Below are positions 1 to 64,000 of a stretch of DNA of 64,000 bases, in pieces. The DNA is taken from assembly GCA_022710975.1 (NCBI GenBank), contig JAKLGA010000017.1, forward strand, positions 62,001-126,000. The letters are read 5' to 3'. Source of the stretch: Myxococcota bacterium. Its GTDB lineage: Bacteria > Myxococcota > B64-G9. Positions within the stretch are counted from its first letter, which is position 1. The number at the start of each line of letters is the position of its first letter. The position numbers were made by a program, and so were the translations under genes. The notes below the pieces were generated by a model. That model saw only the letters and a list, made by a program, of their open reading frames with translations. It did not search any database and was not told the DNA's origin.

Positions 1-268
1 GCTGGTCGGCCCGGGGTCGGGGCGGCAGCCGCGGCGGGCGGGGCACGGCCGGCCGATCCGTGATCGGGCGGGCGTCGGCCACCGCCGCCGCGAAGAGATC
101 CTCCTCGCTCTCCGGCGCGGCGGGTTCGGGCGGGGGCGGGGGCGCCGGCCTGGCCGGGGCGGGCGCGGGCAGGCGCCCGGCGCTCGCCTTGAGCGCGGAG
201 AAGGGCTGGTGCCTGAACTCCGCCGGCGCGGGCGCGCCCTGGGCCCTGGACTTCTTGCGCTTGGCCAC
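1..268 (-). CDS. Smr-family protein, N-terminal part (runs off left edge)
   Basis: Read on the minus strand from a GTG at 268, nine bases after the stop of the Cys-repeat gene, this frame stays open to the window edge (89 codons). It begins MAKRKKSR, has a short PFSALKA motif near residue 20, then a long Ala/Pro linker and an acidic patch EEDLFAAAV followed by DARPI. This order, a basic start, PFS-LK, linker and then E-E-LF--A--D-RP, is what I know from the N-termini of small Smr (MutS2 C-terminal-like) nuclease-domain proteins. The Smr domain itself lies outside the window. The call rests on the N-terminal pattern only; a basic, Pro-rich hypothetical protein is the alternative. Confidence 0.45.
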   Translation of the reverse strand, partial: MAKRKKSRAQGAPAPAEFRHQPFSALKASAGRLPAPAPARPAPPPPPEPAAPESEEDLFAAAVADARPITDRPAVPRPPRLPPRPRADQ

Positions 269-277
269 GCGCGTGCC

Positions 278-3200
278 TCAGGGCGCGCACACGGACAGGA
301 ACCGCACGCCGTACCAGGTCTCCTCGGTCCAGCCGCCGCCCTCGCACTGGCCCTCGCACTGGATGCCGCACTGCTGGGACTGCTCCTCGGTGCAGTCGGG
401 CATGCAGATCTCCAGGCAGTCGTCCAGGCACGGGCAGGGCGGCTCGCCGGCGTAGTGCACCACCTCGGTGAACAGGGCGCCGTAGCGGCCGTTGGTGTAC
501 ACCGCCCCGGTCGGGCGCAGCTCACGCCCCATGTCCCACACCTCGCGGGCGAGCGTGATGGGCTTGAGCCCGATCGGCGCGCCGGCCGCGTCCAGGGCGC
601 GGAACATGTGCGCCTGATCCTCGGGGTCCGAGCCGCGCTCGGTCCAGAACACGCCCACCTGTTCGTTCAGGCCCATGGCCGAGGCCGCGCCGGATGCGTT
701 GCGGTTGACGGCCGCGGAGTCGGACACCTGGGTGGGGCCGCGCACCACGCCGCCGTCGGAGGACAGCCAGACCACGTAGGCCTCGCGCGCCCCCCCGTTC
801 TTGAGGGCGTCGAAGGACAGCAGGTAGCCGCCGTCGCGCGGCAGGAGCACCGGGTGCATGGCGTCGGTGAAGGGGCCGCTGATGGCGCCGGCGCTGCCCG
901 CGGAGTACCAGTCCATCCAGCTGCCGCCGGTGTAGCTCAGGCGCTGGACGCGGATGCCGTGGCTCGAGCCCGAGCCCTCCTGCCACACCACCACGAAGGT
1001 GTCGCCCGCGCCGAGGATCTCCAGGTCCTGCGGGTTGGAGGTGGAGGTCACGTCGTCCAGCCACAGGTGCCAGCCCTCGACGTAGCAGGGGTGGTCATTC
1101 CGGTTCCAGGGGTGCCAGACCCCGTCCTCGTCGGTCTCGCCCCACTGGCCCCAGTCCACCACCTCGCAGGGGTCGAAGAAGCGCACCTCCCCGTTGTAGT
1201 CCAGGGCCGCGGTCATGATCGTGTTGTCCTCGGCCCACACCAGCATGTAGGACGAGCTGGCGCGCGCCACGGCCGGCGAGCGGGGCTGCTCCCAGAACCG
1301 GCCCCTCAGCGAGTCCATGCCCAGGCCGTGGCTGCCGCCCGGATCGACGGGCATGAACACGACCGTCGACTCCATGGCCCACACCACGATGAACTGCCCG
1401 CGATCTCCATCCCAGAAGATGTCGGGCTCGTGTTCCTGGAACCACCACCAGGAGATGGACAGCTCCACGTCCTCGTGATCCGCGAGCGGGACCTGGTCCG
1501 CCAGCAGCCAGTCGTAGAACGCTTCGGCGCGCCCGCGCCGGTGATCCTGCCAGACCACGCCGACGTGCGGGCTGCCGGTGACCTGCGCCAGGCGTGGCCG
1601 GGTGCGCAGCTCCTCCTCGGCGGTCAACAGGATGCCGCTCCCCTCGCACTCGCAGCCGTCCTCGTACACGCCGTTCACGTCGAGGAAGGGAGCCAGGCAC
1701 GCCAGGATGGAGCACACGCCGTTCACGCAGCGCATGCGGGCCACGTGGGGCGGAGGCGGATCGCCCGGGCACACGTCGCAGGCCATGCACTCGGTCTGCT
1801 CCGGCATGCAGAAGCAGGTGATGTCGTTCGGGTTGCAGGTGCCGGCGCACACGCCCATCATGCAGATGCCGCCGGTGCCGCCGCCCACGTCCGAGCAGAC
1901 CACCCCGCACTCGCTGCAGTTCTCGGCGTCGGACATGAGATCCGCGCAGATCCCGCTGCACTTGGTCAGCCCCGGGGCGCACGAGTCGTCGCAGGTGCCC
2001 TGGTTGCACACCATCTGGCTGCCGCAGGCGTGGTTGCAGGCGCCGCAGTGCTCCGGGTCGAGGTTGGTGTCCACGCAGGCGCCACCGCAGTTGACCATGC
2101 TCTCGTCGCACTGATCGGTGCACTCGCCATCGCTGCACACCTCGGCGCCCTGGCAGCCGTTGCCGCAGGCGCCGCAGTTCTGCGGATCGCTCTCGGTGTC
2201 CACGCAGCGGCCCTCGCACTCCTCCTCGCTGGCGCGGCATTCCTGGGCGCAGATGCTCTGGCTGCAGACGTTGCCGCCCGGGCAGGCGTGGCCGCAGCCG
2301 CCGCAGTTCTGCGGGTCGTTGCCGAGGTCCACGCAGGCTCGGTTGCAGTCGGTCAGGCCCTCATCGCAGGCGCCTGCGCACAGCCCCAGGCTGCAGGCCT
2401 GGCCCTGCGGACAGGCCGTGGCGCAGTTGCCGCAGTGGGCTGGGTCGGAGCGCACGTCCACGCAGGCGCCGTTGCATTCCTCGAAGCCCGGCGCGCAGGT
2501 CTCCGCGCAGGCGCCCGTCTGGCAGACCATGCCCGGCGAGCAGGCCCGGTCGCAGCCGCCGCAGTGCGCCGGATCGGACATGACGTCCACGCAGCTCGCG
2601 TCGCACAGCACCTGGGCGCCCGGGCAGCGCGGCGTGCAGGCGCCCTGGGCGCAGATCTCCTCGGGCGAGCAGTACGTCTCGCAGCCTCCGCAGTGGTGCG
2701 GGTCGCTGCTGGTGTCCACGCAGGCGCCCTGGCACTCGCTGGCCCCGCCAGGGCAGCCCGCCCCGCACGCGCCGGCGCCGCACACCTGGCCCGCCTCGCA
2801 CCCCCGCCCGCACGCCCCGCAGTGGTCCGGATCGCTGTCCAGGTCCACGCAGGCCCCGCCGCAGGCCGTGTCCCCGTCCAGGCAGCTCCCCTCCAGGCAC
2901 TCGCCCCGCTCGCACACCTGCGACGGCGCGCAGCGCTGCCCGCACGCCCCGCAGTGGTCCGGATCCTCCCCCAGCGCCACGCACGCACCCCCGCAGTCCG
3001 TCTCCCCGACCCCGCAGCCCGCCCCGCACACCCCCTGGCTGCACACCGTGCCCGCCGGGCACCCCAGCCCGCAGCCCCCGCAGTTGAGCGGGTCGTGCTC
3101 CGTCTCCACGCAGCTCTGCGTGCAGGCCTGCGTGCCCCACGGGCACTCCGCCAGGCACTCCCCACGCCCGCACACCAGCCCCGCCCCGCACTCCCCCGCG

Positions 3201-4783
3201 CAGCTCCCGCAGTGGTCCGGATCGCTCGTCACGTCCACGCAGCCACCGCCACAGTTGATCGTCCCCGCCGGGCACGGCCCCGCCCCGCACGCCCCGCGCA
3301 GGCACACCTGGTCCGCCCCGCAGGCCACCCCGCAGCCCCCGCAGTTCCCGTGGTCCGAGTCCGGGTTCGAGCACCCCCCGGCGCAGCACTGCCGCTCCGG
3401 CCGGCAGGCCTGCTCGCACGCCCCGCAGTGCGCCTCGCTGCCCGCGAGATCGAAACAGCTCCCCGCGCAGTCCGTCAGCCCCGCCGCGCAAACCCCTCCG
3501 CACAGCCCCAGCGAGCACACCTGCCCGTCCGGGCACACCACCAGGCACCCGCCGCAGTGGTCGTGGTCCCCGCTCGCCTCCACGCAGTCGCCCTGGCACT
3601 CCTGCTGCCCGGGCGCGCAGCCCCCGCTGCACATCCCCAGCTGGCACACCTGGCCCGGCTCGCAGCTCTGCCCGCACCCCCCGCAGTGCTCGAAGTTGCC
3701 CACCGGGTCCACGCACGCCCCGCTGCACTCGATGGTCCAGTTCGGGCACACCCCCTCGCACACCCCTCCGTAGCAGGCCCCCTCCCGGCAGGCCTGCCCG
3801 CACCCCCCGCAGTGCTCCCGGTTGTTGTCCACGTCCACGCACCCCCCGGCGCAGGCCGTGGTCCCCGCCGGGCACCCGGCCGGGTCGCTCACGCACTGGC
3901 CGTGGAAGCACAGCGCGACGCCGCAGTCCGCCCCGCACGCCCCGCAGTGGGACGGGTCGCTCATCAGATCCGCGCAACTCCCCCCGCACTCCGCGAGCCC
4001 CGCCGGGCAGCTGTCCACGCAGGCCCCGCGCGCGCAGGCCTGGCCCGCCGGGCAGGCCACACCGCACGCCCCGCAGTGCTCCCCGTCGCTGCCCAGATCC
4101 ACGCACGCCCGCTCGCAGGCGGTCAGGCCCGGATCGCACCCCGCCGCGCAGGTCGCCCGGTTGCAGACCTGCTCGGCCCCGCAGGCGATGCCGCACCCGC
4201 CGCAGCTGCCGGGATCGCTGCCCAGATCCGCGAGCTGCCCGTTGCAGCAGTCCTCGTCCGGCTCCCCGGCCTGGCCGCAGCCCCCGCAGTTCGACGCGTC
4301 CGTGAGCGGGTCCGCGCAGCTCCCCTGGCAGCACAGCTCCTGGGGCCCGCAGGCCTGCCCGCAGGCCCCGCAGTTCGCCGTGCTCCCCAGCACGTCCACG
4401 CAGCCCGCGCCACAGTCGTCCTGGCCGGCTGGGCAGTCGGCCCCGCACTCCCCGCCCGAGCAACGCTGGCCCGCCGCGCAGGCGTGCCCGCACTCCCCGC
4501 AGTTCCGCTCGTCCAGCTCCAGGAACACGCAGTGCCGAGCGCAGTCCTGGGTGCCCGCCGGGCAGCCGCCCAGGCACAGCCCCTGGTAGCACACCTGCTC
4601 CTCGGGGCAGGCCTGGTCGCAGCCCCCGCAGTGCCCGGGATCGCTGGAGAGATCCACGCAGGCCCCGCCGCAGGGCCAGGTGGGCTCCTGGCAGGCGTTC
4701 TCCATGCCGCCGCAGTCGCAGCCGCTCACGCAGGCGGCCAGGGTTAGCAGGAAGACGAGGGTGCGGGGGAGGGACGTTTTCAT
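278..4783 (-). CDS. giant Cys-rich repeat lipoprotein (23 repeats) with C-terminal repeat-poor domain
   Basis: A 1501-residue predicted secreted lipoprotein. The ATG at 4783 follows a GGGAG ribosome site; an in-frame TTG 12 bases upstream is less likely. The signal peptide ends in an LTLAAC lipobox. Then come 23 tandem units of about 40 residues of the form CGGACVDLxSDPxHCGxCGxxC, GxxCxxGxCxxxCxxGxxxC, each with about eight cysteines. The C-terminal 450 residues have few cysteines and several Trp/Val-rich strands such as HVGVVWQDHR and FVVVWQEG, suggesting a beta-propeller-like domain, and the last 45 residues are again Cys-rich (PCPCLDDCLEIC). Such Cys-repeat proteins are frequent in myxobacterial genomes, but their function is not established; a surface structural or adhesive role is only inference. 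It has its own promoter at 4846-4875 and is followed closely by the Smr-like gene. Confidence 0.85.
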   Translation of the reverse strand: MKTSLPRTLVFLLTLAACVSGCDCGGMENACQEPTWPCGGACVDLSSDPGHCGGCDQACPEEQVCYQGLCLGGCPAGTQDCARHCVFLELDERNCGECGHACAAGQRCSGGECGADCPAGQDDCGAGCVDVLGSTANCGACGQACGPQELCCQGSCADPLTDASNCGGCGQAGEPDEDCCNGQLADLGSDPGSCGGCGIACGAEQVCNRATCAAGCDPGLTACERACVDLGSDGEHCGACGVACPAGQACARGACVDSCPAGLAECGGSCADLMSDPSHCGACGADCGVALCFHGQCVSDPAGCPAGTTACAGGCVDVDNNREHCGGCGQACREGACYGGVCEGVCPNWTIECSGACVDPVGNFEHCGGCGQSCEPGQVCQLGMCSGGCAPGQQECQGDCVEASGDHDHCGGCLVVCPDGQVCSLGLCGGVCAAGLTDCAGSCFDLAGSEAHCGACEQACRPERQCCAGGCSNPDSDHGNCGGCGVACGADQVCLRGACGAGPCPAGTINCGGGCVDVTSDPDHCGSCAGECGAGLVCGRGECLAECPWGTQACTQSCVETEHDPLNCGGCGLGCPAGTVCSQGVCGAGCGVGETDCGGACVALGEDPDHCGACGQRCAPSQVCERGECLEGSCLDGDTACGGACVDLDSDPDHCGACGRGCEAGQVCGAGACGAGCPGGASECQGACVDTSSDPHHCGGCETYCSPEEICAQGACTPRCPGAQVLCDASCVDVMSDPAHCGGCDRACSPGMVCQTGACAETCAPGFEECNGACVDVRSDPAHCGNCATACPQGQACSLGLCAGACDEGLTDCNRACVDLGNDPQNCGGCGHACPGGNVCSQSICAQECRASEEECEGRCVDTESDPQNCGACGNGCQGAEVCSDGECTDQCDESMVNCGGACVDTNLDPEHCGACNHACGSQMVCNQGTCDDSCAPGLTKCSGICADLMSDAENCSECGVVCSDVGGGTGGICMMGVCAGTCNPNDITCFCMPEQTECMACDVCPGDPPPPHVARMRCVNGVCSILACLAPFLDVNGVYEDGCECEGSGILLTAEEELRTRPRLAQVTGSPHVGVVWQDHRRGRAEAFYDWLLADQVPLADHEDVELSISWWWFQEHEPDIFWDGDRGQFIVVWAMESTVVFMPVDPGGSHGLGMDSLRGRFWEQPRSPAVARASSSYMLVWAEDNTIMTAALDYNGEVRFFDPCEVVDWGQWGETDEDGVWHPWNRNDHPCYVEGWHLWLDDVTSTSNPQDLEILGAGDTFVVVWQEGSGSSHGIRVQRLSYTGGSWMDWYSAGSAGAISGPFTDAMHPVLLPRDGGYLLSFDALKNGGAREAYVVWLSSDGGVVRGPTQVSDSAAVNRNASGAASAMGLNEQVGVFWTERGSDPEDQAHMFRALDAAGAPIGLKPITLAREVWDMGRELRPTGAVYTNGRYGALFTEVVHYAGEPPCPCLDDCLEICMPDCTEEQSQQCGIQCEGQCEGGGWTEETWYGVRFLSVCAP
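1850..4690 (-). repeat. tandem array of 23 Cys-repeat coding units of about 120 bp
   Basis: The units encode the HCGxC / NCGxC core 23 times. Several are nearly identical in DNA: the run cccgcagtggtccggatc recurs around 2817, 2948 and 3210. This points to expansion by recent duplication or gene conversion rather than only old divergence. Unit 4 lacks one of the usual cysteines (GGCGQAG). Confidence 0.85.
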
Positions 4784-4845
4784 GGCAGCTCCCAAGCGTT
4801 CGGGCGGCCCGGGTCAAGCCAACTGGTCACAAACTCGCGGGAAAC

Positions 4846-4875
4846 AGTCTAGCGGAAAGCGCGCGCGGATGGCAA
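4846..4875 (-). promoter_or_regulatory. sigma-70-type promoter of the Cys-repeat lipoprotein gene
   Basis: On the minus strand: TTGCCA (4875-4870), an 18-base spacer, TAGACT (4851-4846). The start codon lies 62 bases downstream with a GGGAG ribosome site. Both hexamers are close to TTGACA/TATAAT; not tested. Confidence 0.55.
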
Positions 4876-4907
4876 TCGGTCAGCTGGTCCGGGACTCGTC
4901 CGGCCCT

Positions 4908-6611
4908 TCAGGGAACGGGGAGGCCGTCGGCCTCCAGGCTGCTCGGGGCCGGGTTCCACAGCTCGGCGCTGGTGTGCACCAGGGTCCCGTCGGTGCCGCC
5001 CACGAACAGCAGCGTGCCGTCGGGCAACAGGGTGGCGGTGTGGCCGGCGCGGGCCACGCCCAGTTCGACCGGGGCCCCGTGCAGCCAGCGCAGGCTGAAG
5101 CCCTCCTCGGCCTGATCCCACTCCTCCAGGGTGCGCGACGCGCGGTAGTACAGCTCGGCGTCGTTGCTCCTGGCGTCGAGGCCGCCGGCCACCAGGGCCC
5201 GGCCCTCGCGGCCGAAGGCGGTGCAAGTGTGCAGGGCGCGGGCGATGAGCAGGCGGTGATCTGCGTCCAGCATCCGCAGGCGGTCCAGGCGAAGGTCGGC
5301 CAGGCCAGCCGACTCGAGCGGTCGCGGCACGAAGGGGGTGTCCTGGGACAGGAAGCGGGCGGGGAACACCCCGCCGGTCGCCAGCACCTGGCCCGGGCCG
5401 ACGCGGTCGCCGGCGGCCAGCACGACCGGCAGGCCATCGGCGTAGGTCTCGTCCACGAAGCGCGGCACCCGGCTGAGCAGCTCGCCGTCCTGGACCACCA
5501 GGACCTCGGCGAAGGGGCCGGGATCCTCCGTCGAGGTCGGCGCGGAGCCGCCCAGCACCAGGGCCTCCACGGGCGAGGCCCCGGGTGAGGAGAAGGGGAT
5601 GGCCAGCGCCCCCTGCCGCGGGGCGCCGAGCGCGTCGTCCCGGGCCACGATCGCCACGCCCTCCGGGGTGACCTGGACGAGCAGGGCCCGGCGCGTGGGC
5701 TGGCCGGCCTCGTCCAGGCCGCCGAGCAGGAGCAGCGCGTCCGGCCCCGCCGGCATGGCGGCCGCGAACAGGGTGAAGGGTAGCGCCTGGCGCTCCACCG
5801 CCCCGGTGAGCGGATCGACGATCTCCAGGCTGGTGGCCGCCTCGCCCGGCCGCAGGCAGGCGAGCGGGGAGCCCGGCTGTTCCGGGTCGCCGAAGGCGCC
5901 CTGCAGGCTGGCCACCTCGCAGCCGCCGGCCAGCAGCACCCGGCCGTCCTGCAGGGCCAGGGCGGCGTGCAGACCCCGTGGGTGGGTGAGGCCCTGGGTG
6001 AGCGCGGCGAAGGTCCCGGAGGCGGGATCGTACAGCTCCAGGGCGGAGGTGGCCTGGAGGGCGCGGCAGGCCTGGGCGCACTCGGCCGAGGCCCCATGCC
6101 GGTCGTAGCCGCCGGCCAGCAGGACCGGCCCGCCGGCCGTGCGCGTGGCGCTGTGCAGCATGCGGGCGTGGGTGGGCAGGCCCACCGTCTGGGTCACGTC
6201 TCCGCAGCGGGTGAGCAGCATGCTCACGCTCGTGGTCGCGCCGTCGCGGATGTCCACCCCCGTGGCCCGGCCGCACCAGGTGGCCTCGCCGCTGGACAGC
6301 GTGTAGCCCTGGAAGCTGACCACGCGGGCCTCGCCGATGGGCAGCCCGTCGATGCGGTAGTGCGTGGCGGCGAGGTCGGTGAAGTCCTGGCAGGCCAGGG
6401 CCTCGCCGCTCTGGCGCTGCACGCACAGGCGGAACGCGTCCATGCCCTCGGGCGGTTGCCCAGGCTGGGCCGCCGGGCCGAGGGGGCCGAGCGGCTGGCC
6501 GGCCACGAGGAGCTCCAGGGCGAGGTCCCCGCCGGGCGCGCAGCCGGTCAGGAGCGCCAGGCCGAGGATCAGCAGCTTCCGGGGGTTGGCCGGGGACCTG
6601 CGAGGAGACAT
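4908..6611 (-). CDS. Kelch/galactose-oxidase-like beta-propeller lipoprotein
   Basis: A 567-residue lipoprotein: ATG at 6611 (MSPRR), hydrophobic stretch and LLTGC lipobox near residue 22. From about residue 150 on there are repeating Kelch-like blades: motifs such as HSATRTAGGPVLLAGG, HAALALQDGRVLLAGG and HTATLLPDGTLLFVGG recur about every 50 residues, each with the Gly-Gly pair and an upstream (A/T)xLxDG(R/T)(V/L)L strand. Kelch-type propellers of this kind are usually cell-surface binding domains; no catalytic residues can be assigned. The gene is divergent from imuA, and its start lies only 38 bases from the imuA LexA box. The -10-like TATAGG ends six bases before the ATG, so the mRNA may be leaderless. 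Confidence 0.8.
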   Translation of the reverse strand: MSPRRSPANPRKLLILGLALLTGCAPGGDLALELLVAGQPLGPLGPAAQPGQPPEGMDAFRLCVQRQSGEALACQDFTDLAATHYRIDGLPIGEARVVSFQGYTLSSGEATWCGRATGVDIRDGATTSVSMLLTRCGDVTQTVGLPTHARMLHSATRTAGGPVLLAGGYDRHGASAECAQACRALQATSALELYDPASGTFAALTQGLTHPRGLHAALALQDGRVLLAGGCEVASLQGAFGDPEQPGSPLACLRPGEAATSLEIVDPLTGAVERQALPFTLFAAAMPAGPDALLLLGGLDEAGQPTRRALLVQVTPEGVAIVARDDALGAPRQGALAIPFSSPGASPVEALVLGGSAPTSTEDPGPFAEVLVVQDGELLSRVPRFVDETYADGLPVVLAAGDRVGPGQVLATGGVFPARFLSQDTPFVPRPLESAGLADLRLDRLRMLDADHRLLIARALHTCTAFGREGRALVAGGLDARSNDAELYYRASRTLEEWDQAEEGFSLRWLHGAPVELGVARAGHTATLLPDGTLLFVGGTDGTLVHTSAELWNPAPSSLEADGLPVP

Positions 6612-6617
6612 GGTCTG

Positions 6618-6647
6618 CCTATACCACGGGCCTGCACGGGGGTTGAA
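6618..6647 (-). promoter_or_regulatory. possible leaderless promoter of the Kelch-like lipoprotein gene
   Basis: Minus strand: weak -35 TTCAAC (6647-6642), 18 bases, -10 TATAGG (6623-6618), then six bases to the ATG. The -35 overlaps the -35 of the divergent imuA promoter, so the two promoters may compete or both respond to LexA. Confidence 0.35.
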
Positions 6648-6671
6648 TACTGTACGCACGTTCAGTATCCT
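6643..6671 (+). promoter_or_regulatory. imuAB promoter with embedded LexA (SOS) box
   Basis: TTGAAT (6643-6648), a 17-base spacer and TATCCT (6666-6671). The spacer is filled by CTGTACGCACGTTCAGT (6650-6666), which fits the M. xanthus LexA consensus CTRHAMRYBYGTTCAGS (recalled from the literature) at 15 of 17 positions. A LexA repressor bound here would occlude RNA polymerase. The same arrangement precedes dnaE2, with 16 identical bases CGTTCAGTATCCTGGG. Confidence 0.8.
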
Positions 6672-6707
6672 GGGCGGTGGAGGCGTGGCCTGGAAACCTC
6701 CCTGGAC

Positions 6708-7370
6708 ATGCGCGGGCTGGTGGACGAGCTGCGCCGGCGCCGCCTGGTGCAGACGGCCAGCTCCCTGGACGAGGCTCCCCCCGAGACGGTCGCCAGCGGG
6801 CTGCCGGCGCTGGATCGGGTGTGCGGTGGGGGACTGCCGCGCGGGAGGCTGAGCGAGCTCTGCACCGGCGCCTCGGCCGGTGCCGCGCTGCTGCACGCGC
6901 TGCTCCTGGCCGCCGGCGATCGGGGCGAGCTCTGCGCCCTGGTGGACGCCGGGGACGGGTTCGAGCCCCGCTCGGCCCGCGCGGCGGGGGTGGCCCTCGC
7001 CCGGGTGTTGTGGGTGCGTCCGCCGGGCCCCCGCGAGGCGTTGCGGGCCGCCGAGCTCCTGCTGGAGACGGGCGGGTTCGGGCTCGTGGCGCTCGACTGG
7101 GGGCGGGCGAAGCCGACGGCGCCCGCGGCCGCCTGGCTGCGGCTCGCGCGGCTCGCGCGCGCGGGCGGCGCGTTGCTGGTCAGCCTGGCGCCGGGCCCCA
7201 GCGCGGGCGTGTTTGCCGGGTTGTCGATCGAGGTGACCCGCTTTCGGCCGCGCTGGCGCGAAGCCGGGGGAGGGGGAGGGCCGCGCTGGCTGGCTGGCTT
7301 CGAGCTGGACTTCGCGCTGCGCAGGCGGCGCGGCGGCCCGGGCGCGGCGGGGGAGGCGCGCCGTGGCTGA
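6708..7370 (+). CDS. imuA: ImuA, RecA-like SOS mutagenesis accessory protein
   Basis: A 220-residue protein of the ImuA (SulA/RecA-related) family, the accessory part of the ImuA-ImuB-DnaE2 translesion mutasome. It starts MRGLVDELRRRRLVQ and then SGLPALDRVCGGGLPRGRLSEL, the typical ImuA/RecA-like entry strand, but the P-loop region (CTGASAGAALLHALL) lacks the Walker A Lys, so ATP binding looks degenerate, as in many ImuA proteins. The ATG at 6708 is the first plausible start in frame; its ribosome site is weak. The stop overlaps the imuB GTG by eight bases, so the two are translationally coupled. The upstream LexA box predicts induction by DNA damage. Identification rests on the pattern, size and position before imuB. 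Confidence 0.85.
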   Translation: MRGLVDELRRRRLVQTASSLDEAPPETVASGLPALDRVCGGGLPRGRLSELCTGASAGAALLHALLLAAGDRGELCALVDAGDGFEPRSARAAGVALARVLWVRPPGPREALRAAELLLETGGFGLVALDWGRAKPTAPAAAWLRLARLARAGGALLVSLAPGPSAGVFAGLSIEVTRFRPRWREAGGGGGPRWLAGFELDFALRRRRGGPGAAGEARRG

Positions 7371-8886
7371 GCCCGTCGGCGCGCCGGAGCGCATGGGCTG
7401 CCTGCTGGTGCCCGAGCTGCCGCTCGCGGCGCTCCTGCGGGCCGAGCCCGAGCGGGCCAGCGCGGCGCTCGCCGTGGCCGATGGCCCCGGGCCCCGGGCC
7501 TGCCTGCTGGCCGCCACGCCCGCGGCCCGGGCGGCCGGCGCGGCGCCCGGGCAGAGCGTGGCCCAGGTGCGCAGCCTGGCGCCGGGGCTGGAGATCCGGC
7601 CGCTCTCGCCCGGCCTGGTCCGCTCGGCACAGGCGGCGCTCCTGGACGTGGCGCGGGCGTTCTCGCCGCGGGTGGCCTGGCTGGCCGGGGGCGCTCCCGA
7701 CGGCGCGGCGCTGCTCGGGCTGGGAGGCCTCGAGCGCCTGTTCGGCGACGAGCGCCGCCTGGCCCAGGCCCTGGAGCAGGCCGCGGCCCGGGCGGGGCTC
7801 GGCGCGCGGGCGGGCGTGGCCCGCGGACCCGTGCTGGCCCACCTGGCGGCGCGGCTCGGCGCCGGGGTGGTGCGCGCCGGGGAGGAGCGGGCCTTCCTGG
7901 CGCCGTTGCCGGTAGGGCTGCTGGCCCCCTCGCCGGCGCTGCGGGCCCAGCTCGAGCGCTTCGGCCTCGAGCGCCTGGGAGAGCTGGCCCGGCTGCCCGC
8001 CCAGGGCCTGGGCCGGCGCCTGGGCCCGGAGGGCCTGCGCCTGTGGCGGCTCGCGCGCGGCGAGGAGCCGGAGCAGCGCCTGCAGGCCGACCCGGAGCCC
8101 GAGCGCTTCGTCGAGGAGGACGAGCCGGGTTGGCCGCTCGCCCAGCTCGAGCCGCTGCTCGAGGGGTTGCGCCCGCTGCTCGCGCGGCTGGCCGACCGGC
8201 TCGGCTTCCGCGGCCTGGCCGCGGGTCGGCTGCGGATCGAGCTGCGGCTCGAGGGCCGCGGGCGGGACGCGCGGGAGCTCGAGCTGGCCGCGCCCACCCG
8301 CCGGGTGGCCACCTGGCTGGAGCTCGCGCGCCTGTCCCTCGAGCGCACCCCGCCGCGTGCGGCCGTGGAAGCGCTGCGCGTGGAGGCGGAGCCCGCGACC
8401 GCGCGGCGCGCCCAGCTCGATCTGTTCGTCCCCGCCGGACCGGCGGGCAGCCGGCTGGACGAGGCGCTGGCCCGGCTGACCGCGCTGGCCGGCGCCGGGC
8501 GCGTGGGGGCGCCCGAGGTGCGCGACGATCACCGCCCCGAGGCGGTGGCCGTGGTGCCCTTCGGTCGCCCCCCGGCCGCGGGCCCGCCAACGCCCGGGGA
8601 GGCGGGGCGCCCGGCGTTGCCGCTCCGGGCGCTGCGCCCGGCCGAGCCGGTGGAGGTGGAGCGGGACTCCGCCGCGGTGGGCGTGCGGTTGCGCGCGCTG
8701 TGGGGCGCGCGCCTGCGCGGGCGGGTGCGGGCCCAGGCCGGCCCCTACCGGCTGGCGGGCGGCTGGTGGGAGGAGACGCCGCTCGGGCGGGACTACTACG
8801 ACGTGGAGCTCTCGGACGGCGGGGTCTACCGGCTGTACCGCGAGCACGCCACCGGCGCCTGGTTCGTGGACGGGATGGCGGGCTAG
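7363..8886 (+). CDS. imuB: ImuB, catalytically inactive Y-family polymerase homologue
   Basis: A 507-residue Y-family-like protein. GTG at 7363 is preceded by GGGAGG at 7351-7356. The N-terminal half (RMGCLLVPELPLAALLRAEP, then PGQSVAQVRSLAPGLEIRP) follows the Y-family palm but lacks the acidic catalytic triad (no DxDxFF or SxDE), as known for ImuB. A little-finger-like part follows (EDEPGWPLAQLEPLL). QLDLF at residues 351-355 is a good beta-clamp-binding motif, the known way ImuB brings DnaE2 and ImuA to the replisome. The tail (about 470-507, YYDVELSDGGVYRLYREH) is the usual ImuB C-terminus. The stop codon shares CTAG with the convergent DUF2505 gene. Confidence 0.92.
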   Translation: MAEPVGAPERMGCLLVPELPLAALLRAEPERASAALAVADGPGPRACLLAATPAARAAGAAPGQSVAQVRSLAPGLEIRPLSPGLVRSAQAALLDVARAFSPRVAWLAGGAPDGAALLGLGGLERLFGDERRLAQALEQAAARAGLGARAGVARGPVLAHLAARLGAGVVRAGEERAFLAPLPVGLLAPSPALRAQLERFGLERLGELARLPAQGLGRRLGPEGLRLWRLARGEEPEQRLQADPEPERFVEEDEPGWPLAQLEPLLEGLRPLLARLADRLGFRGLAAGRLRIELRLEGRGRDARELELAAPTRRVATWLELARLSLERTPPRAAVEALRVEAEPATARRAQLDLFVPAGPAGSRLDEALARLTALAGAGRVGAPEVRDDHRPEAVAVVPFGRPPAAGPPTPGEAGRPALPLRALRPAEPVEVERDSAAVGVRLRALWGARLRGRVRAQAGPYRLAGGWWEETPLGRDYYDVELSDGGVYRLYREHATGAWFVDGMAG

Positions 8887-9386
8887 GCGCCCAGGCGCTT
8901 GCGCAGGTACTGCGCATGGTCCTGAGAGCCCTTCTCCACCTCGCGGGCTATCAGCCGCTCGATCAACCCGCCCAGCAGCGGCACGCGCACGTCGATGTCG
9001 AAGGCGAAGGTCACCTGGCTCGCCCGGGCGCCTGCGGCCGGCTCGCCCGGGGCGGGCCGGATGGTGATGCTGCCCGAGAGCCCCACCCGCTCGCCGCGCA
9101 CGCCGAGGTAGCGCCAGCGGCAGGAGCGGTCGCCGAGGTCCCACTCGTAGGTCGTGGCGGCCGGGTCGGTGCGGCTCCGGTCCACGCCGGTCAGGCCGCG
9201 TGCGTACTCCTGCAGGTGCACGACCTGGACCAGCCGGCGGGCGTCGCGTCGGGTCTCCTCGACCCGGGCCTCCTTGGCGCCCTGCAGCCTGGCCTGATCG
9301 ACCAGGACGCCGGGATCGTTCAGGGTCGCCAGCACCTCGTCCGGGCTGCGGGGGATGAGGGCGGTCTGGGTGAGGTGCTTGGCCAT
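8883..9386 (-). CDS. DUF2505 / SRPBCC-like (START-fold) protein
   Basis: A 167-residue soluble protein; ATG at 9386 behind AGGAGG. The sequence MAKHLTQTALIPRSPDEVLATLNDP, a basic TRRDARRLVQVVH strand, a WRYLGVRGERVGLSGSI strand and the long C-terminal helix GGLIERLIAREVEKGSQDHA follow the START/SRPBCC fold, most like the DUF2505 family of hydrophobic-ligand-binding proteins. The ligand is unknown. It converges on imuB with the two stop codons overlapping in CTAG. The 188 bases upstream, up to the oxidoreductase start, hold a promoter for the latter and nothing else I recognise. Confidence 0.7.
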   Translation of the reverse strand: MAKHLTQTALIPRSPDEVLATLNDPGVLVDQARLQGAKEARVEETRRDARRLVQVVHLQEYARGLTGVDRSRTDPAATTYEWDLGDRSCRWRYLGVRGERVGLSGSITIRPAPGEPAAGARASQVTFAFDIDVRVPLLGGLIERLIAREVEKGSQDHAQYLRKRLGA

Positions 9387-9517
9387 GGCGTCCTCCTGGG
9401 TCGCAGCGCGGCTGGGCCGGGAGGCCCAGGTCCTCGAGGATCACCCGGGCGGTGGCCTCGGCCGAGTTCACCTCGCGCCCGTAGCCTACACCAGGCGCCG
9501 GAGCCCATCCAGCCGGC

Positions 9518-9545
9518 TTGAGTTTTCTCCCTCGAAGATTATCCT
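9518..9545 (+). promoter_or_regulatory. promoter of the CrtU-like oxidoreductase gene
   Basis: TTGAGT (9518-9523), 16-base spacer, TATCCT (9540-9545). The -10 and following GGG are the same as in the imuA and dnaE2 promoters, but there is no LexA-like sequence in the spacer, so this one should not be SOS-controlled. Confidence 0.5.
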
Positions 9546-9574
9546 GGGCCGGGGACACCGAGGAGGGCAGTGCC

Positions 9575-11095
9575 ATGCGGATCTCTGGCGTGGAGGGCTG
9601 GATCGAACGCAGGTCGGGCGGCTACCGGCACCGCTACGTGGTGCCCGATCCGAGCCTGCCGGAGCGGTTGACCGGGGAGCGGCGGGTGGCGGTGATCGGC
9701 GCCGGGCTGGCCGGACTCATCGCGGCGCTCGGCCTGGCGCGGCGGGGCTTCCGGGTGGTGCTGCTCGAGAAGGACCTCTACCTGGGCGGCAAGGTGGGCG
9801 CCTGGCCGGTCGAGCTCCCCGGCGGGGAGCGGAACTTCGTGGAGCACGGCTTCCACGCCTTCTTCCCGCACTACCACAACCTGCTGCGCGTGCTGGGCGA
9901 GATCGGCGCCACCCGCTCCTTCAAGACCCTCGACGACTACCGCATCCTGACGCTCACCGGCCAGGAGTTCTCCTTCAAGGACGTGGCGAAGACCCCCGTG
10001 CTGAACGTCCTCTCCATGCTCAGGCAGGGCGTCTTCAGCCTGAAGGACGTGTTCCGGGATCTCCGCACCATGCGGCTCATGTCGCTGCTCGAGTACCACC
10101 CCGAGGACACCTTCCGGCGCTTCGACCACGTGTCGTTCGCGGAGTACGCTCGCCGCACGGCGCTCCCGGACAGCCTGCGGCTCATCTTCAACTCGTTCTC
10201 CAGGGCCTTCTTCGCCCCGCCGTCGCTCATGTCGAGCGCCGAGCTCATCAAGAGCTTCCACTTCTTCTTCCTGAGCCACGACGGCGGGCTGGGCTACGAC
10301 TACCCGACCGAGAGTTTCGAGGTCAGCCTGCTCGAGCCCTTCCGCAGCGCGCTCGAGGCCGCGCGGGCCGAGATCCGGCTGTCGCGGCCGGTCGGCCGCC
10401 TGGAGCTCGAGGACGGCGGCGTGACGGTCGACGGGGAGCGCTTCGACTACGCGGTGCTGGCCGCGGACGTGGTCGGGAGCCGCCGGCTGGCGCTCGACTC
10501 GCCGGGGCTGGCGGATCGCTACCCGCGCCTCCACCGCGAGCTCTCGGGCCTGCGGGCCAGCCAGCGCTACGCGGTGCTCAGGCTGTGGGTGGATCGCGAC
10601 ATCTCCCGGGCGCTCCCGGGCTTCGTGATCACCGAGCACCGCGACGTGCTGGACTCCATCAGCTTCTACCCGCGCCTGGAACGCCAGTCGGCCGAGTGGG
10701 CCGCGCGGCACGGCGGCAGCGTCCTGGAGCTCCACTCCTACGCTGTCCCGGAGCACGTGCGCGGGCCCGAGGACGTCCGCACCCGCTTCCTGGCGGAGCT
10801 CGAGGGATACCTGCCGGAGGCCAGGGGCATGAAGATCCTGCACGAGCACCTGCAGCTCCGGCACGACTTCACCGCGCTGCACGTGGGGCTGCAGGCCACC
10901 CGGCCGGCGGTGGAGACCGAGTGCCCGCGCCTGTGCCTGGCCGGAGACTGGGTCAAGCTGCCCCGCCCCGCGCTCTTGATGGAGGCGGCCGCCATGAGCG
11001 GGTTGCTCGCCGCCAACACCGTGCTCGCCCGCGAGGGGCTGCGGCTCGAGGCCGTGGACTCGGTGCCACCTGTCGGGCTGCTCGCGCGTCGGTAG
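9575..11095 (+). CDS. FAD-dependent carotenoid desaturase/isomerase-like oxidoreductase
   Basis: A 506-residue flavoprotein of the phytoene desaturase / amine oxidoreductase superfamily. The dinucleotide-binding motif RVAVIGAGLAGLIAA lies near residues 36-50, followed by an FAD-clamping VVLLEKDLYLGGKVG. VEHGFHAFFPHYHNLLRVL closely resembles the GFHAFFRQYYNL signature of CrtU-type carotenoid aromatases, and the C-terminal CLAGDWVKLPRPALLMEAAAMSG is the usual FAD-binding end. Carotenoid or terpenoid-quinone substrates are likely, but I cannot name one. The ATG at 9575 follows GAGGAGGG. It is followed after 15 bases by the FGE-like gene, probably in one transcript; no other carotenoid genes are in the window. 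Confidence 0.7.
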   Translation: MRISGVEGWIERRSGGYRHRYVVPDPSLPERLTGERRVAVIGAGLAGLIAALGLARRGFRVVLLEKDLYLGGKVGAWPVELPGGERNFVEHGFHAFFPHYHNLLRVLGEIGATRSFKTLDDYRILTLTGQEFSFKDVAKTPVLNVLSMLRQGVFSLKDVFRDLRTMRLMSLLEYHPEDTFRRFDHVSFAEYARRTALPDSLRLIFNSFSRAFFAPPSLMSSAELIKSFHFFFLSHDGGLGYDYPTESFEVSLLEPFRSALEAARAEIRLSRPVGRLELEDGGVTVDGERFDYAVLAADVVGSRRLALDSPGLADRYPRLHRELSGLRASQRYAVLRLWVDRDISRALPGFVITEHRDVLDSISFYPRLERQSAEWAARHGGSVLELHSYAVPEHVRGPEDVRTRFLAELEGYLPEARGMKILHEHLQLRHDFTALHVGLQATRPAVETECPRLCLAGDWVKLPRPALLMEAAAMSGLLAANTVLAREGLRLEAVDSVPPVGLLARR

Positions 11096-11110
11096 GGGAG
11101 GAGGTGCGCC

Positions 11111-11977
11111 ATGCCTGGACCGCTCGCGCTCGCCGCCTGCTTGCTCCTGGCAGCCGGGGCCGCCGTCACCGCCCCGGCAGGGGACCTGCTGCCGGTCCCG
11201 GCCGGGGAGTTCTGGATGGGCTGCAACCCGGAGGTCGACAAGCAATGTCAGGCGGACGAGAACCCGGGCCGCAAGGTCTGGCTCCGCGCCTTCCGCATCG
11301 ACCGCAACGAGGTGACCACGGGCCAGTTCCGCGCCTGCGTGGCCGCGGGCGCCTGCTCGGCCGAGGGCATCACCGTGCAGCGCATGAGCGGCCAGCCCTT
11401 CACCACCCACGACTGGGCCTGCAACTGGGGCCAGCCCAGGCGCGAGGAGCACCCCATCAACTGCGTGTCCTGGGAGCAGGCGCGGGCCTACTGCGCCTGG
11501 GCCGGGAAGCGGCTGCCCACCGAGGCCGAGTGGGAGAAGGCCGCCCGCGGCAGCGCGGACCGCAGGCGTTTCCCCTGGGGCGACCAGGGGCTGGAGAGCT
11601 CGGTGCGGCGGGCCAACGTGGTGGATCAGTGGGCGCTCGACAAGTTCTCCAGGGACTTCGCCAAGGAAGAGAAGTACAGCGACGGTTACGAGGGCACCTC
11701 CCCGGTGGGCGCCTTCCCCGAGGGACGCAGTCCCTACGGCGCGCTCGACATGGCCGGCAACGTGTGCGAGTGGGTGGCCGACCGGTACGCCGCGGACGCG
11801 CACGCCACGGGGCCGAACGAGGATCCGAAGGGGGCCAAGGATGGCGACAAGCGGGTGTTCAAGGGCGGCTCCTTCGGCCGCTCCTCGCCCGAGTCGCGCA
11901 TCTCCCGCCGCGACGGCTTCGATCCCACCGACCAGTACGCCGGCCTGGGCTTCCGCTGCGCGGTGGACGCGAAGTAG
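11111..11977 (+). CDS. exported formylglycine-generating-enzyme (SUMF1) domain protein
   Basis: A 288-residue protein with an N-terminal export signal (about residues 1-22), then one FGE-sulfatase domain: PAGEFWMGCN, the IDRNEVTTGQFRACV strand, PINCVSWEQARAYCAWAGKRLPTEAEWEKAARG, YGALDMAGNVCEWVADRY and FKGGSFGRSS...GFRCA. These are the classic family landmarks. True FGE enzymes use two cysteines close to the C-terminus; here the tail GFRCAVDAK has one, so enzyme activity is uncertain, and many myxobacterial members are thought to be binding or regulatory. Strong ribosome site GGGGAGGAGG before the ATG. It probably shares a transcript with the upstream oxidoreductase. Confidence 0.85.
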   Translation: MPGPLALAACLLLAAGAAVTAPAGDLLPVPAGEFWMGCNPEVDKQCQADENPGRKVWLRAFRIDRNEVTTGQFRACVAAGACSAEGITVQRMSGQPFTTHDWACNWGQPRREEHPINCVSWEQARAYCAWAGKRLPTEAEWEKAARGSADRRRFPWGDQGLESSVRRANVVDQWALDKFSRDFAKEEKYSDGYEGTSPVGAFPEGRSPYGALDMAGNVCEWVADRYAADAHATGPNEDPKGAKDGDKRVFKGGSFGRSSPESRISRRDGFDPTDQYAGLGFRCAVDAK

Positions 11978-11989
11978 CCATCCTCTCGC

Positions 11990-12403
11990 TCAGCGGTGGG
12001 GCGCCAGCCAGTCCTCGGCCTCGAGGCCGGGGATGGAGGCGAAGTGGCGCAGGTTGCCGGTGGCCAGGCGGGCGCCGTGACGAAGGCAGATGGAGGCGAT
12101 CCGCAAGTCGGGCTCGGACACGACCCGGCCCGCGGCCTCCAGCTCGGCCCGGAGCTGGCCGTGGACCTGGGCGGCCTCCCAGTCGAAGACCAGCACCCGG
12201 AGGTTGGGCCAGAGCATGCGGCGCATCGCATCGAGCAGTCGACTGGGATCATGCACGCGGTGCGCGCCGTAGAGCAGCTCCGCGGCGTTGATGGCCGTGG
12301 TGGCCTGCTGCTCCGCGGGCAGGCTGGCCAGGCGGCGGATCAGCCCGGCGGGCGGGGCGCGTCGCAGCAGGTAGGACAGCACGTCGGTGTCGAAGACCGT
12401 CAT
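11990..12403 (-). CDS. VapC-type PIN-domain toxin
   Basis: A 137-residue PIN-domain ribonuclease toxin. MTVFDTDVLSYLLR carries the first acidic ligand(s), INAAELLYGA the conserved Glu, and EPDLRIASICLRHGARLATGNLRHF the last Asp and the TxN motif, ending in IPGLEAEDW, the typical VapC tail. The ATG overlaps the antitoxin stop by four bases (ATGA), so antitoxin is made first. VapC toxins usually cut tRNA or rRNA; the target here is unknown. The pair sits between the FGE-like gene and dnaE2. Confidence 0.88.
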   Translation of the reverse strand: MTVFDTDVLSYLLRRAPPAGLIRRLASLPAEQQATTAINAAELLYGAHRVHDPSRLLDAMRRMLWPNLRVLVFDWEAAQVHGQLRAELEAAGRVVSEPDLRIASICLRHGARLATGNLRHFASIPGLEAEDWLAPHR

Positions 12404-12744
12404 GCGTCCTCGTCTTCGCTGAGCGACGGCACCTCGCGCTCGCGGGCGTTCTCCCGGGCCTTCGCGAGGATGGCCTCCAGTTCCTCGGCCCCCTCGATGC
12501 CTTCCAGCGCGCCCACGGCCGCGAGCAGCCCTCGGGGACGGACCGGCTGACTCTCTCCGACGTCCTGGTCTCCGTAGGCAGGGGCACGCTCCGCGACGCG
12601 TTCTGGGAGCGCGGCGTCCGAGAGCAGGGCGCGGACCGCTTGCAGCACGAGCTCGGAGAGGGTGGTTCCCTCCTCCCCGGCCCGCCGCCGGAGCGCCCGG
12701 TGGACCTCGGCTGGCAGGTAGATGGTGGTGCGCTGCGTCGCCAT
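12400..12744 (-). CDS. VapB-type antitoxin, ribbon-helix-helix
   Basis: A 114-residue antitoxin. MATQRTTIYLPAEVHRALRRRA then GTTLSELVLQAVRALL is a standard ribbon-helix-helix DNA-binding domain (about residues 1-45). The long acidic tail should wrap the toxin. The ATG at 12744 is preceded by AAGGAGG; an in-frame GTG six bases upstream is too close to the ribosome site. A palindromic GACATC-AA-GATGTC element upstream (12783-12796) is a good candidate for its own operator. Confidence 0.85.
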   Translation of the reverse strand: MATQRTTIYLPAEVHRALRRRAGEEGTTLSELVLQAVRALLSDAALPERVAERAPAYGDQDVGESQPVRPRGLLAAVGALEGIEGAEELEAILAKARENAREREVPSLSEDEDA

Positions 12745-12774
12745 CGGCACCTCCTTGAATCAACATAGCACCAA

Positions 12775-12796
12775 GACATCTAGACATCAAGATGTC
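12775..12796. promoter_or_regulatory. palindromic operator candidate for the VapB antitoxin
   Basis: GACATC at 12775-12780 is followed by GACATC-AA-GATGTC at 12783-12796: an inverted repeat with six-base arms plus one extra direct half-site. Ribbon-helix-helix antitoxins bind such repeated short sites. It lies 31 bases upstream of the antitoxin ATG and 22 bases from the dnaE2 -35 element. Confidence 0.55.
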
Positions 12797-12817
12797 GAGT
12801 TTTCGTTGTCGGACCCC

Positions 12818-12846
12818 TTGTGTGCTGTTCATCCGTTCAGTATCCT
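12818..12846 (+). promoter_or_regulatory. dnaE2 promoter with embedded LexA (SOS) box
   Basis: TTGTGT (12818-12823), 17-base spacer, TATCCT (12841-12846). CTGTTCATCCGTTCAGT (12825-12841) fits the M. xanthus LexA consensus at 15 of 17 positions. The ribosome site GGGAGG (12847-12852) follows the -10 directly and the ATG is at 12857, so the leader is either extremely short or transcription begins a little upstream of what the -10 predicts. Confidence 0.78.
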
Positions 12847-12856
12847 GGGAGGTCCG

Positions 12857-15800
12857 ATGGTCGCCTACGTCGAGCTGCGCTGCCAGAGCGCCTTCTCCTT
12901 CCTGCGGGCCGCGAGCGCCCCCGAGGACCTGGCCACCCGGGCGGCCGAGCTGGGGCTCCCGGCGCTGGCGCTCGGCGACGTGGACGGCGTGTACGGCCAG
13001 CCCCGTTTCCACAAGGCGGCCCGCGAGGCCGGGGTGCGCCCCATCGTGGGCGTGGAGCTCAGCCTGGACGATCCCGAACTGTTTCCGGGATCGCCGGAGC
13101 TGTGCCCGGCCGGGCGGCTGCTGCTGCTGGTGGAGAACCGCGCGGGCTACCAGAACCTGTGCCGGCTCGTCACCCGCGGCCACAGCGGACGGCCCAAGGG
13201 GCAGTGCGCCGTGCGGCTCTCCGAGCTCGAGGCGCACGCCGAGGGGCTCACCTGCCTGGGCGGCGGGGCGCTCGAGGCGGCGCTCGCGGCCCCGGACGGC
13301 GCCGCCCGGGCCGAGGCGCTGCTCGGGCGCCTGCGTGAGCGTTTCGGACCGCGGGGGGTGTGGGTGGAGCTCGGCCGCCACCTGGAGCGCGGGGAGGACC
13401 GCCGCAACCAGGCCTTGCTGGGGCTCGCGCGGCGGCTCGGGCTCGGGCTCCTGGCCACCAACGACGTGCGCCACGCCACCCGCGCCGGGCGGCGCCTCCT
13501 GGACGTGCTCACCTGCCTGCGCCTGCACGTGAGCCTGGACACCGCCGGGACGCGCCTGCGGCCCAACGCCGAGCGCCACCTGAAGGCGCCGGCCGAGATG
13601 GCCGCCCTGTTCGCCGATCTGCCCGAGGCGCTGGAGAACACCCTGCGGGTGGCCGAGCGCTGCGCCTTCGATCTCTCGGAGCTCGGCTACCGCTTCCCCG
13701 ACTACCCCGTGCCCCCGGGCGAGACGCAGGCGAGCTTCCTGCACCGGCTGGTCCAGGAGGGCGCCCGCTGGCGCTACCGGCCGCTCGAGCCGCGCCACAC
13801 CGAGCAGCTGGCCCGGGAGCTGGCGGTCATCGCCAAGCTCGAGCTGGCCGGCTACTTCCTGGTGGTCTGGGACATCGCCCGCTTCTGCCGCGCCGAGGGC
13901 ATCCTGGCCCAGGGCCGCGGCTCGGCGGCCAACAGCGCCGTGTGCTACGCGCTGGGCATCACCGCGGTGGACCCGATCGGCATGGGGCTCTTGTTCGAGC
14001 GTTTCCTGTCCGAGGAGCGCGGGAGCTGGCCGGACATCGACCTCGACCTGCCCTCCGGCGAGCAACGCGAGGCGGTCATCCAGTACGTCTACCGGCGCTA
14101 CGGCGCAGATGGCGCGGCCATGACGGCCAACGTGATCACCTACCGGCAGCGCTCGGCGCTGCGGGAGGTGGGCAAGGTGCTCGCGCTGCCCGAGGAGCCG
14201 CTGGGGCGGCTGGCGGCGCTCTCCCGCCACCACGGGCGCGGGGAGCTCGGGGCGCACGAGGCGCCCGGGCCGGGGGCGGAAGGGGGGTACCCGGACGCGG
14301 ACGGGGACGGCCTGGTCGCGGCGGTGCGCGAGGCGGGGCTCGCGCCCGAGGACGCGCGCGTGCGCCTGCTGCTCGAGCTCACCCGCGAGCTGCAGCACCT
14401 GCCGCGCCACCTCGGCCAGCACTCGGGCGGTATGGTCATCGCCCAGGGCCGCCTGGACCGGGTGGTGCCGCTGGAGCCGGCCCGCATGCCCGGGCGCATG
14501 GTGGTGCAGTGGGACAAGGACGACTGCGCCGATCTCGGCATCATCAAGGTGGATCTGCTCGGCCTGGGCATGCTGCGCGCGCTGGAGGAGGCCGTGCCCC
14601 TGGTGCGCGCCCACGAGGGGGTGGAGCTCGACCTGGCCCACCTGCCGGCCGACGACCCCGAGGTGTACGCCATGCTCCAGCGGGCCGACACGGTGGGGGT
14701 GTTCCAGGTGGAGAGCCGGGCGCAGATGGCGACCCTCCCGCGCCTGCAGCCGCGCTGCTTCTACGACCTGGTCATCGAGGTGGCCCTCATCCGCCCCGGC
14801 CCCATCGTGGGCCAGATGGTCCACCCCTACCTCAACCGCCGGGCCGGCCGGGAGCCGGTGGTCTACGCCCACCCCTCGCTGGAGCCCATCCTGGCCCGCA
14901 CCCTGGGCGTGCCGCTGTTCCAGGAGCAGATCATGCGGGTGGCCATGGTGGCGGCCGGCTTCTGCGCGGGCGAGGCCGAGGAGCTCCGGCGGGCCATGAC
15001 CCACAAGCGCTCGCCCGAGCGCATGGCGGCCCTGGCCGGGCGGCTGCGGGTCGGCATGGCCGCGCGCGGCATCACCGGCGAGGCGGCCGAGGGCATCCTC
15101 CAGGCGATCGCCTCCTTCGCCCTGTACGGCTTCCCCGAGTCCCACGCGGCCAGCTTCGCGCTGCTGGTGTACGCCTCGGCCTACCTGAAGGCCCACCACC
15201 CGGCGGCCTTCACCTGCGCGCTGCTGAACGCCTGGCCGATGGGCTTCTACCACCCGGCCACGCTCGTCAAGGACGCCCAGCGCCACGGGCTCGGCGTGCG
15301 GCCGGTGGACGTCGGCCGCTCGGGCTGGCGCTGTCGCCTGGAGCCGGACGGGGCCGTGCGCCTGGGCCTGCGCTTCGTCTCCGGCCTCAGGCAGGAGGCC
15401 GGCGCGCGCGTCGAGGCCGAGCAGGCCCGGGCGCCGTTCGCCGACGTGCGCGACTTCGAGCGCCGCTGCCGGCTGCGCGAGGACGAGCTGGCGGCGCTGG
15501 CCGAGCTGGGCGCCTTCGGGGCCCTCGGCCTCGGGCGGCGCGAGGCGCTGTGGCAGGTGGCCGCGCTGGAGACCTCCGGCCGCGGCGAGCGGCCGCTGCT
15601 CGCGCGCCTGCCGCCGCCCGGCGAGCCGAGCCCGCTCCGCCCCATGCGCGCCGAGGAGCGCACCGCGGCCGATCTGCGCGCGAGCGGGCTGACCGCCGGG
15701 CCCCACCCCATGGCCCACCGCCGCGCGACGCTCCGCGCGCGCGGGGCGCTCCCGGCGGCGTCCCTGCCGCTGCAGGCCCACGGCGCGCGGGCCGCGGTGG

Positions 15801-16069
15801 GCGGGCTGGTGGTCATCCGCCAGCGGCCCATGACCGCCAGGGGCATGTGCTTCATCACCCTGGAGGACGAGAGCGGGCTCGCCAACCTGGTGCTCACCCC
15901 GGACGTGTTCGCCGCCCACCGCGCGGCGATCGTGGGCGCCCCGGCGCTCTTCGCCGAGGGGCGCCTGGAGATCCGCGACGGGGTGACCAACCTGCGGGTC
16001 GAGCGGGTGGAGCGGCTGCTGCCCGCGGCCGAGGAGCGCTGCGAGATCCCCTCCCGCGACTTCCGCTAG
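12857..16069 (+). CDS. dnaE2: DnaE2, error-prone C-family DNA polymerase III alpha subunit
   Basis: A 1070-residue C-family polymerase. It starts YVELRCQSAFSFLRAAS (PHP domain, shorter than in replicative DnaE), continues with LALGDVDGVYGQPRFHKAA and, in the palm, GRGSAANSAVCYALGIT and PDIDLDLPSGEQREAVIQYV, which hold the catalytic aspartates. LPRHLGQHSGGMVI, DLLGLGMLRAL, RPGPIVGQMVHPYL and FPESHAASFALLVYASAYLK are DnaE/DnaE2 hallmarks. The C-terminal OB domain (GGLVVIRQRPMTARGMCFITLED) is present. Length and the lack of a tau-binding tail fit DnaE2 rather than DnaE1. It works with ImuA and ImuB in SOS translesion synthesis and shares their LexA operator, though it is 4 kb away from imuB. Confidence 0.95.
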   Translation: MVAYVELRCQSAFSFLRAASAPEDLATRAAELGLPALALGDVDGVYGQPRFHKAAREAGVRPIVGVELSLDDPELFPGSPELCPAGRLLLLVENRAGYQNLCRLVTRGHSGRPKGQCAVRLSELEAHAEGLTCLGGGALEAALAAPDGAARAEALLGRLRERFGPRGVWVELGRHLERGEDRRNQALLGLARRLGLGLLATNDVRHATRAGRRLLDVLTCLRLHVSLDTAGTRLRPNAERHLKAPAEMAALFADLPEALENTLRVAERCAFDLSELGYRFPDYPVPPGETQASFLHRLVQEGARWRYRPLEPRHTEQLARELAVIAKLELAGYFLVVWDIARFCRAEGILAQGRGSAANSAVCYALGITAVDPIGMGLLFERFLSEERGSWPDIDLDLPSGEQREAVIQYVYRRYGADGAAMTANVITYRQRSALREVGKVLALPEEPLGRLAALSRHHGRGELGAHEAPGPGAEGGYPDADGDGLVAAVREAGLAPEDARVRLLLELTRELQHLPRHLGQHSGGMVIAQGRLDRVVPLEPARMPGRMVVQWDKDDCADLGIIKVDLLGLGMLRALEEAVPLVRAHEGVELDLAHLPADDPEVYAMLQRADTVGVFQVESRAQMATLPRLQPRCFYDLVIEVALIRPGPIVGQMVHPYLNRRAGREPVVYAHPSLEPILARTLGVPLFQEQIMRVAMVAAGFCAGEAEELRRAMTHKRSPERMAALAGRLRVGMAARGITGEAAEGILQAIASFALYGFPESHAASFALLVYASAYLKAHHPAAFTCALLNAWPMGFYHPATLVKDAQRHGLGVRPVDVGRSGWRCRLEPDGAVRLGLRFVSGLRQEAGARVEAEQARAPFADVRDFERRCRLREDELAALAELGAFGALGLGRREALWQVAALETSGRGERPLLARLPPPGEPSPLRPMRAEERTAADLRASGLTAGPHPMAHRRATLRARGALPAASLPLQAHGARAAVGGLVVIRQRPMTARGMCFITLEDESGLANLVLTPDVFAAHRAAIVGAPALFAEGRLEIRDGVTNLRVERVERLLPAAEERCEIPSRDFR

Positions 16070-16290
16070 GACGTCTGGCCCTTGAGCAGCTTCTGCACGA
16101 CCTGCGCCGTGCGCTCCTCGCGCTCGGAGCTGGAGCGGGCGGCGGTGACGAAGTCGATGAAGGTGCGCTGCTGCTCGGTGCTGAGGTCATCGAAGGCCGC
16201 GCCAGCGGCCGGGTCGTAGGCCAAGGCCTTCAGCAGCTGGGCGGGCATCTCCAGCGTGGTGGAGTCGGCCAGGGTCTTCGGCGGGTTCAT
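16066..16290 (-). CDS. small OmdA/YdeI-like protein
   Basis: A 74-residue protein; ATG at 16290 nine bases after AGGAGG. The stretch LLKALAYDPAAGAAFDDLSTEQQRTFIDFV followed by REERTAQVVQKLLKG matches the C-terminal helical domain of the YdeI/OmdA (bacteriocin-protection, OmpD-associated) family, where xxxLSxxxxxxxxxxIxxAK and RRxxRxxxxxLxxG recur. The function of that domain is not well established. Its stop overlaps that of dnaE2 in the sequence CTAG. Confidence 0.6.
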   Translation of the reverse strand: MNPPKTLADSTTLEMPAQLLKALAYDPAAGAAFDDLSTEQQRTFIDFVTAARSSSEREERTAQVVQKLLKGQTS

Positions 16291-16354
16291 CGGCGACAAC
16301 CTCCTGCGTGGCCCCCGTTGTACCCCAAAGCGTCAGCCGAAGCAACCGGACGGC

Positions 16355-17014
16355 CTACTTCCAGTCGACGATGTCCCAGCCTGCGCGGGTGGCGAAGCGC
16401 CTCAGATCGGGCTTGGGGTTGGCGGCCACCGGGTGGCCGCACAGCATCAGCATGGGCAGATCCGAGCTGTGGTCGCTGTAGGCCCACGAGGCCGGCCAGT
16501 CCACCTGCCCGAACCAGGGCTCGGCCAGCAGCCGGTTGACCTTCTCGCGCTCGTAGCAGTTGGCGCCCAGCGGGCGGGGCGGATCGTCGAGCTGCATGCG
16601 GGTGGCCAGCAGGTGGTCGAAGCCCAGGGCCTCGGCCACCGGCCGCAGGTAGAGCTCGACGCTGGCGGACGCCAGCACCAGCAGGTGGCCCTGGCGCCTG
16701 TGCCAGGCCACCCGCTCGACCCCGCCCGCCAGGTAGCGCGGCGCCAGGAAGGCGTCGTGGAACCGGCGCACCAGGGGCTCGCGGGCCTCCGCGGGCAGGC
16801 GCACGAAGGCGCGCAGCAACAGCGCCTTCATGTCCGCCTTGCCCGCTCGCCCGGCCAGGTAGGCCGGCAGCCGCCGCAGGGCGGGCCCGAGGGCGCGGGC
16901 CGCGCCGGGTTGCTGGCGCAGCAGGTGCAGCATGAAGCCGAGCATGGTGTCCCGGCGGGTGAGGGTGCCGTCGAAGTCGAACAGCGCGGCCGGGCGCCTG
17001 GGTGTGGCGTTCAT
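16355..17014 (-). CDS. HAD subfamily IB phosphatase (SerB/PgpC-like)
   Basis: A 219-residue cytoplasmic HAD-IB hydrolase. Motif I is DFDGTLTRRDTM (residues 13-24), motif II LVLASASVELYL, the Lys is in CYEREKVNRLL, and motif IV is YSDHSSDLPML. The spacing (helical cap between motifs I and II) is that of the TIGR01490-type group, which includes SerB-like and phosphatidylglycerophosphate phosphatase (PgpC/YfhB)-like enzymes. The substrate cannot be read from the sequence. It is divergent from ispDF across 153 bases. Confidence 0.82.
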   Translation of the reverse strand: MNATPRRPAALFDFDGTLTRRDTMLGFMLHLLRQQPGAARALGPALRRLPAYLAGRAGKADMKALLLRAFVRLPAEAREPLVRRFHDAFLAPRYLAGGVERVAWHRRQGHLLVLASASVELYLRPVAEALGFDHLLATRMQLDDPPRPLGANCYEREKVNRLLAEPWFGQVDWPASWAYSDHSSDLPMLMLCGHPVAANPKPDLRRFATRAGWDIVDWK

Positions 17015-17129
17015 GGGCAGGAGACGTTAGCAGAAGGCCGGGTGATCTGCGAGACCCGTGGTGGCGGCGGCGGCGGGCCCTGGGGTGAGGGGAGTCGCCG
17101 CGAAGGCGCCCAGCGCCGAGAATCGGGTC

Positions 17130-17158
17130 TTGTGCCGCGTAGTTGGCGGCGCTAGACT
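17130..17158 (+). promoter_or_regulatory. promoter of the ispDF - cysS - uvrBC operon
   Basis: TTGTGC (17130-17135), 17-base spacer, TAGACT (17153-17158). The ispDF ATG follows after nine bases with no ribosome site, so the transcript should be leaderless or nearly so. Confidence 0.55.
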
Positions 17159-17167
17159 GCCCGCCCG

Positions 17168-18382
17168 ATGGACGTGTCGCGCCACCTGGATGTCGCCCCT
17201 CCGCCGGCCTGGGTGCTGGTGCCGGCCGCTGGCCGGGGCGAGCGGTTCGGCGGCCCGGTGCCCAAGCAGTTCGCCCTGCTCGACGGGGCGCCGCTGCTGC
17301 ACCGCACGCTGCGCGCGCTGGCCGCCTGCCCGGGCGTGGCCGGGCTGGCCGTGGCCGTACCGGCCGAGCGGCTCGCGGACCCCGACCTGCTGCCCGCCGA
17401 GCTCGCCTCCTCCGGGCGGGCCGTGGTCTGCGCCGGCGGGGCGCGCCGCCTGGACTCGGTGCGCGCCGCGCTCCAGCGCGTCCCGCCCGGGGTCGCCCTG
17501 GTCCTGGTGCACGACGGCGCCCGACCGGCGGTGACGCCCGCGCTGGTCGCCCGGGTGGCCGCGGCGGCCTGGCGGGAGGGGGCCTGCGCGCCGGGGCTGC
17601 CGGTCCAGGAGACGCTCAAGGAGGTGGACGCGGCCGGCCGGGTGGTCAGGAGCGTCCCGCGCGGGCCGCTGGTCCTCGTCCAGACCCCGCAGGGCTTCCG
17701 CCGCGAGGTGCTGGAGGCCGCCTACCGCTGGCTGGAGGCCCACCCGCAGGCCGGTTTCACCGACGACGCCGGTCTGGTCGAGGCCAGCGGGCAGCCGGTG
17801 GCCTGCGTGCCCGGGGAGCCCGGGAACCTCAAGGTGACCCTGCCCGAGGACCTCGCGCGGCTCGCCCAGGCCGGCGGCCGGGTGGCGCGGGCCGCGCCGC
17901 GGGTGGGGCACGGCTACGACGTGCACCGGCTGGTCGAGGGGCGGCCGCTGGTGCTCTGCGGGGTGCGGGTGCCCTTCGAGCGCGGGCTGCTGGGACACTC
18001 GGACGCGGACGTGGGGCTGCACGCCCTGGGCGACGCCATCCTGGGCGCGGCCTGCCTCGGGGATCTCGGCCGGCACTTCCCGGACAGCGATCCGGCCTAC
18101 GCCGGCGCGGACAGCCGCGGGCTGCTGGCCGAGGTGGCGCGGCGCGCGGCCGCGGCCGGCTGGCGGGTGAGCTCGGCCGACCTCACCCTGGTGGTCCAGC
18201 GCCCGCGCCTGGCACCGCACCTGCCCGAGATGGTCCGGGCCATCGCCGGCCTGCTGGCGCTCCCGGACGACGCGGTCAGCGTCAAGGCCAAGACCGAGGA
18301 GGGCCTGGGCTTCACCGGCGCCGGCGAAGGCATCGCGGCGCACGCGGTGGCGGTCCTGGTGCGCACGGAGGGCGAGCCGTGA
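17168..18382 (+). CDS. ispDF: bifunctional IspD-IspF, MEP isoprenoid pathway
   Basis: A 404-residue fusion of two MEP-pathway enzymes. Residues about 15-235 are IspD (CDP-ME synthase): VLVPAAGRGERFGGPVPKQF is the CTP-binding loop, VHDGARPAV the central motif, and TDDAGLVE the C-terminal one. Residues about 245-404 are IspF (MEcPP synthase): GHGYDVHRL gives the zinc ligands Asp and His, LGHSDADVGLHALGDAILGA and DLGRHFPDSDP the active site, and KAKTEEGLGFTG the CDP pocket. The two act on non-consecutive steps (IspE acts between them); such fusions are known in several proteobacteria. First gene of a five-gene run; its TGA overlaps the GTG of the next gene. Confidence 0.93.
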   Translation: MDVSRHLDVAPPPAWVLVPAAGRGERFGGPVPKQFALLDGAPLLHRTLRALAACPGVAGLAVAVPAERLADPDLLPAELASSGRAVVCAGGARRLDSVRAALQRVPPGVALVLVHDGARPAVTPALVARVAAAAWREGACAPGLPVQETLKEVDAAGRVVRSVPRGPLVLVQTPQGFRREVLEAAYRWLEAHPQAGFTDDAGLVEASGQPVACVPGEPGNLKVTLPEDLARLAQAGGRVARAAPRVGHGYDVHRLVEGRPLVLCGVRVPFERGLLGHSDADVGLHALGDAILGAACLGDLGRHFPDSDPAYAGADSRGLLAEVARRAAAAGWRVSSADLTLVVQRPRLAPHLPEMVRAIAGLLALPDDAVSVKAKTEEGLGFTGAGEGIAAHAVAVLVRTEGEP

Positions 18383-19140
18383 GCGAGCCGCGCACGGACG
18401 AGGATCCCCGCCTGGAGCGCGAGGAGCAGGCCTTCTTCGATGGCGGCGGGGCCAGCCCCGCGCCCGAGGCCGATCCCATGGGCATCGGCCGCCGGGCCGA
18501 CGAGCGCGACCAGCGCCGGCTGCGCCAGCAGGTGTGGGTGTTCGTGCTGTTCCTCGTCCTGGCCGGGGTGCTGGTCTTCCTGCTGCGCGGCGAGCTCGGC
18601 TACTTCTTCGCCCCCGGCCAGCCCGTGGAGCTCGGCGCGGCCGAGGAGCTGGCGCCGGCCCCGCTCGCGGACGGCACCTTCGTGCGCCTGTCGGGCGTGG
18701 CCCGCGACATGTGCATCCGGGCGGAGGTGGCGTCCGGGCGCATGCGTTACCTGTACCTGCTCGGCTCCGAGACCGGGGCGCGCATGCTGGTGCAGTCCCC
18801 GGCCCCGCCTGGCGAGGGCTGCGCCGGCGCGGTGGAGCGGAGCTTCGAGGGCCGACTGCGCGATCTGGACCGGACCGACATGTACGCCGCGGTGCTGGGC
18901 TACTACCGGGAGAACTTCCCGGCGGCCCCGCGCGACGGCCCGATGTACCTGCTGGAGGACGGGCTGCGGCCGCGGGACCGGTGGGCGTACCCCGCGGCCC
19001 TGGCCGGCCTGCTGCTGGTGGCCGCGGCGAACGCCGCGCTGCTCGTGCGGCGCGCGAGGAGGCGCGCCCGCGCCGGGCGGGTCGCCGGGTCGGACGCCGG
19101 CGAAGGCGTCCACGAGGACGAAGGAGAGGAGAGCCGATGA
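18379..19140 (+). CDS. unknown two-helix membrane protein
   Basis: A 253-residue protein I do not recognise. The GTG at 18379 overlaps the ispDF stop by four bases. An acidic N-terminus (about 50 residues) precedes a clear membrane helix VWVFVLFLVLAGVLVFLL, then comes a soluble domain of about 130 residues starting with FVRLSGVARDMCIRAEV, and a second helix AYPAALAGLLLVAAANAALL followed by a run of Arg. The soluble part may be an OB-like beta domain (strands FVRLSGVA and MRYLYLLGS), which is only a guess. Two cysteines in it could pair. The gene is sandwiched between ispDF and cysS by stop-start overlaps at both ends, so it is co-translated with them. Confidence 0.7.
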   Translation: MSEPRTDEDPRLEREEQAFFDGGGASPAPEADPMGIGRRADERDQRRLRQQVWVFVLFLVLAGVLVFLLRGELGYFFAPGQPVELGAAEELAPAPLADGTFVRLSGVARDMCIRAEVASGRMRYLYLLGSETGARMLVQSPAPPGEGCAGAVERSFEGRLRDLDRTDMYAAVLGYYRENFPAAPRDGPMYLLEDGLRPRDRWAYPAALAGLLLVAAANAALLVRRARRRARAGRVAGSDAGEGVHEDEGEESR

Positions 19141-20708
19141 CGCTGCACGTCTGGAACAGCCTGAGCAACATGAAGGAGGAGTTCCGGCCGCTCGTCCCGG
19201 GCAGGGTCGGCATGTACGTGTGCGGGGTCACGGTCTACGACATGTGCCACGTCGGCCACGCGCGGGCTTACGTGACCGCGGACGTGGTCTACCGCTACCT
19301 GCGCCACCTCGGGCTCGAGGTCACCTACGTGCGCAACTTCACCGACGTGGACGACAAGATCATCAGGCGCGCCAACGAGCTGGGCGTGAGCAGCCGCGAG
19401 CTGGCCGATCGCTTCATCCGCGAGTTCCACGTGGACATGGACGCCCTCGGCATCCTGCGGCCGCAGATCGAGCCGCGGGTGACCGAGCACATCCCGGACA
19501 TCATCCACACCGTGGAGGCGCTGGTCGCCCGCGAGCACGCTTATGTCGTGGACGGCGACGTGTACTTCGACGTGGGCTCGTTCGCCCCCTACGGCAAGCT
19601 GTCCAAGCGCAACCTGGAGGACCTGCGCAGCGGGGCGCGGGTCGAGGTGGACGAGCGCAAGCGCAGCCCGCTCGACTTCGCGCTGTGGAAGACCTCCAAG
19701 CCCGGCGAGCCGTCCTGGCCCAGCCCCTGGGGCGCGGGCCGCCCGGGCTGGCACATCGAGTGCTCCACCATGAGCACCAAGTACCTGGGCGAGACCTTCG
19801 ACCTGCACGGCGGCGGCAAGGACCTAGTCTTCCCCCACCACGAGAACGAGATCGCCCAGAGCGAGGCCGCCACGGGCAAGCCCTTCGCCCGCGTGTTCGT
19901 GCACAACGGCTTCGTCAACATCGACAAGGAGAAGATGTCCAAGTCGCTGAACAACTTCTTCACCATCCGCGAGATGACCGGGCGCTACACGCCCGAGGCG
20001 CTGCGCTACTTCCTGCTGGGCACGCACTACCGCAGCCCCATCAACTTCGACGTGCTGTTCGTCTGCCCGGCCTGCCAGGCGAGCCTGGCGCGCGCGGACG
20101 TGGAGGGGCGGCGCTGCCCGGCCTGCGGCGCCGGGCTGGACGAGGCCCAGGCCCGCGCGGCGGTGCAGTTCCCGTCGCTGGAGGAGGCCCAGCGCAGGCT
20201 GCAGTACCTGTACACGACTTTCCAGCGCCTGCTGCTCGCGCTGGGCCAGGGCCTGACCGGGGCGGGTGAGATCCTGCGCGCGCCGGAGGTGGACGGCCTG
20301 CTGCCGCGCTTCCGCGAGGCCATGGACGACGACTTCAACGCGGCGGTCGGCCTGGCGGTGCTGGCCGACGCCACCCGTCTGGTCAACGAGGTGCTGGACA
20401 ACAAGGAGGGCCACGCCGCGGGCCTGGTGACCTCCACCGCCCAGCGGCTGCGGGAGGCCATCGACACCATGGGCGAGGTGCTGGGCATCCTGCGCTGCCC
20501 GCCCGAGGACGCCCTGTGCTGCCTGCGCGATCGCTGCCTGGCCTGCCGTGGGCTCGACGCCGCGGCCATCGACCGGCTGGTGGAGGAGCGCACGGCCGCC
20601 CGCAAGGCCAAGGACTTCGCCCGCGCCGACGCCCTCCGCAAGCAGCTCGGCGAGCTGGGCGTCGAGCTGATGGACTCGGGCAAGGGCACCAGCTGGAAGA
20701 TGAAGTAG
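19137..20708 (+). CDS. cysS: cysteinyl-tRNA synthetase with an inserted zinc ribbon
   Basis: A 523-residue class I aminoacyl-tRNA synthetase charging tRNA-Cys. [18 protein letters not shown] holds the zinc-binding Cys and the HIGH-like [14 protein letters not shown] and [16 protein letters not shown] are the further zinc/active-site motifs; KMSKS is at 266-270. It is some 60 residues longer than E. coli CysS. The excess is mostly an insertion after [12 protein letters not shown]310-P-A-C313 and C327-P-A-C330, a rubredoxin-like zinc knuckle, before the helix [12 protein letters not shown]. Three more Cys ([10 protein letters not shown]) appear near residue 465. The start overlaps the upstream stop (ATGA) after a strong AAGGAGAGGAG site. 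It is followed by uvrB after 20 bases. Confidence 0.95.
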
Positions 20709-20728
20709 CCGCCCACGGAGCGCCCGCC

Positions 20729-22714
<1,986 letters not shown>

Positions 22715-22721
22715 GGCGGGC

Positions 22722-24629
22722 ATGGACGCCGCCCGGCTCGAGCTCCTGCTCTCCAGCCTGCCCGCCCGGCCGGGCGTGTACCGCATGCTGGGCCGCGGCC
22801 GGGTGGTGCTGTACGTCGGCAAGGCCAAGAACCTGCGCCAGCGCGTGCGCTCCTACTTCCGGGCCTCCGGCGACGCGCGGCCCTTCGTGGCCGGCCTCCA
22901 GGGCCTGCTCGAGGAGCTCGAGTGGGTGGTGACCCCGTCCGAGAAGGACGCCCTGGCGCTCGAGCGCGAGCTCATCCACCGGGAGCGGCCGCGCTTCAAC
23001 ATCGATCTGCGGGACGACAAGAGCTTCCTGTCCATCCGCCTGAGCGCGCACCGCTTCCCGCGCCTGAGCCTGGAGCGTCGGCGGCCGGGCGGCGAGGCTC
23101 CCAGCCATGGCGGCCGACGGTTCGGCCCTTACACCTCGGCCGCCGCCGCCCGGGAGACCCTGCGGGCGGTGCAGATCATCTTCCAGCTGCGCACCTGCGC
23201 CGACGCGGTGTTCGCCCACCGCGCGCGACCCTGCCTGCTGCACCCCCTGGGCCGCTGCCTGGGGCCCTGCTGCCTGCCGGTGGAGGAGGGGAGCTACGCC
23301 CGGCGGGTGGAGGCCGCCGGCCGCTTCCTGCGCGGGCGGTTCGAGCCCGCGCTGGAGCTCCTCGGCGAGCGCATGCGCGCCGCCTCCGCGGCGCTGCGCT
23401 TCGAGGAGGCGGCGCGGCTGCGCGATCGGCTGCGGGCGGTCGAGGCCACCCTCGGCGCGCGGCAGGTGCTGGCCGATCTCGACGACGATCTGGACGTCTT
23501 CGGCCTGCACCGCGAGGGCGCCAGCGGCGTGATCCAGCTTCTGCAGGTGCGCGCCGGGCGCTGGCACGGGGCGCTGCGCTTCCCCTTCCGGGGGCTGGAG
23601 GCGCCCGCGGCCGATCTGCTGCGCCAGCTCCTCGGCCAGCACTACGCGGCCGGCGCCGAGGTGCCGCCCGTGGTGCTGCTGCCGGCCGAATGCCTGGGCG
23701 AGGACTGCGCAGAGGAGGGCGCCGGACCGGAGCAGGCCGCGGCCGGCGAGGCGCCGGCCCTCGAGCAGTGGCTGGGCGAGCTGCGCGGCGGCCGGGTGCG
23801 CGTCCTCTCGCCCCGCCGGGGGCGGCGACTCGAGCTCGTGCGCATGGCGGCCGAGAACGCCGCCCAGGCCCACCGGGCCAGCGCGGCGGAGGAGGGCGCG
23901 CGGGCCGAACGGCTGGCGCGGCTGCAGCGGCGCCTGGGCCTCTCGCGCCTGCCCCGGCGCATCGAGTGTTTCGACCTGTCCACCCTGGGGGGGCGGCAGA
24001 GCGTGGGCGCCATGGCGGTGCTGCAGGACGGGGAGCCGCGGCCCGCGGCCTACCGGCGCTACCGCATCCGCGAGGCGGCCACCGACTCGGACGTGGACAT
24101 GATGCGGGAGGTGCTCGGGCGCCGCCTGCGGCCGGTCCTGGCGGGCGAGGAGGCCGGGCCCGACCTGGTGGTCCTGGACGGCGGGCTCCAGCAGCTCGGG
24201 GCGGTGACGGCCCTGCTCCGCGAGCTGGGGGCGACCGGCGTGGAGGTCGTGGCGCTGGCCAAGGGCGGGCCCGGGCCGCTGCGGCACAAGGTGGCGCTGG
24301 AGCGGGTGTTCCTGCCGGGCCGCAAGAACCCGGTGCGGCTCGGCCCGGACAGCGACGAGCTCTTCCTGCTCAGCCGCGCGCGGGACGAGGCCCACCGCTT
24401 CGCCATCGGCTACCACCGGAAGCTCAGGCGCAAGGCCGCGGTCAGGAGCGCGCTCGAGGACGTGCCCGGGGTGGGGCCGGTGCTCAGGCGCCGGCTGCTC
24501 CTGCGCTTCGGCAGCCTGACCGGCGTCCGCCAGGCCGGCCCCGCGGCGCTGGCCGAGGTGCCCGGGGTGTCCGCCGCGCTGGCGGCGCGTATCGTCCAGC
24601 ATCTCGCGGAGATCGCAAGTAATCGGTGA
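22722..24629 (+). CDS. uvrC: UvrC, excinuclease ABC nuclease subunit
   Basis: A 635-residue UvrC. The N-terminal GIY-YIG-type nuclease is PGVYRMLGRGRVVLYVGKAKNLRQR; the UVR motif is near ASAALRFEEAARLRDRL; the RNase H-like second nuclease contains ECFDLSTLGG, SDVDMMREVL, VVLDGGLQQLG and HRFAIGYHRK, which keep the expected D-D-D-H residues. A C-terminal tandem helix-hairpin-helix (EDVPGVGPVLRRRLL and AEVPGVSAALAARI) closes it. The usual FDISHTQG reads FDLSTLGG here. It makes the 3' and 5' incisions with UvrB. The TGA overlaps the -35 element of the next gene's promoter. Confidence 0.95.
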   Translation: MDAARLELLLSSLPARPGVYRMLGRGRVVLYVGKAKNLRQRVRSYFRASGDARPFVAGLQGLLEELEWVVTPSEKDALALERELIHRERPRFNIDLRDDKSFLSIRLSAHRFPRLSLERRRPGGEAPSHGGRRFGPYTSAAAARETLRAVQIIFQLRTCADAVFAHRARPCLLHPLGRCLGPCCLPVEEGSYARRVEAAGRFLRGRFEPALELLGERMRAASAALRFEEAARLRDRLRAVEATLGARQVLADLDDDLDVFGLHREGASGVIQLLQVRAGRWHGALRFPFRGLEAPAADLLRQLLGQHYAAGAEVPPVVLLPAECLGEDCAEEGAGPEQAAAGEAPALEQWLGELRGGRVRVLSPRRGRRLELVRMAAENAAQAHRASAAEEGARAERLARLQRRLGLSRLPRRIECFDLSTLGGRQSVGAMAVLQDGEPRPAAYRRYRIREAATDSDVDMMREVLGRRLRPVLAGEEAGPDLVVLDGGLQQLGAVTALLRELGATGVEVVALAKGGPGPLRHKVALERVFLPGRKNPVRLGPDSDELFLLSRARDEAHRFAIGYHRKLRRKAAVRSALEDVPGVGPVLRRRLLLRFGSLTGVRQAGPAALAEVPGVSAALAARIVQHLAEIASNR

Positions 24630-24655
24630 CAAGCCGGGCGGGGTCGCGGTACTAT
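24626..24655 (+). promoter_or_regulatory. promoter of the DUF507 gene
   Basis: GTGACA (24626-24631), 18-base spacer, TACTAT (24650-24655), then a 28-base leader with GGAGGAG before the ATG. It begins inside the last codons of uvrC. Confidence 0.5.
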
Positions 24656-24683
24656 CCGGCCAGGCGACCGGAGGAGCCAAGCC

Positions 24684-25199
24684 ATGATCTACCCCAAGCT
24701 GATCCCGCCCGCGGCCCGCGAAATCGTCAAGACGCTGATGGACGCAGGCGACATCGAGGTGAGCGCGGACAAGGTCGAGGAGGCGCAGGAGGACTTCGCC
24801 TCCGTGCTGCGTGAGTATCACCGCCGCGACGAGGAGATCAGCCGGGAGGCCAAGGACGTGATGTCGCTGCGCGGCTGGGAGCAGGGCAAGTACCAGGAGG
24901 CCAAGCGCATCGTGGCGGGCCGGCGCGGGCTGCCGATGGGCGACGACGGGCTGGACTACGTCATCAACCAGATGCTGGAGTTCATGTTCCGCTCGGGCAA
25001 CATCGAGGAGGTCTTCGCCGAGGACCACGTCATGCGCAAGCGCCTGGCCGAGATCATCCGCAAGTACCAGAAGGTGTTCGAGGAGGTGGAGGCCGAGGTG
25101 CGCGGCAAGCTCCGCCACCTGCAGGAGGGCACCTCGGAGTGGGACGTCCAGTACCGCCGCATGCACGAGCAGGTGCGCCGCAACCGCGGCCTGCTGTGA
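24684..25199 (+). CDS. DUF507 family protein
   Basis: A 171-residue, charged, almost wholly helical cytoplasmic protein. MIYPKLIPPAAREIVKTLMDAGDIEV, the central VMSLRGWEQGKYQEAKRIVAGRRGLPMGDDGLDYVINQMLEFMF and the closing EVEAEVRGKLRHLQEGTSEWDVQY show the pattern of DUF507, a family widespread in deltaproteobacteria and Nitrospirae and without a known function. Strong ribosome site GGAGGAG. It has its own promoter and converges on the kinase gene. Confidence 0.75.
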   Translation: MIYPKLIPPAAREIVKTLMDAGDIEVSADKVEEAQEDFASVLREYHRRDEEISREAKDVMSLRGWEQGKYQEAKRIVAGRRGLPMGDDGLDYVINQMLEFMFRSGNIEEVFAEDHVMRKRLAEIIRKYQKVFEEVEAEVRGKLRHLQEGTSEWDVQYRRMHEQVRRNRGLL

Positions 25200-25202
25200 G
25201 GA

Positions 25203-25234
25203 GTCCGACGTCGGACGCGCCAGACGTGTCCGAC
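25203..25234. terminator. inverted repeats between convergent genes
   Basis: GTCCGACGTCGGAC (25203-25216) is a perfect 14-base palindrome, and its second half GTCGGAC can also pair with GTCCGAC at 25228-25234 across an 11-base loop. No T-run follows on either strand, so it would be a weak or factor-dependent bidirectional terminator, or a protein-binding site. Confidence 0.4.
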
Positions 25235-25249
25235 CGGTCCGCTGCCTGA

Positions 25250-27727
<2,478 letters not shown>

Positions 27728-27819
27728 CGAGCTGGGATCTCCACGCCGCAGCGGCATGCGAGGTCGGCCCTGGCCGAGACCCTCGCCTGGCCCGTAACGG
27801 ACGGATCTTCGCTGCACAA

Positions 27820-27848
27820 GTATTAGGTGCGTTGGAAAAGCAAGTCAA
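27820..27848 (-). promoter_or_regulatory. promoter of the PEGA kinase gene
   Basis: Minus strand: TTGACT (27848-27843), 17-base spacer, TAATAC (27825-27820). It lies in an AT-rich island (27800-27875) and leaves a leader of about 85 bases before the chosen ATG. Confidence 0.55.
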
Positions 27849-27869
27849 CTAAAATACAAGGAAAATCTC

Positions 27870-27899
27870 TTGACTTAGCGCGGTGCTGCGGGCTTAGAT
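27870..27899 (+). promoter_or_regulatory. promoter of the TPR-like protein gene
   Basis: TTGACT (27870-27875), 18-base spacer, TTAGAT (27894-27899), then a leader with GGAGGT seven bases before the GTG at 27938. Its -35 is 22 bases from the -35 of the divergent kinase promoter and has the same hexamer. Confidence 0.5.
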
Positions 27900-27937
27900 C
27901 GACCTTGAAGCCAACCGCTCTCTCGGAGGTCGCCCAC

Positions 27938-28864
27938 GTGCTAAGCCAGTCGGTGCGGCAGCCTGTCCTGTGCGTGTTCCTGGCCGCCGTCGTGCTGTGG
28001 ACCGGCCTGCCTGCTCTCGCCCAGCCGGTGCCCGGGGGGGGCAAGTCCGGCACGGATCTGCTCCAGGAGGCCAAGATCCTGTACGACAACCTCCAGTACA
28101 AGGAGGCCCTGGACAAGCTCAAGGAGGCCATCCGCACCAAGGGCAACTCGCGCGCCAACGTGACCGAGATCTACAAGCTGATGGGCTTCATCTACATCAT
28201 CCAGAACCAGAAGACGAACGCGCGCCGGGCCTTCGAGCTGCTGCTCAAGATCGATCCCAACTTCGAGATGAACCCGCTGCTGACATCGCCCAAGATGCTC
28301 GACTTCTTCAACGAGGTGAAGAACGAGCAGAAGAAGAAGGACCGGGTGATCATGCAGCACACGCCGGTCACCGAGAGCCCCGGGGCCGCGCGGGTCGAGG
28401 TCAAGGCCTACGTCGTGGACCTGCAGAAGAAGCTCAAGGGCATGAAGCTCTACTTCCGCAAGCGCGGCGATCCCAACTTCGCCGAGGCCGAGATGGCCGC
28501 CAGCCGCGACGTGGCCAAGGGCGCCGGCTCGATGACCTTCGTGGGCGCCATCCCCTTCGTGTGGGAGATCTACGAGGAGACCGAGCTGTTCATCGACTAC
28601 TACATCGCCGGCCTCGACGACCGCGGCAACTGGGTGGCCAACGCCGGCAGTCCGAAGGAGCCCTTCACCTTCCGCATGAACCTCATGACCGGCGAGCTGC
28701 CCGAGGGCGCGCGCAAGACCCCGCTGGTCAAGAGCTGGTGGTTCTGGACCCTCATCGGCGCGGCCGTGGCCGGGTTGGGCGTGGGGCTCTACTTCGGCAT
28801 CGACGCCGCCCTGCAAGAGCCACCGCCGCCCACCACGGGCCAGGCGGTGCTGGTGTTCCAGTGA
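27938..28864 (+). CDS. exported TPR-like protein with C-terminal membrane helix
   Basis: A 308-residue protein. GTG at 27938 has GGAGGT seven bases upstream and gives a clean signal peptide ending in ALA-Q near residue 30; an ATG far upstream would start ahead of the promoter. Residues about 40-125 contain TPR-like helices (EAKILYDNLQYKEALDKLKEAI, YKLMGFIYIIQNQKTNARRAF). A beta-rich middle (VEVKAYVVDLQKKLKGMKLYFRKRG) is followed by FVWEIYEETELFIDYYIAG and a C-terminal membrane helix WWFWTLIGAAVAGLGVGLYFGI. This plan (TPR, Ig-like, TM) is common for periplasmic proteins of unknown role in myxobacteria. Next to a kinase and a small lipoprotein; a functional link is only inferred. Confidence 0.72.
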   Translation: MLSQSVRQPVLCVFLAAVVLWTGLPALAQPVPGGGKSGTDLLQEAKILYDNLQYKEALDKLKEAIRTKGNSRANVTEIYKLMGFIYIIQNQKTNARRAFELLLKIDPNFEMNPLLTSPKMLDFFNEVKNEQKKKDRVIMQHTPVTESPGAARVEVKAYVVDLQKKLKGMKLYFRKRGDPNFAEAEMAASRDVAKGAGSMTFVGAIPFVWEIYEETELFIDYYIAGLDDRGNWVANAGSPKEPFTFRMNLMTGELPEGARKTPLVKSWWFWTLIGAAVAGLGVGLYFGIDAALQEPPPPTTGQAVLVFQ

Positions 28865-28881
28865 GCCGGGGAGGTCGCGCC

Positions 28882-29334
28882 ATGCACTCGAGACTACGCA
28901 CCCTGGGTGGACTGGCGGCCCTGCTGCTGCTCGCCTGGCTTCCAGCCTGCGGCCAGGAGCCCCTGGCCACCCTCGACCTGGCGCTCGAGTTCGGACCGGA
29001 CACCCTGCCGCCCGATACCTACGCGGTGCGCGTGTACGTGCTGCCCGCGCTGCTCGAGGACGGGACCACGGTGGAGTGCGAGATGTTCGTCGGGCCGACC
29101 GCGACCGAGCGCATCTACGACTACACGACCGAGCTGGTGGTCGCGCCGCAGCTGCTGACGGTCGAGGTGGGGGGCGACCGGGCCGTGCTGGTCGAGGACC
29201 TGCCCGAGGGTCTGCTGGTGTTCGTGGTGGAGGCCCTCGACCAGAGCAACTCGACGCTGGCCTGGGGCTGTGGCAAGGGGCAGATCAGCCGCGGCCAGAA
29301 GACCTTCATCTCGATCTTCCTCGAGATCACCTGA
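28882..29334 (+). CDS. small lipoprotein of unknown function
   Basis: A 150-residue lipoprotein: signal peptide with LAWLPAC lipobox (Cys near residue 23), then a beta-rich domain (ATLDLALEFGPDTLPPDTYAVRVYVLP, then QLLTVEVGGDRAVLVEDLPEGLLVFVVEALD, ending KTFISIFLEIT). It looks like an immunoglobulin-like sandwich. GGGGAGG precedes the ATG, 17 bases after the TPR-like gene, so they are probably cotranscribed. I do not recognise a named family. Confidence 0.65.
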   Translation: MHSRLRTLGGLAALLLLAWLPACGQEPLATLDLALEFGPDTLPPDTYAVRVYVLPALLEDGTTVECEMFVGPTATERIYDYTTELVVAPQLLTVEVGGDRAVLVEDLPEGLLVFVVEALDQSNSTLAWGCGKGQISRGQKTFISIFLEIT

Positions 29335-29348
29335 GCTCCGGTCCCGCG

Positions 29349-30050
29349 GTGGACGCCTCGCCCCCGACTCCGCCGGTACGACTTCTCAGCACCGAGCCGC
29401 GCAAGATCTGGCTCGAGGTGCTGGTCATGTACGCCCTGGCCATCGGGCTGATCGGGCTCTTCAAGGGCCTGAGCTTCGTGCCCTTCATCCGCGAGAACCT
29501 GTGGGGCATCGCCGGCATCGTGTTCCTGTTCCTGCCGCTGGAGTACCTGAATCGCCGCCGGGCCGACCTGGCCGCCTTCGGGTTGACCTGGCGTGGCCTG
29601 GGGCGCGGCCTGCTGTGGGCCGGCCTGCTCGCGGCGATCGCCTTCCCGCTGTACATCCCCGCCTACCGCTGGTGGTTCGGCCGCAGCGAGTTCCAGCTCG
29701 CCCTGCCGGGTAACTTCTGGCAGGAGGTGGTCGGCAACTTCCTGCTGGTGGCCCTGCCCGAGGAGGCCTTCTACCGGGGCTACATGCAGACCCGCCTGGA
29801 CCAGGTCTTCCGCGGCCGGGTGCGCGTGCTGGGCGCCGAGCTCGGCTGGGGGGCGGTGCTGGCCACTGCCCTGTTCGCCCTGGGGCACCTGGTGGAGTTC
29901 CGCCTCGACCGGCTGGGCACCTTCCTGCCCGGGCTGGTCTTCGCCTGGCTGCGCGCCCGCACCGGCACCATCGCCGCGGGGGTGGTGTTCCACGCGCTGT
30001 GCAACCTGTGGGCCCAGGTGCTGCGCTACGGCTACTTCGGGACGGGCTAG
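29349..30050 (+). CDS. CPBP-family intramembrane glutamic protease (possible myxosortase)
   Basis: A 233-residue polytopic membrane protein of the CAAX/CPBP protease family. The signature is complete: E138-E139-AFY-R143 (PEEAFYRGYMQTRL), H180 (FALGHLV) and H215-ALCN219. About seven helices are visible. The GTG at 29349 is the first in-frame start after the lipoprotein stop; its ribosome site is poor, suggesting coupling. Some CPBP proteases of Myxococcota (myxosortases) are reported to process MYXO-CTERM proteins, and this window encodes a MYXO-CTERM-like subtilase at 45.7 kb. Assignment as its protease is inference; general CPBP membership is firm. Confidence 0.85.
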   Translation: MDASPPTPPVRLLSTEPRKIWLEVLVMYALAIGLIGLFKGLSFVPFIRENLWGIAGIVFLFLPLEYLNRRRADLAAFGLTWRGLGRGLLWAGLLAAIAFPLYIPAYRWWFGRSEFQLALPGNFWQEVVGNFLLVALPEEAFYRGYMQTRLDQVFRGRVRVLGAELGWGAVLATALFALGHLVEFRLDRLGTFLPGLVFAWLRARTGTIAAGVVFHALCNLWAQVLRYGYFGTG

Positions 30051-30068
30051 GAGCTCTTCGCGCGGGCG

Positions 30069-30101
30069 GGATTCTCTGCGCGCCTTCGCGCTTGAGAATC
30101 C
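30069..30101. terminator. bidirectional terminator-like hairpin
   Basis: GGATTCTC (30069-30076) pairs with GAGAATCC (30094-30101); the loop is itself able to pair (GCGC and GCGC). It lies in the 66 bases between the convergent CPBP protease and pseudouridine synthase genes. No T-run, as often in high-GC genomes. Confidence 0.5.
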
Positions 30102-30116
30102 TGCGCGCTCGAGTGC

Positions 30117-31106
30117 CTAGAAGGCCGGCACCCCGAGGTGCAGCGCCTCGACCAGGGGCGCGAGGTCGGCCGGGTACGGATCGACGAGCTGCAGCGGCTT
30201 GCCGGTGATCGGGTGGATGAGCTCGAGGCGGAAGGCGTGCAGGAACTGGCGCCGCAGCCCGTGCGCGTCGCGCAGCCGCCGGTTGAGCTCGCGATCGCCG
30301 TAGCGCGGATCCCCCGCCAGCGGGTGACCCGCCTGCAGCAGGTGGCTACGGATCTGGTGGGTCTTCCCGGTCAGCAGCCGGAGCACCAGCAGCGACAGCT
30401 CCACGGGCCGGCCGCCCGGCAGCGGCAGCTCGCGGGTGAGCGCCACGCGGTAGGCCGTGCGGCCCGGTGCGTCCGCGCGACCGCGCGCCTCCTCGCGGGC
30501 GCTGCCGGGCAGATCGCGGCGCTCGACCACCATGTCCCACTCGCCCTTGGCGGGCCGCGGGCAGCCGAGCGCCAGCGCCACGTACTTCTTGACGACGGCG
30601 CCGGTCTGGAACATCTCGGACAGCTTGCGCAGCGTCTCCAGGTCCTTGCCGACGATCACCAGCCCCGAGGTGTCACGATCCAGGCGATGCGCCAGGGAGG
30701 GCCGGAAGACGCTGGGCCCCTCGGGCGTCTCCAGATAAGCGTGGACCTGATCGATCAGCGAGTCCTCGGCGTGCCCGGCCCCCGGGTGCACCGCCAGGAA
30801 GGGCGGCTTGGACACCACCAGCAGGTGGGCGTCCTCGTGCGCCACGCCGAAGTCCATGCGCCGGGAGCGCTTGCGGGGGCGTGTGGCGTGGGTGTCCTCG
30901 GAGAAGCGCTCCTCGGCCACGTGCAGCAGGATCGCGTCGCCCTCCGCCAGGCGCTCCTCACCCCGCGCGCGCTTGCCGTTCAGGCGCACCTTGCGGGTTC
31001 GCAGCAGCTTGAAGATGTGGGAGCTGGGCATGCCCGCCAGCAGCTTCCGCAGGAAGCGATCCAGGCGCTGGCCTGCGCCGTCCCGATCGACCGTGACCGT
31101 GGGCAC
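30117..31106 (-). CDS. RluA-family 23S rRNA/tRNA pseudouridine synthase (RluC/D-like)
   Basis: A 329-residue enzyme. The GTG at 31106 has GGGAGGTGAG upstream. Residues 1-70 form an S4 RNA-binding domain (QRLDRFLRKLLAGMPSSHIFKLLRTRKVRLNGKRA). The catalytic motif is HRLDRDTSGLVIVGKD with the active Asp, and LTGKTHQIRSHLLQAGHPLAGDPRYG is the second family motif. The S4 domain points to RluC/RluD-type 23S rRNA modification; the exact uridine cannot be read. It lies six bases downstream of the trmL-like gene, so both RNA modifiers are in one operon. Confidence 0.9.
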   Translation of the reverse strand: MPTVTVDRDGAGQRLDRFLRKLLAGMPSSHIFKLLRTRKVRLNGKRARGEERLAEGDAILLHVAEERFSEDTHATRPRKRSRRMDFGVAHEDAHLLVVSKPPFLAVHPGAGHAEDSLIDQVHAYLETPEGPSVFRPSLAHRLDRDTSGLVIVGKDLETLRKLSEMFQTGAVVKKYVALALGCPRPAKGEWDMVVERRDLPGSAREEARGRADAPGRTAYRVALTRELPLPGGRPVELSLLVLRLLTGKTHQIRSHLLQAGHPLAGDPRYGDRELNRRLRDAHGLRRQFLHAFRLELIHPITGKPLQLVDPYPADLAPLVEALHLGVPAF

Positions 31107-31112
31107 CGCGGC

Positions 31113-31601
31113 TCACCTCCCGCCGGTCGGGCCGAGCAGGCCCTGCTGGCGCAGGGCTTCGTATACCACGATCCCCGCGGCCGTGGACAGGTTGAGGCTG
31201 CGGCCCTGGCCGGGCATGGGGATGCGCAGGCTGCGCTGGCGCCGGCCGGGCACGTCCAGGAAGCGCGCGCTCAGGCCGCTCGACTCGGGTCCCAGCACCA
31301 GGGCCGCCCTGGGCGGCAGGGCGCAGGCGAACAGGGACGGCTCCGCCCGGGCCGACAGGAAGTGGCAGGCCGCCTCCGGGTGGGCCCGCTCGAAGGCCTC
31401 GAAGTCCAGGTGGCGCTCCAGGTGGCAGGCGTCCCAGTAGTCCAGGCCGGCGCGCTTGAGCACCCGGTCGTCCAGGCGGAAGCCCAGGGGCTCCACCAGG
31501 TGCAGCCACACCCCGGTGGCCGCGCACAGGCGGACGATGTTGCCCGTGTTGGCCGGGATCTCCGGGGTGACCAGCACCAGGTGCAGGGCCGGTGCGCTCA
31601 T
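31113..31601 (-). CDS. trmL: TrmL-type tRNA (wobble 2'-O) methyltransferase, SPOUT family
   Basis: A 162-residue SPOUT (trefoil-knot) methyltransferase, close in length to E. coli TrmL (157). HLVLVTPEIPANTGNIVRLCAATG is motif 1, ALVLGPESSGLS motif 2, and LRIPMPGQGRSLNLSTAAGIVVYEALRQ motif 3, the SAM-binding knot. TrmL methylates the wobble ribose of tRNA-Leu. The ATG at 31601 follows GAGGGTG. Divergent from the PEGA protein gene with only 40 bases between. Confidence 0.88.
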   Translation of the reverse strand: MSAPALHLVLVTPEIPANTGNIVRLCAATGVWLHLVEPLGFRLDDRVLKRAGLDYWDACHLERHLDFEAFERAHPEAACHFLSARAEPSLFACALPPRAALVLGPESSGLSARFLDVPGRRQRSLRIPMPGQGRSLNLSTAAGIVVYEALRQQGLLGPTGGR

Positions 31602-31605
31602 CGCG

Positions 31606-31635
31606 TTGACACCCTCGCGCGGCGGACAGTAGCAT
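31606..31635 (+). promoter_or_regulatory. leaderless-type promoter of the PEGA protein gene
   Basis: TTGACA (31606-31611), 18-base spacer, TAGCAT (31630-31635), then GGGCGC and the ATG at 31642. The six-base gap puts the expected transcription start on the start codon. Confidence 0.6.
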
Positions 31636-31641
31636 GGGCGC

Positions 31642-32862
31642 ATGTGCGCCCCGGCCAGCTCGAGCTCCACGACCGCGCTCCGGCGCCCAGGATGGAGCCC
31701 GCGCCGCGGGCTGTCAACCGCGGCGCTGACGCTCCTGGTCCTGGGGCTCGCTGGCGCCGCCCAGGCCGCGCCTGCCCGGCGGGCGCCCGCCGCGGCGCAG
31801 AAGCCGCTGGTGGCGGTGCTGCCGCCCAAGGCCCTGGGCGTCGAGAAGCCCGTGGCCGCGCAGGTGCAGGCCGGGCTGATCCAGGCCGTCAAGGGCAGGG
31901 GCCGCTTCCGCGTGCTGTCCGCCCAGGCCATCCAGAAGGCGCTCGATCGGCAACCGGCCGGCGCCAAGGCCGCGGTCGAGTCCCTGGTGCCCGCGCTGCG
32001 CTCCCGCTGGGCGCTGTCCGGCACCCTGGCCGGGCTGGGCGAGGCCCTCAGCCTGGATCTCAAGCTGCTCGAGGGCAGCACGGGCGCCGAGGTGCGCCGG
32101 GCCTCGGTCGAGCTGCCGGCTGACGCCAAGGCCCGCGCGGCCGCGCTGGAGGAGCTGGTCATCCGGCTGCTCGAGCCGGAGCGCTGGGTGGGCAGTCTGC
32201 AGCTCGAGGTGAGCGAGGCCGGGGCCCAGGTGTGGCTGGACGGGGTCCAGGTGGCCAGCACCCCGCTCGCCGCCCCGCTGACCGGGCTCGCGCCGGGCAA
32301 ACACATCCTCATGATCCGCAAGGAGGGCCAGGCCGAGTTCTCCAAGTTCGTGGTGGTGCGCTTCGATCAGGTGGCCCAGCTCAAGGTGGACCTCGACAGC
32401 GCCACCGTGGTCGGGCTGCTGTACGACAAGCGCCCGGCCGAGCCGCGGCCCAGGCCGGCCCCCCCGCGGCCCGCGCTGCTGGCGGCGGCGCCGGCGCCCG
32501 AGCCCGGCATGGGCTGGCAGGGGACGACCGGCTGGAGCCTGCTGTCGGTGGGCGCGGCCGGCGCGGTGGCGGGCGGGCTGCTGGCCTGGCACGTGGAGGA
32601 TCTCGAGCGGCAGATCGCGGATCGGCCGTGGAGCGCGGACGACGAGGACGAGCTGGCCGACGCCCTGGCCGAGGGGCGCCAGCTCCGGCGGGTGTCCACC
32701 GGCCTGTGGATCGCCGGCTCCGGCCTGGTGCTGGTCGGCGGGGCCTTCCTGCTCTGGGAGCTGCTCGGCGCGCGGGCCGACGAGCCCAGCGGGCAGGGCC
32801 TGGTGGTCGCTCCGGCCGCCGGGCAGGGCGGCGCCGGACTGCTACTCCTGGGGAGCTTCTGA
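31642..32862 (+). CDS. exported PEGA-domain protein with two C-terminal membrane helices
   Basis: A 406-residue protein. After an Arg-containing N-terminus comes a signal helix (about 25-42). Residues about 55-165 resemble the FlgO/TolB-N-like fold (KPLVAVLPPKALGVEK, GRFRVLSAQAIQKALDRQ, RWALSGTLAGLGEALSLDLKLLE), used for sensing or scaffolding. Then a PEGA unit: LQLEVSEAGAQVWLDGVQVASTPL, GLAPGKHILMIRKEG. Two hydrophobic helices (WSLLSVGAAGAVAGGLLAW and STGLWIAGSGLVLVGGAFLLWELL) follow a Pro-rich linker. Family members are common in myxobacteria and lack an agreed function. Its last 21 bases overlap the end of the convergent 1018-residue gene. Confidence 0.72.
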   Translation: MCAPASSSSTTALRRPGWSPRRGLSTAALTLLVLGLAGAAQAAPARRAPAAAQKPLVAVLPPKALGVEKPVAAQVQAGLIQAVKGRGRFRVLSAQAIQKALDRQPAGAKAAVESLVPALRSRWALSGTLAGLGEALSLDLKLLEGSTGAEVRRASVELPADAKARAAALEELVIRLLEPERWVGSLQLEVSEAGAQVWLDGVQVASTPLAAPLTGLAPGKHILMIRKEGQAEFSKFVVVRFDQVAQLKVDLDSATVVGLLYDKRPAEPRPRPAPPRPALLAAAPAPEPGMGWQGTTGWSLLSVGAAGAVAGGLLAWHVEDLERQIADRPWSADDEDELADALAEGRQLRRVSTGLWIAGSGLVLVGGAFLLWELLGARADEPSGQGLVVAPAAGQGGAGLLLLGSF

Positions 32863-35800
32863 ACCCAGCTCCGGGAGCCCCTCCAGGCGGCGGTCCGCCT
32901 GAGGGCGCAGCGCCTCGACCCAGCGCTCAAGGCAGTGCTTGGCCAGCAGCCGCATGAACGGGCTGTCGGGTCTCAGGATCTCGTACACGTAGGTCGGCTG
33001 GGTGACCTCGAAGCCGCGGAACAACACCTGGCCGACGTAGCGGAACACGTCCACCTCGGTGCCGAGCACCGGCCCAGCGTGGGCGGGCACGCCCAGGACC
33101 AGGGTGAGGACCTCGTCGGGGAAGTAGAAGCGGGCCAGGATCTCGGGGCCCAGCTCGGCCGGCCGCACCTGGAGCCGGTAGAAACTATGGGTCCCGCGGC
33201 ACTGGCGGATGTAGGCATCCAGCGCGGCCGCGCTCAGGGCCTCGCCCAGGTTGTAGATGTCGGCCCCCCCGCCCGCGCCCTCGCCAGGCTCCGGCGCGGA
33301 TCGGGCCAGCTCCTGGGGGATGCTGCGGGCGAGCTCCTCGGCCAGCCTGGCCTGCCGGGCGGGGTCGCCCTCGGCCTGCGCGGCCTGCCACAGGCGCAGC
33401 AGGCGGGGCGGCAGGCCAGTCGCGCGGGTCTGGCTGATCAGCACCCCGAACGGGAGCTCCAGGCCGGGCTGGCCGCGGCTGGCGCTGGCCTCGGCCAGCA
33501 GCTCGTCGAAGCGGCGCCTGACCTGGGCGTTCCGCGCGGTGCCGCGGGCCGCCTCGTTGATGCGCTCGGAGATGGCCACGCGCTGCTCCCCCCACTCGTG
33601 GTTGGACAGCTGCAGCACCTCGGCCGCCGAGCCGTAGGAGATGAACAGGCCAGCCTCCAGGCCCGCGCCTTGGCGCTGGCGCTCCTCCTCCAGGGCGTCC
33701 TCCAGGCCCCGCTCCTCCTCGTCGATGGCCCGCAGCCGGCCCTCGAGCTCGCGCACCCGCTCGAGCAGCCCCTGGCACAGGTAGTCGCCCAGCCTGCAGG
33801 TCAGCTCCTCGCCCCGCAGGGGCTTCAGGCTCTCCAGCATCTGGGACCTGTGCTCCTTGAGCCGGGCGTGGGCCTGGCGGATGCTCTCCAGGCGCGTGGC
33901 CAGCTCCGCCCGCTGGGGGGCCTCCGCCAGGAGCTGCTCGCGTGATTGCAGGTTGCGGTAGGTCTGCTGGACACGGGCGAAGCGCTCGTCGAAGTCCTCC
34001 CGGAGCTGGGCCACCATGGCCTCCGGCCCCAGGCCGCTCCTGCGGAAGACCTCGCGCTTGAGCTTCTGCAGCTCCTTGGAGAGCTTCTCGCGCTCGCCCC
34101 GCAGCGCTTCGCGGGCGAGCTCGAGGCGCCTGGCCGCCGCCCCCAGCGCGCGCGCGTCGCTCTCCGGGGCGAGTTCCTGGAGCCGCCGGCGGTAGTTGCG
34201 GAAGATGGCCTGGATGTCGCGCGCCAGCCCCACCAGGCTGACGATGTTGCCCGAGAAGGCCACCGCGTCTCCCAGCAGGTTGACGAGCTGGATGTTCTGC
34301 TCCCGGCTGACCAGATCGGCGCCGGTGCGGTAGTGGGCGGCCGCCTCCAGGATGGGCTCGTAGAACTCGCGCCCGAGGAACTCCGCCATGACCAGCTCCT
34401 TGGCCCTGGCGGTGCGGCGCGTGTAGCCCTTGAGATCCACGAACAGCTGGCCCTCCTGCTGCGACGTCCGCCGGCGCAGCATGGGTAGCTCGTCGCAGGC
34501 CAGGCGGTACAGGCGCCCGCTCTCGAACTCCAGCCGGAGCGCGGCCCCGCTGGCCAGCGCCCGCCGGTCCAGCAGCCTCAGGAGCACCGGCGCCAGCTGG
34601 GCGTGGACGAACTCGTCCATGTGCTGCAGCAGGAACCGCTCGATCAGCTCCTGCAAATCGAGCGCGTCCTCGGGGCCTGGCTGCAGCCAGGGCGGGCCCA
34701 GGTCCCGGGCGCGCGTCAGCGTGGCCTGCAGGCGCTCGAGCTCCTGCTTGGGTGTCCCACGCTGCAGGCTGGCGGCGCGCTCTCCCAGATCGGCGGCCAG
34801 CCCGGCCAGCACCGCGGGCTGCTCCAGGATGGCCAGCAGGGCCTGGTCGCTGGAGAAGGCAGCGGCCAGGCGGCGGTCGGCCTCGCGGGCGGGGTCCTCG
34901 CGGGCCAGCAGGTGATCCAGGATGCGCCGGCGCAGGCCCTCGCAGGCGGCGTGCTGGCTGATCGCGGTCTGCAGCGGTGGCTGGGCCGCGAGCGCCCGCA
35001 GGATCTCTCGTGCCAGGTTGATCGGCCGGTTGTCGCGCTCCAGCGCCGCGCTGTAGAGCGGGTCGAGCAGCTCCTCCGCCCCCTGGGAGAGCCCGTAGGG
35101 GTTGAGGGCGTCGCGCTCGCCCTTGCGGACCGCCACGAACCACAGCGGCGACAGACTCGCGAGCACCACCTCGCGATCGCGGCGCTCCGGGCCCCCGATC
35201 GGCAGGCCCCCCTGGCTGACGAGCGCGTCCTCGCAGGCCTGGCGGAAGGCGGCGTACAGCGTCATGCCCACCGCCCGCTCGAGGCGCGCGTAGGGCAGGC
35301 CGCGGATCTGCACCTGCTTGGCGCCCTCCTTGAGCCGGATCAGCGTCTGCAGCCCCGCCAGGTAGACCATCAGCCCCAGCCCGGAGGCGTCCGGGTGCTC
35401 CCGCCCGAGGCGGATCGCGCGCGTGAGGATGCGGGTGAGCTGCTCGACCAGCGCGCGTCCGCCCGCCTGGCGGGACAGCCAGCTCTCCAGCAGGCCGGCG
35501 TCCAGATCCGGGCTGCGCAGGAGCGCCCGCTTGATCAGCGGACGCCAGGGCCCGTCCTCGGGCAGGCTGCGCGGGCAGACCCGGCGAGGCCAGAGCACCA
35601 CGCGCTGGCGCTCATCGGCCAGCAGGGCGGTCTGCTGCTGACGATCGTACTCGGGCTCGGCCCGCCGCCGCAGCAGGTCGAGCAGCTGCTCGAGGGCGCG
35701 CTGCAGCGCGCGCTGGGCCTCGTCGGAGAAGGAGTAGGGCACCGTGCGATCGAGATCGGACTCGCCCAGGGTCAGCGGCAGGCGCCGCAAGAAGTCGGTC

Positions 35801-35898
35801 CAGGGGGCCCCCTTGGCCGCCAGCGCCTCCACCAGGGCGTGCTGGGCCAGCAGCCGCGGGTGGCGGAGCGCGAAGCTGGGCAGCTCGAGGGTGGGCAT
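32842..35898 (-). CDS. 1018-residue protein with a class III cyclase-like domain interrupted by a coiled coil
   Basis: A large cytoplasmic protein, mostly helical. The middle reads as a nucleotidyl-cyclase (class III) core: QLFVDLKGYT with D488, AEFLGREFYEPIL, NLLGDAVAFSG with D544 (the two metal aspartates), and, after a long gap, GLFISYGSAAEVLQL and RINEAARG with N781 and R785, the spacing of the catalytic Asn and Arg of adenylyl cyclases. Between the second Asp and the GLFISYG strand are about 200 residues instead of roughly 50; the extra 150 or so (KLSKELQKLKREVF, ELATRLESIRQAHARLKEHR, LLERVRELEGRLRAI) form coiled coil. The N-terminal 450 residues and C-terminal 170 are unrecognised. Cyclase activity is an inference. 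Start ATG 35898 after AAGGT. Confidence 0.6.
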   Translation of the reverse strand: MPTLELPSFALRHPRLLAQHALVEALAAKGAPWTDFLRRLPLTLGESDLDRTVPYSFSDEAQRALQRALEQLLDLLRRRAEPEYDRQQQTALLADERQRVVLWPRRVCPRSLPEDGPWRPLIKRALLRSPDLDAGLLESWLSRQAGGRALVEQLTRILTRAIRLGREHPDASGLGLMVYLAGLQTLIRLKEGAKQVQIRGLPYARLERAVGMTLYAAFRQACEDALVSQGGLPIGGPERRDREVVLASLSPLWFVAVRKGERDALNPYGLSQGAEELLDPLYSAALERDNRPINLAREILRALAAQPPLQTAISQHAACEGLRRRILDHLLAREDPAREADRRLAAAFSSDQALLAILEQPAVLAGLAADLGERAASLQRGTPKQELERLQATLTRARDLGPPWLQPGPEDALDLQELIERFLLQHMDEFVHAQLAPVLLRLLDRRALASGAALRLEFESGRLYRLACDELPMLRRRTSQQEGQLFVDLKGYTRRTARAKELVMAEFLGREFYEPILEAAAHYRTGADLVSREQNIQLVNLLGDAVAFSGNIVSLVGLARDIQAIFRNYRRRLQELAPESDARALGAAARRLELAREALRGEREKLSKELQKLKREVFRRSGLGPEAMVAQLREDFDERFARVQQTYRNLQSREQLLAEAPQRAELATRLESIRQAHARLKEHRSQMLESLKPLRGEELTCRLGDYLCQGLLERVRELEGRLRAIDEEERGLEDALEEERQRQGAGLEAGLFISYGSAAEVLQLSNHEWGEQRVAISERINEAARGTARNAQVRRRFDELLAEASASRGQPGLELPFGVLISQTRATGLPPRLLRLWQAAQAEGDPARQARLAEELARSIPQELARSAPEPGEGAGGGADIYNLGEALSAAALDAYIRQCRGTHSFYRLQVRPAELGPEILARFYFPDEVLTLVLGVPAHAGPVLGTEVDVFRYVGQVLFRGFEVTQPTYVYEILRPDSPFMRLLAKHCLERWVEALRPQADRRLEGLPELGSEAPQE

Positions 35899-35910
35899 GC
35901 CGACCTTCGT

Positions 35911-37551
35911 CTAGCGGCTGGCGAACACCAGCGCGATCCAGAGCTCGCCGGTGCTGGCGAACTCGGGCGTGCGGGCCACTCCCACCCCCAGCCGGTTGAT
36001 GGCCTCGTCCAGGACCTCGGGCGCGTGCAGCACGTGGGCAGGGTTGGAGGTGCGGAAGTAGCGCACCTGGGCCCCGACGATCCCCAGGCCCTCCTCGCCC
36101 AGCTCCTCGAGCAGCCAGGCGCCCTCCTCCTGGGGATCGGGCTTGTGGCCCATGGCCCCCAGTCGGCGGGCCGAGTGCAGCGCCGCGCGGCTGAGCTGCT
36201 CGTCCAGGCCGAGCGCGAAACGCCCGCGCGCCTTGCGCCGGGCGTTGACCAGCTCCAGCACCCTGCGCGCCATGGCGGCCCCGGTGCCAGACTCCACCGG
36301 CTCGACCAGCACCTCGCACACGGCCACGATGTCCTCGGCCGCTCCGCGCTCCATGGCCACGCCGACGCCCACCTGGGTCACGTCGGGATCCACCAGGTTG
36401 ATGCGGTGGCCCGGGCTGTCGACGAAGCGGTCGTGGGCCGCCTCCGGGCTGGGGGTCAGGGCCACGTTCTCCAGCGCCCGGGCGAAGGGCAGGCCCGCGC
36501 GGCTCAGGCGGTCCACCAGGGTCCCGCTGGCCTTGGTGCGGTGCACGGCGTGGCGCTCGAGCAAGAGCTGCATGGCGTGCTCGCGGGCGATCTCGGACAG
36601 GCGCGTGGAGAACGTCAGCGCCGGGAGCTTCTGCCTGGTGCGCAGCTGGTTGAGCAGCCCGAACAGCGCCTGCTCGGCGTCCTCCGGGGTCTTGTAGCGC
36701 TCCGGCGTCGGCCGCAGCTTGACCCGCGGCAGGCGCGCCCGGGGCACGCCGGCGAACAGCGGGAACAGGGCGGCCACCTCGGGGCCGGCCTGGCCCAGCA
36801 CGACCAGCTCGAGGGAGTACTCGCCGCGGCCCCCGTCCAGCGGGACCTCGCCGCGCCAGGCGCCCTCCTCGTACAGCAGCACGCCGGACTGGACGTCGCC
36901 CGCGGGCGTGGTCATCAGCCAGCGCGGATGGTTGTTGCCGCGTAGCAGCTGGGCGCGCAGCGGCACCCGCGAGCCAGGCGGCGGGCACACCGGGACCGGA
37001 TCCACCAGGGCCGGCCGCCGACCGAGCAGCAAGGTGGTCACCATGCGCTGCTGGTCGGGCTGGCGGGCCGCCCCGACCGCGAAGTGGGTGTAGCGTCCGC
37101 GCCTGGCCTGCTCGTCCAGGAAGGCGACCAGCCCCTCGGGCACCGTCTCCACCGGGCCCATGGCCGAGAAGGGCAGCACGGCCCAGTCGGTCACCCCGCG
37201 CTGCTGCAGCTCGAAGCGGATGCGATCGAGAGGCAGCGCGCGCTCCTCGCTCGGGCCGGCCTCCAGCAGGTGGCCGCTCCAGGCGCGGGCGGAGGCCGCG
37301 TAGCGCTCGTCCCACAGCAGCCGGTGCTGGTTGGTGCGACACCAGCCGATCACCGCCGCGATGAGGATGTTCTCGTCCGGGTTGGACAGGAACTTGGCCT
37401 CCTCGTGGTAGCGGTCGGTGCACGCGGCCTCGCCGGCCGGCGCGGCGGGCTGGGCCCAGGCCGGCGCCGCGCCCGCCAGGGCCAGCGCGGCCAGCCAGGC
37501 GAGCGGACGGCGGGTGCCAGGCGTGTCGGACGGGCGGCGCGCCATGGACAT
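35911..37551 (-). CDS. exported protein with one clear and two possible CAP (SCP/PR-1) domains
   Basis: A 546-residue protein; signal peptide cut near residue 34 (PAWAQP). A clear CAP domain lies at about 290-400: LFGLLNQLRTRQKLPALTFSTRLSEIAREHAMQLL, ALENVALTPSPEAAHDRFVDSPGHRINLVDPDVTQVGVGVA, which holds the family's GHR-N motif. The region before (RLLWDERYAASARAWSGHLLEA) and the C-terminal one (VLELVNARRKARGRFALGLDEQLSRAALHSARRLG, INRLGVGVARTPEFASTGE) repeat the same plan in weaker form, while residues about 190-280 form a beta domain. Bacterial CAP proteins have varied, mostly unknown extracellular roles. The ATG follows two bases after the stop of the HAD lipoprotein gene. Confidence 0.75.
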   Translation of the reverse strand: MSMARRPSDTPGTRRPLAWLAALALAGAAPAWAQPAAPAGEAACTDRYHEEAKFLSNPDENILIAAVIGWCRTNQHRLLWDERYAASARAWSGHLLEAGPSEERALPLDRIRFELQQRGVTDWAVLPFSAMGPVETVPEGLVAFLDEQARRGRYTHFAVGAARQPDQQRMVTTLLLGRRPALVDPVPVCPPPGSRVPLRAQLLRGNNHPRWLMTTPAGDVQSGVLLYEEGAWRGEVPLDGGRGEYSLELVVLGQAGPEVAALFPLFAGVPRARLPRVKLRPTPERYKTPEDAEQALFGLLNQLRTRQKLPALTFSTRLSEIAREHAMQLLLERHAVHRTKASGTLVDRLSRAGLPFARALENVALTPSPEAAHDRFVDSPGHRINLVDPDVTQVGVGVAMERGAAEDIVAVCEVLVEPVESGTGAAMARRVLELVNARRKARGRFALGLDEQLSRAALHSARRLGAMGHKPDPQEEGAWLLEELGEEGLGIVGAQVRYFRTSNPAHVLHAPEVLDEAINRLGVGVARTPEFASTGELWIALVFASR

Positions 37552-37553
37552 GG

Positions 37554-38615
37554 TCACTGCTTCTGCACGGGGAAGTCGGGCTGCAGCCACCAGCCGCCCT
37601 CGGCCGCCTTGCGCTTGAGATCCTCGTAGCCGCGATCGAGCAGCAGGGCGTGCTCGGCGTGGCCTAGCATCTCCGCGTCGGTCCAGGAGTCGCCCACGGC
37701 CAGCACCGGCCGGCGGCCGATGAACTGCTCGACGGCCTGCACCTTGCCCTGGCGGAAGGTGGGCGGGGGCTCCATCTCGGTGCTCAGCTTGCCATCCACC
37801 AGCTTGGTACGCATGCCCAGCACCCGGAACCCCTTGATGGGGAACGACTGGGCGGCGCCGGCCACGACCCACTGGGGACCGGCGGACACGATCCACAGCT
37901 CGAAGCCCGCCTGGCGGAGCACCAGCATCAGGTCCAGCATGGGCTTGTGGATGCGGATGCCGGTGGCGGTGATGGCCGGGGCCGTGTCGTCTTCCCCGGC
38001 GCGGATGGGCTCGGAGCCCAGCGGCCGGCCCAGCTCGAAGGTCATGACCTCGTGCGCCATGGCCTCCAGCTCGTCCGGGGTGTAGCCCGCGTAGAAGCGC
38101 ACCTGCCAGGGGTAGCAGGTCTCGGGCTCGAGCTCGTTGCACAGGCCCCAGTAGGCCTGGTGCATCAGCTTGCGGAAGCGCTGCAGCTCGACGCTGCCCG
38201 CCTGCTTGTCGCTCGGCAGGGCCACAGTGGCCTCCCAGGCGGCGCGGATGTCGGCGCGCTTCTCCGCGGGCAGCGCCTCCCAGACCGGCTCGCGGAACTG
38301 GAACTTCCGCTCGCGGATCATGAAGTCGTAGAAGGCCCGGCCGATGTCGCCCCGGATGCAGGTGTTATCGAAGTCGAACACCACCACCGGCTTCTTGTCC
38401 GGGTCGTACCCGGCCGAGCCCTTGCCCCGCTCGGCGGCCAGCTTCTCCAGGGAGGCCTTCACCCCGGGCTCCCACTCCGCGCCCAGGGTCGCCGGGGGCT
38501 TGGCCTCCGCCGCGGGCTTGGCCGCGGGGCTGCTCTTGCAGCCCATGGCCCCCAGGGCGAACAGGCACATGGAGACGACGAACAGGCCGAAGGCCAGGGA
38601 CCGCTTGATAGACAT
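37554..38615 (-). CDS. HAD-family phosphatase lipoprotein
   Basis: A 353-residue lipoprotein: signal peptide with lipobox LGAMGC, then a HAD hydrolase. Motif I VVVFDFDNTCIRGD, motif II LWIVSAGPQWVV, a Lys in FRQGKVQAVEQF, and motif IV VLAVGDSWTDAEML are complete, so it should be an active phosphatase exposed on the outer or inner membrane. A large cap domain lies between motifs I and II. It resembles periplasmic phosphorylcholine/ethanolamine-type HAD phosphatases, but the substrate is unproven. ATG at 38615 after GGAGGGTG. It forms an operon with the CAP protein and possibly the cyclase-like protein downstream. Confidence 0.8.
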   Translation of the reverse strand: MSIKRSLAFGLFVVSMCLFALGAMGCKSSPAAKPAAEAKPPATLGAEWEPGVKASLEKLAAERGKGSAGYDPDKKPVVVFDFDNTCIRGDIGRAFYDFMIRERKFQFREPVWEALPAEKRADIRAAWEATVALPSDKQAGSVELQRFRKLMHQAYWGLCNELEPETCYPWQVRFYAGYTPDELEAMAHEVMTFELGRPLGSEPIRAGEDDTAPAITATGIRIHKPMLDLMLVLRQAGFELWIVSAGPQWVVAGAAQSFPIKGFRVLGMRTKLVDGKLSTEMEPPPTFRQGKVQAVEQFIGRRPVLAVGDSWTDAEMLGHAEHALLLDRGYEDLKRKAAEGGWWLQPDFPVQKQ

Positions 38616-38643
38616 TTTCACCCTCCGCGAAGAACTTGGCCCG

Positions 38644-38672
38644 AGCTTAGCCAAGGACCCCCCGGAACGCAA
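38644..38672 (-). promoter_or_regulatory. promoter of the HAD lipoprotein operon
   Basis: Minus strand: TTGCGT (38672-38667), 17-base spacer, TAAGCT (38649-38644), leader of about 28 bases with GGAGGGTG. Confidence 0.5.
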
Positions 38673-38697
38673 CCCGGGCGGTCCGCGGCCCGCGGGC

Positions 38698-38727
38698 TTG
38701 TCTCGGACCGGCCGGGGGTGGCAGCAT
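38698..38727 (+). promoter_or_regulatory. leaderless-type promoter of the 38.7 kb lipoprotein gene
   Basis: TTGTCT (38698-38703), 18-base spacer, CAGCAT (38722-38727), then GGGTCC and ATG. The layout and the AGCATGGG core are almost the same as in the promoter at 31606-31635. Confidence 0.4.
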
Positions 38728-38733
38728 GGGTCC

Positions 38734-40395
38734 ATGCGAACGCGCGCCATCCTCGGGTGGGGTCCGGCCGGGCTGCTCCTCGTACTCGCGCTGATCGCCT
38801 GCGACGGGGGCGGGGGAGGGGGGCTCTACCAGTACGACTGGCAGGCGCTCATCCCCGGGCCCGGGGAGACGGGCCACGACGCCGAGCTCGAGGCCGTGGC
38901 GCGCCAGCGCGATCGCCAGTTCCACGTGTTCCACACCCTGCCCACCGGGCTCAGCACCGAGGTCGCGGTGGCCCGGGAGAAGACCGCGGCGCGCGCGGCC
39001 ATCGAGCGCTTCCTGCGCGAGGAGGACGGCTGGGACTTCGAGGCCTCCTCGGGCATGCGGGTGGAGGAGGCCATCGACTCCTGGTCCAAGGTGGCCGGGG
39101 CCTACGCCGGCGTGGGGGTGGCCGCGGACGCCTTCCGCTACGGGACGCTGCGCGATCAGCGCTACCCGGCCGAGGAGGTGGAGCGCGCCCGGGACCAGCT
39201 CGTCCTGTCCATCCAGGGCCTGCACCGGGCGGTGACCCTGACCGGCGCGCACGGGGTGATCGCCCGCGGGTATGCCAACCGCGACTTCGCAGGTGCCGGC
39301 CAGGACGTCGTCACCACTCCGCTGTTCGACGGCCTGGGCAACCCCCTGCCCGCGGAGAAGACCAACGGGACCTGGCGCGAGGACAACTCCGGGCTCCTGC
39401 CGGACTACGTGTGGGAGGACTCCTGCAGCCGGGACATGCTGATCGGCTGGGCCACCGGCGTGGGCGCCGTCTGGGAGGTGGCCTGGCAGGACGACACCAT
39501 CCCGGCGGAGCTCAAGGCCGCCCTGCGCGAGGACGCGCGCGCCATGCTGGCCGAGTACCGCGTGGTGCGAGCCACCGGCTACGACCTCGAGATCCCCGAC
39601 GCGGACGGGCGCACCACCTACCACGGCTACCTGAACGAGAACAACATCGACCGGGCCTACATCGACGGCGCCCAGGACGGTTTCTACGCCATCATGACGC
39701 TCGGCATCGTGCCCGCCCTGGCCGCGGTGGCCGAGGACCCCGAGGCCGATGCCTGGCTGGGGACGCTGCTGGGCGCGCGGGATCTGCCGCACCTCGCCCG
39801 GGACCACATGATGATGATCAGCATGGACGAGCTGTCGAACTTCTCCAACTACAACATGTCCTTCTCGGGCGCCTGGCTGGCGCTGCGGCACCTGACCCAG
39901 GACCAGGCGCGCGCGGACGTGCGCGCGGCGCTGGCGAGCCGGCTGTTCGACGAGCCGGGCCGCCGCTTCAAGCCGGTCGAGTTCAGCCAGTCCTTCTTCG
40001 ACTTCACCGCCGTGCTGGGCGCCTGCGACGCCAGCGCCAGGTGGGGCTGCCGCAGCGAGCCCGACCCGGCCCTGCTCGCGCGCGGGCTCGAGACCCTGCG
40101 CGAGTTCCCGGCCCCGCCCTTCTGGGAGTTCAGCGTCGAGAACTGCGACGCCGCGGAGGTGGCCTCGCGCGACTGCACGGCCCTCGACGGCAGCCACCTG
40201 ACGGTGCTGGGCGAGGTCGGCCGGAACGGCGACCTGATCACCGCCGAGCCCCTGCCCATGGCCATCCGCTCCGCTTCGAACTACTACTGGCGCTCGAACC
40301 CCTACGTGCCCAACGGGGGGGCGGACGGGCCGGGCATGTACCCGGGGCCTGACTTCCGCTTCGCCTACTGGCTGGGGCGCTGGGCGCGCCGGTAG
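38734..40395 (+). CDS. large lipoprotein of unknown function
   Basis: A 553-residue lipoprotein: signal peptide with LALIAC lipobox, then a Gly-rich spacer and a helical domain. Visible are HDAELEAVARQRDRQFHVF, a region around WREDNSGLLPDYVWEDSCSRDMLIGWATGVG, many aromatic and acidic residues (YHGYLNENNIDRAYIDGAQDGFYAIM, SNFSNYNMSFSGAWLALRHL) and a closing ASNYYWRSNPYVPNGG. Repeating helices suggest an alpha/alpha-toroid like those of some surface lipoproteins or glycoside-binding proteins, but I recognise no named family and no catalytic site. Six cysteines in the C-terminal half may form disulfides. Divergent from the HAD lipoprotein operon. Confidence 0.7.
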   Translation: MRTRAILGWGPAGLLLVLALIACDGGGGGGLYQYDWQALIPGPGETGHDAELEAVARQRDRQFHVFHTLPTGLSTEVAVAREKTAARAAIERFLREEDGWDFEASSGMRVEEAIDSWSKVAGAYAGVGVAADAFRYGTLRDQRYPAEEVERARDQLVLSIQGLHRAVTLTGAHGVIARGYANRDFAGAGQDVVTTPLFDGLGNPLPAEKTNGTWREDNSGLLPDYVWEDSCSRDMLIGWATGVGAVWEVAWQDDTIPAELKAALREDARAMLAEYRVVRATGYDLEIPDADGRTTYHGYLNENNIDRAYIDGAQDGFYAIMTLGIVPALAAVAEDPEADAWLGTLLGARDLPHLARDHMMMISMDELSNFSNYNMSFSGAWLALRHLTQDQARADVRAALASRLFDEPGRRFKPVEFSQSFFDFTAVLGACDASARWGCRSEPDPALLARGLETLREFPAPPFWEFSVENCDAAEVASRDCTALDGSHLTVLGEVGRNGDLITAEPLPMAIRSASNYYWRSNPYVPNGGADGPGMYPGPDFRFAYWLGRWARR

Positions 40396-40407
40396 CAGCG
40401 CAGATCT

Positions 40408-40436
40408 TTGCCCGCACTCGATATTCCGGCTAGACT
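40408..40436 (+). promoter_or_regulatory. promoter of the Mla/MCE operon
   Basis: TTGCCC (40408-40413), 17-base spacer, TAGACT (40431-40436), then a 26-base leader with GGGGAGG before the ATG at 40463. Confidence 0.55.
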
Positions 40437-40462
40437 CCCTTCGGACGGGGAGGTGTGTTCCC

Positions 40463-41581
40463 ATGCCCACGGGCCGAGAGGCCAGCGTCGAGCGCGTCCT
40501 CGAGGACGGGGAGACCCGCCTGGTCATCCGCGGGCGGCTCGACCGGCAGAGCGCCCCGGCGGTGCGCGACTGGATCCTGGCGTGGCTGCCGCAGGCCGGG
40601 CCGGCCGCGGGCCTGGATCTCAGCGGGGTCGAGCACCTGGACAGCGCCGGCGTGGCGCTCCTGGCCGAGTCCCTGGAGCTGGCCCGGGCCCGGCACTGCC
40701 CGCTCCGGCTGGTGCGGGTGAGCGAGCCGGCCCGGCAGACCCTGTCGCTGTTCCGCCTGGCGGACGCCCCGCCCGCAGACAGCCGCCAGCGGGGCGAGCT
40801 GCTGCTGTCGCTGGGTGACTGGCTGCTGGGCTGGCTGGCGGGCCTCAGGCGCATGACCCTGCTCCTGGCGGACGTGTTCTTCTGGGCGGTGGCCGGGCCC
40901 TTCCTGGGCGGGCGGGGCGCACCCGCCGGCGAGCTCACCCGCCAGTCCACCCTGCTGGGCTCCAACGCCTTCGGCATCGTGATCCTGCTGGCCACGCTGA
41001 TCGGCCTGACCATGGCGCTGCTGTCCGCCGCCCAGCTGTCGCAGTTCGGCGCCAACATCTACGTGGCCAACCTGGTGGCCATCGCCATGGCCCGGGAGAT
41101 GGGCCCGCTCATGACCGCCATCATCGTGGCCGGCCGCTCGGGCTCGGCCATCACGGCCGAGATCGCCACCATGGAGGTGACCGAGGAGGTGGACGCGCTG
41201 CAGGCCATGGGCTTCTCGCCGGTGCGCTTCCTGGTGGTGCCCAAGCTGTACGCCGTCACCTTCACCCAGCCGCTGCTGACGGCCTGCTCAGTGGTGTTCG
41301 GCATCCTGGGCGGCATGCTGGTGGCCGCGGTGGGCCTGGGCGTCCCGCCGCAGGCCTACCTGGTCCAGGCGGCCGACTCGCTCACCTTCTCGGACATCAC
41401 CACCGGCCTGTTCAAGAGCCTGGTGTTCGGCTGGATCATCCTCATGGTGGCGGCCTACTGCGGCCTGGGCGCCCGCGGGGGGGCCAACGAGGTGGGCGTG
41501 CGCACCACCAAGTCGGTGGTGATCGCCATCTTCACGGTGATCATCGCGGACTGCATCTTCAGCCTGATCTTCTACCTGTGA
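40463..41581 (+). CDS. mlaE: MlaE permease with fused N-terminal STAS (MlaB-like) domain
   Basis: A 372-residue fusion. Residues about 8-100 are a STAS domain like MlaB (RLVIRGRLDRQSAPAVRDWI, LDLSGVEHLDSAGVALLAE). Residues about 120-372 are the MlaE permease: five or more helices with the family signature AREMGPLMTAIIVAGRSGSAITAEIATMEVTEEVDALQAMG and GVRTTKSVVIAIFTVIIADCIFS. In enterobacteria MlaB and MlaE are separate subunits of the MlaFEDB phospholipid transporter; the fusion is seen in other bacteria. First gene of a five-gene operon. Its stop overlaps an upstream possible start of the ATPase gene. Confidence 0.93.
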   Translation: MPTGREASVERVLEDGETRLVIRGRLDRQSAPAVRDWILAWLPQAGPAAGLDLSGVEHLDSAGVALLAESLELARARHCPLRLVRVSEPARQTLSLFRLADAPPADSRQRGELLLSLGDWLLGWLAGLRRMTLLLADVFFWAVAGPFLGGRGAPAGELTRQSTLLGSNAFGIVILLATLIGLTMALLSAAQLSQFGANIYVANLVAIAMAREMGPLMTAIIVAGRSGSAITAEIATMEVTEEVDALQAMGFSPVRFLVVPKLYAVTFTQPLLTACSVVFGILGGMLVAAVGLGVPPQAYLVQAADSLTFSDITTGLFKSLVFGWIILMVAAYCGLGARGGANEVGVRTTKSVVIAIFTVIIADCIFSLIFYL

Positions 41582-41595
41582 GGCGGAGGGAGCGC

Positions 41596-42399
41596 GTGGC
41601 GGAGGCATTGCTCGAGATGCAGGCGGTGGCCCTGGGCTACGGCACGGAGCCGGTGCTGCGGGGCGTCGATCTGTCCATCGAGCGCGGGCAGCTCGTGGTC
41701 ATCTGCGGCACGAGCGGCTGCGGCAAGTCCACCCTGCTCAAGGGTGCCATCGGCCTGCTGGCCCCGCTGGAGGGGCACATCCGCCTGCTGGGCGAGGAGC
41801 TGGTCGGCCTGGACGAGGAGCGGCTGAACCGGGTGCGCGCACGGGTGGGTTTGTTGTTCCAGGGCGGAGCGCTGCTGAACTCGCTCACCGTGGCAGAGAA
41901 CGTGGCCCTGCCCCTCGAGCAGCACACCCGGCTGTCACCGGAGGTCAGTCGCACCCTGGTGCGCATGAAGCTGGCCCAGGTCGGGCTGGAGGGCGCCTGG
42001 CACAAGCTGCCCGCGGAGCTGTCGGGCGGCATGAAGAAGCGCGTGGCGCTGGCCCGGGCCATGGTGCTCGATCCGGAGCTGCTGCTGTGCGACGAGCCCT
42101 CGGCCGGCCTCGACCCGGTGACCGCCGCGGGCCTGGACCGGCTGCTGCTCGATCTGCGCGACACCATGCACATCACCCTGGTGGTGGTGACCCACGAGCT
42201 GCAGAGCATCGAGACCATCGCCGATCGCGTGGTCATGGTGGCGGACGGGCACCTGGCCTTCGACGGCTCGCTGGACGAGGCCCGCCGGTGCCCGCTGCCG
42301 GTGGTGCGTGACTTCTTCGAGCGGCGCGCCGCCCGGCCGGAGCAGGCCGGGCGCTCGCTGCTGGAGCGGCTGTCGGCCGCGGAGGTGGAGCGGCGATGA
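41596..42399 (+). CDS. mlaF: MlaF-type ABC ATPase
   Basis: A 267-residue ABC ATPase of the MCE/Mla transporter. Walker A is ICGTSGCGKSTLLKG, Q-loop LLFQGGALLNSLTVAENVALPL (family-typical GALL-SLTV-EN), signature LSGGMKKRVALARA, Walker B LLLCDEPSAGLDP, and H-loop VVVTHEL. The GTG at 41596 is five bases after GGAGGG; a GTG at 41578 overlapping the previous stop is a weaker alternative. Powers lipid movement across the inner membrane with MlaE and the MCE protein. Confidence 0.93.
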   Translation: MAEALLEMQAVALGYGTEPVLRGVDLSIERGQLVVICGTSGCGKSTLLKGAIGLLAPLEGHIRLLGEELVGLDEERLNRVRARVGLLFQGGALLNSLTVAENVALPLEQHTRLSPEVSRTLVRMKLAQVGLEGAWHKLPAELSGGMKKRVALARAMVLDPELLLCDEPSAGLDPVTAAGLDRLLLDLRDTMHITLVVVTHELQSIETIADRVVMVADGHLAFDGSLDEARRCPLPVVRDFFERRAARPEQAGRSLLERLSAAEVERR

Positions 42400-43409
42400 T
42401 CACCCGCGCGCAGCGCGTCCGCCTGGGTGTGTTCGTCCTGGTGGCGCTGGCCCTGCTGCTGGGCCTGCTGGTGTCCGTGCTGGGCTCGACCCTGTTCGCC
42501 GACCGGGACAGCTACGAGATCCGCTACGACATCTCGGTCTCCGGCCTGGAGATCGGCGCCCCGGTCAAGTTCAACGGCGTGCGCGTCGGGCGGGTCGAGC
42601 GCATCTGGATCGATCCCCACCAGGTCAGCCGCACCATGGTCGCCATCAGTCTGCAGGCCAAGACCCCGGTCAAGGAGAACACCCGCGCCATCCTGAACAT
42701 CCAGGGCATCACCGGGCTCAAGTTCATCGAGCTGGTGGGCGGCACCTCGGACGCGACCACCCTGCCCACGGGCTCCACCATCAAGGCGGGCGAGTCGCTG
42801 GTGGACAAGCTCACCGGTCAGGCCGAGCAGCTGGTGCTCAAGGCCGAGATGATGATCAACCAGATCAACGAGCTGACCGGGCCGGACAACCAGGGCCTGT
42901 TCAAGGACGCCCTGGAGCGGGCCGGCAGCCTGATGGTCACCGTCGAGCGCACGGTGCGCGACAATGAGACCGGGCTGAAGACGCTGGTGGAGAACCTGAA
43001 CAAGGCCACCGAGCGCCTGACCGCCACCCTGGACGAGTTCCGCCTGACGGCCCGCGAGGCGCGCGAGGCCGTGGCCGGGGTGCGGCGCAAGGCCGAGGGG
43101 GTGCTGGACTCGACCCGGGTCGCGGCGCTGCTCGACGACGGGCGGGGCCTGATGGCGGATCTGCGCAAGCGCGCCTCCCCCGCCGAGCTCGGCCAGGTGA
43201 TCGAATCGCTGAACACGCTCTCCAAGCGCACCGACGGCCTGGTGGAGAAGCTGGATCTGATCGTCAGCCGCAGCCGCGAGGATCTGCGCGACAGCCTGCG
43301 CTACCTCGCCCAGGCCACCGAGAACCTGCGCGACTTCAGTCGCCTCATCCGCGAGGACCCGTCCCGCCTGCTCCGCTCGACGGACAGGGCGGAGCGGGCC
43401 CTGCCATGA
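42396..43409 (+). CDS. mlaD: MlaD-type MCE protein
   Basis: A 337-residue inner-membrane-anchored MCE protein: N-terminal helix VRLGVFVLVALALLLGLLVSVLG, MCE domain at about 38-115 (YEIRYDISVSGLEIGAPVKFNGVRVGRVERIWI, ILNIQGITGLKFIELVGG), then a long helical tail of about 200 residues with heptad-like pattern (TLVENLNKATERLTATLDEF). The MCE hexamer with a helical needle could span the periplasm toward the outer membrane; MlaD of E. coli lacks such a long tail. Start overlaps the mlaF stop (ATGA). Confidence 0.92.
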   Translation: MITRAQRVRLGVFVLVALALLLGLLVSVLGSTLFADRDSYEIRYDISVSGLEIGAPVKFNGVRVGRVERIWIDPHQVSRTMVAISLQAKTPVKENTRAILNIQGITGLKFIELVGGTSDATTLPTGSTIKAGESLVDKLTGQAEQLVLKAEMMINQINELTGPDNQGLFKDALERAGSLMVTVERTVRDNETGLKTLVENLNKATERLTATLDEFRLTAREAREAVAGVRRKAEGVLDSTRVAALLDDGRGLMADLRKRASPAELGQVIESLNTLSKRTDGLVEKLDLIVSRSREDLRDSLRYLAQATENLRDFSRLIREDPSRLLRSTDRAERALP

Positions 43410-44047
43410 ACCGGGGGGCACGTATGCGCCACTGCCTGCATCCGATCCTCGCCCTGCTGCTCGCCGCTGGCGCGGGCTGCAGCGCCATCCCCGAGGAGAC
43501 CTACTTCACCCTGGCCTACAGCCTGCGCCCCCCCGCGGCGGGCGAGCGGCCGGTGGCCGGGACGCTGCGGGTGCGCGATCTGGACGTGTCCCCGGCCTAC
43601 GACAAGGATCGCATCGTCTACCGCTTCTCGCCCTACCAGTTCCAGTACTACAACTACATGCTCTGGGCGGTGAAGCCGAACAAGATGGTGACCGACCTGC
43701 TGGCCCGGCACCTGGGCCACGCCGGCGTCTTCGAGGCCGTCCAGCGCGAGTACGCCGACAGCCCGCCGGAGTTCGAGCTGGCGGGTATGCTGGAGGCCAT
43801 CGAGGAGCTCGACTCCGGGGACGAGTGGTTCGCCCACCTGGTGGTCGTGCTGCAGCTCATCCGGCGCGCGGACGGCCGCACGGTCTGGACCAAGCGCATC
43901 GACGCCCAGAAGCGGGTGTACAACAAGCAGCCGGTCTACGTGGTGCGGGCCATCAGCGAGCTGCTCGAGGAGGAGCTGGACGCGGCCTGCCAGGAGCTGC
44001 GCACGGTGATGGCGCGCGCCCGGCCGCCGGCGGAGGACGCGCCGTGA
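43406..44047 (+). CDS. ABC-transport auxiliary lipoprotein (PqiC-like)
   Basis: A 213-residue lipoprotein; lipobox LAAGAGC near residue 25. The domain (TYFTLAYSLRPP, TLRVRDLDVSPAYDKDRIVYRFSPYQFQYYNYMLWAVKPNKMVTDLL, FELAGMLEAIEEL, YNKQPVYVVRAISELLEEEL) is the ABC-type transport auxiliary / PqiC (YmbA) fold, which forms rings at the outer membrane and docks MCE tunnels. The ATG at 43406 overlaps the mlaD stop by four bases; M7 is an alternative. Together with the long MCE tail this completes a trans-envelope lipid route. Confidence 0.85.
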   Translation: MNRGARMRHCLHPILALLLAAGAGCSAIPEETYFTLAYSLRPPAAGERPVAGTLRVRDLDVSPAYDKDRIVYRFSPYQFQYYNYMLWAVKPNKMVTDLLARHLGHAGVFEAVQREYADSPPEFELAGMLEAIEELDSGDEWFAHLVVVLQLIRRADGRTVWTKRIDAQKRVYNKQPVYVVRAISELLEEELDAACQELRTVMARARPPAEDAP

Positions 44048-45684
44048 GCCAACGCGCGAGCGCCTGGGCGCTGGCCGCCGGGCTGCTGCTCCTGCAGGAC
44101 GCGGCCGGCGCGGAGGAACCCGCGGCCTCCGAGGCGCTGCCGCCCGTGGCCGCGCCCGAGGTCGAGCCCAGCCGGCCGCCCGGCTGGCTCCAGCCGGCTC
44201 CCCGGGTGCAGCTCGAGATGGATCCGGAGCTCATCCCCATCAACCGCGGGGCGGTGTTCGTGCCCGCCATGAGCGAGGGCAGCGCCGAGCCGCCCTACGT
44301 GGTGCTGGATCAGAGCGGCGTGGTGCAGGGGCGCGCGCCGATGGGCAAGAAGGCCATCGTGCCGCCGGGGCGCTACCAGGTCATGGTCGGCTCGGGCGTC
44401 GAGTCGCAGATGCTGGCCCACGACCTGGAGGTGACCGAGGGGCACGCCAGCCTGGTGGAGGCCGACTGGGCCGGGCTGCTCATCCGCGTGGTGGACGAGC
44501 GCGGCCAGCAGTTCCGCGGCGCCTACGAGGTGTTCGCGCTGCCCGCGGGGGAGAGCTACGGCCTGGGCCTGGGGGCAGACGAGACCCTGGGCGAGACGCC
44601 CCGCACCTGGCTGCTGCCGCCCGGCCGCTACCTGATCGTGCGCTCGGGCGAGACGGTCCAGGCCCGCTCCGACTTCCTGACCGTGCGCCTCACGCCGGGC
44701 GAGCTGGTCCACTTCACCCTGGTGCAGAACGCGGAGGGGCGCTTCGTGGGCGGCGGCGAGGTGGACCGTTTCGAGGGCAGCACCGAGATCAAGAACTGGC
44801 TGTTCGGGCTGGTGCTGGGCGGCGATCTGCTGTGGAACCGCAACGACAACGTGCCCGGCCGGGCCTTCGGCAACACCATCGCCTTCAACGCCTTCGTGCT
44901 CGGCTCGGTGCGCTACATGACCCCGGACCACATCTTCTACACGCGCATGGAGGTGGACGGCGGAGCCAGCGCCCAGGAGGGCCAGGACCTCCGCAAGACC
45001 CTCGACGAGCTGGACCTGGATGCCCACTACACCTACCGGCTGCTGTCCTGGCTCGGGCCCTACGTGCGTTTCGGGCTGAACGCCAACCTGTTCCCGGGCC
45101 ACCGCTACTTCGATCAGGACGAGACTCCGCGCGTGCTGGTGTTCGACGAGGAGCTGAACCAGGTGGCGGACCTCGTCCGGCCCAGCGAGCTGAAGCTGGC
45201 CGACTCCTTCGACCCGCTCGAGCTCAAGGAGGGCGTCGGCCTGGCCTTCGACTTCAGCCCCTCGGTGCTGCTGGACCTGCACCTCAGGATCGGCCTCGGC
45301 TCGCGCCAGACGGTGGTGCAGTCCTTGCGCATCGAGCGCAAGAGCTTCCCCGGCCGCCCGGACGTGGCGCTGGCCTGCGAGGACGCGCTGTGCTTCGCGG
45401 CCGCCGAGTCGTCCGTGCTGGTGGGCGGGGAGGCCACGCTGATCGGCTCGGCCCGCCTGTTCAACTGGTTCATGATCGACACCGAGTTCGACATGCTGGA
45501 GCCCTTCTACTCGACCGAGGGCAGCCACATGCCGGTCTTCAACTGGAAGACCACCTTCAGCCTGCGCCTGGTGTCCTTCGCCTCCCTGGCCTACGTGGTG
45601 CGCCTCGACTACAACGAGCAACTCAGCGAATTCCTCCAGTTCGAGCAGCGCATCCTGCTGCGCTTCAGCTTCGACATCCTATGA
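44044..45684 (+). CDS. probable outer-membrane beta-barrel protein of the Mla operon
   Basis: A 546-residue exported protein; GTG at 44044 overlaps the lipoprotein stop (GTGA). A signal peptide (cut near residue 23) and a Pro-rich linker precede a beta-sandwich part (PYVVLDQSGVVQGRAPMGKKAIVPPGRYQVMVGSG, carboxypeptidase-regulatory-like). The C-terminal 300 residues alternate polar/hydrophobic strands with aromatic girdles (NWLFGLVLGGDLLWNRNDN, VLGSVRYMTPDHIFYTRMEV, LLDLHLRIGLGS) and end in RILLRFSFDIL, a typical barrel end with near-terminal Phe. This looks like an outer-membrane terminus for the lipid transporter; the family is not one I can name. Confidence 0.7.
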   Translation: MSQRASAWALAAGLLLLQDAAGAEEPAASEALPPVAAPEVEPSRPPGWLQPAPRVQLEMDPELIPINRGAVFVPAMSEGSAEPPYVVLDQSGVVQGRAPMGKKAIVPPGRYQVMVGSGVESQMLAHDLEVTEGHASLVEADWAGLLIRVVDERGQQFRGAYEVFALPAGESYGLGLGADETLGETPRTWLLPPGRYLIVRSGETVQARSDFLTVRLTPGELVHFTLVQNAEGRFVGGGEVDRFEGSTEIKNWLFGLVLGGDLLWNRNDNVPGRAFGNTIAFNAFVLGSVRYMTPDHIFYTRMEVDGGASAQEGQDLRKTLDELDLDAHYTYRLLSWLGPYVRFGLNANLFPGHRYFDQDETPRVLVFDEELNQVADLVRPSELKLADSFDPLELKEGVGLAFDFSPSVLLDLHLRIGLGSRQTVVQSLRIERKSFPGRPDVALACEDALCFAAAESSVLVGGEATLIGSARLFNWFMIDTEFDMLEPFYSTEGSHMPVFNWKTTFSLRLVSFASLAYVVRLDYNEQLSEFLQFEQRILLRFSFDIL

Positions 45685-45692
45685 GGTAGGAT
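45664..45692 (+). promoter_or_regulatory. possible leaderless promoter of the subtilase gene
   Basis: Weak -35 TTCAGC (45664-45669), 17-base spacer, TAGGAT (45687-45692), seven bases to the ATG at 45700. Lies over the end of the barrel gene; the gene could also be read through from the Mla operon. Confidence 0.35.
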
Positions 45693-45699
45693 CGGCCGG

Positions 45700-48207
45700 A
45701 TGCCGGTTCTCTCCCTTCACCGCGCGTGGCTGGCCACCTGCCTAGCACTGGTCTGCCTGGGGCCATCCCCGGCCCCGGCCGCAGACAAGCCCCTGCGCCT
45801 GCGGGGTCAGCAGATAGAGCCGCGCGGGCTCCCGGAGGCGCGGGCGGGCGGCGGCGTGTGGGTAGTGCAGGCCGAGGGCGCGGCGGTCGGGCTGCGGCCC
45901 GGGCTGGCGGGCCTGGGCTGCCGGGTGCTCGGCTACCTGCCCGAGGACGCCTACCTGGTGCGCTGTCCGCGGCCCGCGGCGGTCGCCCGCCTGGCCGGCG
46001 CGCGCTGGGCCGGGGAGCTCCGGCCGGAGTGGAAGCTCGACCCGCGGCTCGGCCTGGACGACGGTCCGGTCGAGGTGCGCCTGCTGGCCCACCCGGGCGA
46101 GGAGCTCGGGAGCGAGCGCGCGGCCCTGGCCACCGAGGGGCAGGTCCTGAGGCTGGGGCGCGCGGCCGACGGCACGGGTCACGCCGAGCTCGCCCTGCCC
46201 GGCCCGCGCCGGGAGCGGCTGCTGCGCCTGGCCCGCCTGGAGGCGGTGGCCTGGATCGGCCCGCGGCCGCGCGTCGAGCTCGCCAACGACGACGCCGCCT
46301 GGGTGATCCAGGGCGGGGACTTCGCCACCGGCTCGATGCCGCTGTTCGCCGGCGGCCTGACCGGCCTGGGCCAGGTGATCGCGGTGGCCGACAGCGGCCT
46401 GGACACCGACGGGTGCCAGTTCCGCCTGTCCGCCGACGCGGCCGCCCAGACCCTGGCCAACTCCACCCAGCCGCCGGACGTGCAGGTGACCGATCCGGGC
46501 CACAAGGTGCTCAGCTACTACCTGCTGGACGGGGCCACGGCCTACGACGACCGTTCGAAGCTGGGCCACGGTACCCACGTGGCCGGCTGCGCGGCCGGCG
46601 ACGACTACGCACACCCGAGCGGGCCCGGCGATCCGGGCCGCGATCCCCAGGACGGCATGGCCCCGGGCGCGCGCCTGGTGATCCAGGACCTCGGGCGGCG
46701 CGACGGCGCACAGGCCGGCCTGCCGGGCTCGCTGGCCGATCTGCTGGTGCAGGCCCACGGCTCGGGCGCGCGGCTGCACAACGACTCCTACGGGCTGACC
46801 GACGCGGACACGGGCTACGGCGCCGAGGCCAGCGAGGTGGACGGGGCCACCTGGCGCCTGCAGGAGCTGGTGGTGGTGTGGAGCGCGGGCAACCTGGGCC
46901 CGGTCGCCGGCAGCCTGGCGGGGCTCGGCGCCACCGCCAAGAACCCCGTGGTGGTAGGCGGCTCCCTGGCCGGCCGCAGCAACCAGGGCCGCGGCGTGTG
47001 CGCCTTCTCCTCGCAGGGGCCGGCCGCCGACGGGCGGCTGAAGCCCGATCTGGTCGCCCCCGGGGCGGTGCGCTCCGCCCTGGAGACGGACTGGATCGCG
47101 CAGGGGGGCACGGACATCTACGGCCAACCCGTGGCCGACTCCACCACCAACCCACCCAACGACAACTGCGCCGCGGACGCCAGCCTGCGCGTGGGCACCT
47201 CCTTCGCCGCGCCGCTGGTGTCCGGGGCCGCGGCCCTGGTGCGGCAGTACTTCACCGACGGGCTCTACCCGGACGGGCAGCCGCTCCCGGCCCGGGCTGT
47301 CACGCCCTCGGCGGCGCTGGTGAAGGCCGTGCTGCTGAACGCGGCCGAGAGCATCGTGGGTCCGCTGTACGACACCACGAACGGCGAGCGCCTGGCCGAC
47401 CTCGCGCCGGCGCCCACGCCCGTGCAGGGCTGGGGCCTGCTGCGCCTGGACCGCAGCCTGCCCTTCCCCGGCGACCCGGAGCGGCTGGATGTCCTGTGCG
47501 ACTGCTTCGGGGACGGCCAGGACCGCGGGCTGGCCAGCCGCCCGCCCCTGGAGCAGGGCCAGGAGCACGAGTTCGGGCTGCGCGGGGTGAGGGCCGGGAG
47601 CCTCCTGCGGGTCACGCTCGCCTGGACCGATCCGGCCGGCGCGCCGGCCGCCGGCCGGGCGCTGGTCAACGATCTGGACCTCGAGGTGGAGGACTCGGCC
47701 GGGGTGGTGTACAAGGGCAACGTGGCCCTGGCCTCGAACCGCTCGACGCCCGCCGGGGCCAGCCCGGCGGATGACCTCAACACGGTGGAGCAGGTACTGC
47801 TCGACAACGCCATCCTCCAGGATCTGCGCGTGCGGGTGCGCGGGCGGAGCGTGCCCGGGAACGGGCAGGGCCAGCCCTACCCCTCGACCCGCCAGGGCTA
47901 CGCCCTGGTGGTGGTGGGCGAGTTCGCCGGCGTGTGTCAGGACGGGCCCTGCACGGATGGCGACGGCGGGACGGAGGATGATGGCCTGGATGGCGTGGAC
48001 GATGGTGGCGCGGACGCGGTGGACGAAGTGGACGAAGTGGACGACAGCGGTGAATTGGACGAGGAGGACGGAGAACCCGGGAGCGGCGCGTCGCTCCACG
48101 GCGGGTGCGCCTGCGGCGGCGGGGGCGGCGCGGCGGCGATGCCACTCGGCTGCGCGCTCCTCCTGGGCTGGCGCCTGCGCCGGGGGAGGTCGGGGCCGTG
48201 GCGCTGA
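45700..48207 (+). CDS. secreted subtilisin-like (S8) serine protease with MYXO-CTERM-like tail
   Basis: An 835-residue exported S8 protease. After a signal peptide (to about residue 28) and a propeptide-like region (about 30-195), the catalytic triad is D231 (IAVADSGLDTD), H290 (GHGTHVAG) and S501 (GTSFAAPLVSGAAAL), with oxyanion N398 (WSAGN). A PPC-like beta domain follows (LLRVTLAWTDPAGAPAAGRALVNDLDLEV, about 630-740). The tail is an Asp-rich linker (about 755-795, EVDEVDDSGELDEEDGE) and then GGCACGGGGG, a short hydrophobic stretch AAAMPLGCALLLGW and RLRRGR: the Gly-Cys, membrane, Arg plan of MYXO-CTERM sorting signals. Probably anchored or released at the cell surface. Confidence 0.9.
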   Translation: MPVLSLHRAWLATCLALVCLGPSPAPAADKPLRLRGQQIEPRGLPEARAGGGVWVVQAEGAAVGLRPGLAGLGCRVLGYLPEDAYLVRCPRPAAVARLAGARWAGELRPEWKLDPRLGLDDGPVEVRLLAHPGEELGSERAALATEGQVLRLGRAADGTGHAELALPGPRRERLLRLARLEAVAWIGPRPRVELANDDAAWVIQGGDFATGSMPLFAGGLTGLGQVIAVADSGLDTDGCQFRLSADAAAQTLANSTQPPDVQVTDPGHKVLSYYLLDGATAYDDRSKLGHGTHVAGCAAGDDYAHPSGPGDPGRDPQDGMAPGARLVIQDLGRRDGAQAGLPGSLADLLVQAHGSGARLHNDSYGLTDADTGYGAEASEVDGATWRLQELVVVWSAGNLGPVAGSLAGLGATAKNPVVVGGSLAGRSNQGRGVCAFSSQGPAADGRLKPDLVAPGAVRSALETDWIAQGGTDIYGQPVADSTTNPPNDNCAADASLRVGTSFAAPLVSGAAALVRQYFTDGLYPDGQPLPARAVTPSAALVKAVLLNAAESIVGPLYDTTNGERLADLAPAPTPVQGWGLLRLDRSLPFPGDPERLDVLCDCFGDGQDRGLASRPPLEQGQEHEFGLRGVRAGSLLRVTLAWTDPAGAPAAGRALVNDLDLEVEDSAGVVYKGNVALASNRSTPAGASPADDLNTVEQVLLDNAILQDLRVRVRGRSVPGNGQGQPYPSTRQGYALVVVGEFAGVCQDGPCTDGDGGTEDDGLDGVDDGGADAVDEVDEVDDSGELDEEDGEPGSGASLHGGCACGGGGGAAAMPLGCALLLGWRLRRGRSGPWR

Positions 48208-49055
48208 TCCTGTGGCTGCTGGCGGTGCCGCTCGTCGGGGCCGCCCTGTTCGTGGCGGTGACCGGCCTCCTGGCGGCCTTCGTCTTCCCCGGCGGCCCCC
48301 GGCGCGAGCTGCCCGCGCCCTGGGCGTTGCGTAGCCTGGGGCTGGTGACCTGGCTGGTCCTGGAGTGGTGGTCCAGCTTGCGCGTGCTCGTGGCCGTGCC
48401 CTTCCGCAGCGCGCGCAGCCGGGGGATCGGCGGCGAGCTGCCCAAGGACGCCGCCCCCGTGGCGCTGCTGCCCGGTTACCTGGAGAACGCCGTCACCCTG
48501 CGGGTCCTCGAGCACCGGCTGGCGCAGGCGCTGGGGGTGCCGGTGCGGGCCTTCTCCCCGCCGCGCTACTTCGCCAGCCTCGACCGGCTGGCCGAGGACT
48601 ACCAGCGGCAGATCGAGGGCTGGCTGAAGGACCTGGGTGCCCGGCGGGTGGCCCTGGTCGGACACAGCATGGGCGGGCTGCTCGCCCGGCAGCTGGCGGA
48701 GTGCCCGCCCCAGGCCGAGGGCCGGGAGGGCGCGGCCTCCGGGCGCCTGAGGGTGGCGGCGGTGGTGACGCTCGCGACCCCCCACCAGGGCACGGCCCTG
48801 AGCCCCTTCGCCCCGGGCCGCAACGCCCGCCAGATGCGCCGCGGCAGCGGTTTCCTGGAGGCGCTCAACACCAGCCAGCCGCCCCGGTCGACCCGCTACG
48901 CGGGCGTGTGCTCGACCCACGACAACCTGGTGGTGCCCTGGACCTGCGGGCTGTCCCCGCGGGGCGAGAACCACGTGCTGCGCTACCGCGGCCACCTGAG
49001 CATGCTGTTCTCCCGCCAGGTGGTGCGTTGCATCGTCGAGCAGCTCAAGACCTGA
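48198..49055 (+). CDS. membrane-anchored lipase/esterase-like alpha/beta hydrolase
   Basis: A 285-residue protein. GTG at 48198 after GGGGGAGGT; it overlaps the subtilase end by ten bases. Two N-terminal hydrophobic helices (ILWLLAVPLVGAALFVAVTGLLAAFVF and a second near 50) anchor an alpha/beta hydrolase with VALLPGYLEN, the nucleophile elbow ALVGHSMGGLLARQL, a TPHQGTALSPF loop and a plausible C-terminal catalytic His in YRGHLSMLF. LATPHxGT is typical of triacylglycerol lipases. The substrate is likely a lipid ester. It ends 11 bases inside the convergent CoA-ligase gene. Confidence 0.82.
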   Translation: MALILWLLAVPLVGAALFVAVTGLLAAFVFPGGPRRELPAPWALRSLGLVTWLVLEWWSSLRVLVAVPFRSARSRGIGGELPKDAAPVALLPGYLENAVTLRVLEHRLAQALGVPVRAFSPPRYFASLDRLAEDYQRQIEGWLKDLGARRVALVGHSMGGLLARQLAECPPQAEGREGAASGRLRVAAVVTLATPHQGTALSPFAPGRNARQMRRGSGFLEALNTSQPPRSTRYAGVCSTHDNLVVPWTCGLSPRGENHVLRYRGHLSMLFSRQVVRCIVEQLKT

Positions 49056-50424
49056 GCCCCGCCCGGGTGGCCAGCGCGGCCAGCACCCGCAGCGCGCGGC
49101 GCGGGCTGGGGTAGACCGGCACCCCGGCCCGGCGGAAGGCCAGGCTCCAGGCGCGCAGCCGCTCGGCCTCGCCCCCCATGAACACGGCCGCGAGGGCCTT
49201 GTCCGGGTGCTCGGCGCGCAGGCGGGCCACCAGGGCGGCCGCGTCGAAGTCGGCCTCGGGGATCAGGGTGAACACCAGCACCAGTGCGTCGAAGGCCGGG
49301 TCTTCGAGGGCCGCCCGGGCCAGGTGGGTGTAGGCCGCCTCCACCCCGCTGCGCTCGATGGCGGCCCACATGTCCACCGGGTTGCGGGCCGGCGCCCAGG
49401 GCGGGAACACGGCCCGCATGCGCGCCTGGCAGCCCGCGGACAGGGGCGGCAGGCTGAGGCCGCTGGCCTCCGCGGCGTCGGCCGCCAGCACGCAGCCCAG
49501 CCCGGTGATGGACACCACCGCCACCCGCCCTCCGGGCGCGGCCGCGAGGTGGCCGAAACCCTCGAGCAGGTCGAAGAAATCCTCCAGGTCCTCGGCGCGC
49601 ACCAGCCCGGCCTGGCGGAAGGCGCCGGCGAACACGGCGTCCTCGCCGCTGAGCGTGCCGGTGTGGCCCGCGGCCGCCCGGCGACCCAGCTCGCTGCGGC
49701 CGGACTTCAGCACCACCAGCGGTTTGCGCGCCGCCACGCGCCGGGCGAGCTCCAGGAACCGGCGCCCGTCGCGCAGCCCCTCGAAGTACCCGCCGATCAC
49801 CCCGGTGCGCGGGTCGTCGCCCAGGAACTCGAGCAGGTCGAGCTCGTCCACGTCCAGCTTGTTGCCCAGGCAGGCCACCCGGGCCACGCCGAAGCGGGCC
49901 TCGCTGCGCACCATGTCGGCGAGGCCCGAGGCGAACATGCCGCTCTGGCCGAAGAAGCTCACCCGGCCCTGGGTCAGCGGCGCCTGGCTGGTGATCGAGG
50001 TGGTGAAGCCGTCGGCCGGGCTGAGGGTGCCGATGGAGTTCGGTCCCATCATGCGGAAGGGCGCGCCCGCGAGCAGCCCGCGGAGTTCGGCGTCGAGGGC
50101 CCGGCCCGGTTCGTCCCCCGCGTCGGCGAAGCCGGCCGTCACCACGATCACCGCCCGGGCCCCGCGGGCGGCCGCCTCCCGCAGGCAGCCCGCCACGCGC
50201 TCCCGCGGTACGGCCACGACCACCGTCTCCAGCTCGCCGGGCACCGCGACCAGGCTGGGCCGCACGTCGTAGCCGTGCAGGCGCTCGAGGGTCGGGTGGA
50301 TCGGGTGGACCGCGCCCTGGTAGCCGAGCGCGCGCAGGTTGCGGACGATGACGTGGCCGGCCTTGGTCGGCGTCTGGCTGGCGCCGATGACGGCCACGCT
50401 CCGCGGGGCGAAGAAGGAGCGCAC
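49045..50424 (-). CDS. ADP-forming acyl-CoA synthetase alpha-like protein (CoA-binding + ligase CoA domains)
   Basis: A 459-residue protein: CoA-binding Rossmann domain (FFAPRSVAVIGASQTPTKAGHVIVRNL), middle succinyl-CoA-ligase-like domain (MMGPNSIGTLSP, GRVSFFGQSGMFASGLADMV) and third domain with KSGRSELGRRAAAGHTGTLSGED, where His of AGHTGT is the phosphorylated residue of the family. There is no ATP-grasp (beta) domain, so it is alpha-only; a beta subunit would have to be encoded elsewhere. It might make acetate or acyl-CoA interconversion, or be the regulator of an acyltransferase; not decidable. Starts GTG at 50424; last gene of the HEAT/HD-GYP/ACT operon. Confidence 0.85.
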   Translation of the reverse strand: MRSFFAPRSVAVIGASQTPTKAGHVIVRNLRALGYQGAVHPIHPTLERLHGYDVRPSLVAVPGELETVVVAVPRERVAGCLREAAARGARAVIVVTAGFADAGDEPGRALDAELRGLLAGAPFRMMGPNSIGTLSPADGFTTSITSQAPLTQGRVSFFGQSGMFASGLADMVRSEARFGVARVACLGNKLDVDELDLLEFLGDDPRTGVIGGYFEGLRDGRRFLELARRVAARKPLVVLKSGRSELGRRAAAGHTGTLSGEDAVFAGAFRQAGLVRAEDLEDFFDLLEGFGHLAAAPGGRVAVVSITGLGCVLAADAAEASGLSLPPLSAGCQARMRAVFPPWAPARNPVDMWAAIERSGVEAAYTHLARAALEDPAFDALVLVFTLIPEADFDAAALVARLRAEHPDKALAAVFMGGEAERLRAWSLAFRRAGVPVYPSPRRALRVLAALATRAGLRS

Positions 50425-50437
50425 GGCCGGCCTGCGC

Positions 50438-50857
50438 TCAGTTATAACCGCTGCTGGGGTGCCCGAGCAGCTCGATGGCGCGGTCCAGCTCGTGCTCGGG
50501 CAGCCCGAACACCATGCGGGACTTGTGGCCCTGCTCGCTGGCGGAGAAGTAGGTGAACTCGATGTTCAGCCCCGACTGGGCCAGGCGATGGCCGAGGCCC
50601 GCGGCCATGCCCGAGCGGTTGACCACCTCGGCCAGCAGCACCTCGGAGGTCAGGAAGCGGATGGCGTTCTCCTCGAGCGCCACCCTGGCGGCCGCCAGGT
50701 CGTCCACCACCAGGCGCACCACGCCGTACTCGGACTCGGTGGTGGCGCACATGGCCAGGATGTCCACGCCGCGGGAGAAGAGCAGGTCGCACACCTCGGC
50801 GAACTGGCCGGGCTTGTTCTCCAGGAACAGGGTCAGCTGCGTCTTTCTCGAGTACAT
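50438..50857 (-). CDS. tandem ACT-domain protein
   Basis: A 139-residue protein composed of two ACT units: QLTLFLENKPGQFAEVCDLLFSRGVDILAMCATTESEYGVVRLVVDD (about 5-70, shown by its key part) and VLLAEVVNRSGMAAGLGHRLAQSGLNIEFTYFSAS (about 72-136). KPGQFAEV and NRSGMAAGL are the Gly-containing ligand loops. Such stand-alone ACT pairs bind amino acids and regulate a partner; the ligand is unknown. Thirteen bases separate it from the CoA-ligase-like gene and sixteen from the HD-GYP gene, so all belong to one transcript. Confidence 0.88.
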   Translation of the reverse strand: MYSRKTQLTLFLENKPGQFAEVCDLLFSRGVDILAMCATTESEYGVVRLVVDDLAAARVALEENAIRFLTSEVLLAEVVNRSGMAAGLGHRLAQSGLNIEFTYFSASEQGHKSRMVFGLPEHELDRAIELLGHPSSGYN

Positions 50858-50873
50858 GGCTCTCCCTGAGCTT

Positions 50874-52193
50874 TCAGAAGATCACGATCTTCTCGCCCTT
50901 GTCCGAGAAGACCTTGACCGAGGTGATGCGCATGACGTTCATGAACACCTTGAGGTACTCCGGATCGAACTTGTGCTTGAGCTCGGTCCACATCAGGGTC
51001 AGGGCGATGTCGGAGGAGTAGGGGTCCCGGTGCGGCCGGCGCGAGGTGAGCGCGTCGTAGCAGTCCGAGATGGCGATGATCTTGGAGAACACGCCGATGT
51101 CGTTGCGCGGCACGATGAAGGACACGTTGCCCTTGAGGTCCTTGACCGGCTTGCCGAACTCGGTCTTGTGCTCGTAGGCGGTGATGATGCGGTGGATGGT
51201 GAGCTTGTTGAGCTCGCGGGTGCGGATGATGCGCTTGACCGAGTAGATGGGCGAGCGCCGCACTTGGCGCATCTCGCCCGGCGCCAGCTTGCCGCGCTTC
51301 ATCAGCAGCTCGTCGTTGACGTCGATCATGCCGATGTCGTGGAACATGGCGGACATGCCGAGATCGCGCGCCTGCTGCTTGCTCAGGCCCAGCTCGAGGC
51401 TGAAGACGATGGATAGCAGCGCCACGTTGACCGAGTGGAAGCACAGGTACTCGTCGTCGCTCTTCAGCGTGGTCATGCCGAGGAAGTGGCTGCGGTGGCC
51501 GGCGCTGATGTCCACCAGGTCCTGGACGAAGCGGCCGGCCTTGCGCAGCGGGATCTGCGGCCCCTGGCCGCGCAGCCCGGCCAGGTAGGCGCGCATGAAG
51601 TAGATGGCCCGGGCGTAGATGGTCAGCGCGTAGCGCTTGCGGTCGACGTTCTTGTCCTGCTGGTCCTCGGACTTGTACTGTTCCTTCAGGATCTCCTGGA
51701 TCTTCTCGAAGCGCCGCAGCTTGAGCGCCGAGAGCTTGCGGCTGGAGACGCCGCGCTCGCCCACCGTCTCGTTGTTCTCGGTGGCGAAGATGAAGATGAA
51801 GTCGCGCAGCTCCGGGATGGTGATGGGCTGCGCCAGGACGAAGCCGCCCACGTTGCGCCGCTCGAACTCGACCAGCAGGTACTTCACGTTCTCCAGCGAG
51901 TTGATGTCGATCTTGACCAGCATGTTGTTCAGGTAGAAGGACTCGCCGGCGCCCTGCAGGTTCAGGGCCTCGTCCATGGCCACGATGGTGTTGATGGTGT
52001 CCTTGAGCTGCTCGAGCGGCTTGGCGAAGATGTCGTTCTCCGGCGCGTACAGCTTGACATTGCGCACCAGCATGTACAGCCCCGAGATCAGGGCGCGCCC
52101 GTGGACCTGCAGCTTCTCCTCGTAGGCGCGCGCCAGGTCCAGGCGCTCGGGCGCCATGTCGAGCTTGTCTTGGATCTTGAGCTTTTCTACCAA
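50874..52193 (-). CDS. HD-GYP-like protein with degenerate GYP motif
   Basis: A 439-residue protein. Residues about 235-400 follow the HD-GYP phosphodiesterase: FHSVNVALLSIVFSLELGLS, then FH285-D286-IGMIDV (metal-binding HD), and IAISDCYDALTSRRPHRDP. The HHExxDGxGYP loop reads AYEHKTEFGKP instead, and HDIGK reads HDIGM, so cyclic-di-GMP hydrolysis is doubtful; it may be a binding or scaffold form. The N-terminal 230 residues (YMLVRNVKLYAPENDIF, FYLNNMLVKI) are a domain often seen before such HD modules in myxobacteria. A TTG at 52193 five bases after GGGGAGAG is the best start; the next ATG is residue 13. Confidence 0.82.
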   Translation of the reverse strand: MVEKLKIQDKLDMAPERLDLARAYEEKLQVHGRALISGLYMLVRNVKLYAPENDIFAKPLEQLKDTINTIVAMDEALNLQGAGESFYLNNMLVKIDINSLENVKYLLVEFERRNVGGFVLAQPITIPELRDFIFIFATENNETVGERGVSSRKLSALKLRRFEKIQEILKEQYKSEDQQDKNVDRKRYALTIYARAIYFMRAYLAGLRGQGPQIPLRKAGRFVQDLVDISAGHRSHFLGMTTLKSDDEYLCFHSVNVALLSIVFSLELGLSKQQARDLGMSAMFHDIGMIDVNDELLMKRGKLAPGEMRQVRRSPIYSVKRIIRTRELNKLTIHRIITAYEHKTEFGKPVKDLKGNVSFIVPRNDIGVFSKIIAISDCYDALTSRRPHRDPYSSDIALTLMWTELKHKFDPEYLKVFMNVMRITSVKVFSDKGEKIVIF

Positions 52194-52214
52194 GGCTTCT
52201 CTCCCCTGGACCGG

Positions 52215-54056
52215 CTAACCCTTGGCCTCGCCGGCCCCCGCGCCGAGCAGCTTGTCTCGCAGCTTGGCGCAGGCGCGCTCCGCGGCCTGGGCCACGTCCT
52301 CCTCCTTGATGCCGGCCTCCAGCTCGGACTTGAGCAGCTTGTAGGCGGCGATGGAGCCGGACAGCGCCAGGCCGTTGACCATCAGGCGCTTGTGCTCGGC
52401 GAGCTTCTTCCTGGAGATCACGCTGGTCGCGCGCAGCTCGCCCACGAAGTACTCCATGGCCTCCTGGGTGTTGGTGCTGGCCAGCGCGGCGAAGAAGGCG
52501 GTCTGCTCGTTGGGCTCCTTCTTGCCGAAGTCCGGGTGCTGCACCATGGCCAGCAGCGTCTTGGTGGCGGTCGACAGATCGAAGTGGGTCAGCATGCGGG
52601 CGGCGGTCACGCGCATCTGCATGTCCCCGTCGCCCAGCGCCTTGAGCACGTAGGGGCGCACGCTGTCGGCGCCGCTGGCCGACAGCGTCTGCAGGGCCTC
52701 GAGGCGGATGGCCAGGTTGGGGTGGTCGAGCAGCTTGGCGACGATCTTCAGCTTGTCGGGCGGGTTGAGCTTGTCGATCAGGTACATCATGTCGCGCACC
52801 AGGTTGGCCTTGGTGCTCTCCAGGCGCCGCACGAACACCTCGATCTGCTCCTTGCCCAGGACGGCCAGCGCGTCGCAGAACATGCGCCGCGCCTCCTGCC
52901 GCTCCATGCCCTCCAGCGCCTGCAGCATGGGCACGATCGACTGCTCCTCGAGCCTGGAGAGGTACAGCAGCACGTTCTGCGGGTCCTTGATCTCGGCCAT
53001 GCCGTCGAGGATCTTGGCCACCTGGGCGATGCGCTCCGCCTCGCCCATGCGCTGGAAGAACTCGCGCTCGATCTGCTGCACCCTGGCCAGGTTGCCCTGG
53101 GGCAGCGACTTGCGCTCCAGGGCGGCGAGCTTCCGCAGCATCTGGTTGATGCCCTGGAAGTCCTCGTGGATGAGGAACGAGTCGAGCAGCTGCACGAACA
53201 GCTCACCCAGCGCCTGGCCGAGGTCCTGATCGAGCTCATCCTCCAGCACCTTGAACAGGATGAGCACCAGCTTCGGCAGCACCCGGTTCTCGTCTTCCTC
53301 CTCGAGCTCCTTCTGCACGCGCTCCTTCAGCTCGTCGGTGGCGGTCATGCCCTTGATGACCAGGCCCTTGGCCTGCTCGACGTCCTCCAGCTCGATGTCC
53401 AGGTCCTCGAGCGAGATGCGGGCGAAGCTCAGCGTGTCCTTGGTCGCCGAGGTGAGCTTCTTGTAGAGGTAGTTGACGATCTTGTCCACCTCGGCCCGGG
53501 CCTGCTCCTCGCTCTCGCCGCCCACCGAGACCGAGTCCACCACGACGTACTCGAGGCACTGGAACTCGCCCTTCCACAGCAGGCTGACCATGTCCTCGTA
53601 CTGGTACTCGCGCGAGCGGATGTTGGTCATCAGGATGAGGATGAAGTTCAGCAGCTCCTCGGCCGGCAGCCCGCGGCGGAACACGAGGATGCGCACGCCG
53701 TCGCGGTAGAACTTGTGGGCCAGGTTCATCTCGGAGGCGTCTTCCTGGTAGACCCACTCGCCGTGCAGCTTGAAGCCGAGCTGCTCGACCCGCAGCGGCA
53801 GGTTCTCGTACTGCTCGAGGAAGCCGGCCAGCAGCTTGTAGGTGCGATCGCAGTACTCGCCGTACTGGCCGGTGTTGTGCCGGTAGAGCGCGATCTGCTT
53901 CAACGACTTCTGCATCTCGTTGAAGACGTCCTTGGCCGCGGAGACCTGGGGTGCGATCTCCTCGTCCTTGAGCTCCTCGTTGACCTTGCCGGGCGGTTGC
54001 ATCTTGGAAGTGCCCGAGATGTATACGTTCTTTGGGTCGACCTTCTTCTGTTCCAT
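52215..54056 (-). CDS. HEAT-repeat protein, partner of the HD-GYP-like protein
   Basis: A 613-residue cytoplasmic protein; ATG at 54056 after GGAGAG. Residues about 20-230 repeat the plan of the HD-GYP partner's N-terminus ([73 protein letters not shown]). Residues about 330-600 are a helical solenoid with HEAT units ([45 protein letters not shown] shortened to its helices). The shared N-terminal domain suggests a pair that forms a complex. Two genes downstream are an ACT protein and a CoA-ligase alpha. No catalytic motif is seen. Confidence 0.8.
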
Positions 54057-54099
54057 GCCGCTCTCCGCGTCGGGCCTGGGGCTCCCGCAAGGCGGGCGC

Positions 54100-54129
54100 A
54101 TTCTACGCCGGGGAGGGGGGACCAGGCAA
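54100..54129 (-). promoter_or_regulatory. promoter of the HEAT/HD-GYP/ACT operon
   Basis: Minus strand: TTGCCT (54129-54124), 18-base spacer, TAGAAT (54105-54100), 5/6 match for the -10. The ATG at 54056 lies 43 bases downstream with GGAGAG. Confidence 0.6.
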
Positions 54130-54206
54130 GCACGGCGGCCAGGGCGGGCGGCGTTCCCGGTCCTGCGGGAAACCATCCGCATTGTCGGGAGGTTGCTTCA
54201 TGGCCC

Positions 54207-54259
54207 TTGACATCGCAAGATATGGTGGTTTACCGTCCATTCGCCACAACAGGGGGTGG
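54207..54259 (+). promoter_or_regulatory. nrdJ promoter with a pair of NrdR-box-like sites
   Basis: A perfect -35 TTGACA (54207-54212) is followed after 16 bases by a -10-like TTTACC (54229-54234). The spacer is TCGCAAGATATGGTGG (54213-54228), whose complement CCACCATATCTTGCGA fits the NrdR box pattern ACACwAtATCTTGTGT. A second, weaker site CCACAACAGGGGGTGG starts at 54244, exactly 31 bases on; NrdR sites are known to come in pairs about 31-32 bases apart. NrdR represses ribonucleotide reductase genes when dATP is high. Confidence 0.65.
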
Positions 54260-54352
54260 TTGGCAACCAGGCCAACCCACGAGGATCGAAGGTGTTCTTC
54301 CGACGCGGGCCCGCACCGCGGGACCGCCGTCGCGGGTGAGGTTGAGCATACC

Positions 54353-56977
54353 GTGGACAAGATCGAGCGCAGCGGTTCGCAGCTTCCCATCGTGCTCTTC
54401 GACAACCTGGCCCCGGATGCGCAGGCACCGTGGGACTCGGGCGAGGTGGCGCAGGCCCTCATCCAGCAGCGCGCCATCGAGCCCGACGCGGCCAAGCGCA
54501 TCGGCAAGGAAGTGGAGAGCGAGCTGCGCCGCCTCAACCTCGAGCGGGTCACGGCCCAGGCGGTGCGCGCCGTGCTCGATCAGCAGCTCGTGCGGCACGG
54601 CTTCGAGGCCGAGCTGCCGCTGTCGGAGAACGCGGTGCGCGTGCTCGAGCGTCGCTACCTGAAGCGCGACGCCGACGGGCGGGTGCTCGAGCGGCCCAAG
54701 GATCTCTTCGCCCGCGTGGCGCGCACGATCTCCGAGGCCGATCGGCGTTTCGACCCGCAAGCCGACTGCGCCGCCGCGGCCAGCCAGTTCTACCAGATGA
54801 TGACGTCCATGGAGTTCATGCCGAACTCGCCGACCCTGATGAACGCCGGCCGCGAGCTGGGCCAGCTCTCGGCCTGCTTCGTGCTGCCGATCGACGACTC
54901 CATGGACAGCATCTTCGACTCGGTCAAGCACACCGCCATGATCCACAAGTCGGGCGGCGGCACCGGCTTCTCCTTCTCCCGGCTGCGGCCGCGCGCGGAC
55001 GTGGTGCAGTCCACCCAGGGCGTGTCCAGCGGGCCGGTCAGCTTCATGCGCGTGTTCGACACGGCCACCGAGACCATCAAGCAGGGCGGCACGCGGCGCG
55101 GGGCCAACATGGGCATCCTGCGCGTGGACCACCCCGACGTGCTCGACTTCATGTCCTGCAAGGCGCAGGAGCGTTCGCTGAACAACTTCAACATCTCGGT
55201 GGCGGTCACCGAGGCCTTCATGAGCGCGGTGGAGTCGGGCGGCACCTACGAGCTGATCAACCCGCGCTCCAACAAGCCGGTCAAGACCCTCGAGGCGCGC
55301 AAGGTGTTCGACACCATGGTGCGCCTGGCCTGGCGCAACGGCGAGCCGGGCATCGTGTTCATCGATCGGCTGAACAAGGACAACCCCACCCCGCACATCG
55401 GGGCCATCGAGAGCACCAACCCGTGCGGCGAGCAGCCGCTCCTGCCCTACGAGTCGTGCAACCTGGGCTCCATCAACGTGGGGGCCTTCGTGCGCGAAGG
55501 TGGGCTGGACTGGGATCGGCTGCGGAGCACGGTGCACACCGCGGTCCACTTCCTGGACAACGTGATCGAGGTGAACAACTACCCGCTGCCCGAGATCGAG
55601 CGCATGACCAAGGGCAACCGCAAGATCGGCCTGGGGGTCATGGGCTACGCCGACATGCTGGTGCGCCTGGGCGTCTCCTACTGCTCCGAGGAGGCCCTCA
55701 AGTGGGCCGAGGACGTCATGCGCTTCGTGTCTCACGAGTCCAGGGCCGCCAGCGAGGCCCTGGCCGAGAAGCGCGGACCCTTCCCGCACTTCCGCGGCAG
55801 CGTCTACGACCGCCCGGGCGCCAAGCCGGTGCGCAACGCCACGACCACCACCATCGCGCCCACGGGCACCATCAGCATCCTGGCCGGCTGCTCCTCGGGC
55901 ATCGAGCCGCTCTTCGGCGTGGCCTTCATCCGCAACGTGATGGACAACGACGAGCTGGTGGAGGTGAACCAGGACTTCCTGCGCATCGCCAAGCGCGAGG
56001 GCTTCTTCTCCGACGAGCTCATGCGCAAGATCGCCCGCCAGGGCAGCCTGGCCAAGGTGCCCGAGGTCCCGGAGCGCTTCCGGCGCAGCTTCGTCGTGTC
56101 CCACGAGATCTCGCCCGAGTGGCACGTGCGCACCCAGGCCGCCTTCCAGAAGTACACCGACAACGCGGTCTCGAAGACGGTCAACCTGCGCCACGAGGCC
56201 AGCGAGGCCGACGTGGCCGAGGTCTACCGCCTGTCCTACATCCTGGGCTGCAAGGGCGTCACCGTGTACCGGGACGGCAGCCGCAGCGAGCAGGTGCTCA
56301 ACATCAGCAAGGTCAACCGCAAGGACGGCGCCGCCGAGGAGGCCGCCCAGCCCCAGGGCGCGGCCGAGCCGGCCCCCTACCTGGCGCCGCGCGAGCGGCC
56401 CCAGATGGTGCGCGGCATCACCCAGAAGATGGCCACGGGCTGCGGCAACCTGTACGTGACCATCAACGAGGACGACGTGGGCGTGTTCGAGCTGTTCACC
56501 GCCATGGGCAAGGCGGGCGGCTGCGCCTCCTCCCAGGCCGAGGCCATCAGCCGGCTCATCTCGCTGTCGCTGCGGGCCGGGGTGGATCCCGACGCCATCG
56601 TGCGCCAGCTCTCCGGTGTGCGCTGCCCCTCGCCGGTGTGGAAGGACGGCGAGATGGTGCTGTCCTGCGCGGACGCCATCTCTCGCGCGCTCAAGGGCTA
56701 CCTGGCGGAGATGAGGGAGCGCAGGGCCCGCGAGGCCGAGCGCGAGAAGGGCAAGGCCGCCGAGGCGGCCGCGCCCGCCGCGCCCGCGCAGGCCAAGGCC
56801 GCTGCACGGCCCGCGGCCGAGGAGCCCCAGCACCCCAAGGCCAGCCCGGCCAAGGCCTCGGGCCAGGCCGCGGGCCGGCCGACCACCTTCCTGACCTGCC
56901 CCGACTGCGGCAGCGCCGTCGAGCATATCGAGGGCTGCATGCTGTGCCGCGCGTGTGGCTACTCCAAATGCGGGTGA
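54353..56977 (+). CDS. nrdJ: vitamin B12-dependent (class II) ribonucleotide reductase NrdJ
   Basis: An 874-residue class II RNR making dNTPs in the presence or absence of oxygen. [25 protein letters not shown] (C175) and [23 protein letters not shown] with C358 and E360 are the active-site Cys/Glu; [15 protein letters not shown] and [24 protein letters not shown] are further signatures. The Ala/Pro linker near 800-845 leads to a Cys-rich tail ([28 protein letters not shown] in parts) that regenerates the active site. GTG at 54353 (VDKIERSG) is chosen because the promoter lies downstream of the only earlier start (ATG 54200). No B12 riboswitch is seen in the 110-base leader. Confidence 0.93.
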
Positions 56978-57161
56978 GCCGGAGCGGGGCATCCTGCTGA
57001 GGTCCGAGGACTGTCTGAACCCACCTCAGATGCACGCGAGGGGGCGACGGCAAGCCATGCCTGGCGGGCGACAGAGCCGCCGAGCGTGGTGGTGCCGGTG
57101 AGTTCCGCAGGACCGAAGCAGGATGACCCGCGGAGGCCCAAGCGGAGGAGCAGGCGGAGGC

Positions 57162-57707
57162 TCAGAGGGCCTCGAGGGCGCGGGCGTAGACGTCGAGCGT
57201 CGGCCGATCGAAGAGCGCGAACACCACCCGCCGCAGGTGCGCCGGGGCGGGCTCCGCGGCCAGGAAGTCGCGCACGGTGGCCAGGGCGAGCGGCGCGGCC
57301 CGGGCCGCGGGGAAGCCGTACACGCCGGTCGAGATCGAGGGGAAGGCCAGGCTGGCGCAGGCGTGCTCCTCGGCCAGCTCGAGGCTGCGCCGGTAGGCGC
57401 CCACGAGCATCCGGTCCTCGTCCGCCTCGCCGCCGCGCCAGATCGGGCCCACGGCGTGGATGACGTGCCTCACCCCGCGGTCCGCGAGGTCGAAGGCCGG
57501 GGTGAGCACCGCCGAGCCGGTCCGGCAGCCGCCCAGCCCGCGGCAGGCCGCCAGCAGCCTGGGCCCGGCCGCGTGGTGCACCGCCCCGTCCACCCCGCCG
57601 CCGCCGCGCAGCCCGCTGTTCGCGGCGGTGGTGACGGCGTCGACGGCCAGCCGGGTGATGTCCCCTTGCCACAGCTCCAGCGAACCTCGGCCGAAGGAGC
57701 GCTGCAT
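57162..57707 (-). CDS. macro-domain protein (ADP-ribose/O-acetyl-ADP-ribose binding)
   Basis: A 181-residue stand-alone macro domain. [43 protein letters not shown] gives the loop-1 Asn/Gly-rich pocket, [24 protein letters not shown] the core strand and [23 protein letters not shown] the loop-2 SxGxYG motif that distinguishes deacetylases of the MacroD type. The [15 protein letters not shown] start has Thr where most have Ile/Val, a minor change. Strong GGAGG site before the ATG. It is transcribed in the same direction as, and 18 bases after, the barrel-protein gene. Confidence 0.92.
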
Positions 57708-57724
57708 CGGGTGCCTCCGCGGGC

Positions 57725-58702
57725 TCAGAAGCGGTAGGCGAGATCCAGCAGCACGCTGAAGTGCTGGCGCACCAGCGCCGCGTGCAGGCTGCGACCGAGG
57801 GCGTAATCTCCGTCGGGCGCCTCGCCGTCCACGGTCAGCGGGAGCTGGGCCCCCAGGCCGAGCTCGACGCCCGCCAGGCTGTAGCGCACCCCCAGGCCGA
57901 GGGCCAGGCCCACCGCCTCCAGGGTGTCGAGCGCCACCAGGCCGTTCAGCTCGGCCAGCAGCGCGAGCTCCGGGGTGAGCGACACGGGCACGGCCAGGTC
58001 GTAGAACAGCACCGCGCCCACGCGCCTGCGGGTGCCGTAGATCGCCTCGTCCACGCGGTCCTGCACCAGCACCAGGCAGCCGAAGTCGGCCTGCAGGCTG
58101 ACCCGCCCCAGGTTCTGGCCGATGGCCACCCACGGGGTGACGGTCAGGTTGGTCTTGGGGTTCAGGCCCATGTCGATGAGCGGCCGCTGGGCCAGCAGGT
58201 AGCGCCGGCCGAAGTTGGAGTCGTCCTGGCGGCGCCCGGACTGGACGCCCGCCAGGTCCTTCTCCTCGCCGATGCGCGAGGTGGGGCCGGAGAAGTCCAG
58301 GCCCAGGCTGAGCTGACGCTCGGTCGACGGATCGTGGTACAGGCGCCACAGCAGTCCCAGCTCCGCGTCGCCGCCGCTGAAGCTCACCCCGCCGCGCTCG
58401 GCGAAGCTCAGCCCGAGGGGCCCGCGCACGCGGATGGCCAGGGACTCCACCGGCGCCCAGGAACCCTCCAGGCTGAAGCCCACGGCCGAGGTCAGGGGGC
58501 CGGTGGCGAACTCCGCGCCCAGGCGCACCCGGCTCTGGGGCGCGGCGTGGAGGGCGAAGAGCGGACGCACGAAGGGCCAGGCCGGCTCGCCTGCGGGTTC
58601 CGGGGCCGACTCCTCGGCCGCGCAGGGCAGGGCGCCCAGGCCGAGCAGCAGGCCCGCGATCAGGCACTGCACGGAGAATCGATGCCCTGTGCCAGCGGCC
58701 AT
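57725..58702 (-). CDS. exported beta-barrel-like protein of unknown function
   Basis: A 325-residue protein with signal peptide ([15 protein letters not shown]). The mature part has some 14 amphipathic strands with alternating pattern ([61 protein letters not shown]-like) and ends [11 protein letters not shown], a canonical barrel end with terminal Phe. It resembles the outer-membrane transporter-like barrels, but no family name is justified. The ATG at 58702 gives a signal peptide of normal size; an ATG at 58750 is possible. Confidence 0.68.
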
Positions 58703-58774
58703 GCGCACCCGTCCTAGGAAGTCTGGCTCTGCTGGCAGGTTATCGTGCATCCCGGCCGCGGCGTCAAGCCTGGC

Positions 58775-60325
58775 TCAGCCGGCCTGCAGGAGGGCGACCA
58801 GGATGGCCTCGGCCAGCGGGGCCGGCAGGCGCGGGAGGTCTTCCTTCAGCTTGAGCAGCTCGTTGATCACCGCGTAGCGTTTCTTGCCCATCTTCAGGAC
58901 CGGGCTGATCACCCGCTTCAGCAGCTCACCGACCGGCTCGCCCACGCCCGCAGCCCGCTGGATGTCGAGCGCCAGCTGGCTGCGGTCCGCGGGCTGGAGC
59001 TCCTGCGCCAGGAAGTCGGACACCTTGAGCAGGGCCCGGTGGAGCTCGACGTCGAGGCTGAGCTGCTGCCCGCCGTCCTGCACCACGCCGCGCTGGAGAT
59101 CGACCCGCGTGCCGACCGTGCGGCGCGCTGGCGGAGGCGGGGGCGCGGCCGGCGTCGAGGCCGCGGCCGGCCTGGCCTTGGGCGGCTTGGGCCTGGCCTT
59201 GGGCTTGGGGGCCACATCCGCGCTCGGGCGCACGTCCGGCACGGGCTCGACGTGGGGCCGCTCCTGGATCTCGGGCTGGCCCGGCATGAACCGCGACAGG
59301 TCGCCCAGGCCGGTGTCGGCCACCGACACGGCCTGCGGGACGATGATCTGCGTCCCCTGCGTGGACGGCCGATCCAGCACCGCCACGGTGGGCACGTCCA
59401 TCTTCTGCAGCGCGGCCATCGGCACCGGGCCCGAGCCCTCGCCGCGGCCGTAGTCCGCGGCCATCTTGCGCGCAGCGGGCTTGGCCGCCGGCGGGGGCGC
59501 GCTCAGGGCCGAGAGGTCGAGCAGCGGGATGTCCGGCAAGGCGATCTCCGGCATGGGCGCCAGGACCACGTCGGCCGGGTTGGCGGCCGCGGCCCGGGGC
59601 GCCTCGACGACGGGCGCGGGGGACCGCGTCGGCCGGGGCCGCGCGGGCGGCTCGTCCGGCTCCAGCTCGAAACCTGCCCGGCGGCTCGGGCGCAGCCGCC
59701 TGGAGCGCCGCCCGGCGTCCTCGTCGTCCTCCAGGTCGGGCTCGCGCGCGACGGCCGGCTTGCGCCCGGCCGCCGCCGTGCTGCTGGACCGGCCACGCCC
59801 CTGCTCGATGAGCCGCGCCTCGCCGGTGTCGGGGGACAGCAGGCAGCCGTGCACCGGCACCTGGGGCGGCACGGCCGCGGAGGAGCGCAGCAGCCGGACG
59901 GTGTCGAGCACCCCGGCCGTGGGGCTGGACGGCCCGTTCAGCATGTCCTGGAGCTGCTCGAGCTCGGGCGAGCCCGGCGACAGCCCCGCGGCTTGCACCG
60001 CCTGGCGCACCGCGCCGCGGGCCGGCGGGCAGAGCGGGTCGCCGTCCAGCCCGGCCACCAGCACCTCGCGGCAGCCGTGCATGTGGATGGCCAGGGCCGC
60101 CGCCCGCAGCAGCGCCCGATCCTCGCCGCCCGACCAGACCGCGGGCAGCTGGATGACCACTGCCTCGCCGGGCCGCAGCCCGAAGGCCTGTTCCAGGCCG
60201 GCCACCAGCAGCGGGCTGGACGGAGCCACGAGCAGCAGCGGTCCATCCGCGCTCAGGCTGGGCTTGTCGAAGCCCCCGGAGGCGACGAACTCACGGTTGT
60301 TCTTCAGCAACTCCTCGATCGCCAT
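58775..60325 (-). CDS. protein with an N-terminal, zinc-ligand-less beta-carbonic-anhydrase-like domain
   Basis: A 516-residue protein. Residues 1-115 resemble a beta-carbonic anhydrase: IEELLKNNREFVASG, LLLVAPSSPLLVAGLEQAFGLRPGEAVVIQLPAV, AALAIHMHGCREVLVAGLDGDP. The positions of the usual C-(M/S)DSR (residues 34-39, APSSPL) and the HTGCG (residues 93-97, LDGDP) are replaced, so all zinc ligands are lost and it should not be catalytic. Residues about 175-390 are a long Pro/Ala/acidic linker with short LPDIPLLDLS-type motifs; the last 115 residues are a helical domain (VELHRALLKVSDFLAQEL, KRYAVINELLKLKEDL). It overlaps the upstream TPR lipoprotein gene by 35 bases. A role in the flotillin/NfeD operon is inferred from position only. 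Confidence 0.6.
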   Translation of the reverse strand: MAIEELLKNNREFVASGGFDKPSLSADGPLLLVAPSSPLLVAGLEQAFGLRPGEAVVIQLPAVWSGGEDRALLRAAALAIHMHGCREVLVAGLDGDPLCPPARGAVRQAVQAAGLSPGSPELEQLQDMLNGPSSPTAGVLDTVRLLRSSAAVPPQVPVHGCLLSPDTGEARLIEQGRGRSSSTAAAGRKPAVAREPDLEDDEDAGRRSRRLRPSRRAGFELEPDEPPARPRPTRSPAPVVEAPRAAAANPADVVLAPMPEIALPDIPLLDLSALSAPPPAAKPAARKMAADYGRGEGSGPVPMAALQKMDVPTVAVLDRPSTQGTQIIVPQAVSVADTGLGDLSRFMPGQPEIQERPHVEPVPDVRPSADVAPKPKARPKPPKARPAAASTPAAPPPPPARRTVGTRVDLQRGVVQDGGQQLSLDVELHRALLKVSDFLAQELQPADRSQLALDIQRAAGVGEPVGELLKRVISPVLKMGKKRYAVINELLKLKEDLPRLPAPLAEAILVALLQAG

Positions 60326-60797
60326 CGGAACCCCCGGACGACTGGTTCGGGTTTGGAGCAGGCTCCGCGGGCGCCAGCGCGGCGGCCCACGGTTGGCCGG
60401 TCCCCAGCGTCTGCAGCCGCTCCAGGGCCTCGGCCGCCCGGCGCTCTTGGCCGGCCCGGCGGTAGGCCGCGACCAGGTTGGCCCAGGCCACGGCCGAGCC
60501 GGGCTGCAGCTCGACGGCGCGCTCGAAGGCGCGCACTTCCTCGGCGCGGTCGCCTGCCGCTGTGCCCTCCGCGCGCAGCGCCTGCCCCAGCAGCGTGTGG
60601 GCCGGGGCCCAGGCCGGCCGGAGGCGGGTCGCCTCCCGCGCGTGCTCCGCCGCCTGGCCGGCCTGGCCCGCCATCAGGGCCTTCTGCCCCAGCTCGAACC
60701 GGCCCTCGGCCGTGCGCGGATCGGGTCCGTCGAGGGCCGAGCCGCAGCCGGCCAGCAGGCAGATCAGGCAGACCAGGTGCGGAGCGCGGGTGAGCAT
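60291..60797 (-). CDS. TPR lipoprotein
   Basis: A 168-residue lipoprotein: signal peptide with LLAGC lipobox (Cys near residue 18), then two to three TPR units (AEGRFELGQKALMAGQAGQAAEHAREATRLRPAWAPAHTLLGQAL and AFERAVELQPGSAVAWANLVAAYRRAGQERRAAEALERLQ, partly quoted) and a short Pro/acidic tail. TPR lipoproteins often act as outer-membrane scaffolds. Its last 35 bases overlap the next gene in another frame, an unusually long overlap, so the two should be translationally coupled. It follows the flotillin gene after eight bases. Confidence 0.8.
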   Translation of the reverse strand: MLTRAPHLVCLICLLAGCGSALDGPDPRTAEGRFELGQKALMAGQAGQAAEHAREATRLRPAWAPAHTLLGQALRAEGTAAGDRAEEVRAFERAVELQPGSAVAWANLVAAYRRAGQERRAAEALERLQTLGTGQPWAAALAPAEPAPNPNQSSGGSDGDRGVAEEQP

Positions 60798-60805
60798 GGG
60801 CCTCC

Positions 60806-62263
60806 TCAGGTCGACTTCTTGGCCTCTCCACCCAACCCGGGGATGCGCTTGATCATGTCACCCAGGTTGACCCCGGACAGGGCCTCCACGACCGGGGGGA
60901 GCTGGGCGATGATGTTGGCCACGTCCCCGGTGATCTTGCTCATGCCAGCGTTGTCACCACCGGTGTTGACCACCACGATCTTGTCCATCTTGCTGAGCGG
61001 CTCGGTGATGGCCTTGGCCAGCTCGGGCAGCACGTCGACGAACATCTGGGTGATGGCCGCCTGGTTGTACTCCTTCCAGCTCTCGGCCTTCTTGGCCATG
61101 GCCTCGGCCTCGGCCAGACCCTGGGCGCGGATGACGTCCGCGCGGGCCAGGCCGCGGGCCTTGGTCGCCCCGGCCTCGGCCAGGCCGGTGGCCTGGATGA
61201 CCTCGGCCTCGGCGAAGCCCTGGGCCTTGGCCGCCTCGGCCCGGCCGCGGGCCTCGGCCTCGATCTTGTAGCGCTCGGCGTCGGCCTGCACCTGCACCGC
61301 GTAGCGCCGGGCGTCGGCCGGCTTGTTCACCGTGGCGTCCAGCTCCTTCTCCTTGCGGGCGATCTCCTTCTCCTGGACGATGACCTGCTGCTCCTTCTCG
61401 ATGACCTCGACCTGCACCTCTTCCTTCTTGACCTGCTGGGCCTTCTTGTACTTGCTGAGGTCGTAGGCCAGATCGGCCTCGGCCTTGCGCTCGTTGATGC
61501 CCATCTGGTACTCGGCCAGCTTCACGTTGTAGTTCCGGTTGGCCTCGGCGATCTTGGTCTCTTGCTGGTAGCGCTCGGTCTCTCCGGCCTGCTTGGCCTG
61601 GGCGGACTTGATGACCGCGTCCCGGTCGGCCTCGGCCTGGGCCACCACCGCGTCGCGCTTGACCAGGGCCAGGCGTGGCTTGCCCAGGGCGTCCAGGTAG
61701 CCCTCGTTGTCCTTGATGTCGCGCAGGGTGAAAGAGACGATCTGCAGGCCCATCTTGGCGAAGTCGGTGGCCGAGGTCTCCTGGACCTTCTGGGCGAACA
61801 TGTCGCGGTTCTTGTAGATGTCCTCGACGTCCATCTGGCCGAGGATGGCGCGCAGGTGGCCTTCCAGGGTCTGCTTGGCCACGTTCATGATCTCGTTGCG
61901 ACCGCGCCCGAGGAACTGCTCGGCCGCCGTGCGGATGGCCTGGTCGGTGGCGTGCACCTTGATCTGGGCGATGCCATCCACGATGATGGGCACGCCTTTC
62001 TCGGTGTACACCTCGGGCGTGCGCACGTCGATGGTGATGACCTCCAGGCTGAGGATCTCGGCCTTCTGGATGCCTGGCCACACGAATGTGCCGCCGCCGT
62101 GCACCACCTTGGGTACGCCCGCGGTGAACGCGCCGGAGATGATCATGGCCTCGTTGGGCCCGACCTTCATGTAGCGCTTGACCAGCAGCACGAGCAGCAG
62201 GATCAGGCCCAGCACCGCCAGGCCGACCACCACCAGGATCGAAGTGTCCACGTTCTCCAGCAT
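60806..62263 (-). CDS. flotillin-family membrane microdomain protein
   Basis: A 485-residue flotillin (YuaG/FloT-like). An N-terminal membrane helix (ILVVVGLAVLGLILLLVLLV) is followed by the SPFH/PHB domain (GPNEAMIISGAF, GGTFVWPGIQKAEILSLEVITIDVRTPEVYTEKGVPIIVDG, shown in part) and a long Glu/Ala-rich coiled coil (residues about 210-420) with the flotillin EA repeats (GLAEAGATKARGLARADVIRAQGLAEAEAM). The C-terminus (VNLGDMIKRIPG) is short. It organises membrane microdomains, usually with an NfeD protein, encoded here directly upstream. GGAGGG precedes the ATG at 62263. Confidence 0.93.
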   Translation of the reverse strand: MLENVDTSILVVVGLAVLGLILLLVLLVKRYMKVGPNEAMIISGAFTAGVPKVVHGGGTFVWPGIQKAEILSLEVITIDVRTPEVYTEKGVPIIVDGIAQIKVHATDQAIRTAAEQFLGRGRNEIMNVAKQTLEGHLRAILGQMDVEDIYKNRDMFAQKVQETSATDFAKMGLQIVSFTLRDIKDNEGYLDALGKPRLALVKRDAVVAQAEADRDAVIKSAQAKQAGETERYQQETKIAEANRNYNVKLAEYQMGINERKAEADLAYDLSKYKKAQQVKKEEVQVEVIEKEQQVIVQEKEIARKEKELDATVNKPADARRYAVQVQADAERYKIEAEARGRAEAAKAQGFAEAEVIQATGLAEAGATKARGLARADVIRAQGLAEAEAMAKKAESWKEYNQAAITQMFVDVLPELAKAITEPLSKMDKIVVVNTGGDNAGMSKITGDVANIIAQLPPVVEALSGVNLGDMIKRIPGLGGEAKKST

Positions 62264-62319
62264 CAGGCTCCCTCCGTTGTCGATGCGGTTCTATGATCTC
62301 ACGAGTCGGATCGTGTCTC

Positions 62320-62937
62320 TCACGCGGGTTTGTCGGACGCGGGCACGTCGCGCAGCTTCTCGTCGGTGTGCTCGCGGACGTAGTACAGGCCGCCCACGAC
62401 CCGGGTGATGGTCACCAGGGCGTGGCGCTTGATGTCCCGCTTGTCCTCGGAGCGGGCCGGACCGTTCATGCGCTGGGCCGGGCCGTCGAAGGAGATCTCG
62501 CCCACGCCGCTGGCGGCGATGGGCTCGGTCACCTCGGCCAGCGCGCCCACCAGGTTCCGCACCCGGGCGACCGCGTTGGACTGGAGGTGCTTGTAGATCT
62601 TCATCAGCAGCCAGCCTACCAGCAGGCCGATGCCCACGCCACAGGCCAGCGCGACCAGCACGCTCAGCACGGGCACCAGGAAGAAGACCTTGAGGCCGAT
62701 CACCCCGCCCACGCCGAAGAAGGACACGAAGGAGGCGATCACCACCGGGCTGAAGAGCGGGAAGTGCACCTCGCCCGCGCCGGTGTCGCCGCCGGCGTTG
62801 TCTCCGTCCGCGTGGCCCGCGTCCGCCCCGGCGTCCGCGCCGGCCTCCACGTGGGACTCGAAGCCGCCCGACAGGATGAAGGAGGCCACCGAGAACACCA
62901 CGCCCACAACCACGCAGGCCAGGTAGAAGGTCAACAT
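62320..62937 (-). CDS. NfeD-like membrane protein
   Basis: A 205-residue protein: one N-terminal helix (LACVVVGVVFSVASFILSG), an Asp/Gly-rich loop of about 35 residues (ADAGADAGHADGDNAGGD), two further helices (VIASFVSFFGVGGVIGLKVFFLVPVLSVLVALACGVGIGLL, partly quoted) and a C-terminal OB-fold (GALAEVTEPIAASGVGEISFDG, KRHALVTITRVVGGLYYVRE), as in short NfeD1b/YuaF-type proteins that pair with flotillin. ATG at 62937 after AGGAAGGA. It precedes flotillin by 56 bases. Confidence 0.86.
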   Translation of the reverse strand: MLTFYLACVVVGVVFSVASFILSGGFESHVEAGADAGADAGHADGDNAGGDTGAGEVHFPLFSPVVIASFVSFFGVGGVIGLKVFFLVPVLSVLVALACGVGIGLLVGWLLMKIYKHLQSNAVARVRNLVGALAEVTEPIAASGVGEISFDGPAQRMNGPARSEDKRDIKRHALVTITRVVGGLYYVREHTDEKLRDVPASDKPA

Positions 62938-62986
62938 GGGTCGCCGTCCTTCCTCGCCCCGCTGCAGGTCCGGGGCTGCGTGAGCC

Positions 62987-63709
62987 TCAAGCGCCGATCC
63001 CCTCGCGCACCAGCGCCGCGATGTCCAGCAGGCGTTCGTCCAGGCGGCGCTGGGCGCCGCCGCACAGCGCCAGGCCGACCGCGGTCCAGCAGGCCGCCAG
63101 GCGCGTCCGGGCCTGCGCGGGCCGGCGGACCCCGCCGAGCTCCACGGCCGCCGCCCAGGCCGCGGGGCCGGCCCCGCGGGCCGCCAGGTTGCCCAGCAGC
63201 CGCCCGAGCCCTCGGCGGGCCGCGCCGGCCGCGTCGCCCAGGCCGAGGGCCGCGAGTTCCTCCGTCGCCGTCGCGGCCTGCTCGAGCTCCCGGGCCAGCT
63301 CCTGGGCCGGCATCGGCAGCGGGCCGCGCAGCCCTGCCCGGGCGAAGGCTGCGCCCTCGCGCAGCCGCACGGCGGCCTGGGCCAGGGCGACCGGGTGCAG
63401 CCGCCGGCCGGCCAGGGCCTGCAGGCCGTCGCGGGCCACCTGCCGCACCAGCAGGATGCGGCCGGCCAGCACCATCAGCCCGCCCTCGTCCAGCAGCATG
63501 CGCAGGGCCGAGTCCAGCCGGTCCAGCTCCACGCGCTCCTCGGCGGTGCGCCGGCCCTTGCCTGACAGGGTGAGGTAGCGATCGGTGATCTGGGCGTAGC
63601 GTTCGCACAGCGCAGCCGGCGTCTCCTCGTCGAGCGCCCGCAGCAAGCCCTCGAAGCCCACCCCGGTGAGCTGCGAGATGCGCTCCTCCTGTGCCACCAG
63701 ATCGATCAT
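62987..63709 (-). CDS. unknown helical protein of the PspA/flotillin operon
   Basis: A 240-residue cytoplasmic, Ala/Leu/Arg-rich helical protein without signal or membrane segment. MIDLVAQEERISQLTGVGFEGLLRALDEETPAALCERYAQITDRYLTLSGKGRRTAEERVELDRLDSAL (quoted in part) is the best-defined stretch; the rest is made of helices such as AQELARELEQAATATEELAAL. I do not recognise a family. The ATG at 63709 overlaps the previous stop by four bases (ATGA), and NfeD follows after 49 bases, so it is very likely part of the flotillin/PspA operon. Confidence 0.6.
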   Translation of the reverse strand: MIDLVAQEERISQLTGVGFEGLLRALDEETPAALCERYAQITDRYLTLSGKGRRTAEERVELDRLDSALRMLLDEGGLMVLAGRILLVRQVARDGLQALAGRRLHPVALAQAAVRLREGAAFARAGLRGPLPMPAQELARELEQAATATEELAALGLGDAAGAARRGLGRLLGNLAARGAGPAAWAAAVELGGVRRPAQARTRLAACWTAVGLALCGGAQRRLDERLLDIAALVREGIGA

Positions 63710-63999
63710 CGCGGCTCCGGCTCCGCTCGCTTCAGCCGAGCGAGCTCCTCGTCGATGCTGGCCTCGCGCCGGCGGCGGCGCGCGGCCGCCTCCAGCTTGA
63801 GCGAGCGCTCGTCCAGGTCCGCGCCCCCCAGATCCTCGAGCGCCTCGACGTTGCTCTCCAGTGCGGTCAGCCCGTCGCTGGCCTCGCTCACCACCGGCTC
63901 GTCCTGGCCGCGGTCCACTCGCTGGAGGGCCGACTGCAGCTCGGAACGGGCCTGCAGCATCTGGCGGCGGAAGCGCAGATCGCGCTGCTTGCGGGCCAC
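63706..63999 (-). CDS. PspA/IM30-like coiled-coil protein, probable C-terminal part (runs to right edge)
   Basis: An open frame of 97 codons from a GTG at 63999 to the stop at 63706; the GTG is at the window border and the frame may continue upstream. RQMLQARSELQSALQRV, a short acidic stretch (DGLTALESNVEALEDL) and REASIDEELARLKR are all coiled coil; the (I/V)DxELAxLK ending is the usual C-terminus of PspA/IM30 (ESCRT-III-like) membrane-stress proteins, which often occur with flotillin and NfeD. Treated as a partial gene; the identification is moderate. Confidence 0.45.
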   Translation of the reverse strand: MARKQRDLRFRRQMLQARSELQSALQRVDRGQDEPVVSEASDGLTALESNVEALEDLGGADLDERSLKLEAAARRRRREASIDEELARLKRAEPEPR

Positions 64000-64000
64000 C

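Follow-up and report, generated by a model that had tools for sequence, protein, structure and literature searches.

The reverse strand of the window (the whole stretch of 64,000 nucleotides that was analyzed) encodes, at 32842-35898, a protein of 1018 aa that belongs to a real, divergent family of class III cyclase-like proteins, in which a helical arm is built into an established control site. The homology and the fold are well supported, and the activity and mechanism are putative, proposed from sequences and models. The family is distantly related to the enzymes that produce cAMP and cGMP, has not been named so far, and is carried by dozens of related bacteria. Taken as a whole, the evidence is best explained by a class III nucleotide cyclase that is soluble, has diverged very far, and bears a helical arm, a reading to which we give a probability of about 0.7. 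All features of the gene described below are on the reverse strand.

Motifs and distribution of the family

The start codon of the gene is backed by the motif HPRL, which is conserved at the N-termini of relatives, and AAGG sits just 5′ of the ATG. The original prediction placed four catalytic residues in this ORF and all four are confirmed: D488 in FVDLKGYT (starting at residue 486), D544 in LLGDAVAFSG (541), and N781 and R785 in RINEAARG (779). We scanned with a regular expression built from these motifs. Of the 199 reading frames of at least 150 aa in the window, it matched this ORF alone, and of the 4815 ORFs of 100 aa or more at 81 loci, it matched family members only. The motif set exceeds chance.

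In single-sequence searches, the 1018 aa protein found nothing informative in Pfam, NCBIfam, PHROG, PADLOC, or the sequences of the PDB, the sole results being weak coiled-coil matches, and the cyclase models of Pfam and NCBIfam are not reached by any family sequence on its own. Such matches are what a chance motif in an unrelated coiled-coil protein might give. That reading is refuted by the specificity of the regular expression and by the profile comparisons with their controls, the AlphaFold2 model, and the Foldseek searches described below, and we consider its probability negligible.

Searches of related genomes and a GTDB contig set recovered 90 distinct family ORFs, with complete members mostly 830-1090 residues long. 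The hosts are Myxococcota, including Archangium and Anaeromyxobacter, and many MAGs labeled Deltaproteobacteria. Of 195 sampled genomes of the phylum, 60 had a match; the genome that contains the window carries a single copy. Among the papers covered by a literature search, none deals with this cyclase-like family. Three MAG contigs (L066, L098, and L035) carry the gene in split or interrupted form, with a frame change or stop that may stem from sequencing errors.

Overall identity among family members is 25-30%. D488 (34435-34437) is found in 87/87 homologs, D544 (34267-34269) in 85/86, and N781 (33556-33558) and R785 (33544-33546) in 86/87 each; the four are kept jointly in 85/86 scorable homologs. 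The exception (L015:952-3186, genome G031) has lost D544, N781, and R785 and is, from its sequence, a candidate natural pseudo-cyclase. The mean share of the commonest residue is highest in the core segments (0.59-0.65) and lowest in the helical insert (0.36).

Homology to class III cyclases

For comparison, we took 46 ordinary class III cyclases from the same and related genomes. Aligned uncut with hhalign, which gives the unbiased value, the family core profile matched them at a probability of 91.7% (E-value 7.9e−7). With excision points picked after the alignment had been inspected, the probability was 95.6% (E-value 4.3e−9) when the coiled coil was excised and 97.2% (E-value about 4e−11) when both insertions were excised, each of the three E-values being that of a single comparison. 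The controls were below 1%: a reversed profile scored 0.4%, and the GGDEF domains of the same genome scored 0.05%, on which we rejected an identity as a GGDEF diguanylate cyclase. The two metal-binding Asp are found where class III cyclases have them, at the end of beta1 and at the beta2-beta3 turn. The homology of the family to class III cyclases is well supported. The family does not fall in DUF2652 (PF10851), as just one of 17 cores matches that Pfam model, and weakly (E-value 0.027).

The C-terminus alone also matched the class III profile in hhalign (probability 59.6%, E-value 9e−5). The aligned portion includes a terminal hairpin, GxVxF(R/K)GFE...VYE (residues 946-976; 32971-33063), which matches the class III beta7-beta8 hairpin with its "lKG" motif. 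The cyclase domain thus extends to the C-terminus through further insertions. The original prediction overlooked this reach, as well as the Asn540 and the upstream gene in 10 loci that are discussed below. It had also stated that the remaining 600 residues match nothing recognizable. This holds for the N-terminal 450, an all-helical domain (residues 10-450; 34549-35871) that is conserved in the family and is without a match in Pfam or the PDB sequences, but not for the C-terminal hairpin. Between the core and the hairpin is a highly conserved segment, DIYNxGEALSxxALxAY (residues 878-899; 33202-33267), with conservation that matches that of the core. This segment may be beta6-alpha5 or part of a further domain.

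Predicted structure

The AlphaFold2 model of the window protein, made with 67 aligned sequences, has a mean pLDDT of 89.7 and a pTM of 0.76. Its core strands follow the class III order, beta1-alpha-alpha-beta2-beta3-alpha3-(helices)-beta4-beta5-alpha4. The first part of the core (residues 481-576; 34171-34458), delimited by both hhalign and the model, is predicted to consist of beta1 (481-490), alpha1-alpha2 (492-498 and 501-522), the beta2-beta3 hairpin (537-542 and 545-550) with G543-D544 at the turn, and alpha3 (552-576). The second part (residues 747-808; 33475-33660), delimited in the same way, would comprise beta4 (748-757), beta5 (760-766), an extra strand (770-776), and alpha4 (778-786), which bears N781 and R785. 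Two other strands (950-958 and 969-975) are modeled near the C-terminal end.

In a Foldseek search of the PDB, the full model recovered class III cyclases first (probability 1.00, top match 1wc4), with E-values of at least 0.009 because of the insertions, and aligned to Rv1900c at 2.0 Å over 88 columns. We also modeled an insert-free relative (L070; 421 residues, pLDDT 86.7). This model had 63 PDB matches at E-values of 0.001 or lower, and all 50 of the 50 listed are class III cyclases; the best has an E-value of 8.6e−7 and a TM score of 0.56 on the target. A class III catalytic fold for the family is well supported by these models. As the original prediction proposed, the segments on either side of the insert close into a cyclase core in the model rather than failing to form one, and hhalign, AlphaFold2, and Foldseek agree on a class III cyclase-like core that is split by a helical insert.

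The region that follows the core might be understood differently, in that a tandem pseudo-heterodimer would form inside one chain by pairing of the first domain with residues 819-975, taken as a second cyclase-like domain that has degenerated. The predicted C-terminal order of strand-helix-helix-strand-strand-helix-strand (residues 216-376 of the L070 model, about 819-975 of the window protein) resembles the class III signature, the conserved YNxGEALS resembles NLLGDAxxFS, and some fold matches cover 370-480 columns of two-domain cyclases. However, those long fold matches have an rmsd of 11-24 Å, profile similarity between the two halves is absent (probability 0.4%), and the C-terminal hairpin matches class III beta7-beta8 while the part preceding it matches nothing. 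We regard the tandem arrangement as very improbable and favor one cyclase domain with several insertions.

Departures from the ordinary active site

The substrate-selecting Lys of class III cyclases, four residues before the second Asp, is found in 43/46 of the ordinary cyclases, whereas in the family this position is Asn in 82/86 members (Asn540 of the window protein; 34279-34281). Judged from the sequences, these members would have neither the Lys that indicates ATP nor the Glu that indicates GTP before the GD motif. Established class III cyclases differ in the residue that they have here, and thus Asn540 is an argument against predicting the substrate, not one against placing the family in the class.

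A second departure is found between the conserved Gly770 and alpha4 with N781, where about seven extra residues form the additional predicted strand. The hhalign alignments give two registers in this region, in which the canonical Asn and Arg fall either on N781 and R785 or, six residues earlier, on A775 and K779. The former is favored by the near invariance of both residues, their position on the predicted alpha4 (residues 778-786) immediately after the strand, and some of the hhalign alignments. The proposal that N781 and R785 are, in order, the transition-state Asn and Arg is therefore favored by conservation and by the model but stays tentative, since other hhalign alignments prefer the shifted register.

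These departures raise the possibility that the enzyme keeps the class III fold but catalyzes another reaction or acts on another substrate, with Asn540, K490, R789, N883, and the extra strand fitting the fold to a different nucleotide or product. The near-constant Asn540 is what such a change would predict, as are the family-specific invariants R789 (87/87) and N883 (85/85) together with K490, kept in 79/87. The retained metal and transition-state residues nevertheless fit ordinary cyclization, and established class III cyclases tolerate substitutions at the substrate and transition-state positions (PMC4886424). We consider a changed reaction unlikely, and an ordinary cyclization by a divergent class III cyclase remains the preferred explanation.

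The helical insert

The insert is located exactly in the alpha3-beta4 loop (residues 580-744; 33667-34161), as delimited by alignment, periodicity, and the model. The claim that the strand after the second Asp comes some 200 rather than 50 residues later is borne out, with about 206 residues from D544 to the next core strand vs. 41-55 in insert-free relatives. The estimated length of about 150 residues was too low, as the helical span is about 165. The insert had also been described as a heptad-like coiled coil. It is indeed predicted to be helical, with four helices (580-621, 625-656, 660-691, and 696-744), but across residues 563-745 the hydrophobic periodicity has its maximum at 3.70 (0/500 shuffles were as strong) and not at 3.5. 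Peaks in sub-parts of the arm are between 3.40 and 3.75, and a strict 3.5 periodicity is absent over the whole arm. Thus, "helical hairpin" is a safer name than "coiled coil." From the modeled helix lengths, the four helices would most simply form one long antiparallel hairpin and not a four-helix bundle.

The distance from the GD motif to beta4 is 41-55 residues in 5 members, 83-116 in 61, and 180-208 in 21. We rejected a strict heptad quantization of arm length, as the classes differ by about 30, 54-66, and 94-100 residues. In a tree built without the insert columns, insert-free members occupy four places separated by well-supported branches, and their core is intact. Two of them adjoin close insert-bearing relatives (L069 with L065, and L102 with L099). 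Because the insert-free members stand in four well-separated places, the arm has probably been lost more than once with retention of the core; these members are known from MAG contigs, in any single one of which a mis-assembled deletion is possible, and their reading frames are open.

The history of the arm bears on whether the protein is an enzyme at all. In a pseudo-enzyme, the cyclase fold would be a nucleotide-binding or scaffolding module and the helical arms would be the working part. Sequences that have diverged beyond the family models would agree with this, and the member without D544, N781, and R785 suggests that the fold may outlast these residues. Yet it is the arms that are conserved least and that are missing from four places of the tree, while the four catalytic residues are jointly kept at low overall identity. 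A pseudo-enzyme is, in our estimate, highly unlikely.

Proposed mechanism

In the preferred reading, a divergent class III cyclase, the protein begins with the helical domain of some 450 residues and continues into a single cyclase domain (about 481-976) with several insertions. The largest (580-744) would be an antiparallel helical hairpin that leaves alpha3 and re-enters at beta4. The working form is most likely a head-to-tail dimer, in which D488 and D544 of one chain would bind two metal ions and the triphosphate, while N781 and R785 of the partner chain would stabilize the transition state. We infer that ATP or GTP is converted to a cyclic monophosphate. Because external regulators contact other class III cyclases at the site of the hairpin, the hairpin probably serves to dock a partner or to brace the dimer, and so would set the activity. 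The original prediction suggested that the insert could turn mechanical or oligomeric signals into cyclase activity, a putative role; five relatives have no insert.

Genomic context and significance

A CAP-domain (PF00188) gene with a likely secreted product is upstream of the cyclase-like gene (35911-37551, reverse strand) and ends 12 nt before the cyclase start. A homolog is found immediately upstream and on the same strand in 10/10 loci of the cluster (the window, L025, L026, L027, L028, L029, L035, L039, L040, and L041), three of which carry cyclases only about 30% identical to the window protein. The two genes are probably one operon. Genes near window-type loci include CAP, HAD, PEGA, RluA-like, and SpoU genes. 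The window also has a 683 aa ORF on the forward strand (38344-40392) that is probably a lipoprotein and is without a Pfam match. In another branch (22 loci, including L045, L046, and L047), the cyclase-like gene faces a LarE-like gene, followed downstream by a thiouridylase-like gene, and in 15 loci of this branch a HEAT-repeat-like gene is upstream on the opposite strand; these names were judged by eye. In the neighborhoods compared, no recognizable cyclic nucleotide effector or phosphodiesterase gene adjoins the cyclase-like gene. Cyclic nucleotide signaling is likely to exist in the organism, since its genome has 17 PF00211 matches and 21 cNMP-binding matches.

The switching of class III cyclases is usually studied via end domains or via proteins that dock on the alpha3-beta4 groove. 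The family described here offers natural variants with an alpha3-beta4 arm in three length classes, and with the close pairs that differ in the presence of the arm (L069/L065 and L102/L099), the effect that an internal lever has on a cyclase could be tested directly. The family is also widespread, cyclase-like, and missed by the Pfam and NCBIfam models. More tentatively, this could be a distinct class III family with a helical lever of evolvable length at the regulator site, one that, with Asn in place of Lys, would recognize its substrate differently and perhaps yield another nucleotide product. It may then be an unrecognized signaling branch in Myxococcota and related "deltaproteobacterial" lineages.

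Comparison with known systems

The family shares its fold, strand order, and both metal-binding Asp with the bacterial soluble class III cyclases (Spirulina CyaC, 1wc0-1wc6; Cya2, 2w01; Rv1900c, 1ybt), as well as a C-terminal lKG-like hairpin and, if the preferred register is right, the Asn and Arg of alpha4. Unlike these cyclases, the window protein has an alpha3-beta4 helical insert of ~165 residues, further insertions at 809-945, Asn540 in place of Lys, an extra strand before alpha4, and a 450-residue N-terminal helical domain. DUF2652 proteins (PF10851) are likewise remote class III relatives that are recognized by profiles only (PMC4886424). They average 250 residues and are single-domain, unlike the window family, and their mycobacterial members keep the substrate Lys and are without the Asn, which is the reverse of the window family (PMC4886424).

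Helices at the same alpha3-beta4 place are found in the receptor adenylyl cyclases of trypanosomatids, where they form the Delta-subdomain, which is thought to be allosteric (PMC6027212). The Delta-subdomain is 36 residues long, vs. about 165 here, and consists of two short helices with a small cavity, and the trypanosomatid proteins are eukaryotic membrane receptors whereas the window protein would be soluble. The alpha3-beta4 loop is also part of the dimer control point in mammalian adenylyl cyclase, where Gs-alpha binds in between this loop and the alpha1-alpha2 loop (PMC2576301). By analogy with these systems, the arm may be regulatory. In the mammalian enzyme, a separate protein docks at this site, whereas in the window protein a helical arm is built into it.

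Follow-up and report, generated by a model that had tools for sequence, protein, structure and literature searches.

A β-carbonic anhydrase (β-CA) domain that has lost its complete active site forms the N-terminal part of a 516-residue protein encoded in a flotillin operon of a Myxococcota bacterium, and relatives carry the same domain at different stages of this loss. The gene is located at positions 58775-60325 on the minus strand of the window, by which we mean the whole stretch of 64,000 nucleotides analyzed here; the reading frame has the coordinates given in an earlier note made from this sequence. The domain is followed by a linker and a C-terminal helical domain, and this full architecture recurs in 10 further loci; in one more locus, the tail occurs alone. 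Homology to β-CAs, the predicted fold, the disappearance of the active site in stages and repeatedly, and the operon context are, taken jointly, firmly established. The carbonic anhydrase (CA) fold seems to have been kept for something other than chemistry. We lean slightly toward the view that the protein is a cytoplasmic adaptor in a PspA-flotillin membrane-stress complex, a role suggested by operon context and conservation.

A carbonic anhydrase fold without its active site

The β-CA-like domain comprises residues 1-177 (59795..60325, minus strand, as are all features described below unless stated otherwise). A phmmer search of the PDB sequences with the single window sequence yielded only two entries with E values of 10 or less, both of them β-CAs: 6y04 (E = 4.8e-9, residues 30-174) and 1g5c (E = 2.6e-7, residues 2-171). 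The window protein itself gave no Pfam or NCBIfam match. Versions of the same gene from relatives were compared with profile PF00484 (cut-off 25.7 bits; genomes carry G numbers, G000 is the window's own genome, and G000-G008 are the nine genomes of its family). Scores over the cut-off were obtained for G170 (31.2 bits), G002 (30.8 bits), and G008 (29.5 bits), all of which keep more of the active site than the window protein; G171 remained below it with 23.2 bits, and the versions of G007 and G178 showed no match. A model of residues 1-177, calculated from an alignment of six orthologues, reached a pLDDT of 75.8 and a pTM of 0.71. The 50 Foldseek matches listed for this model were all β-CAs or β-CA-like CS2/COS hydrolases (best E = 4.0e-11), and VIA aligned it with 1g5c_B at Z = 18.6 (rmsd 6.0, 158 aligned). 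A likeness to CAs arising by chance is ruled out by phmmer, PF00484 in relatives, Foldseek, and VIA. The earlier note had proposed a β-CA-like domain at residues 1-115 and its comparison with β-CAs by structure prediction. The phmmer matches and the predicted fold, which agrees with that of β-CAs, confirm the domain; its limits were drawn too narrowly, as the CA match extends to residue 171-177 and the domain ends at about residue 177.

Alignments with intact relatives located the former active site. The CxDxR site at residues 35-39 (60209..60223) now reads PSSPL, and the HxxC site at residues 93-96 (60038..60049) reads LDGD. The Cys/His/Cys zinc ligands are replaced by Pro35, Leu93, and Asp96, and the catalytic Asp and Arg of CxDxR by Ser37 and Leu39, so that none of the five active-site residues is kept. 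We take the roles of these positions, zinc ligands and Asp/Arg dyad, to be those of the β-CA family at large. The replacement of the C-DSR and H-GCG sites by APSSPL and LDGDP, as read in the earlier note, thus holds.

The linker extends over residues 178 to 403, approximately, and is rich in Pro, Ala, and charged residues. It contains three motifs: motif 1 at residues 254-276 (59498..59566), with the family consensus PLPELPEIPLPEIPELDLDAL, motif 2 at residues 290-306 (59408..59458; YG...GPV), and motif 3 at residues 329-341 (59303..59341; IQDTGLG in most). Conservation was expressed as the mean majority share among 8 orthologues. Motif 1 is the best conserved stretch of the protein with 0.76, followed by the helical domain (0.60), motif 3 (0.59), motif 2 (0.56), and the CA domain with 0.51, a figure that is lowered by up to one row in eight because it includes G004, which has no CA domain; the linker between the motifs reached 0.10-0.38. 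That the best conserved stretch is a linker motif, not the CA domain, was counted in favor of the adaptor.

The C-terminal helical domain (residues 404-516; 58778..59116) was predicted by AlphaFold2 to consist of three short strands and six helices (pLDDT 93.2, pTM 0.85). The linker and the new helical domain announced in the earlier note are both borne out, the latter at about residues 404-516. Pfam, NCBIfam, PADLOC, and PHROGs contained no family for it; a defense-system or phage protein was considered and rejected, as neither PADLOC nor PHROGs gave a match. Of the 152 matches that Foldseek gave with E values up to 10, none reached 0.001, which is in itself no proof of a new fold. The best VIA rows were RFC clamp-loader subunits and collar domains with Z of about 5, a level deemed uninformative.

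Operon context and occurrence in relatives

The gene is part of a tight operon. On the minus strand, the order is a PspA-like protein, a 240-residue protein, an NfeD/YuaF-like protein, flotillin, a TPR lipoprotein-like protein, the protein described here, and an exported protein, with gaps of -4, 49, 56, 8, -35, and 24 bases along this run. The window contains the C-terminal part of the PspA-like gene (63706..63999), which is whole in the genome beyond the window and has the gene of a full PspA next to it; PF04012 scored 70.6 and 158.5 bits, the latter for the full PspA. Genes for a sigma-54 response regulator and for a TPR histidine kinase lie upstream as well. A sigma-54 promoter before PspA was sought; the best candidates had only 5 of 11 consensus bases, and none is claimed. 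The 240-residue protein (62987..63709) belongs to no known family of Pfam or NCBIfam. Its gene is kept between the PspA-like and NfeD-like genes in the family relatives, and a likely counterpart precedes NfeD in G170 and G178. The membrane protein encoded at 62320..62937 had no family match over the cut-off and adjoins flotillin in relatives as well; it is presumably NfeD/YuaF-like, a name chosen from context. Flotillin (60806..62263; FloT-like) was recognized by its Band_7 and Flot domains, and NF058507 scored 504 bits, under the cut-off of 700. The TPR lipoprotein-like gene (60291..60797) was assigned by Pfam TPR matches and a lipobox seen by eye; it overlaps the start of the CA-like gene by 35 bases. 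The flotillin/NfeD/PspA-like operon described in the earlier note is accordingly supported by family matches, gap counts, and the loci of relatives.

The exported protein (57725..58750; 341 residues) begins 24 bases downstream and has no Pfam match. It keeps its place in several family loci, with 45-51% identity in G002, G005, and G006, and its C-terminal Phe suggests an outer-membrane barrel. Further along the strand, a short gene at about 57162-57674, between the exported protein and a ribonucleotide-reductase-like gene, reads by eye like a macro-domain protein, and an HD-domain gene lies beside a HEAT-repeat gene at 50874-54182. The HD/HEAT pair and the reductase-like gene are kept near the operon in G002, G005, and G006.

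A profile of the helical domain detected the gene in 12 of 195 genomes of the phylum, namely G000 and G002-G008 of the window's family, and G170, G171, G172, and G178; G001, which is 70% complete, gave no match. The gene follows flotillin in 11 of the 12 loci, and in G003 the contig starts just before it. PspA is found near the gene in G000, G002, G005, G006, G007, G008, and G178, a PspA-like gene only in G004, where the contig ends, and none in the stretches fetched around the gene in G170, G171, and G172. Family loci that extend as far as PspA preserve the gene order from there to the CA-like gene. By tblastn, the TPR gene was detected only in G000, G003, and G005. G170 has an intact CA site, and its next gene encodes a DsrE-like protein (L064, 10147-10530, plus strand). 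Two of the observations counted against the adaptor come from these loci: linker and helical domain are kept without the CA domain in G004, where the frame starts about 124 bases after flotillin and the space is thus too short for it, and the gene is missing from the flotillin loci of G011 and G020. Spread beyond the phylum was judged from scans of genome collections only: two strict peptide patterns retrieved, from 84,980 species, only six records, which all belong to the window's family and are classified as Deltaproteobacteria or Myxococcales, and a genome-contig scan with the CA domain alone as query found none.

The dead domain might instead pair with an ordinary β-CA, one of which is indeed encoded in the window's own genome, and act as the regulatory half of the resulting mixed dimer. 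Across the nine family genomes, this was the only clear ordinary β-CA; PF00484 was unmatched in six, and the sole weak match in G002 and G008 is, judged by score, the fused domain itself. A mixed dimer is therefore extremely improbable.

Stepwise loss of the active site

Zinc ligands and dyad are intact in two of the 11 fused CA domains (G170 and G171). G172 keeps the ligands and the Asp and has Ser in place of Arg; G002 and G008 keep Cys/His/Cys and have lost both Asp and Arg. A single ligand is left in G003 (Cys) and in G005 (His), and none in G000, G006, G007, and G178. Altogether, the dyad is incomplete or gone in nine of the 11, the domain still being in frame. The places of C, D, and R differ by species and read PSL, GGD, ACE, DNA, DSE, CCD, or CCE. 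All 13 stand-alone relatives compared keep all five residues. These represent 13 of 17 CA-only genomes, those left out being G056 (66 residues only), G086, G166, and G169. Eight ordinary CAs in the first tree had been picked by the pattern CxDSR/HxxCG, so their intact site is no finding; they are absent from the second tree. G008 was left out of alignment A2, and G004 is absent from A3 and A7, as it has no CA domain, and from A5.

When the active-site columns were left out of the tree, dyad loss required three changes, and so did loss of the complete ligand set; these counts are unsure, like the placement of G178 and G008, because these two are on long branches. Relatives with the same loss, for which the earlier note had suggested a search, thus exist and represent successive stages. 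One group of the tree unites the fused domains with the stand-alone CVDPR enzymes of a family designated f13 (support 96/90, and 91/85 in the second tree). As to a single fusion origin of the 11 fused domains, the best tree needs 2 changes, and the AU test does not reject a single origin (p 0.199).

Enzyme activity with another metal site or another substrate is a very improbable explanation for the retained domain. The versions of G002 and G008 could, judging from their Cys/His/Cys residues, bind zinc, and β-CA-like enzymes with other substrates exist, as the CS2 and COS hydrolases among the fold matches listed demonstrate; the window protein, however, is without all three ligands and both dyad residues.

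Trp64 (60134..60136), identified by column count and alignment, is present in all seven CA domains from the window's family and is absent from the four intact domains compared; together with other family-specific invariant residues, it lies in the stretch after the core strand. Furthermore, 24 residues are invariant across six orthologues that share 36-47% identity with the window CA domain. Family-specific residues such as Trp64 would suit a sensor: an anion or metabolite, be it bicarbonate or another, would occupy the emptied pocket and alter what the tail does, and the module would in this way report the state of the cell to flotillin and PspA. A precedent is CsoSCA, where, according to PMC11086599, a dead β-CA domain binds RuBP close to its defunct site, with a regulatory effect. 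We consider a sensor unlikely, as the residues of the former site vary by species, which is unexpected if one conserved ligand is bound there.

The CA domain may also be a jobless relic, with linker and helical domain alone being of importance. G004 demonstrates that the domain can be lost, the site was lost in three changes on the tree, and the domain is less conserved than the helical domain (0.51 vs. 0.60). A relic is nevertheless rather doubtful, more so than a sensor: 11 of 12 loci retain a complete, in-frame CA domain, the invariant residues persist at the modest identity given above, and Trp64 was gained and fixed in all seven family domains.

Proposed role and comparison with known systems

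The window protein and most of its relatives have lost the chemistry, yet 11 of the 12 loci still encode the domain, all 12 encode the tail, and flotillin is adjacent in all 11 that can be judged; an adaptor is the simplest reading of these counts. A binding role in membrane-stress signaling, as suggested in the earlier note, is likewise a proposal drawn from operon context and conservation. The N-terminal domain, being without catalytic dyad and zinc site, would descend from a working β-CA, and the dead fold would be a structural part. β-CAs form dimers, so the dead domain, most likely dimerizing in the same manner, would join two tails. Two flexible tails may thus be presented, whose motifs and helical domain would dock on flotillin, the NfeD-like protein, and PspA, and the assembly would probably take part in the membrane-stress response. 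In Bacillus subtilis, an SPFH protein is required for bringing PspA to the membrane, as stated in PMC8581546, so that a scaffold is plausible for an operon of this type. A further point against the adaptor is the intact site of G170 and G171, where chemistry may matter.

It is possible, and we propose this tentatively, that a working β-CA was recruited to the flotillin complex, fused to a docking domain, and retired at least three times in separate lineages, the fold being kept as an assembly part and later discarded in one lineage. If this history is true, the Psp/flotillin stress system would have a new partner, and the relatives would form a natural series that leads from enzyme to scaffold. 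The states seen in related bacteria, namely intact, half-lost, fully lost, and deleted, mark a readable path from enzyme to non-enzyme in one conserved gene context, and the protein is a candidate for a new part of the envelope-stress machinery of PspA and flotillin. The question is raised why a CO2 enzyme ever came to the flotillin site.

Among known proteins, the Cab-type β-CA 1g5c and the PF00484 family resemble the window protein in sequence over residues 2-171 and in fold (at the VIA score given above), but the window protein lacks zinc ligands and Asp/Arg dyad and carries a linker and a helical domain. The closest stand-alone enzymes are the f13 CAs of the same phylum (G038, G051, and others), which group with the fused domains in the tree; unlike the window protein, they have an intact active site and no tail. 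No flotillin was present in the stretches fetched at the two f13 loci checked (G038 and G056), and six of seven f13 genomes gave no FloT-family match. CA folds without activity are also found in the CA-related proteins of animals, which belong to the alpha class and have an unrelated fold.

A dead β-CA half is known from CsoSCA, a carboxysomal β-CA with a dead C-terminal half (PMC11086599). As described there, it shares with the window protein the retention of a zinc-less β-CA domain in a larger protein. Its dead half is paired with a live one within a single chain, whereas the window protein has one β-CA-like domain and no live half; moreover, CsoSCA is carboxysomal and the window protein belongs to a membrane-stress operon. 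Operons of PspA, band-7/flotillin, and YuaF have been described (PMC11237479; PMC9239133), and PspA, flotillin, and NfeD/YuaF-like genes stand together here too; the difference is the CA-derived gene, encoding a putative adaptor, added after flotillin. The word "carbonic" does not occur in the main text of PMC11237479, nor "carbonic anhydrase" in PMC9239133, and the literature searched contained no paper linking CA with PspA-flotillin-YuaF operons. Dead CA folds, one dead β-CA half, and PspA-flotillin-YuaF operons are thus already known; new, with respect to the literature searched, is a dead β-CA fold in a PspA/flotillin context with its intermediate states preserved.
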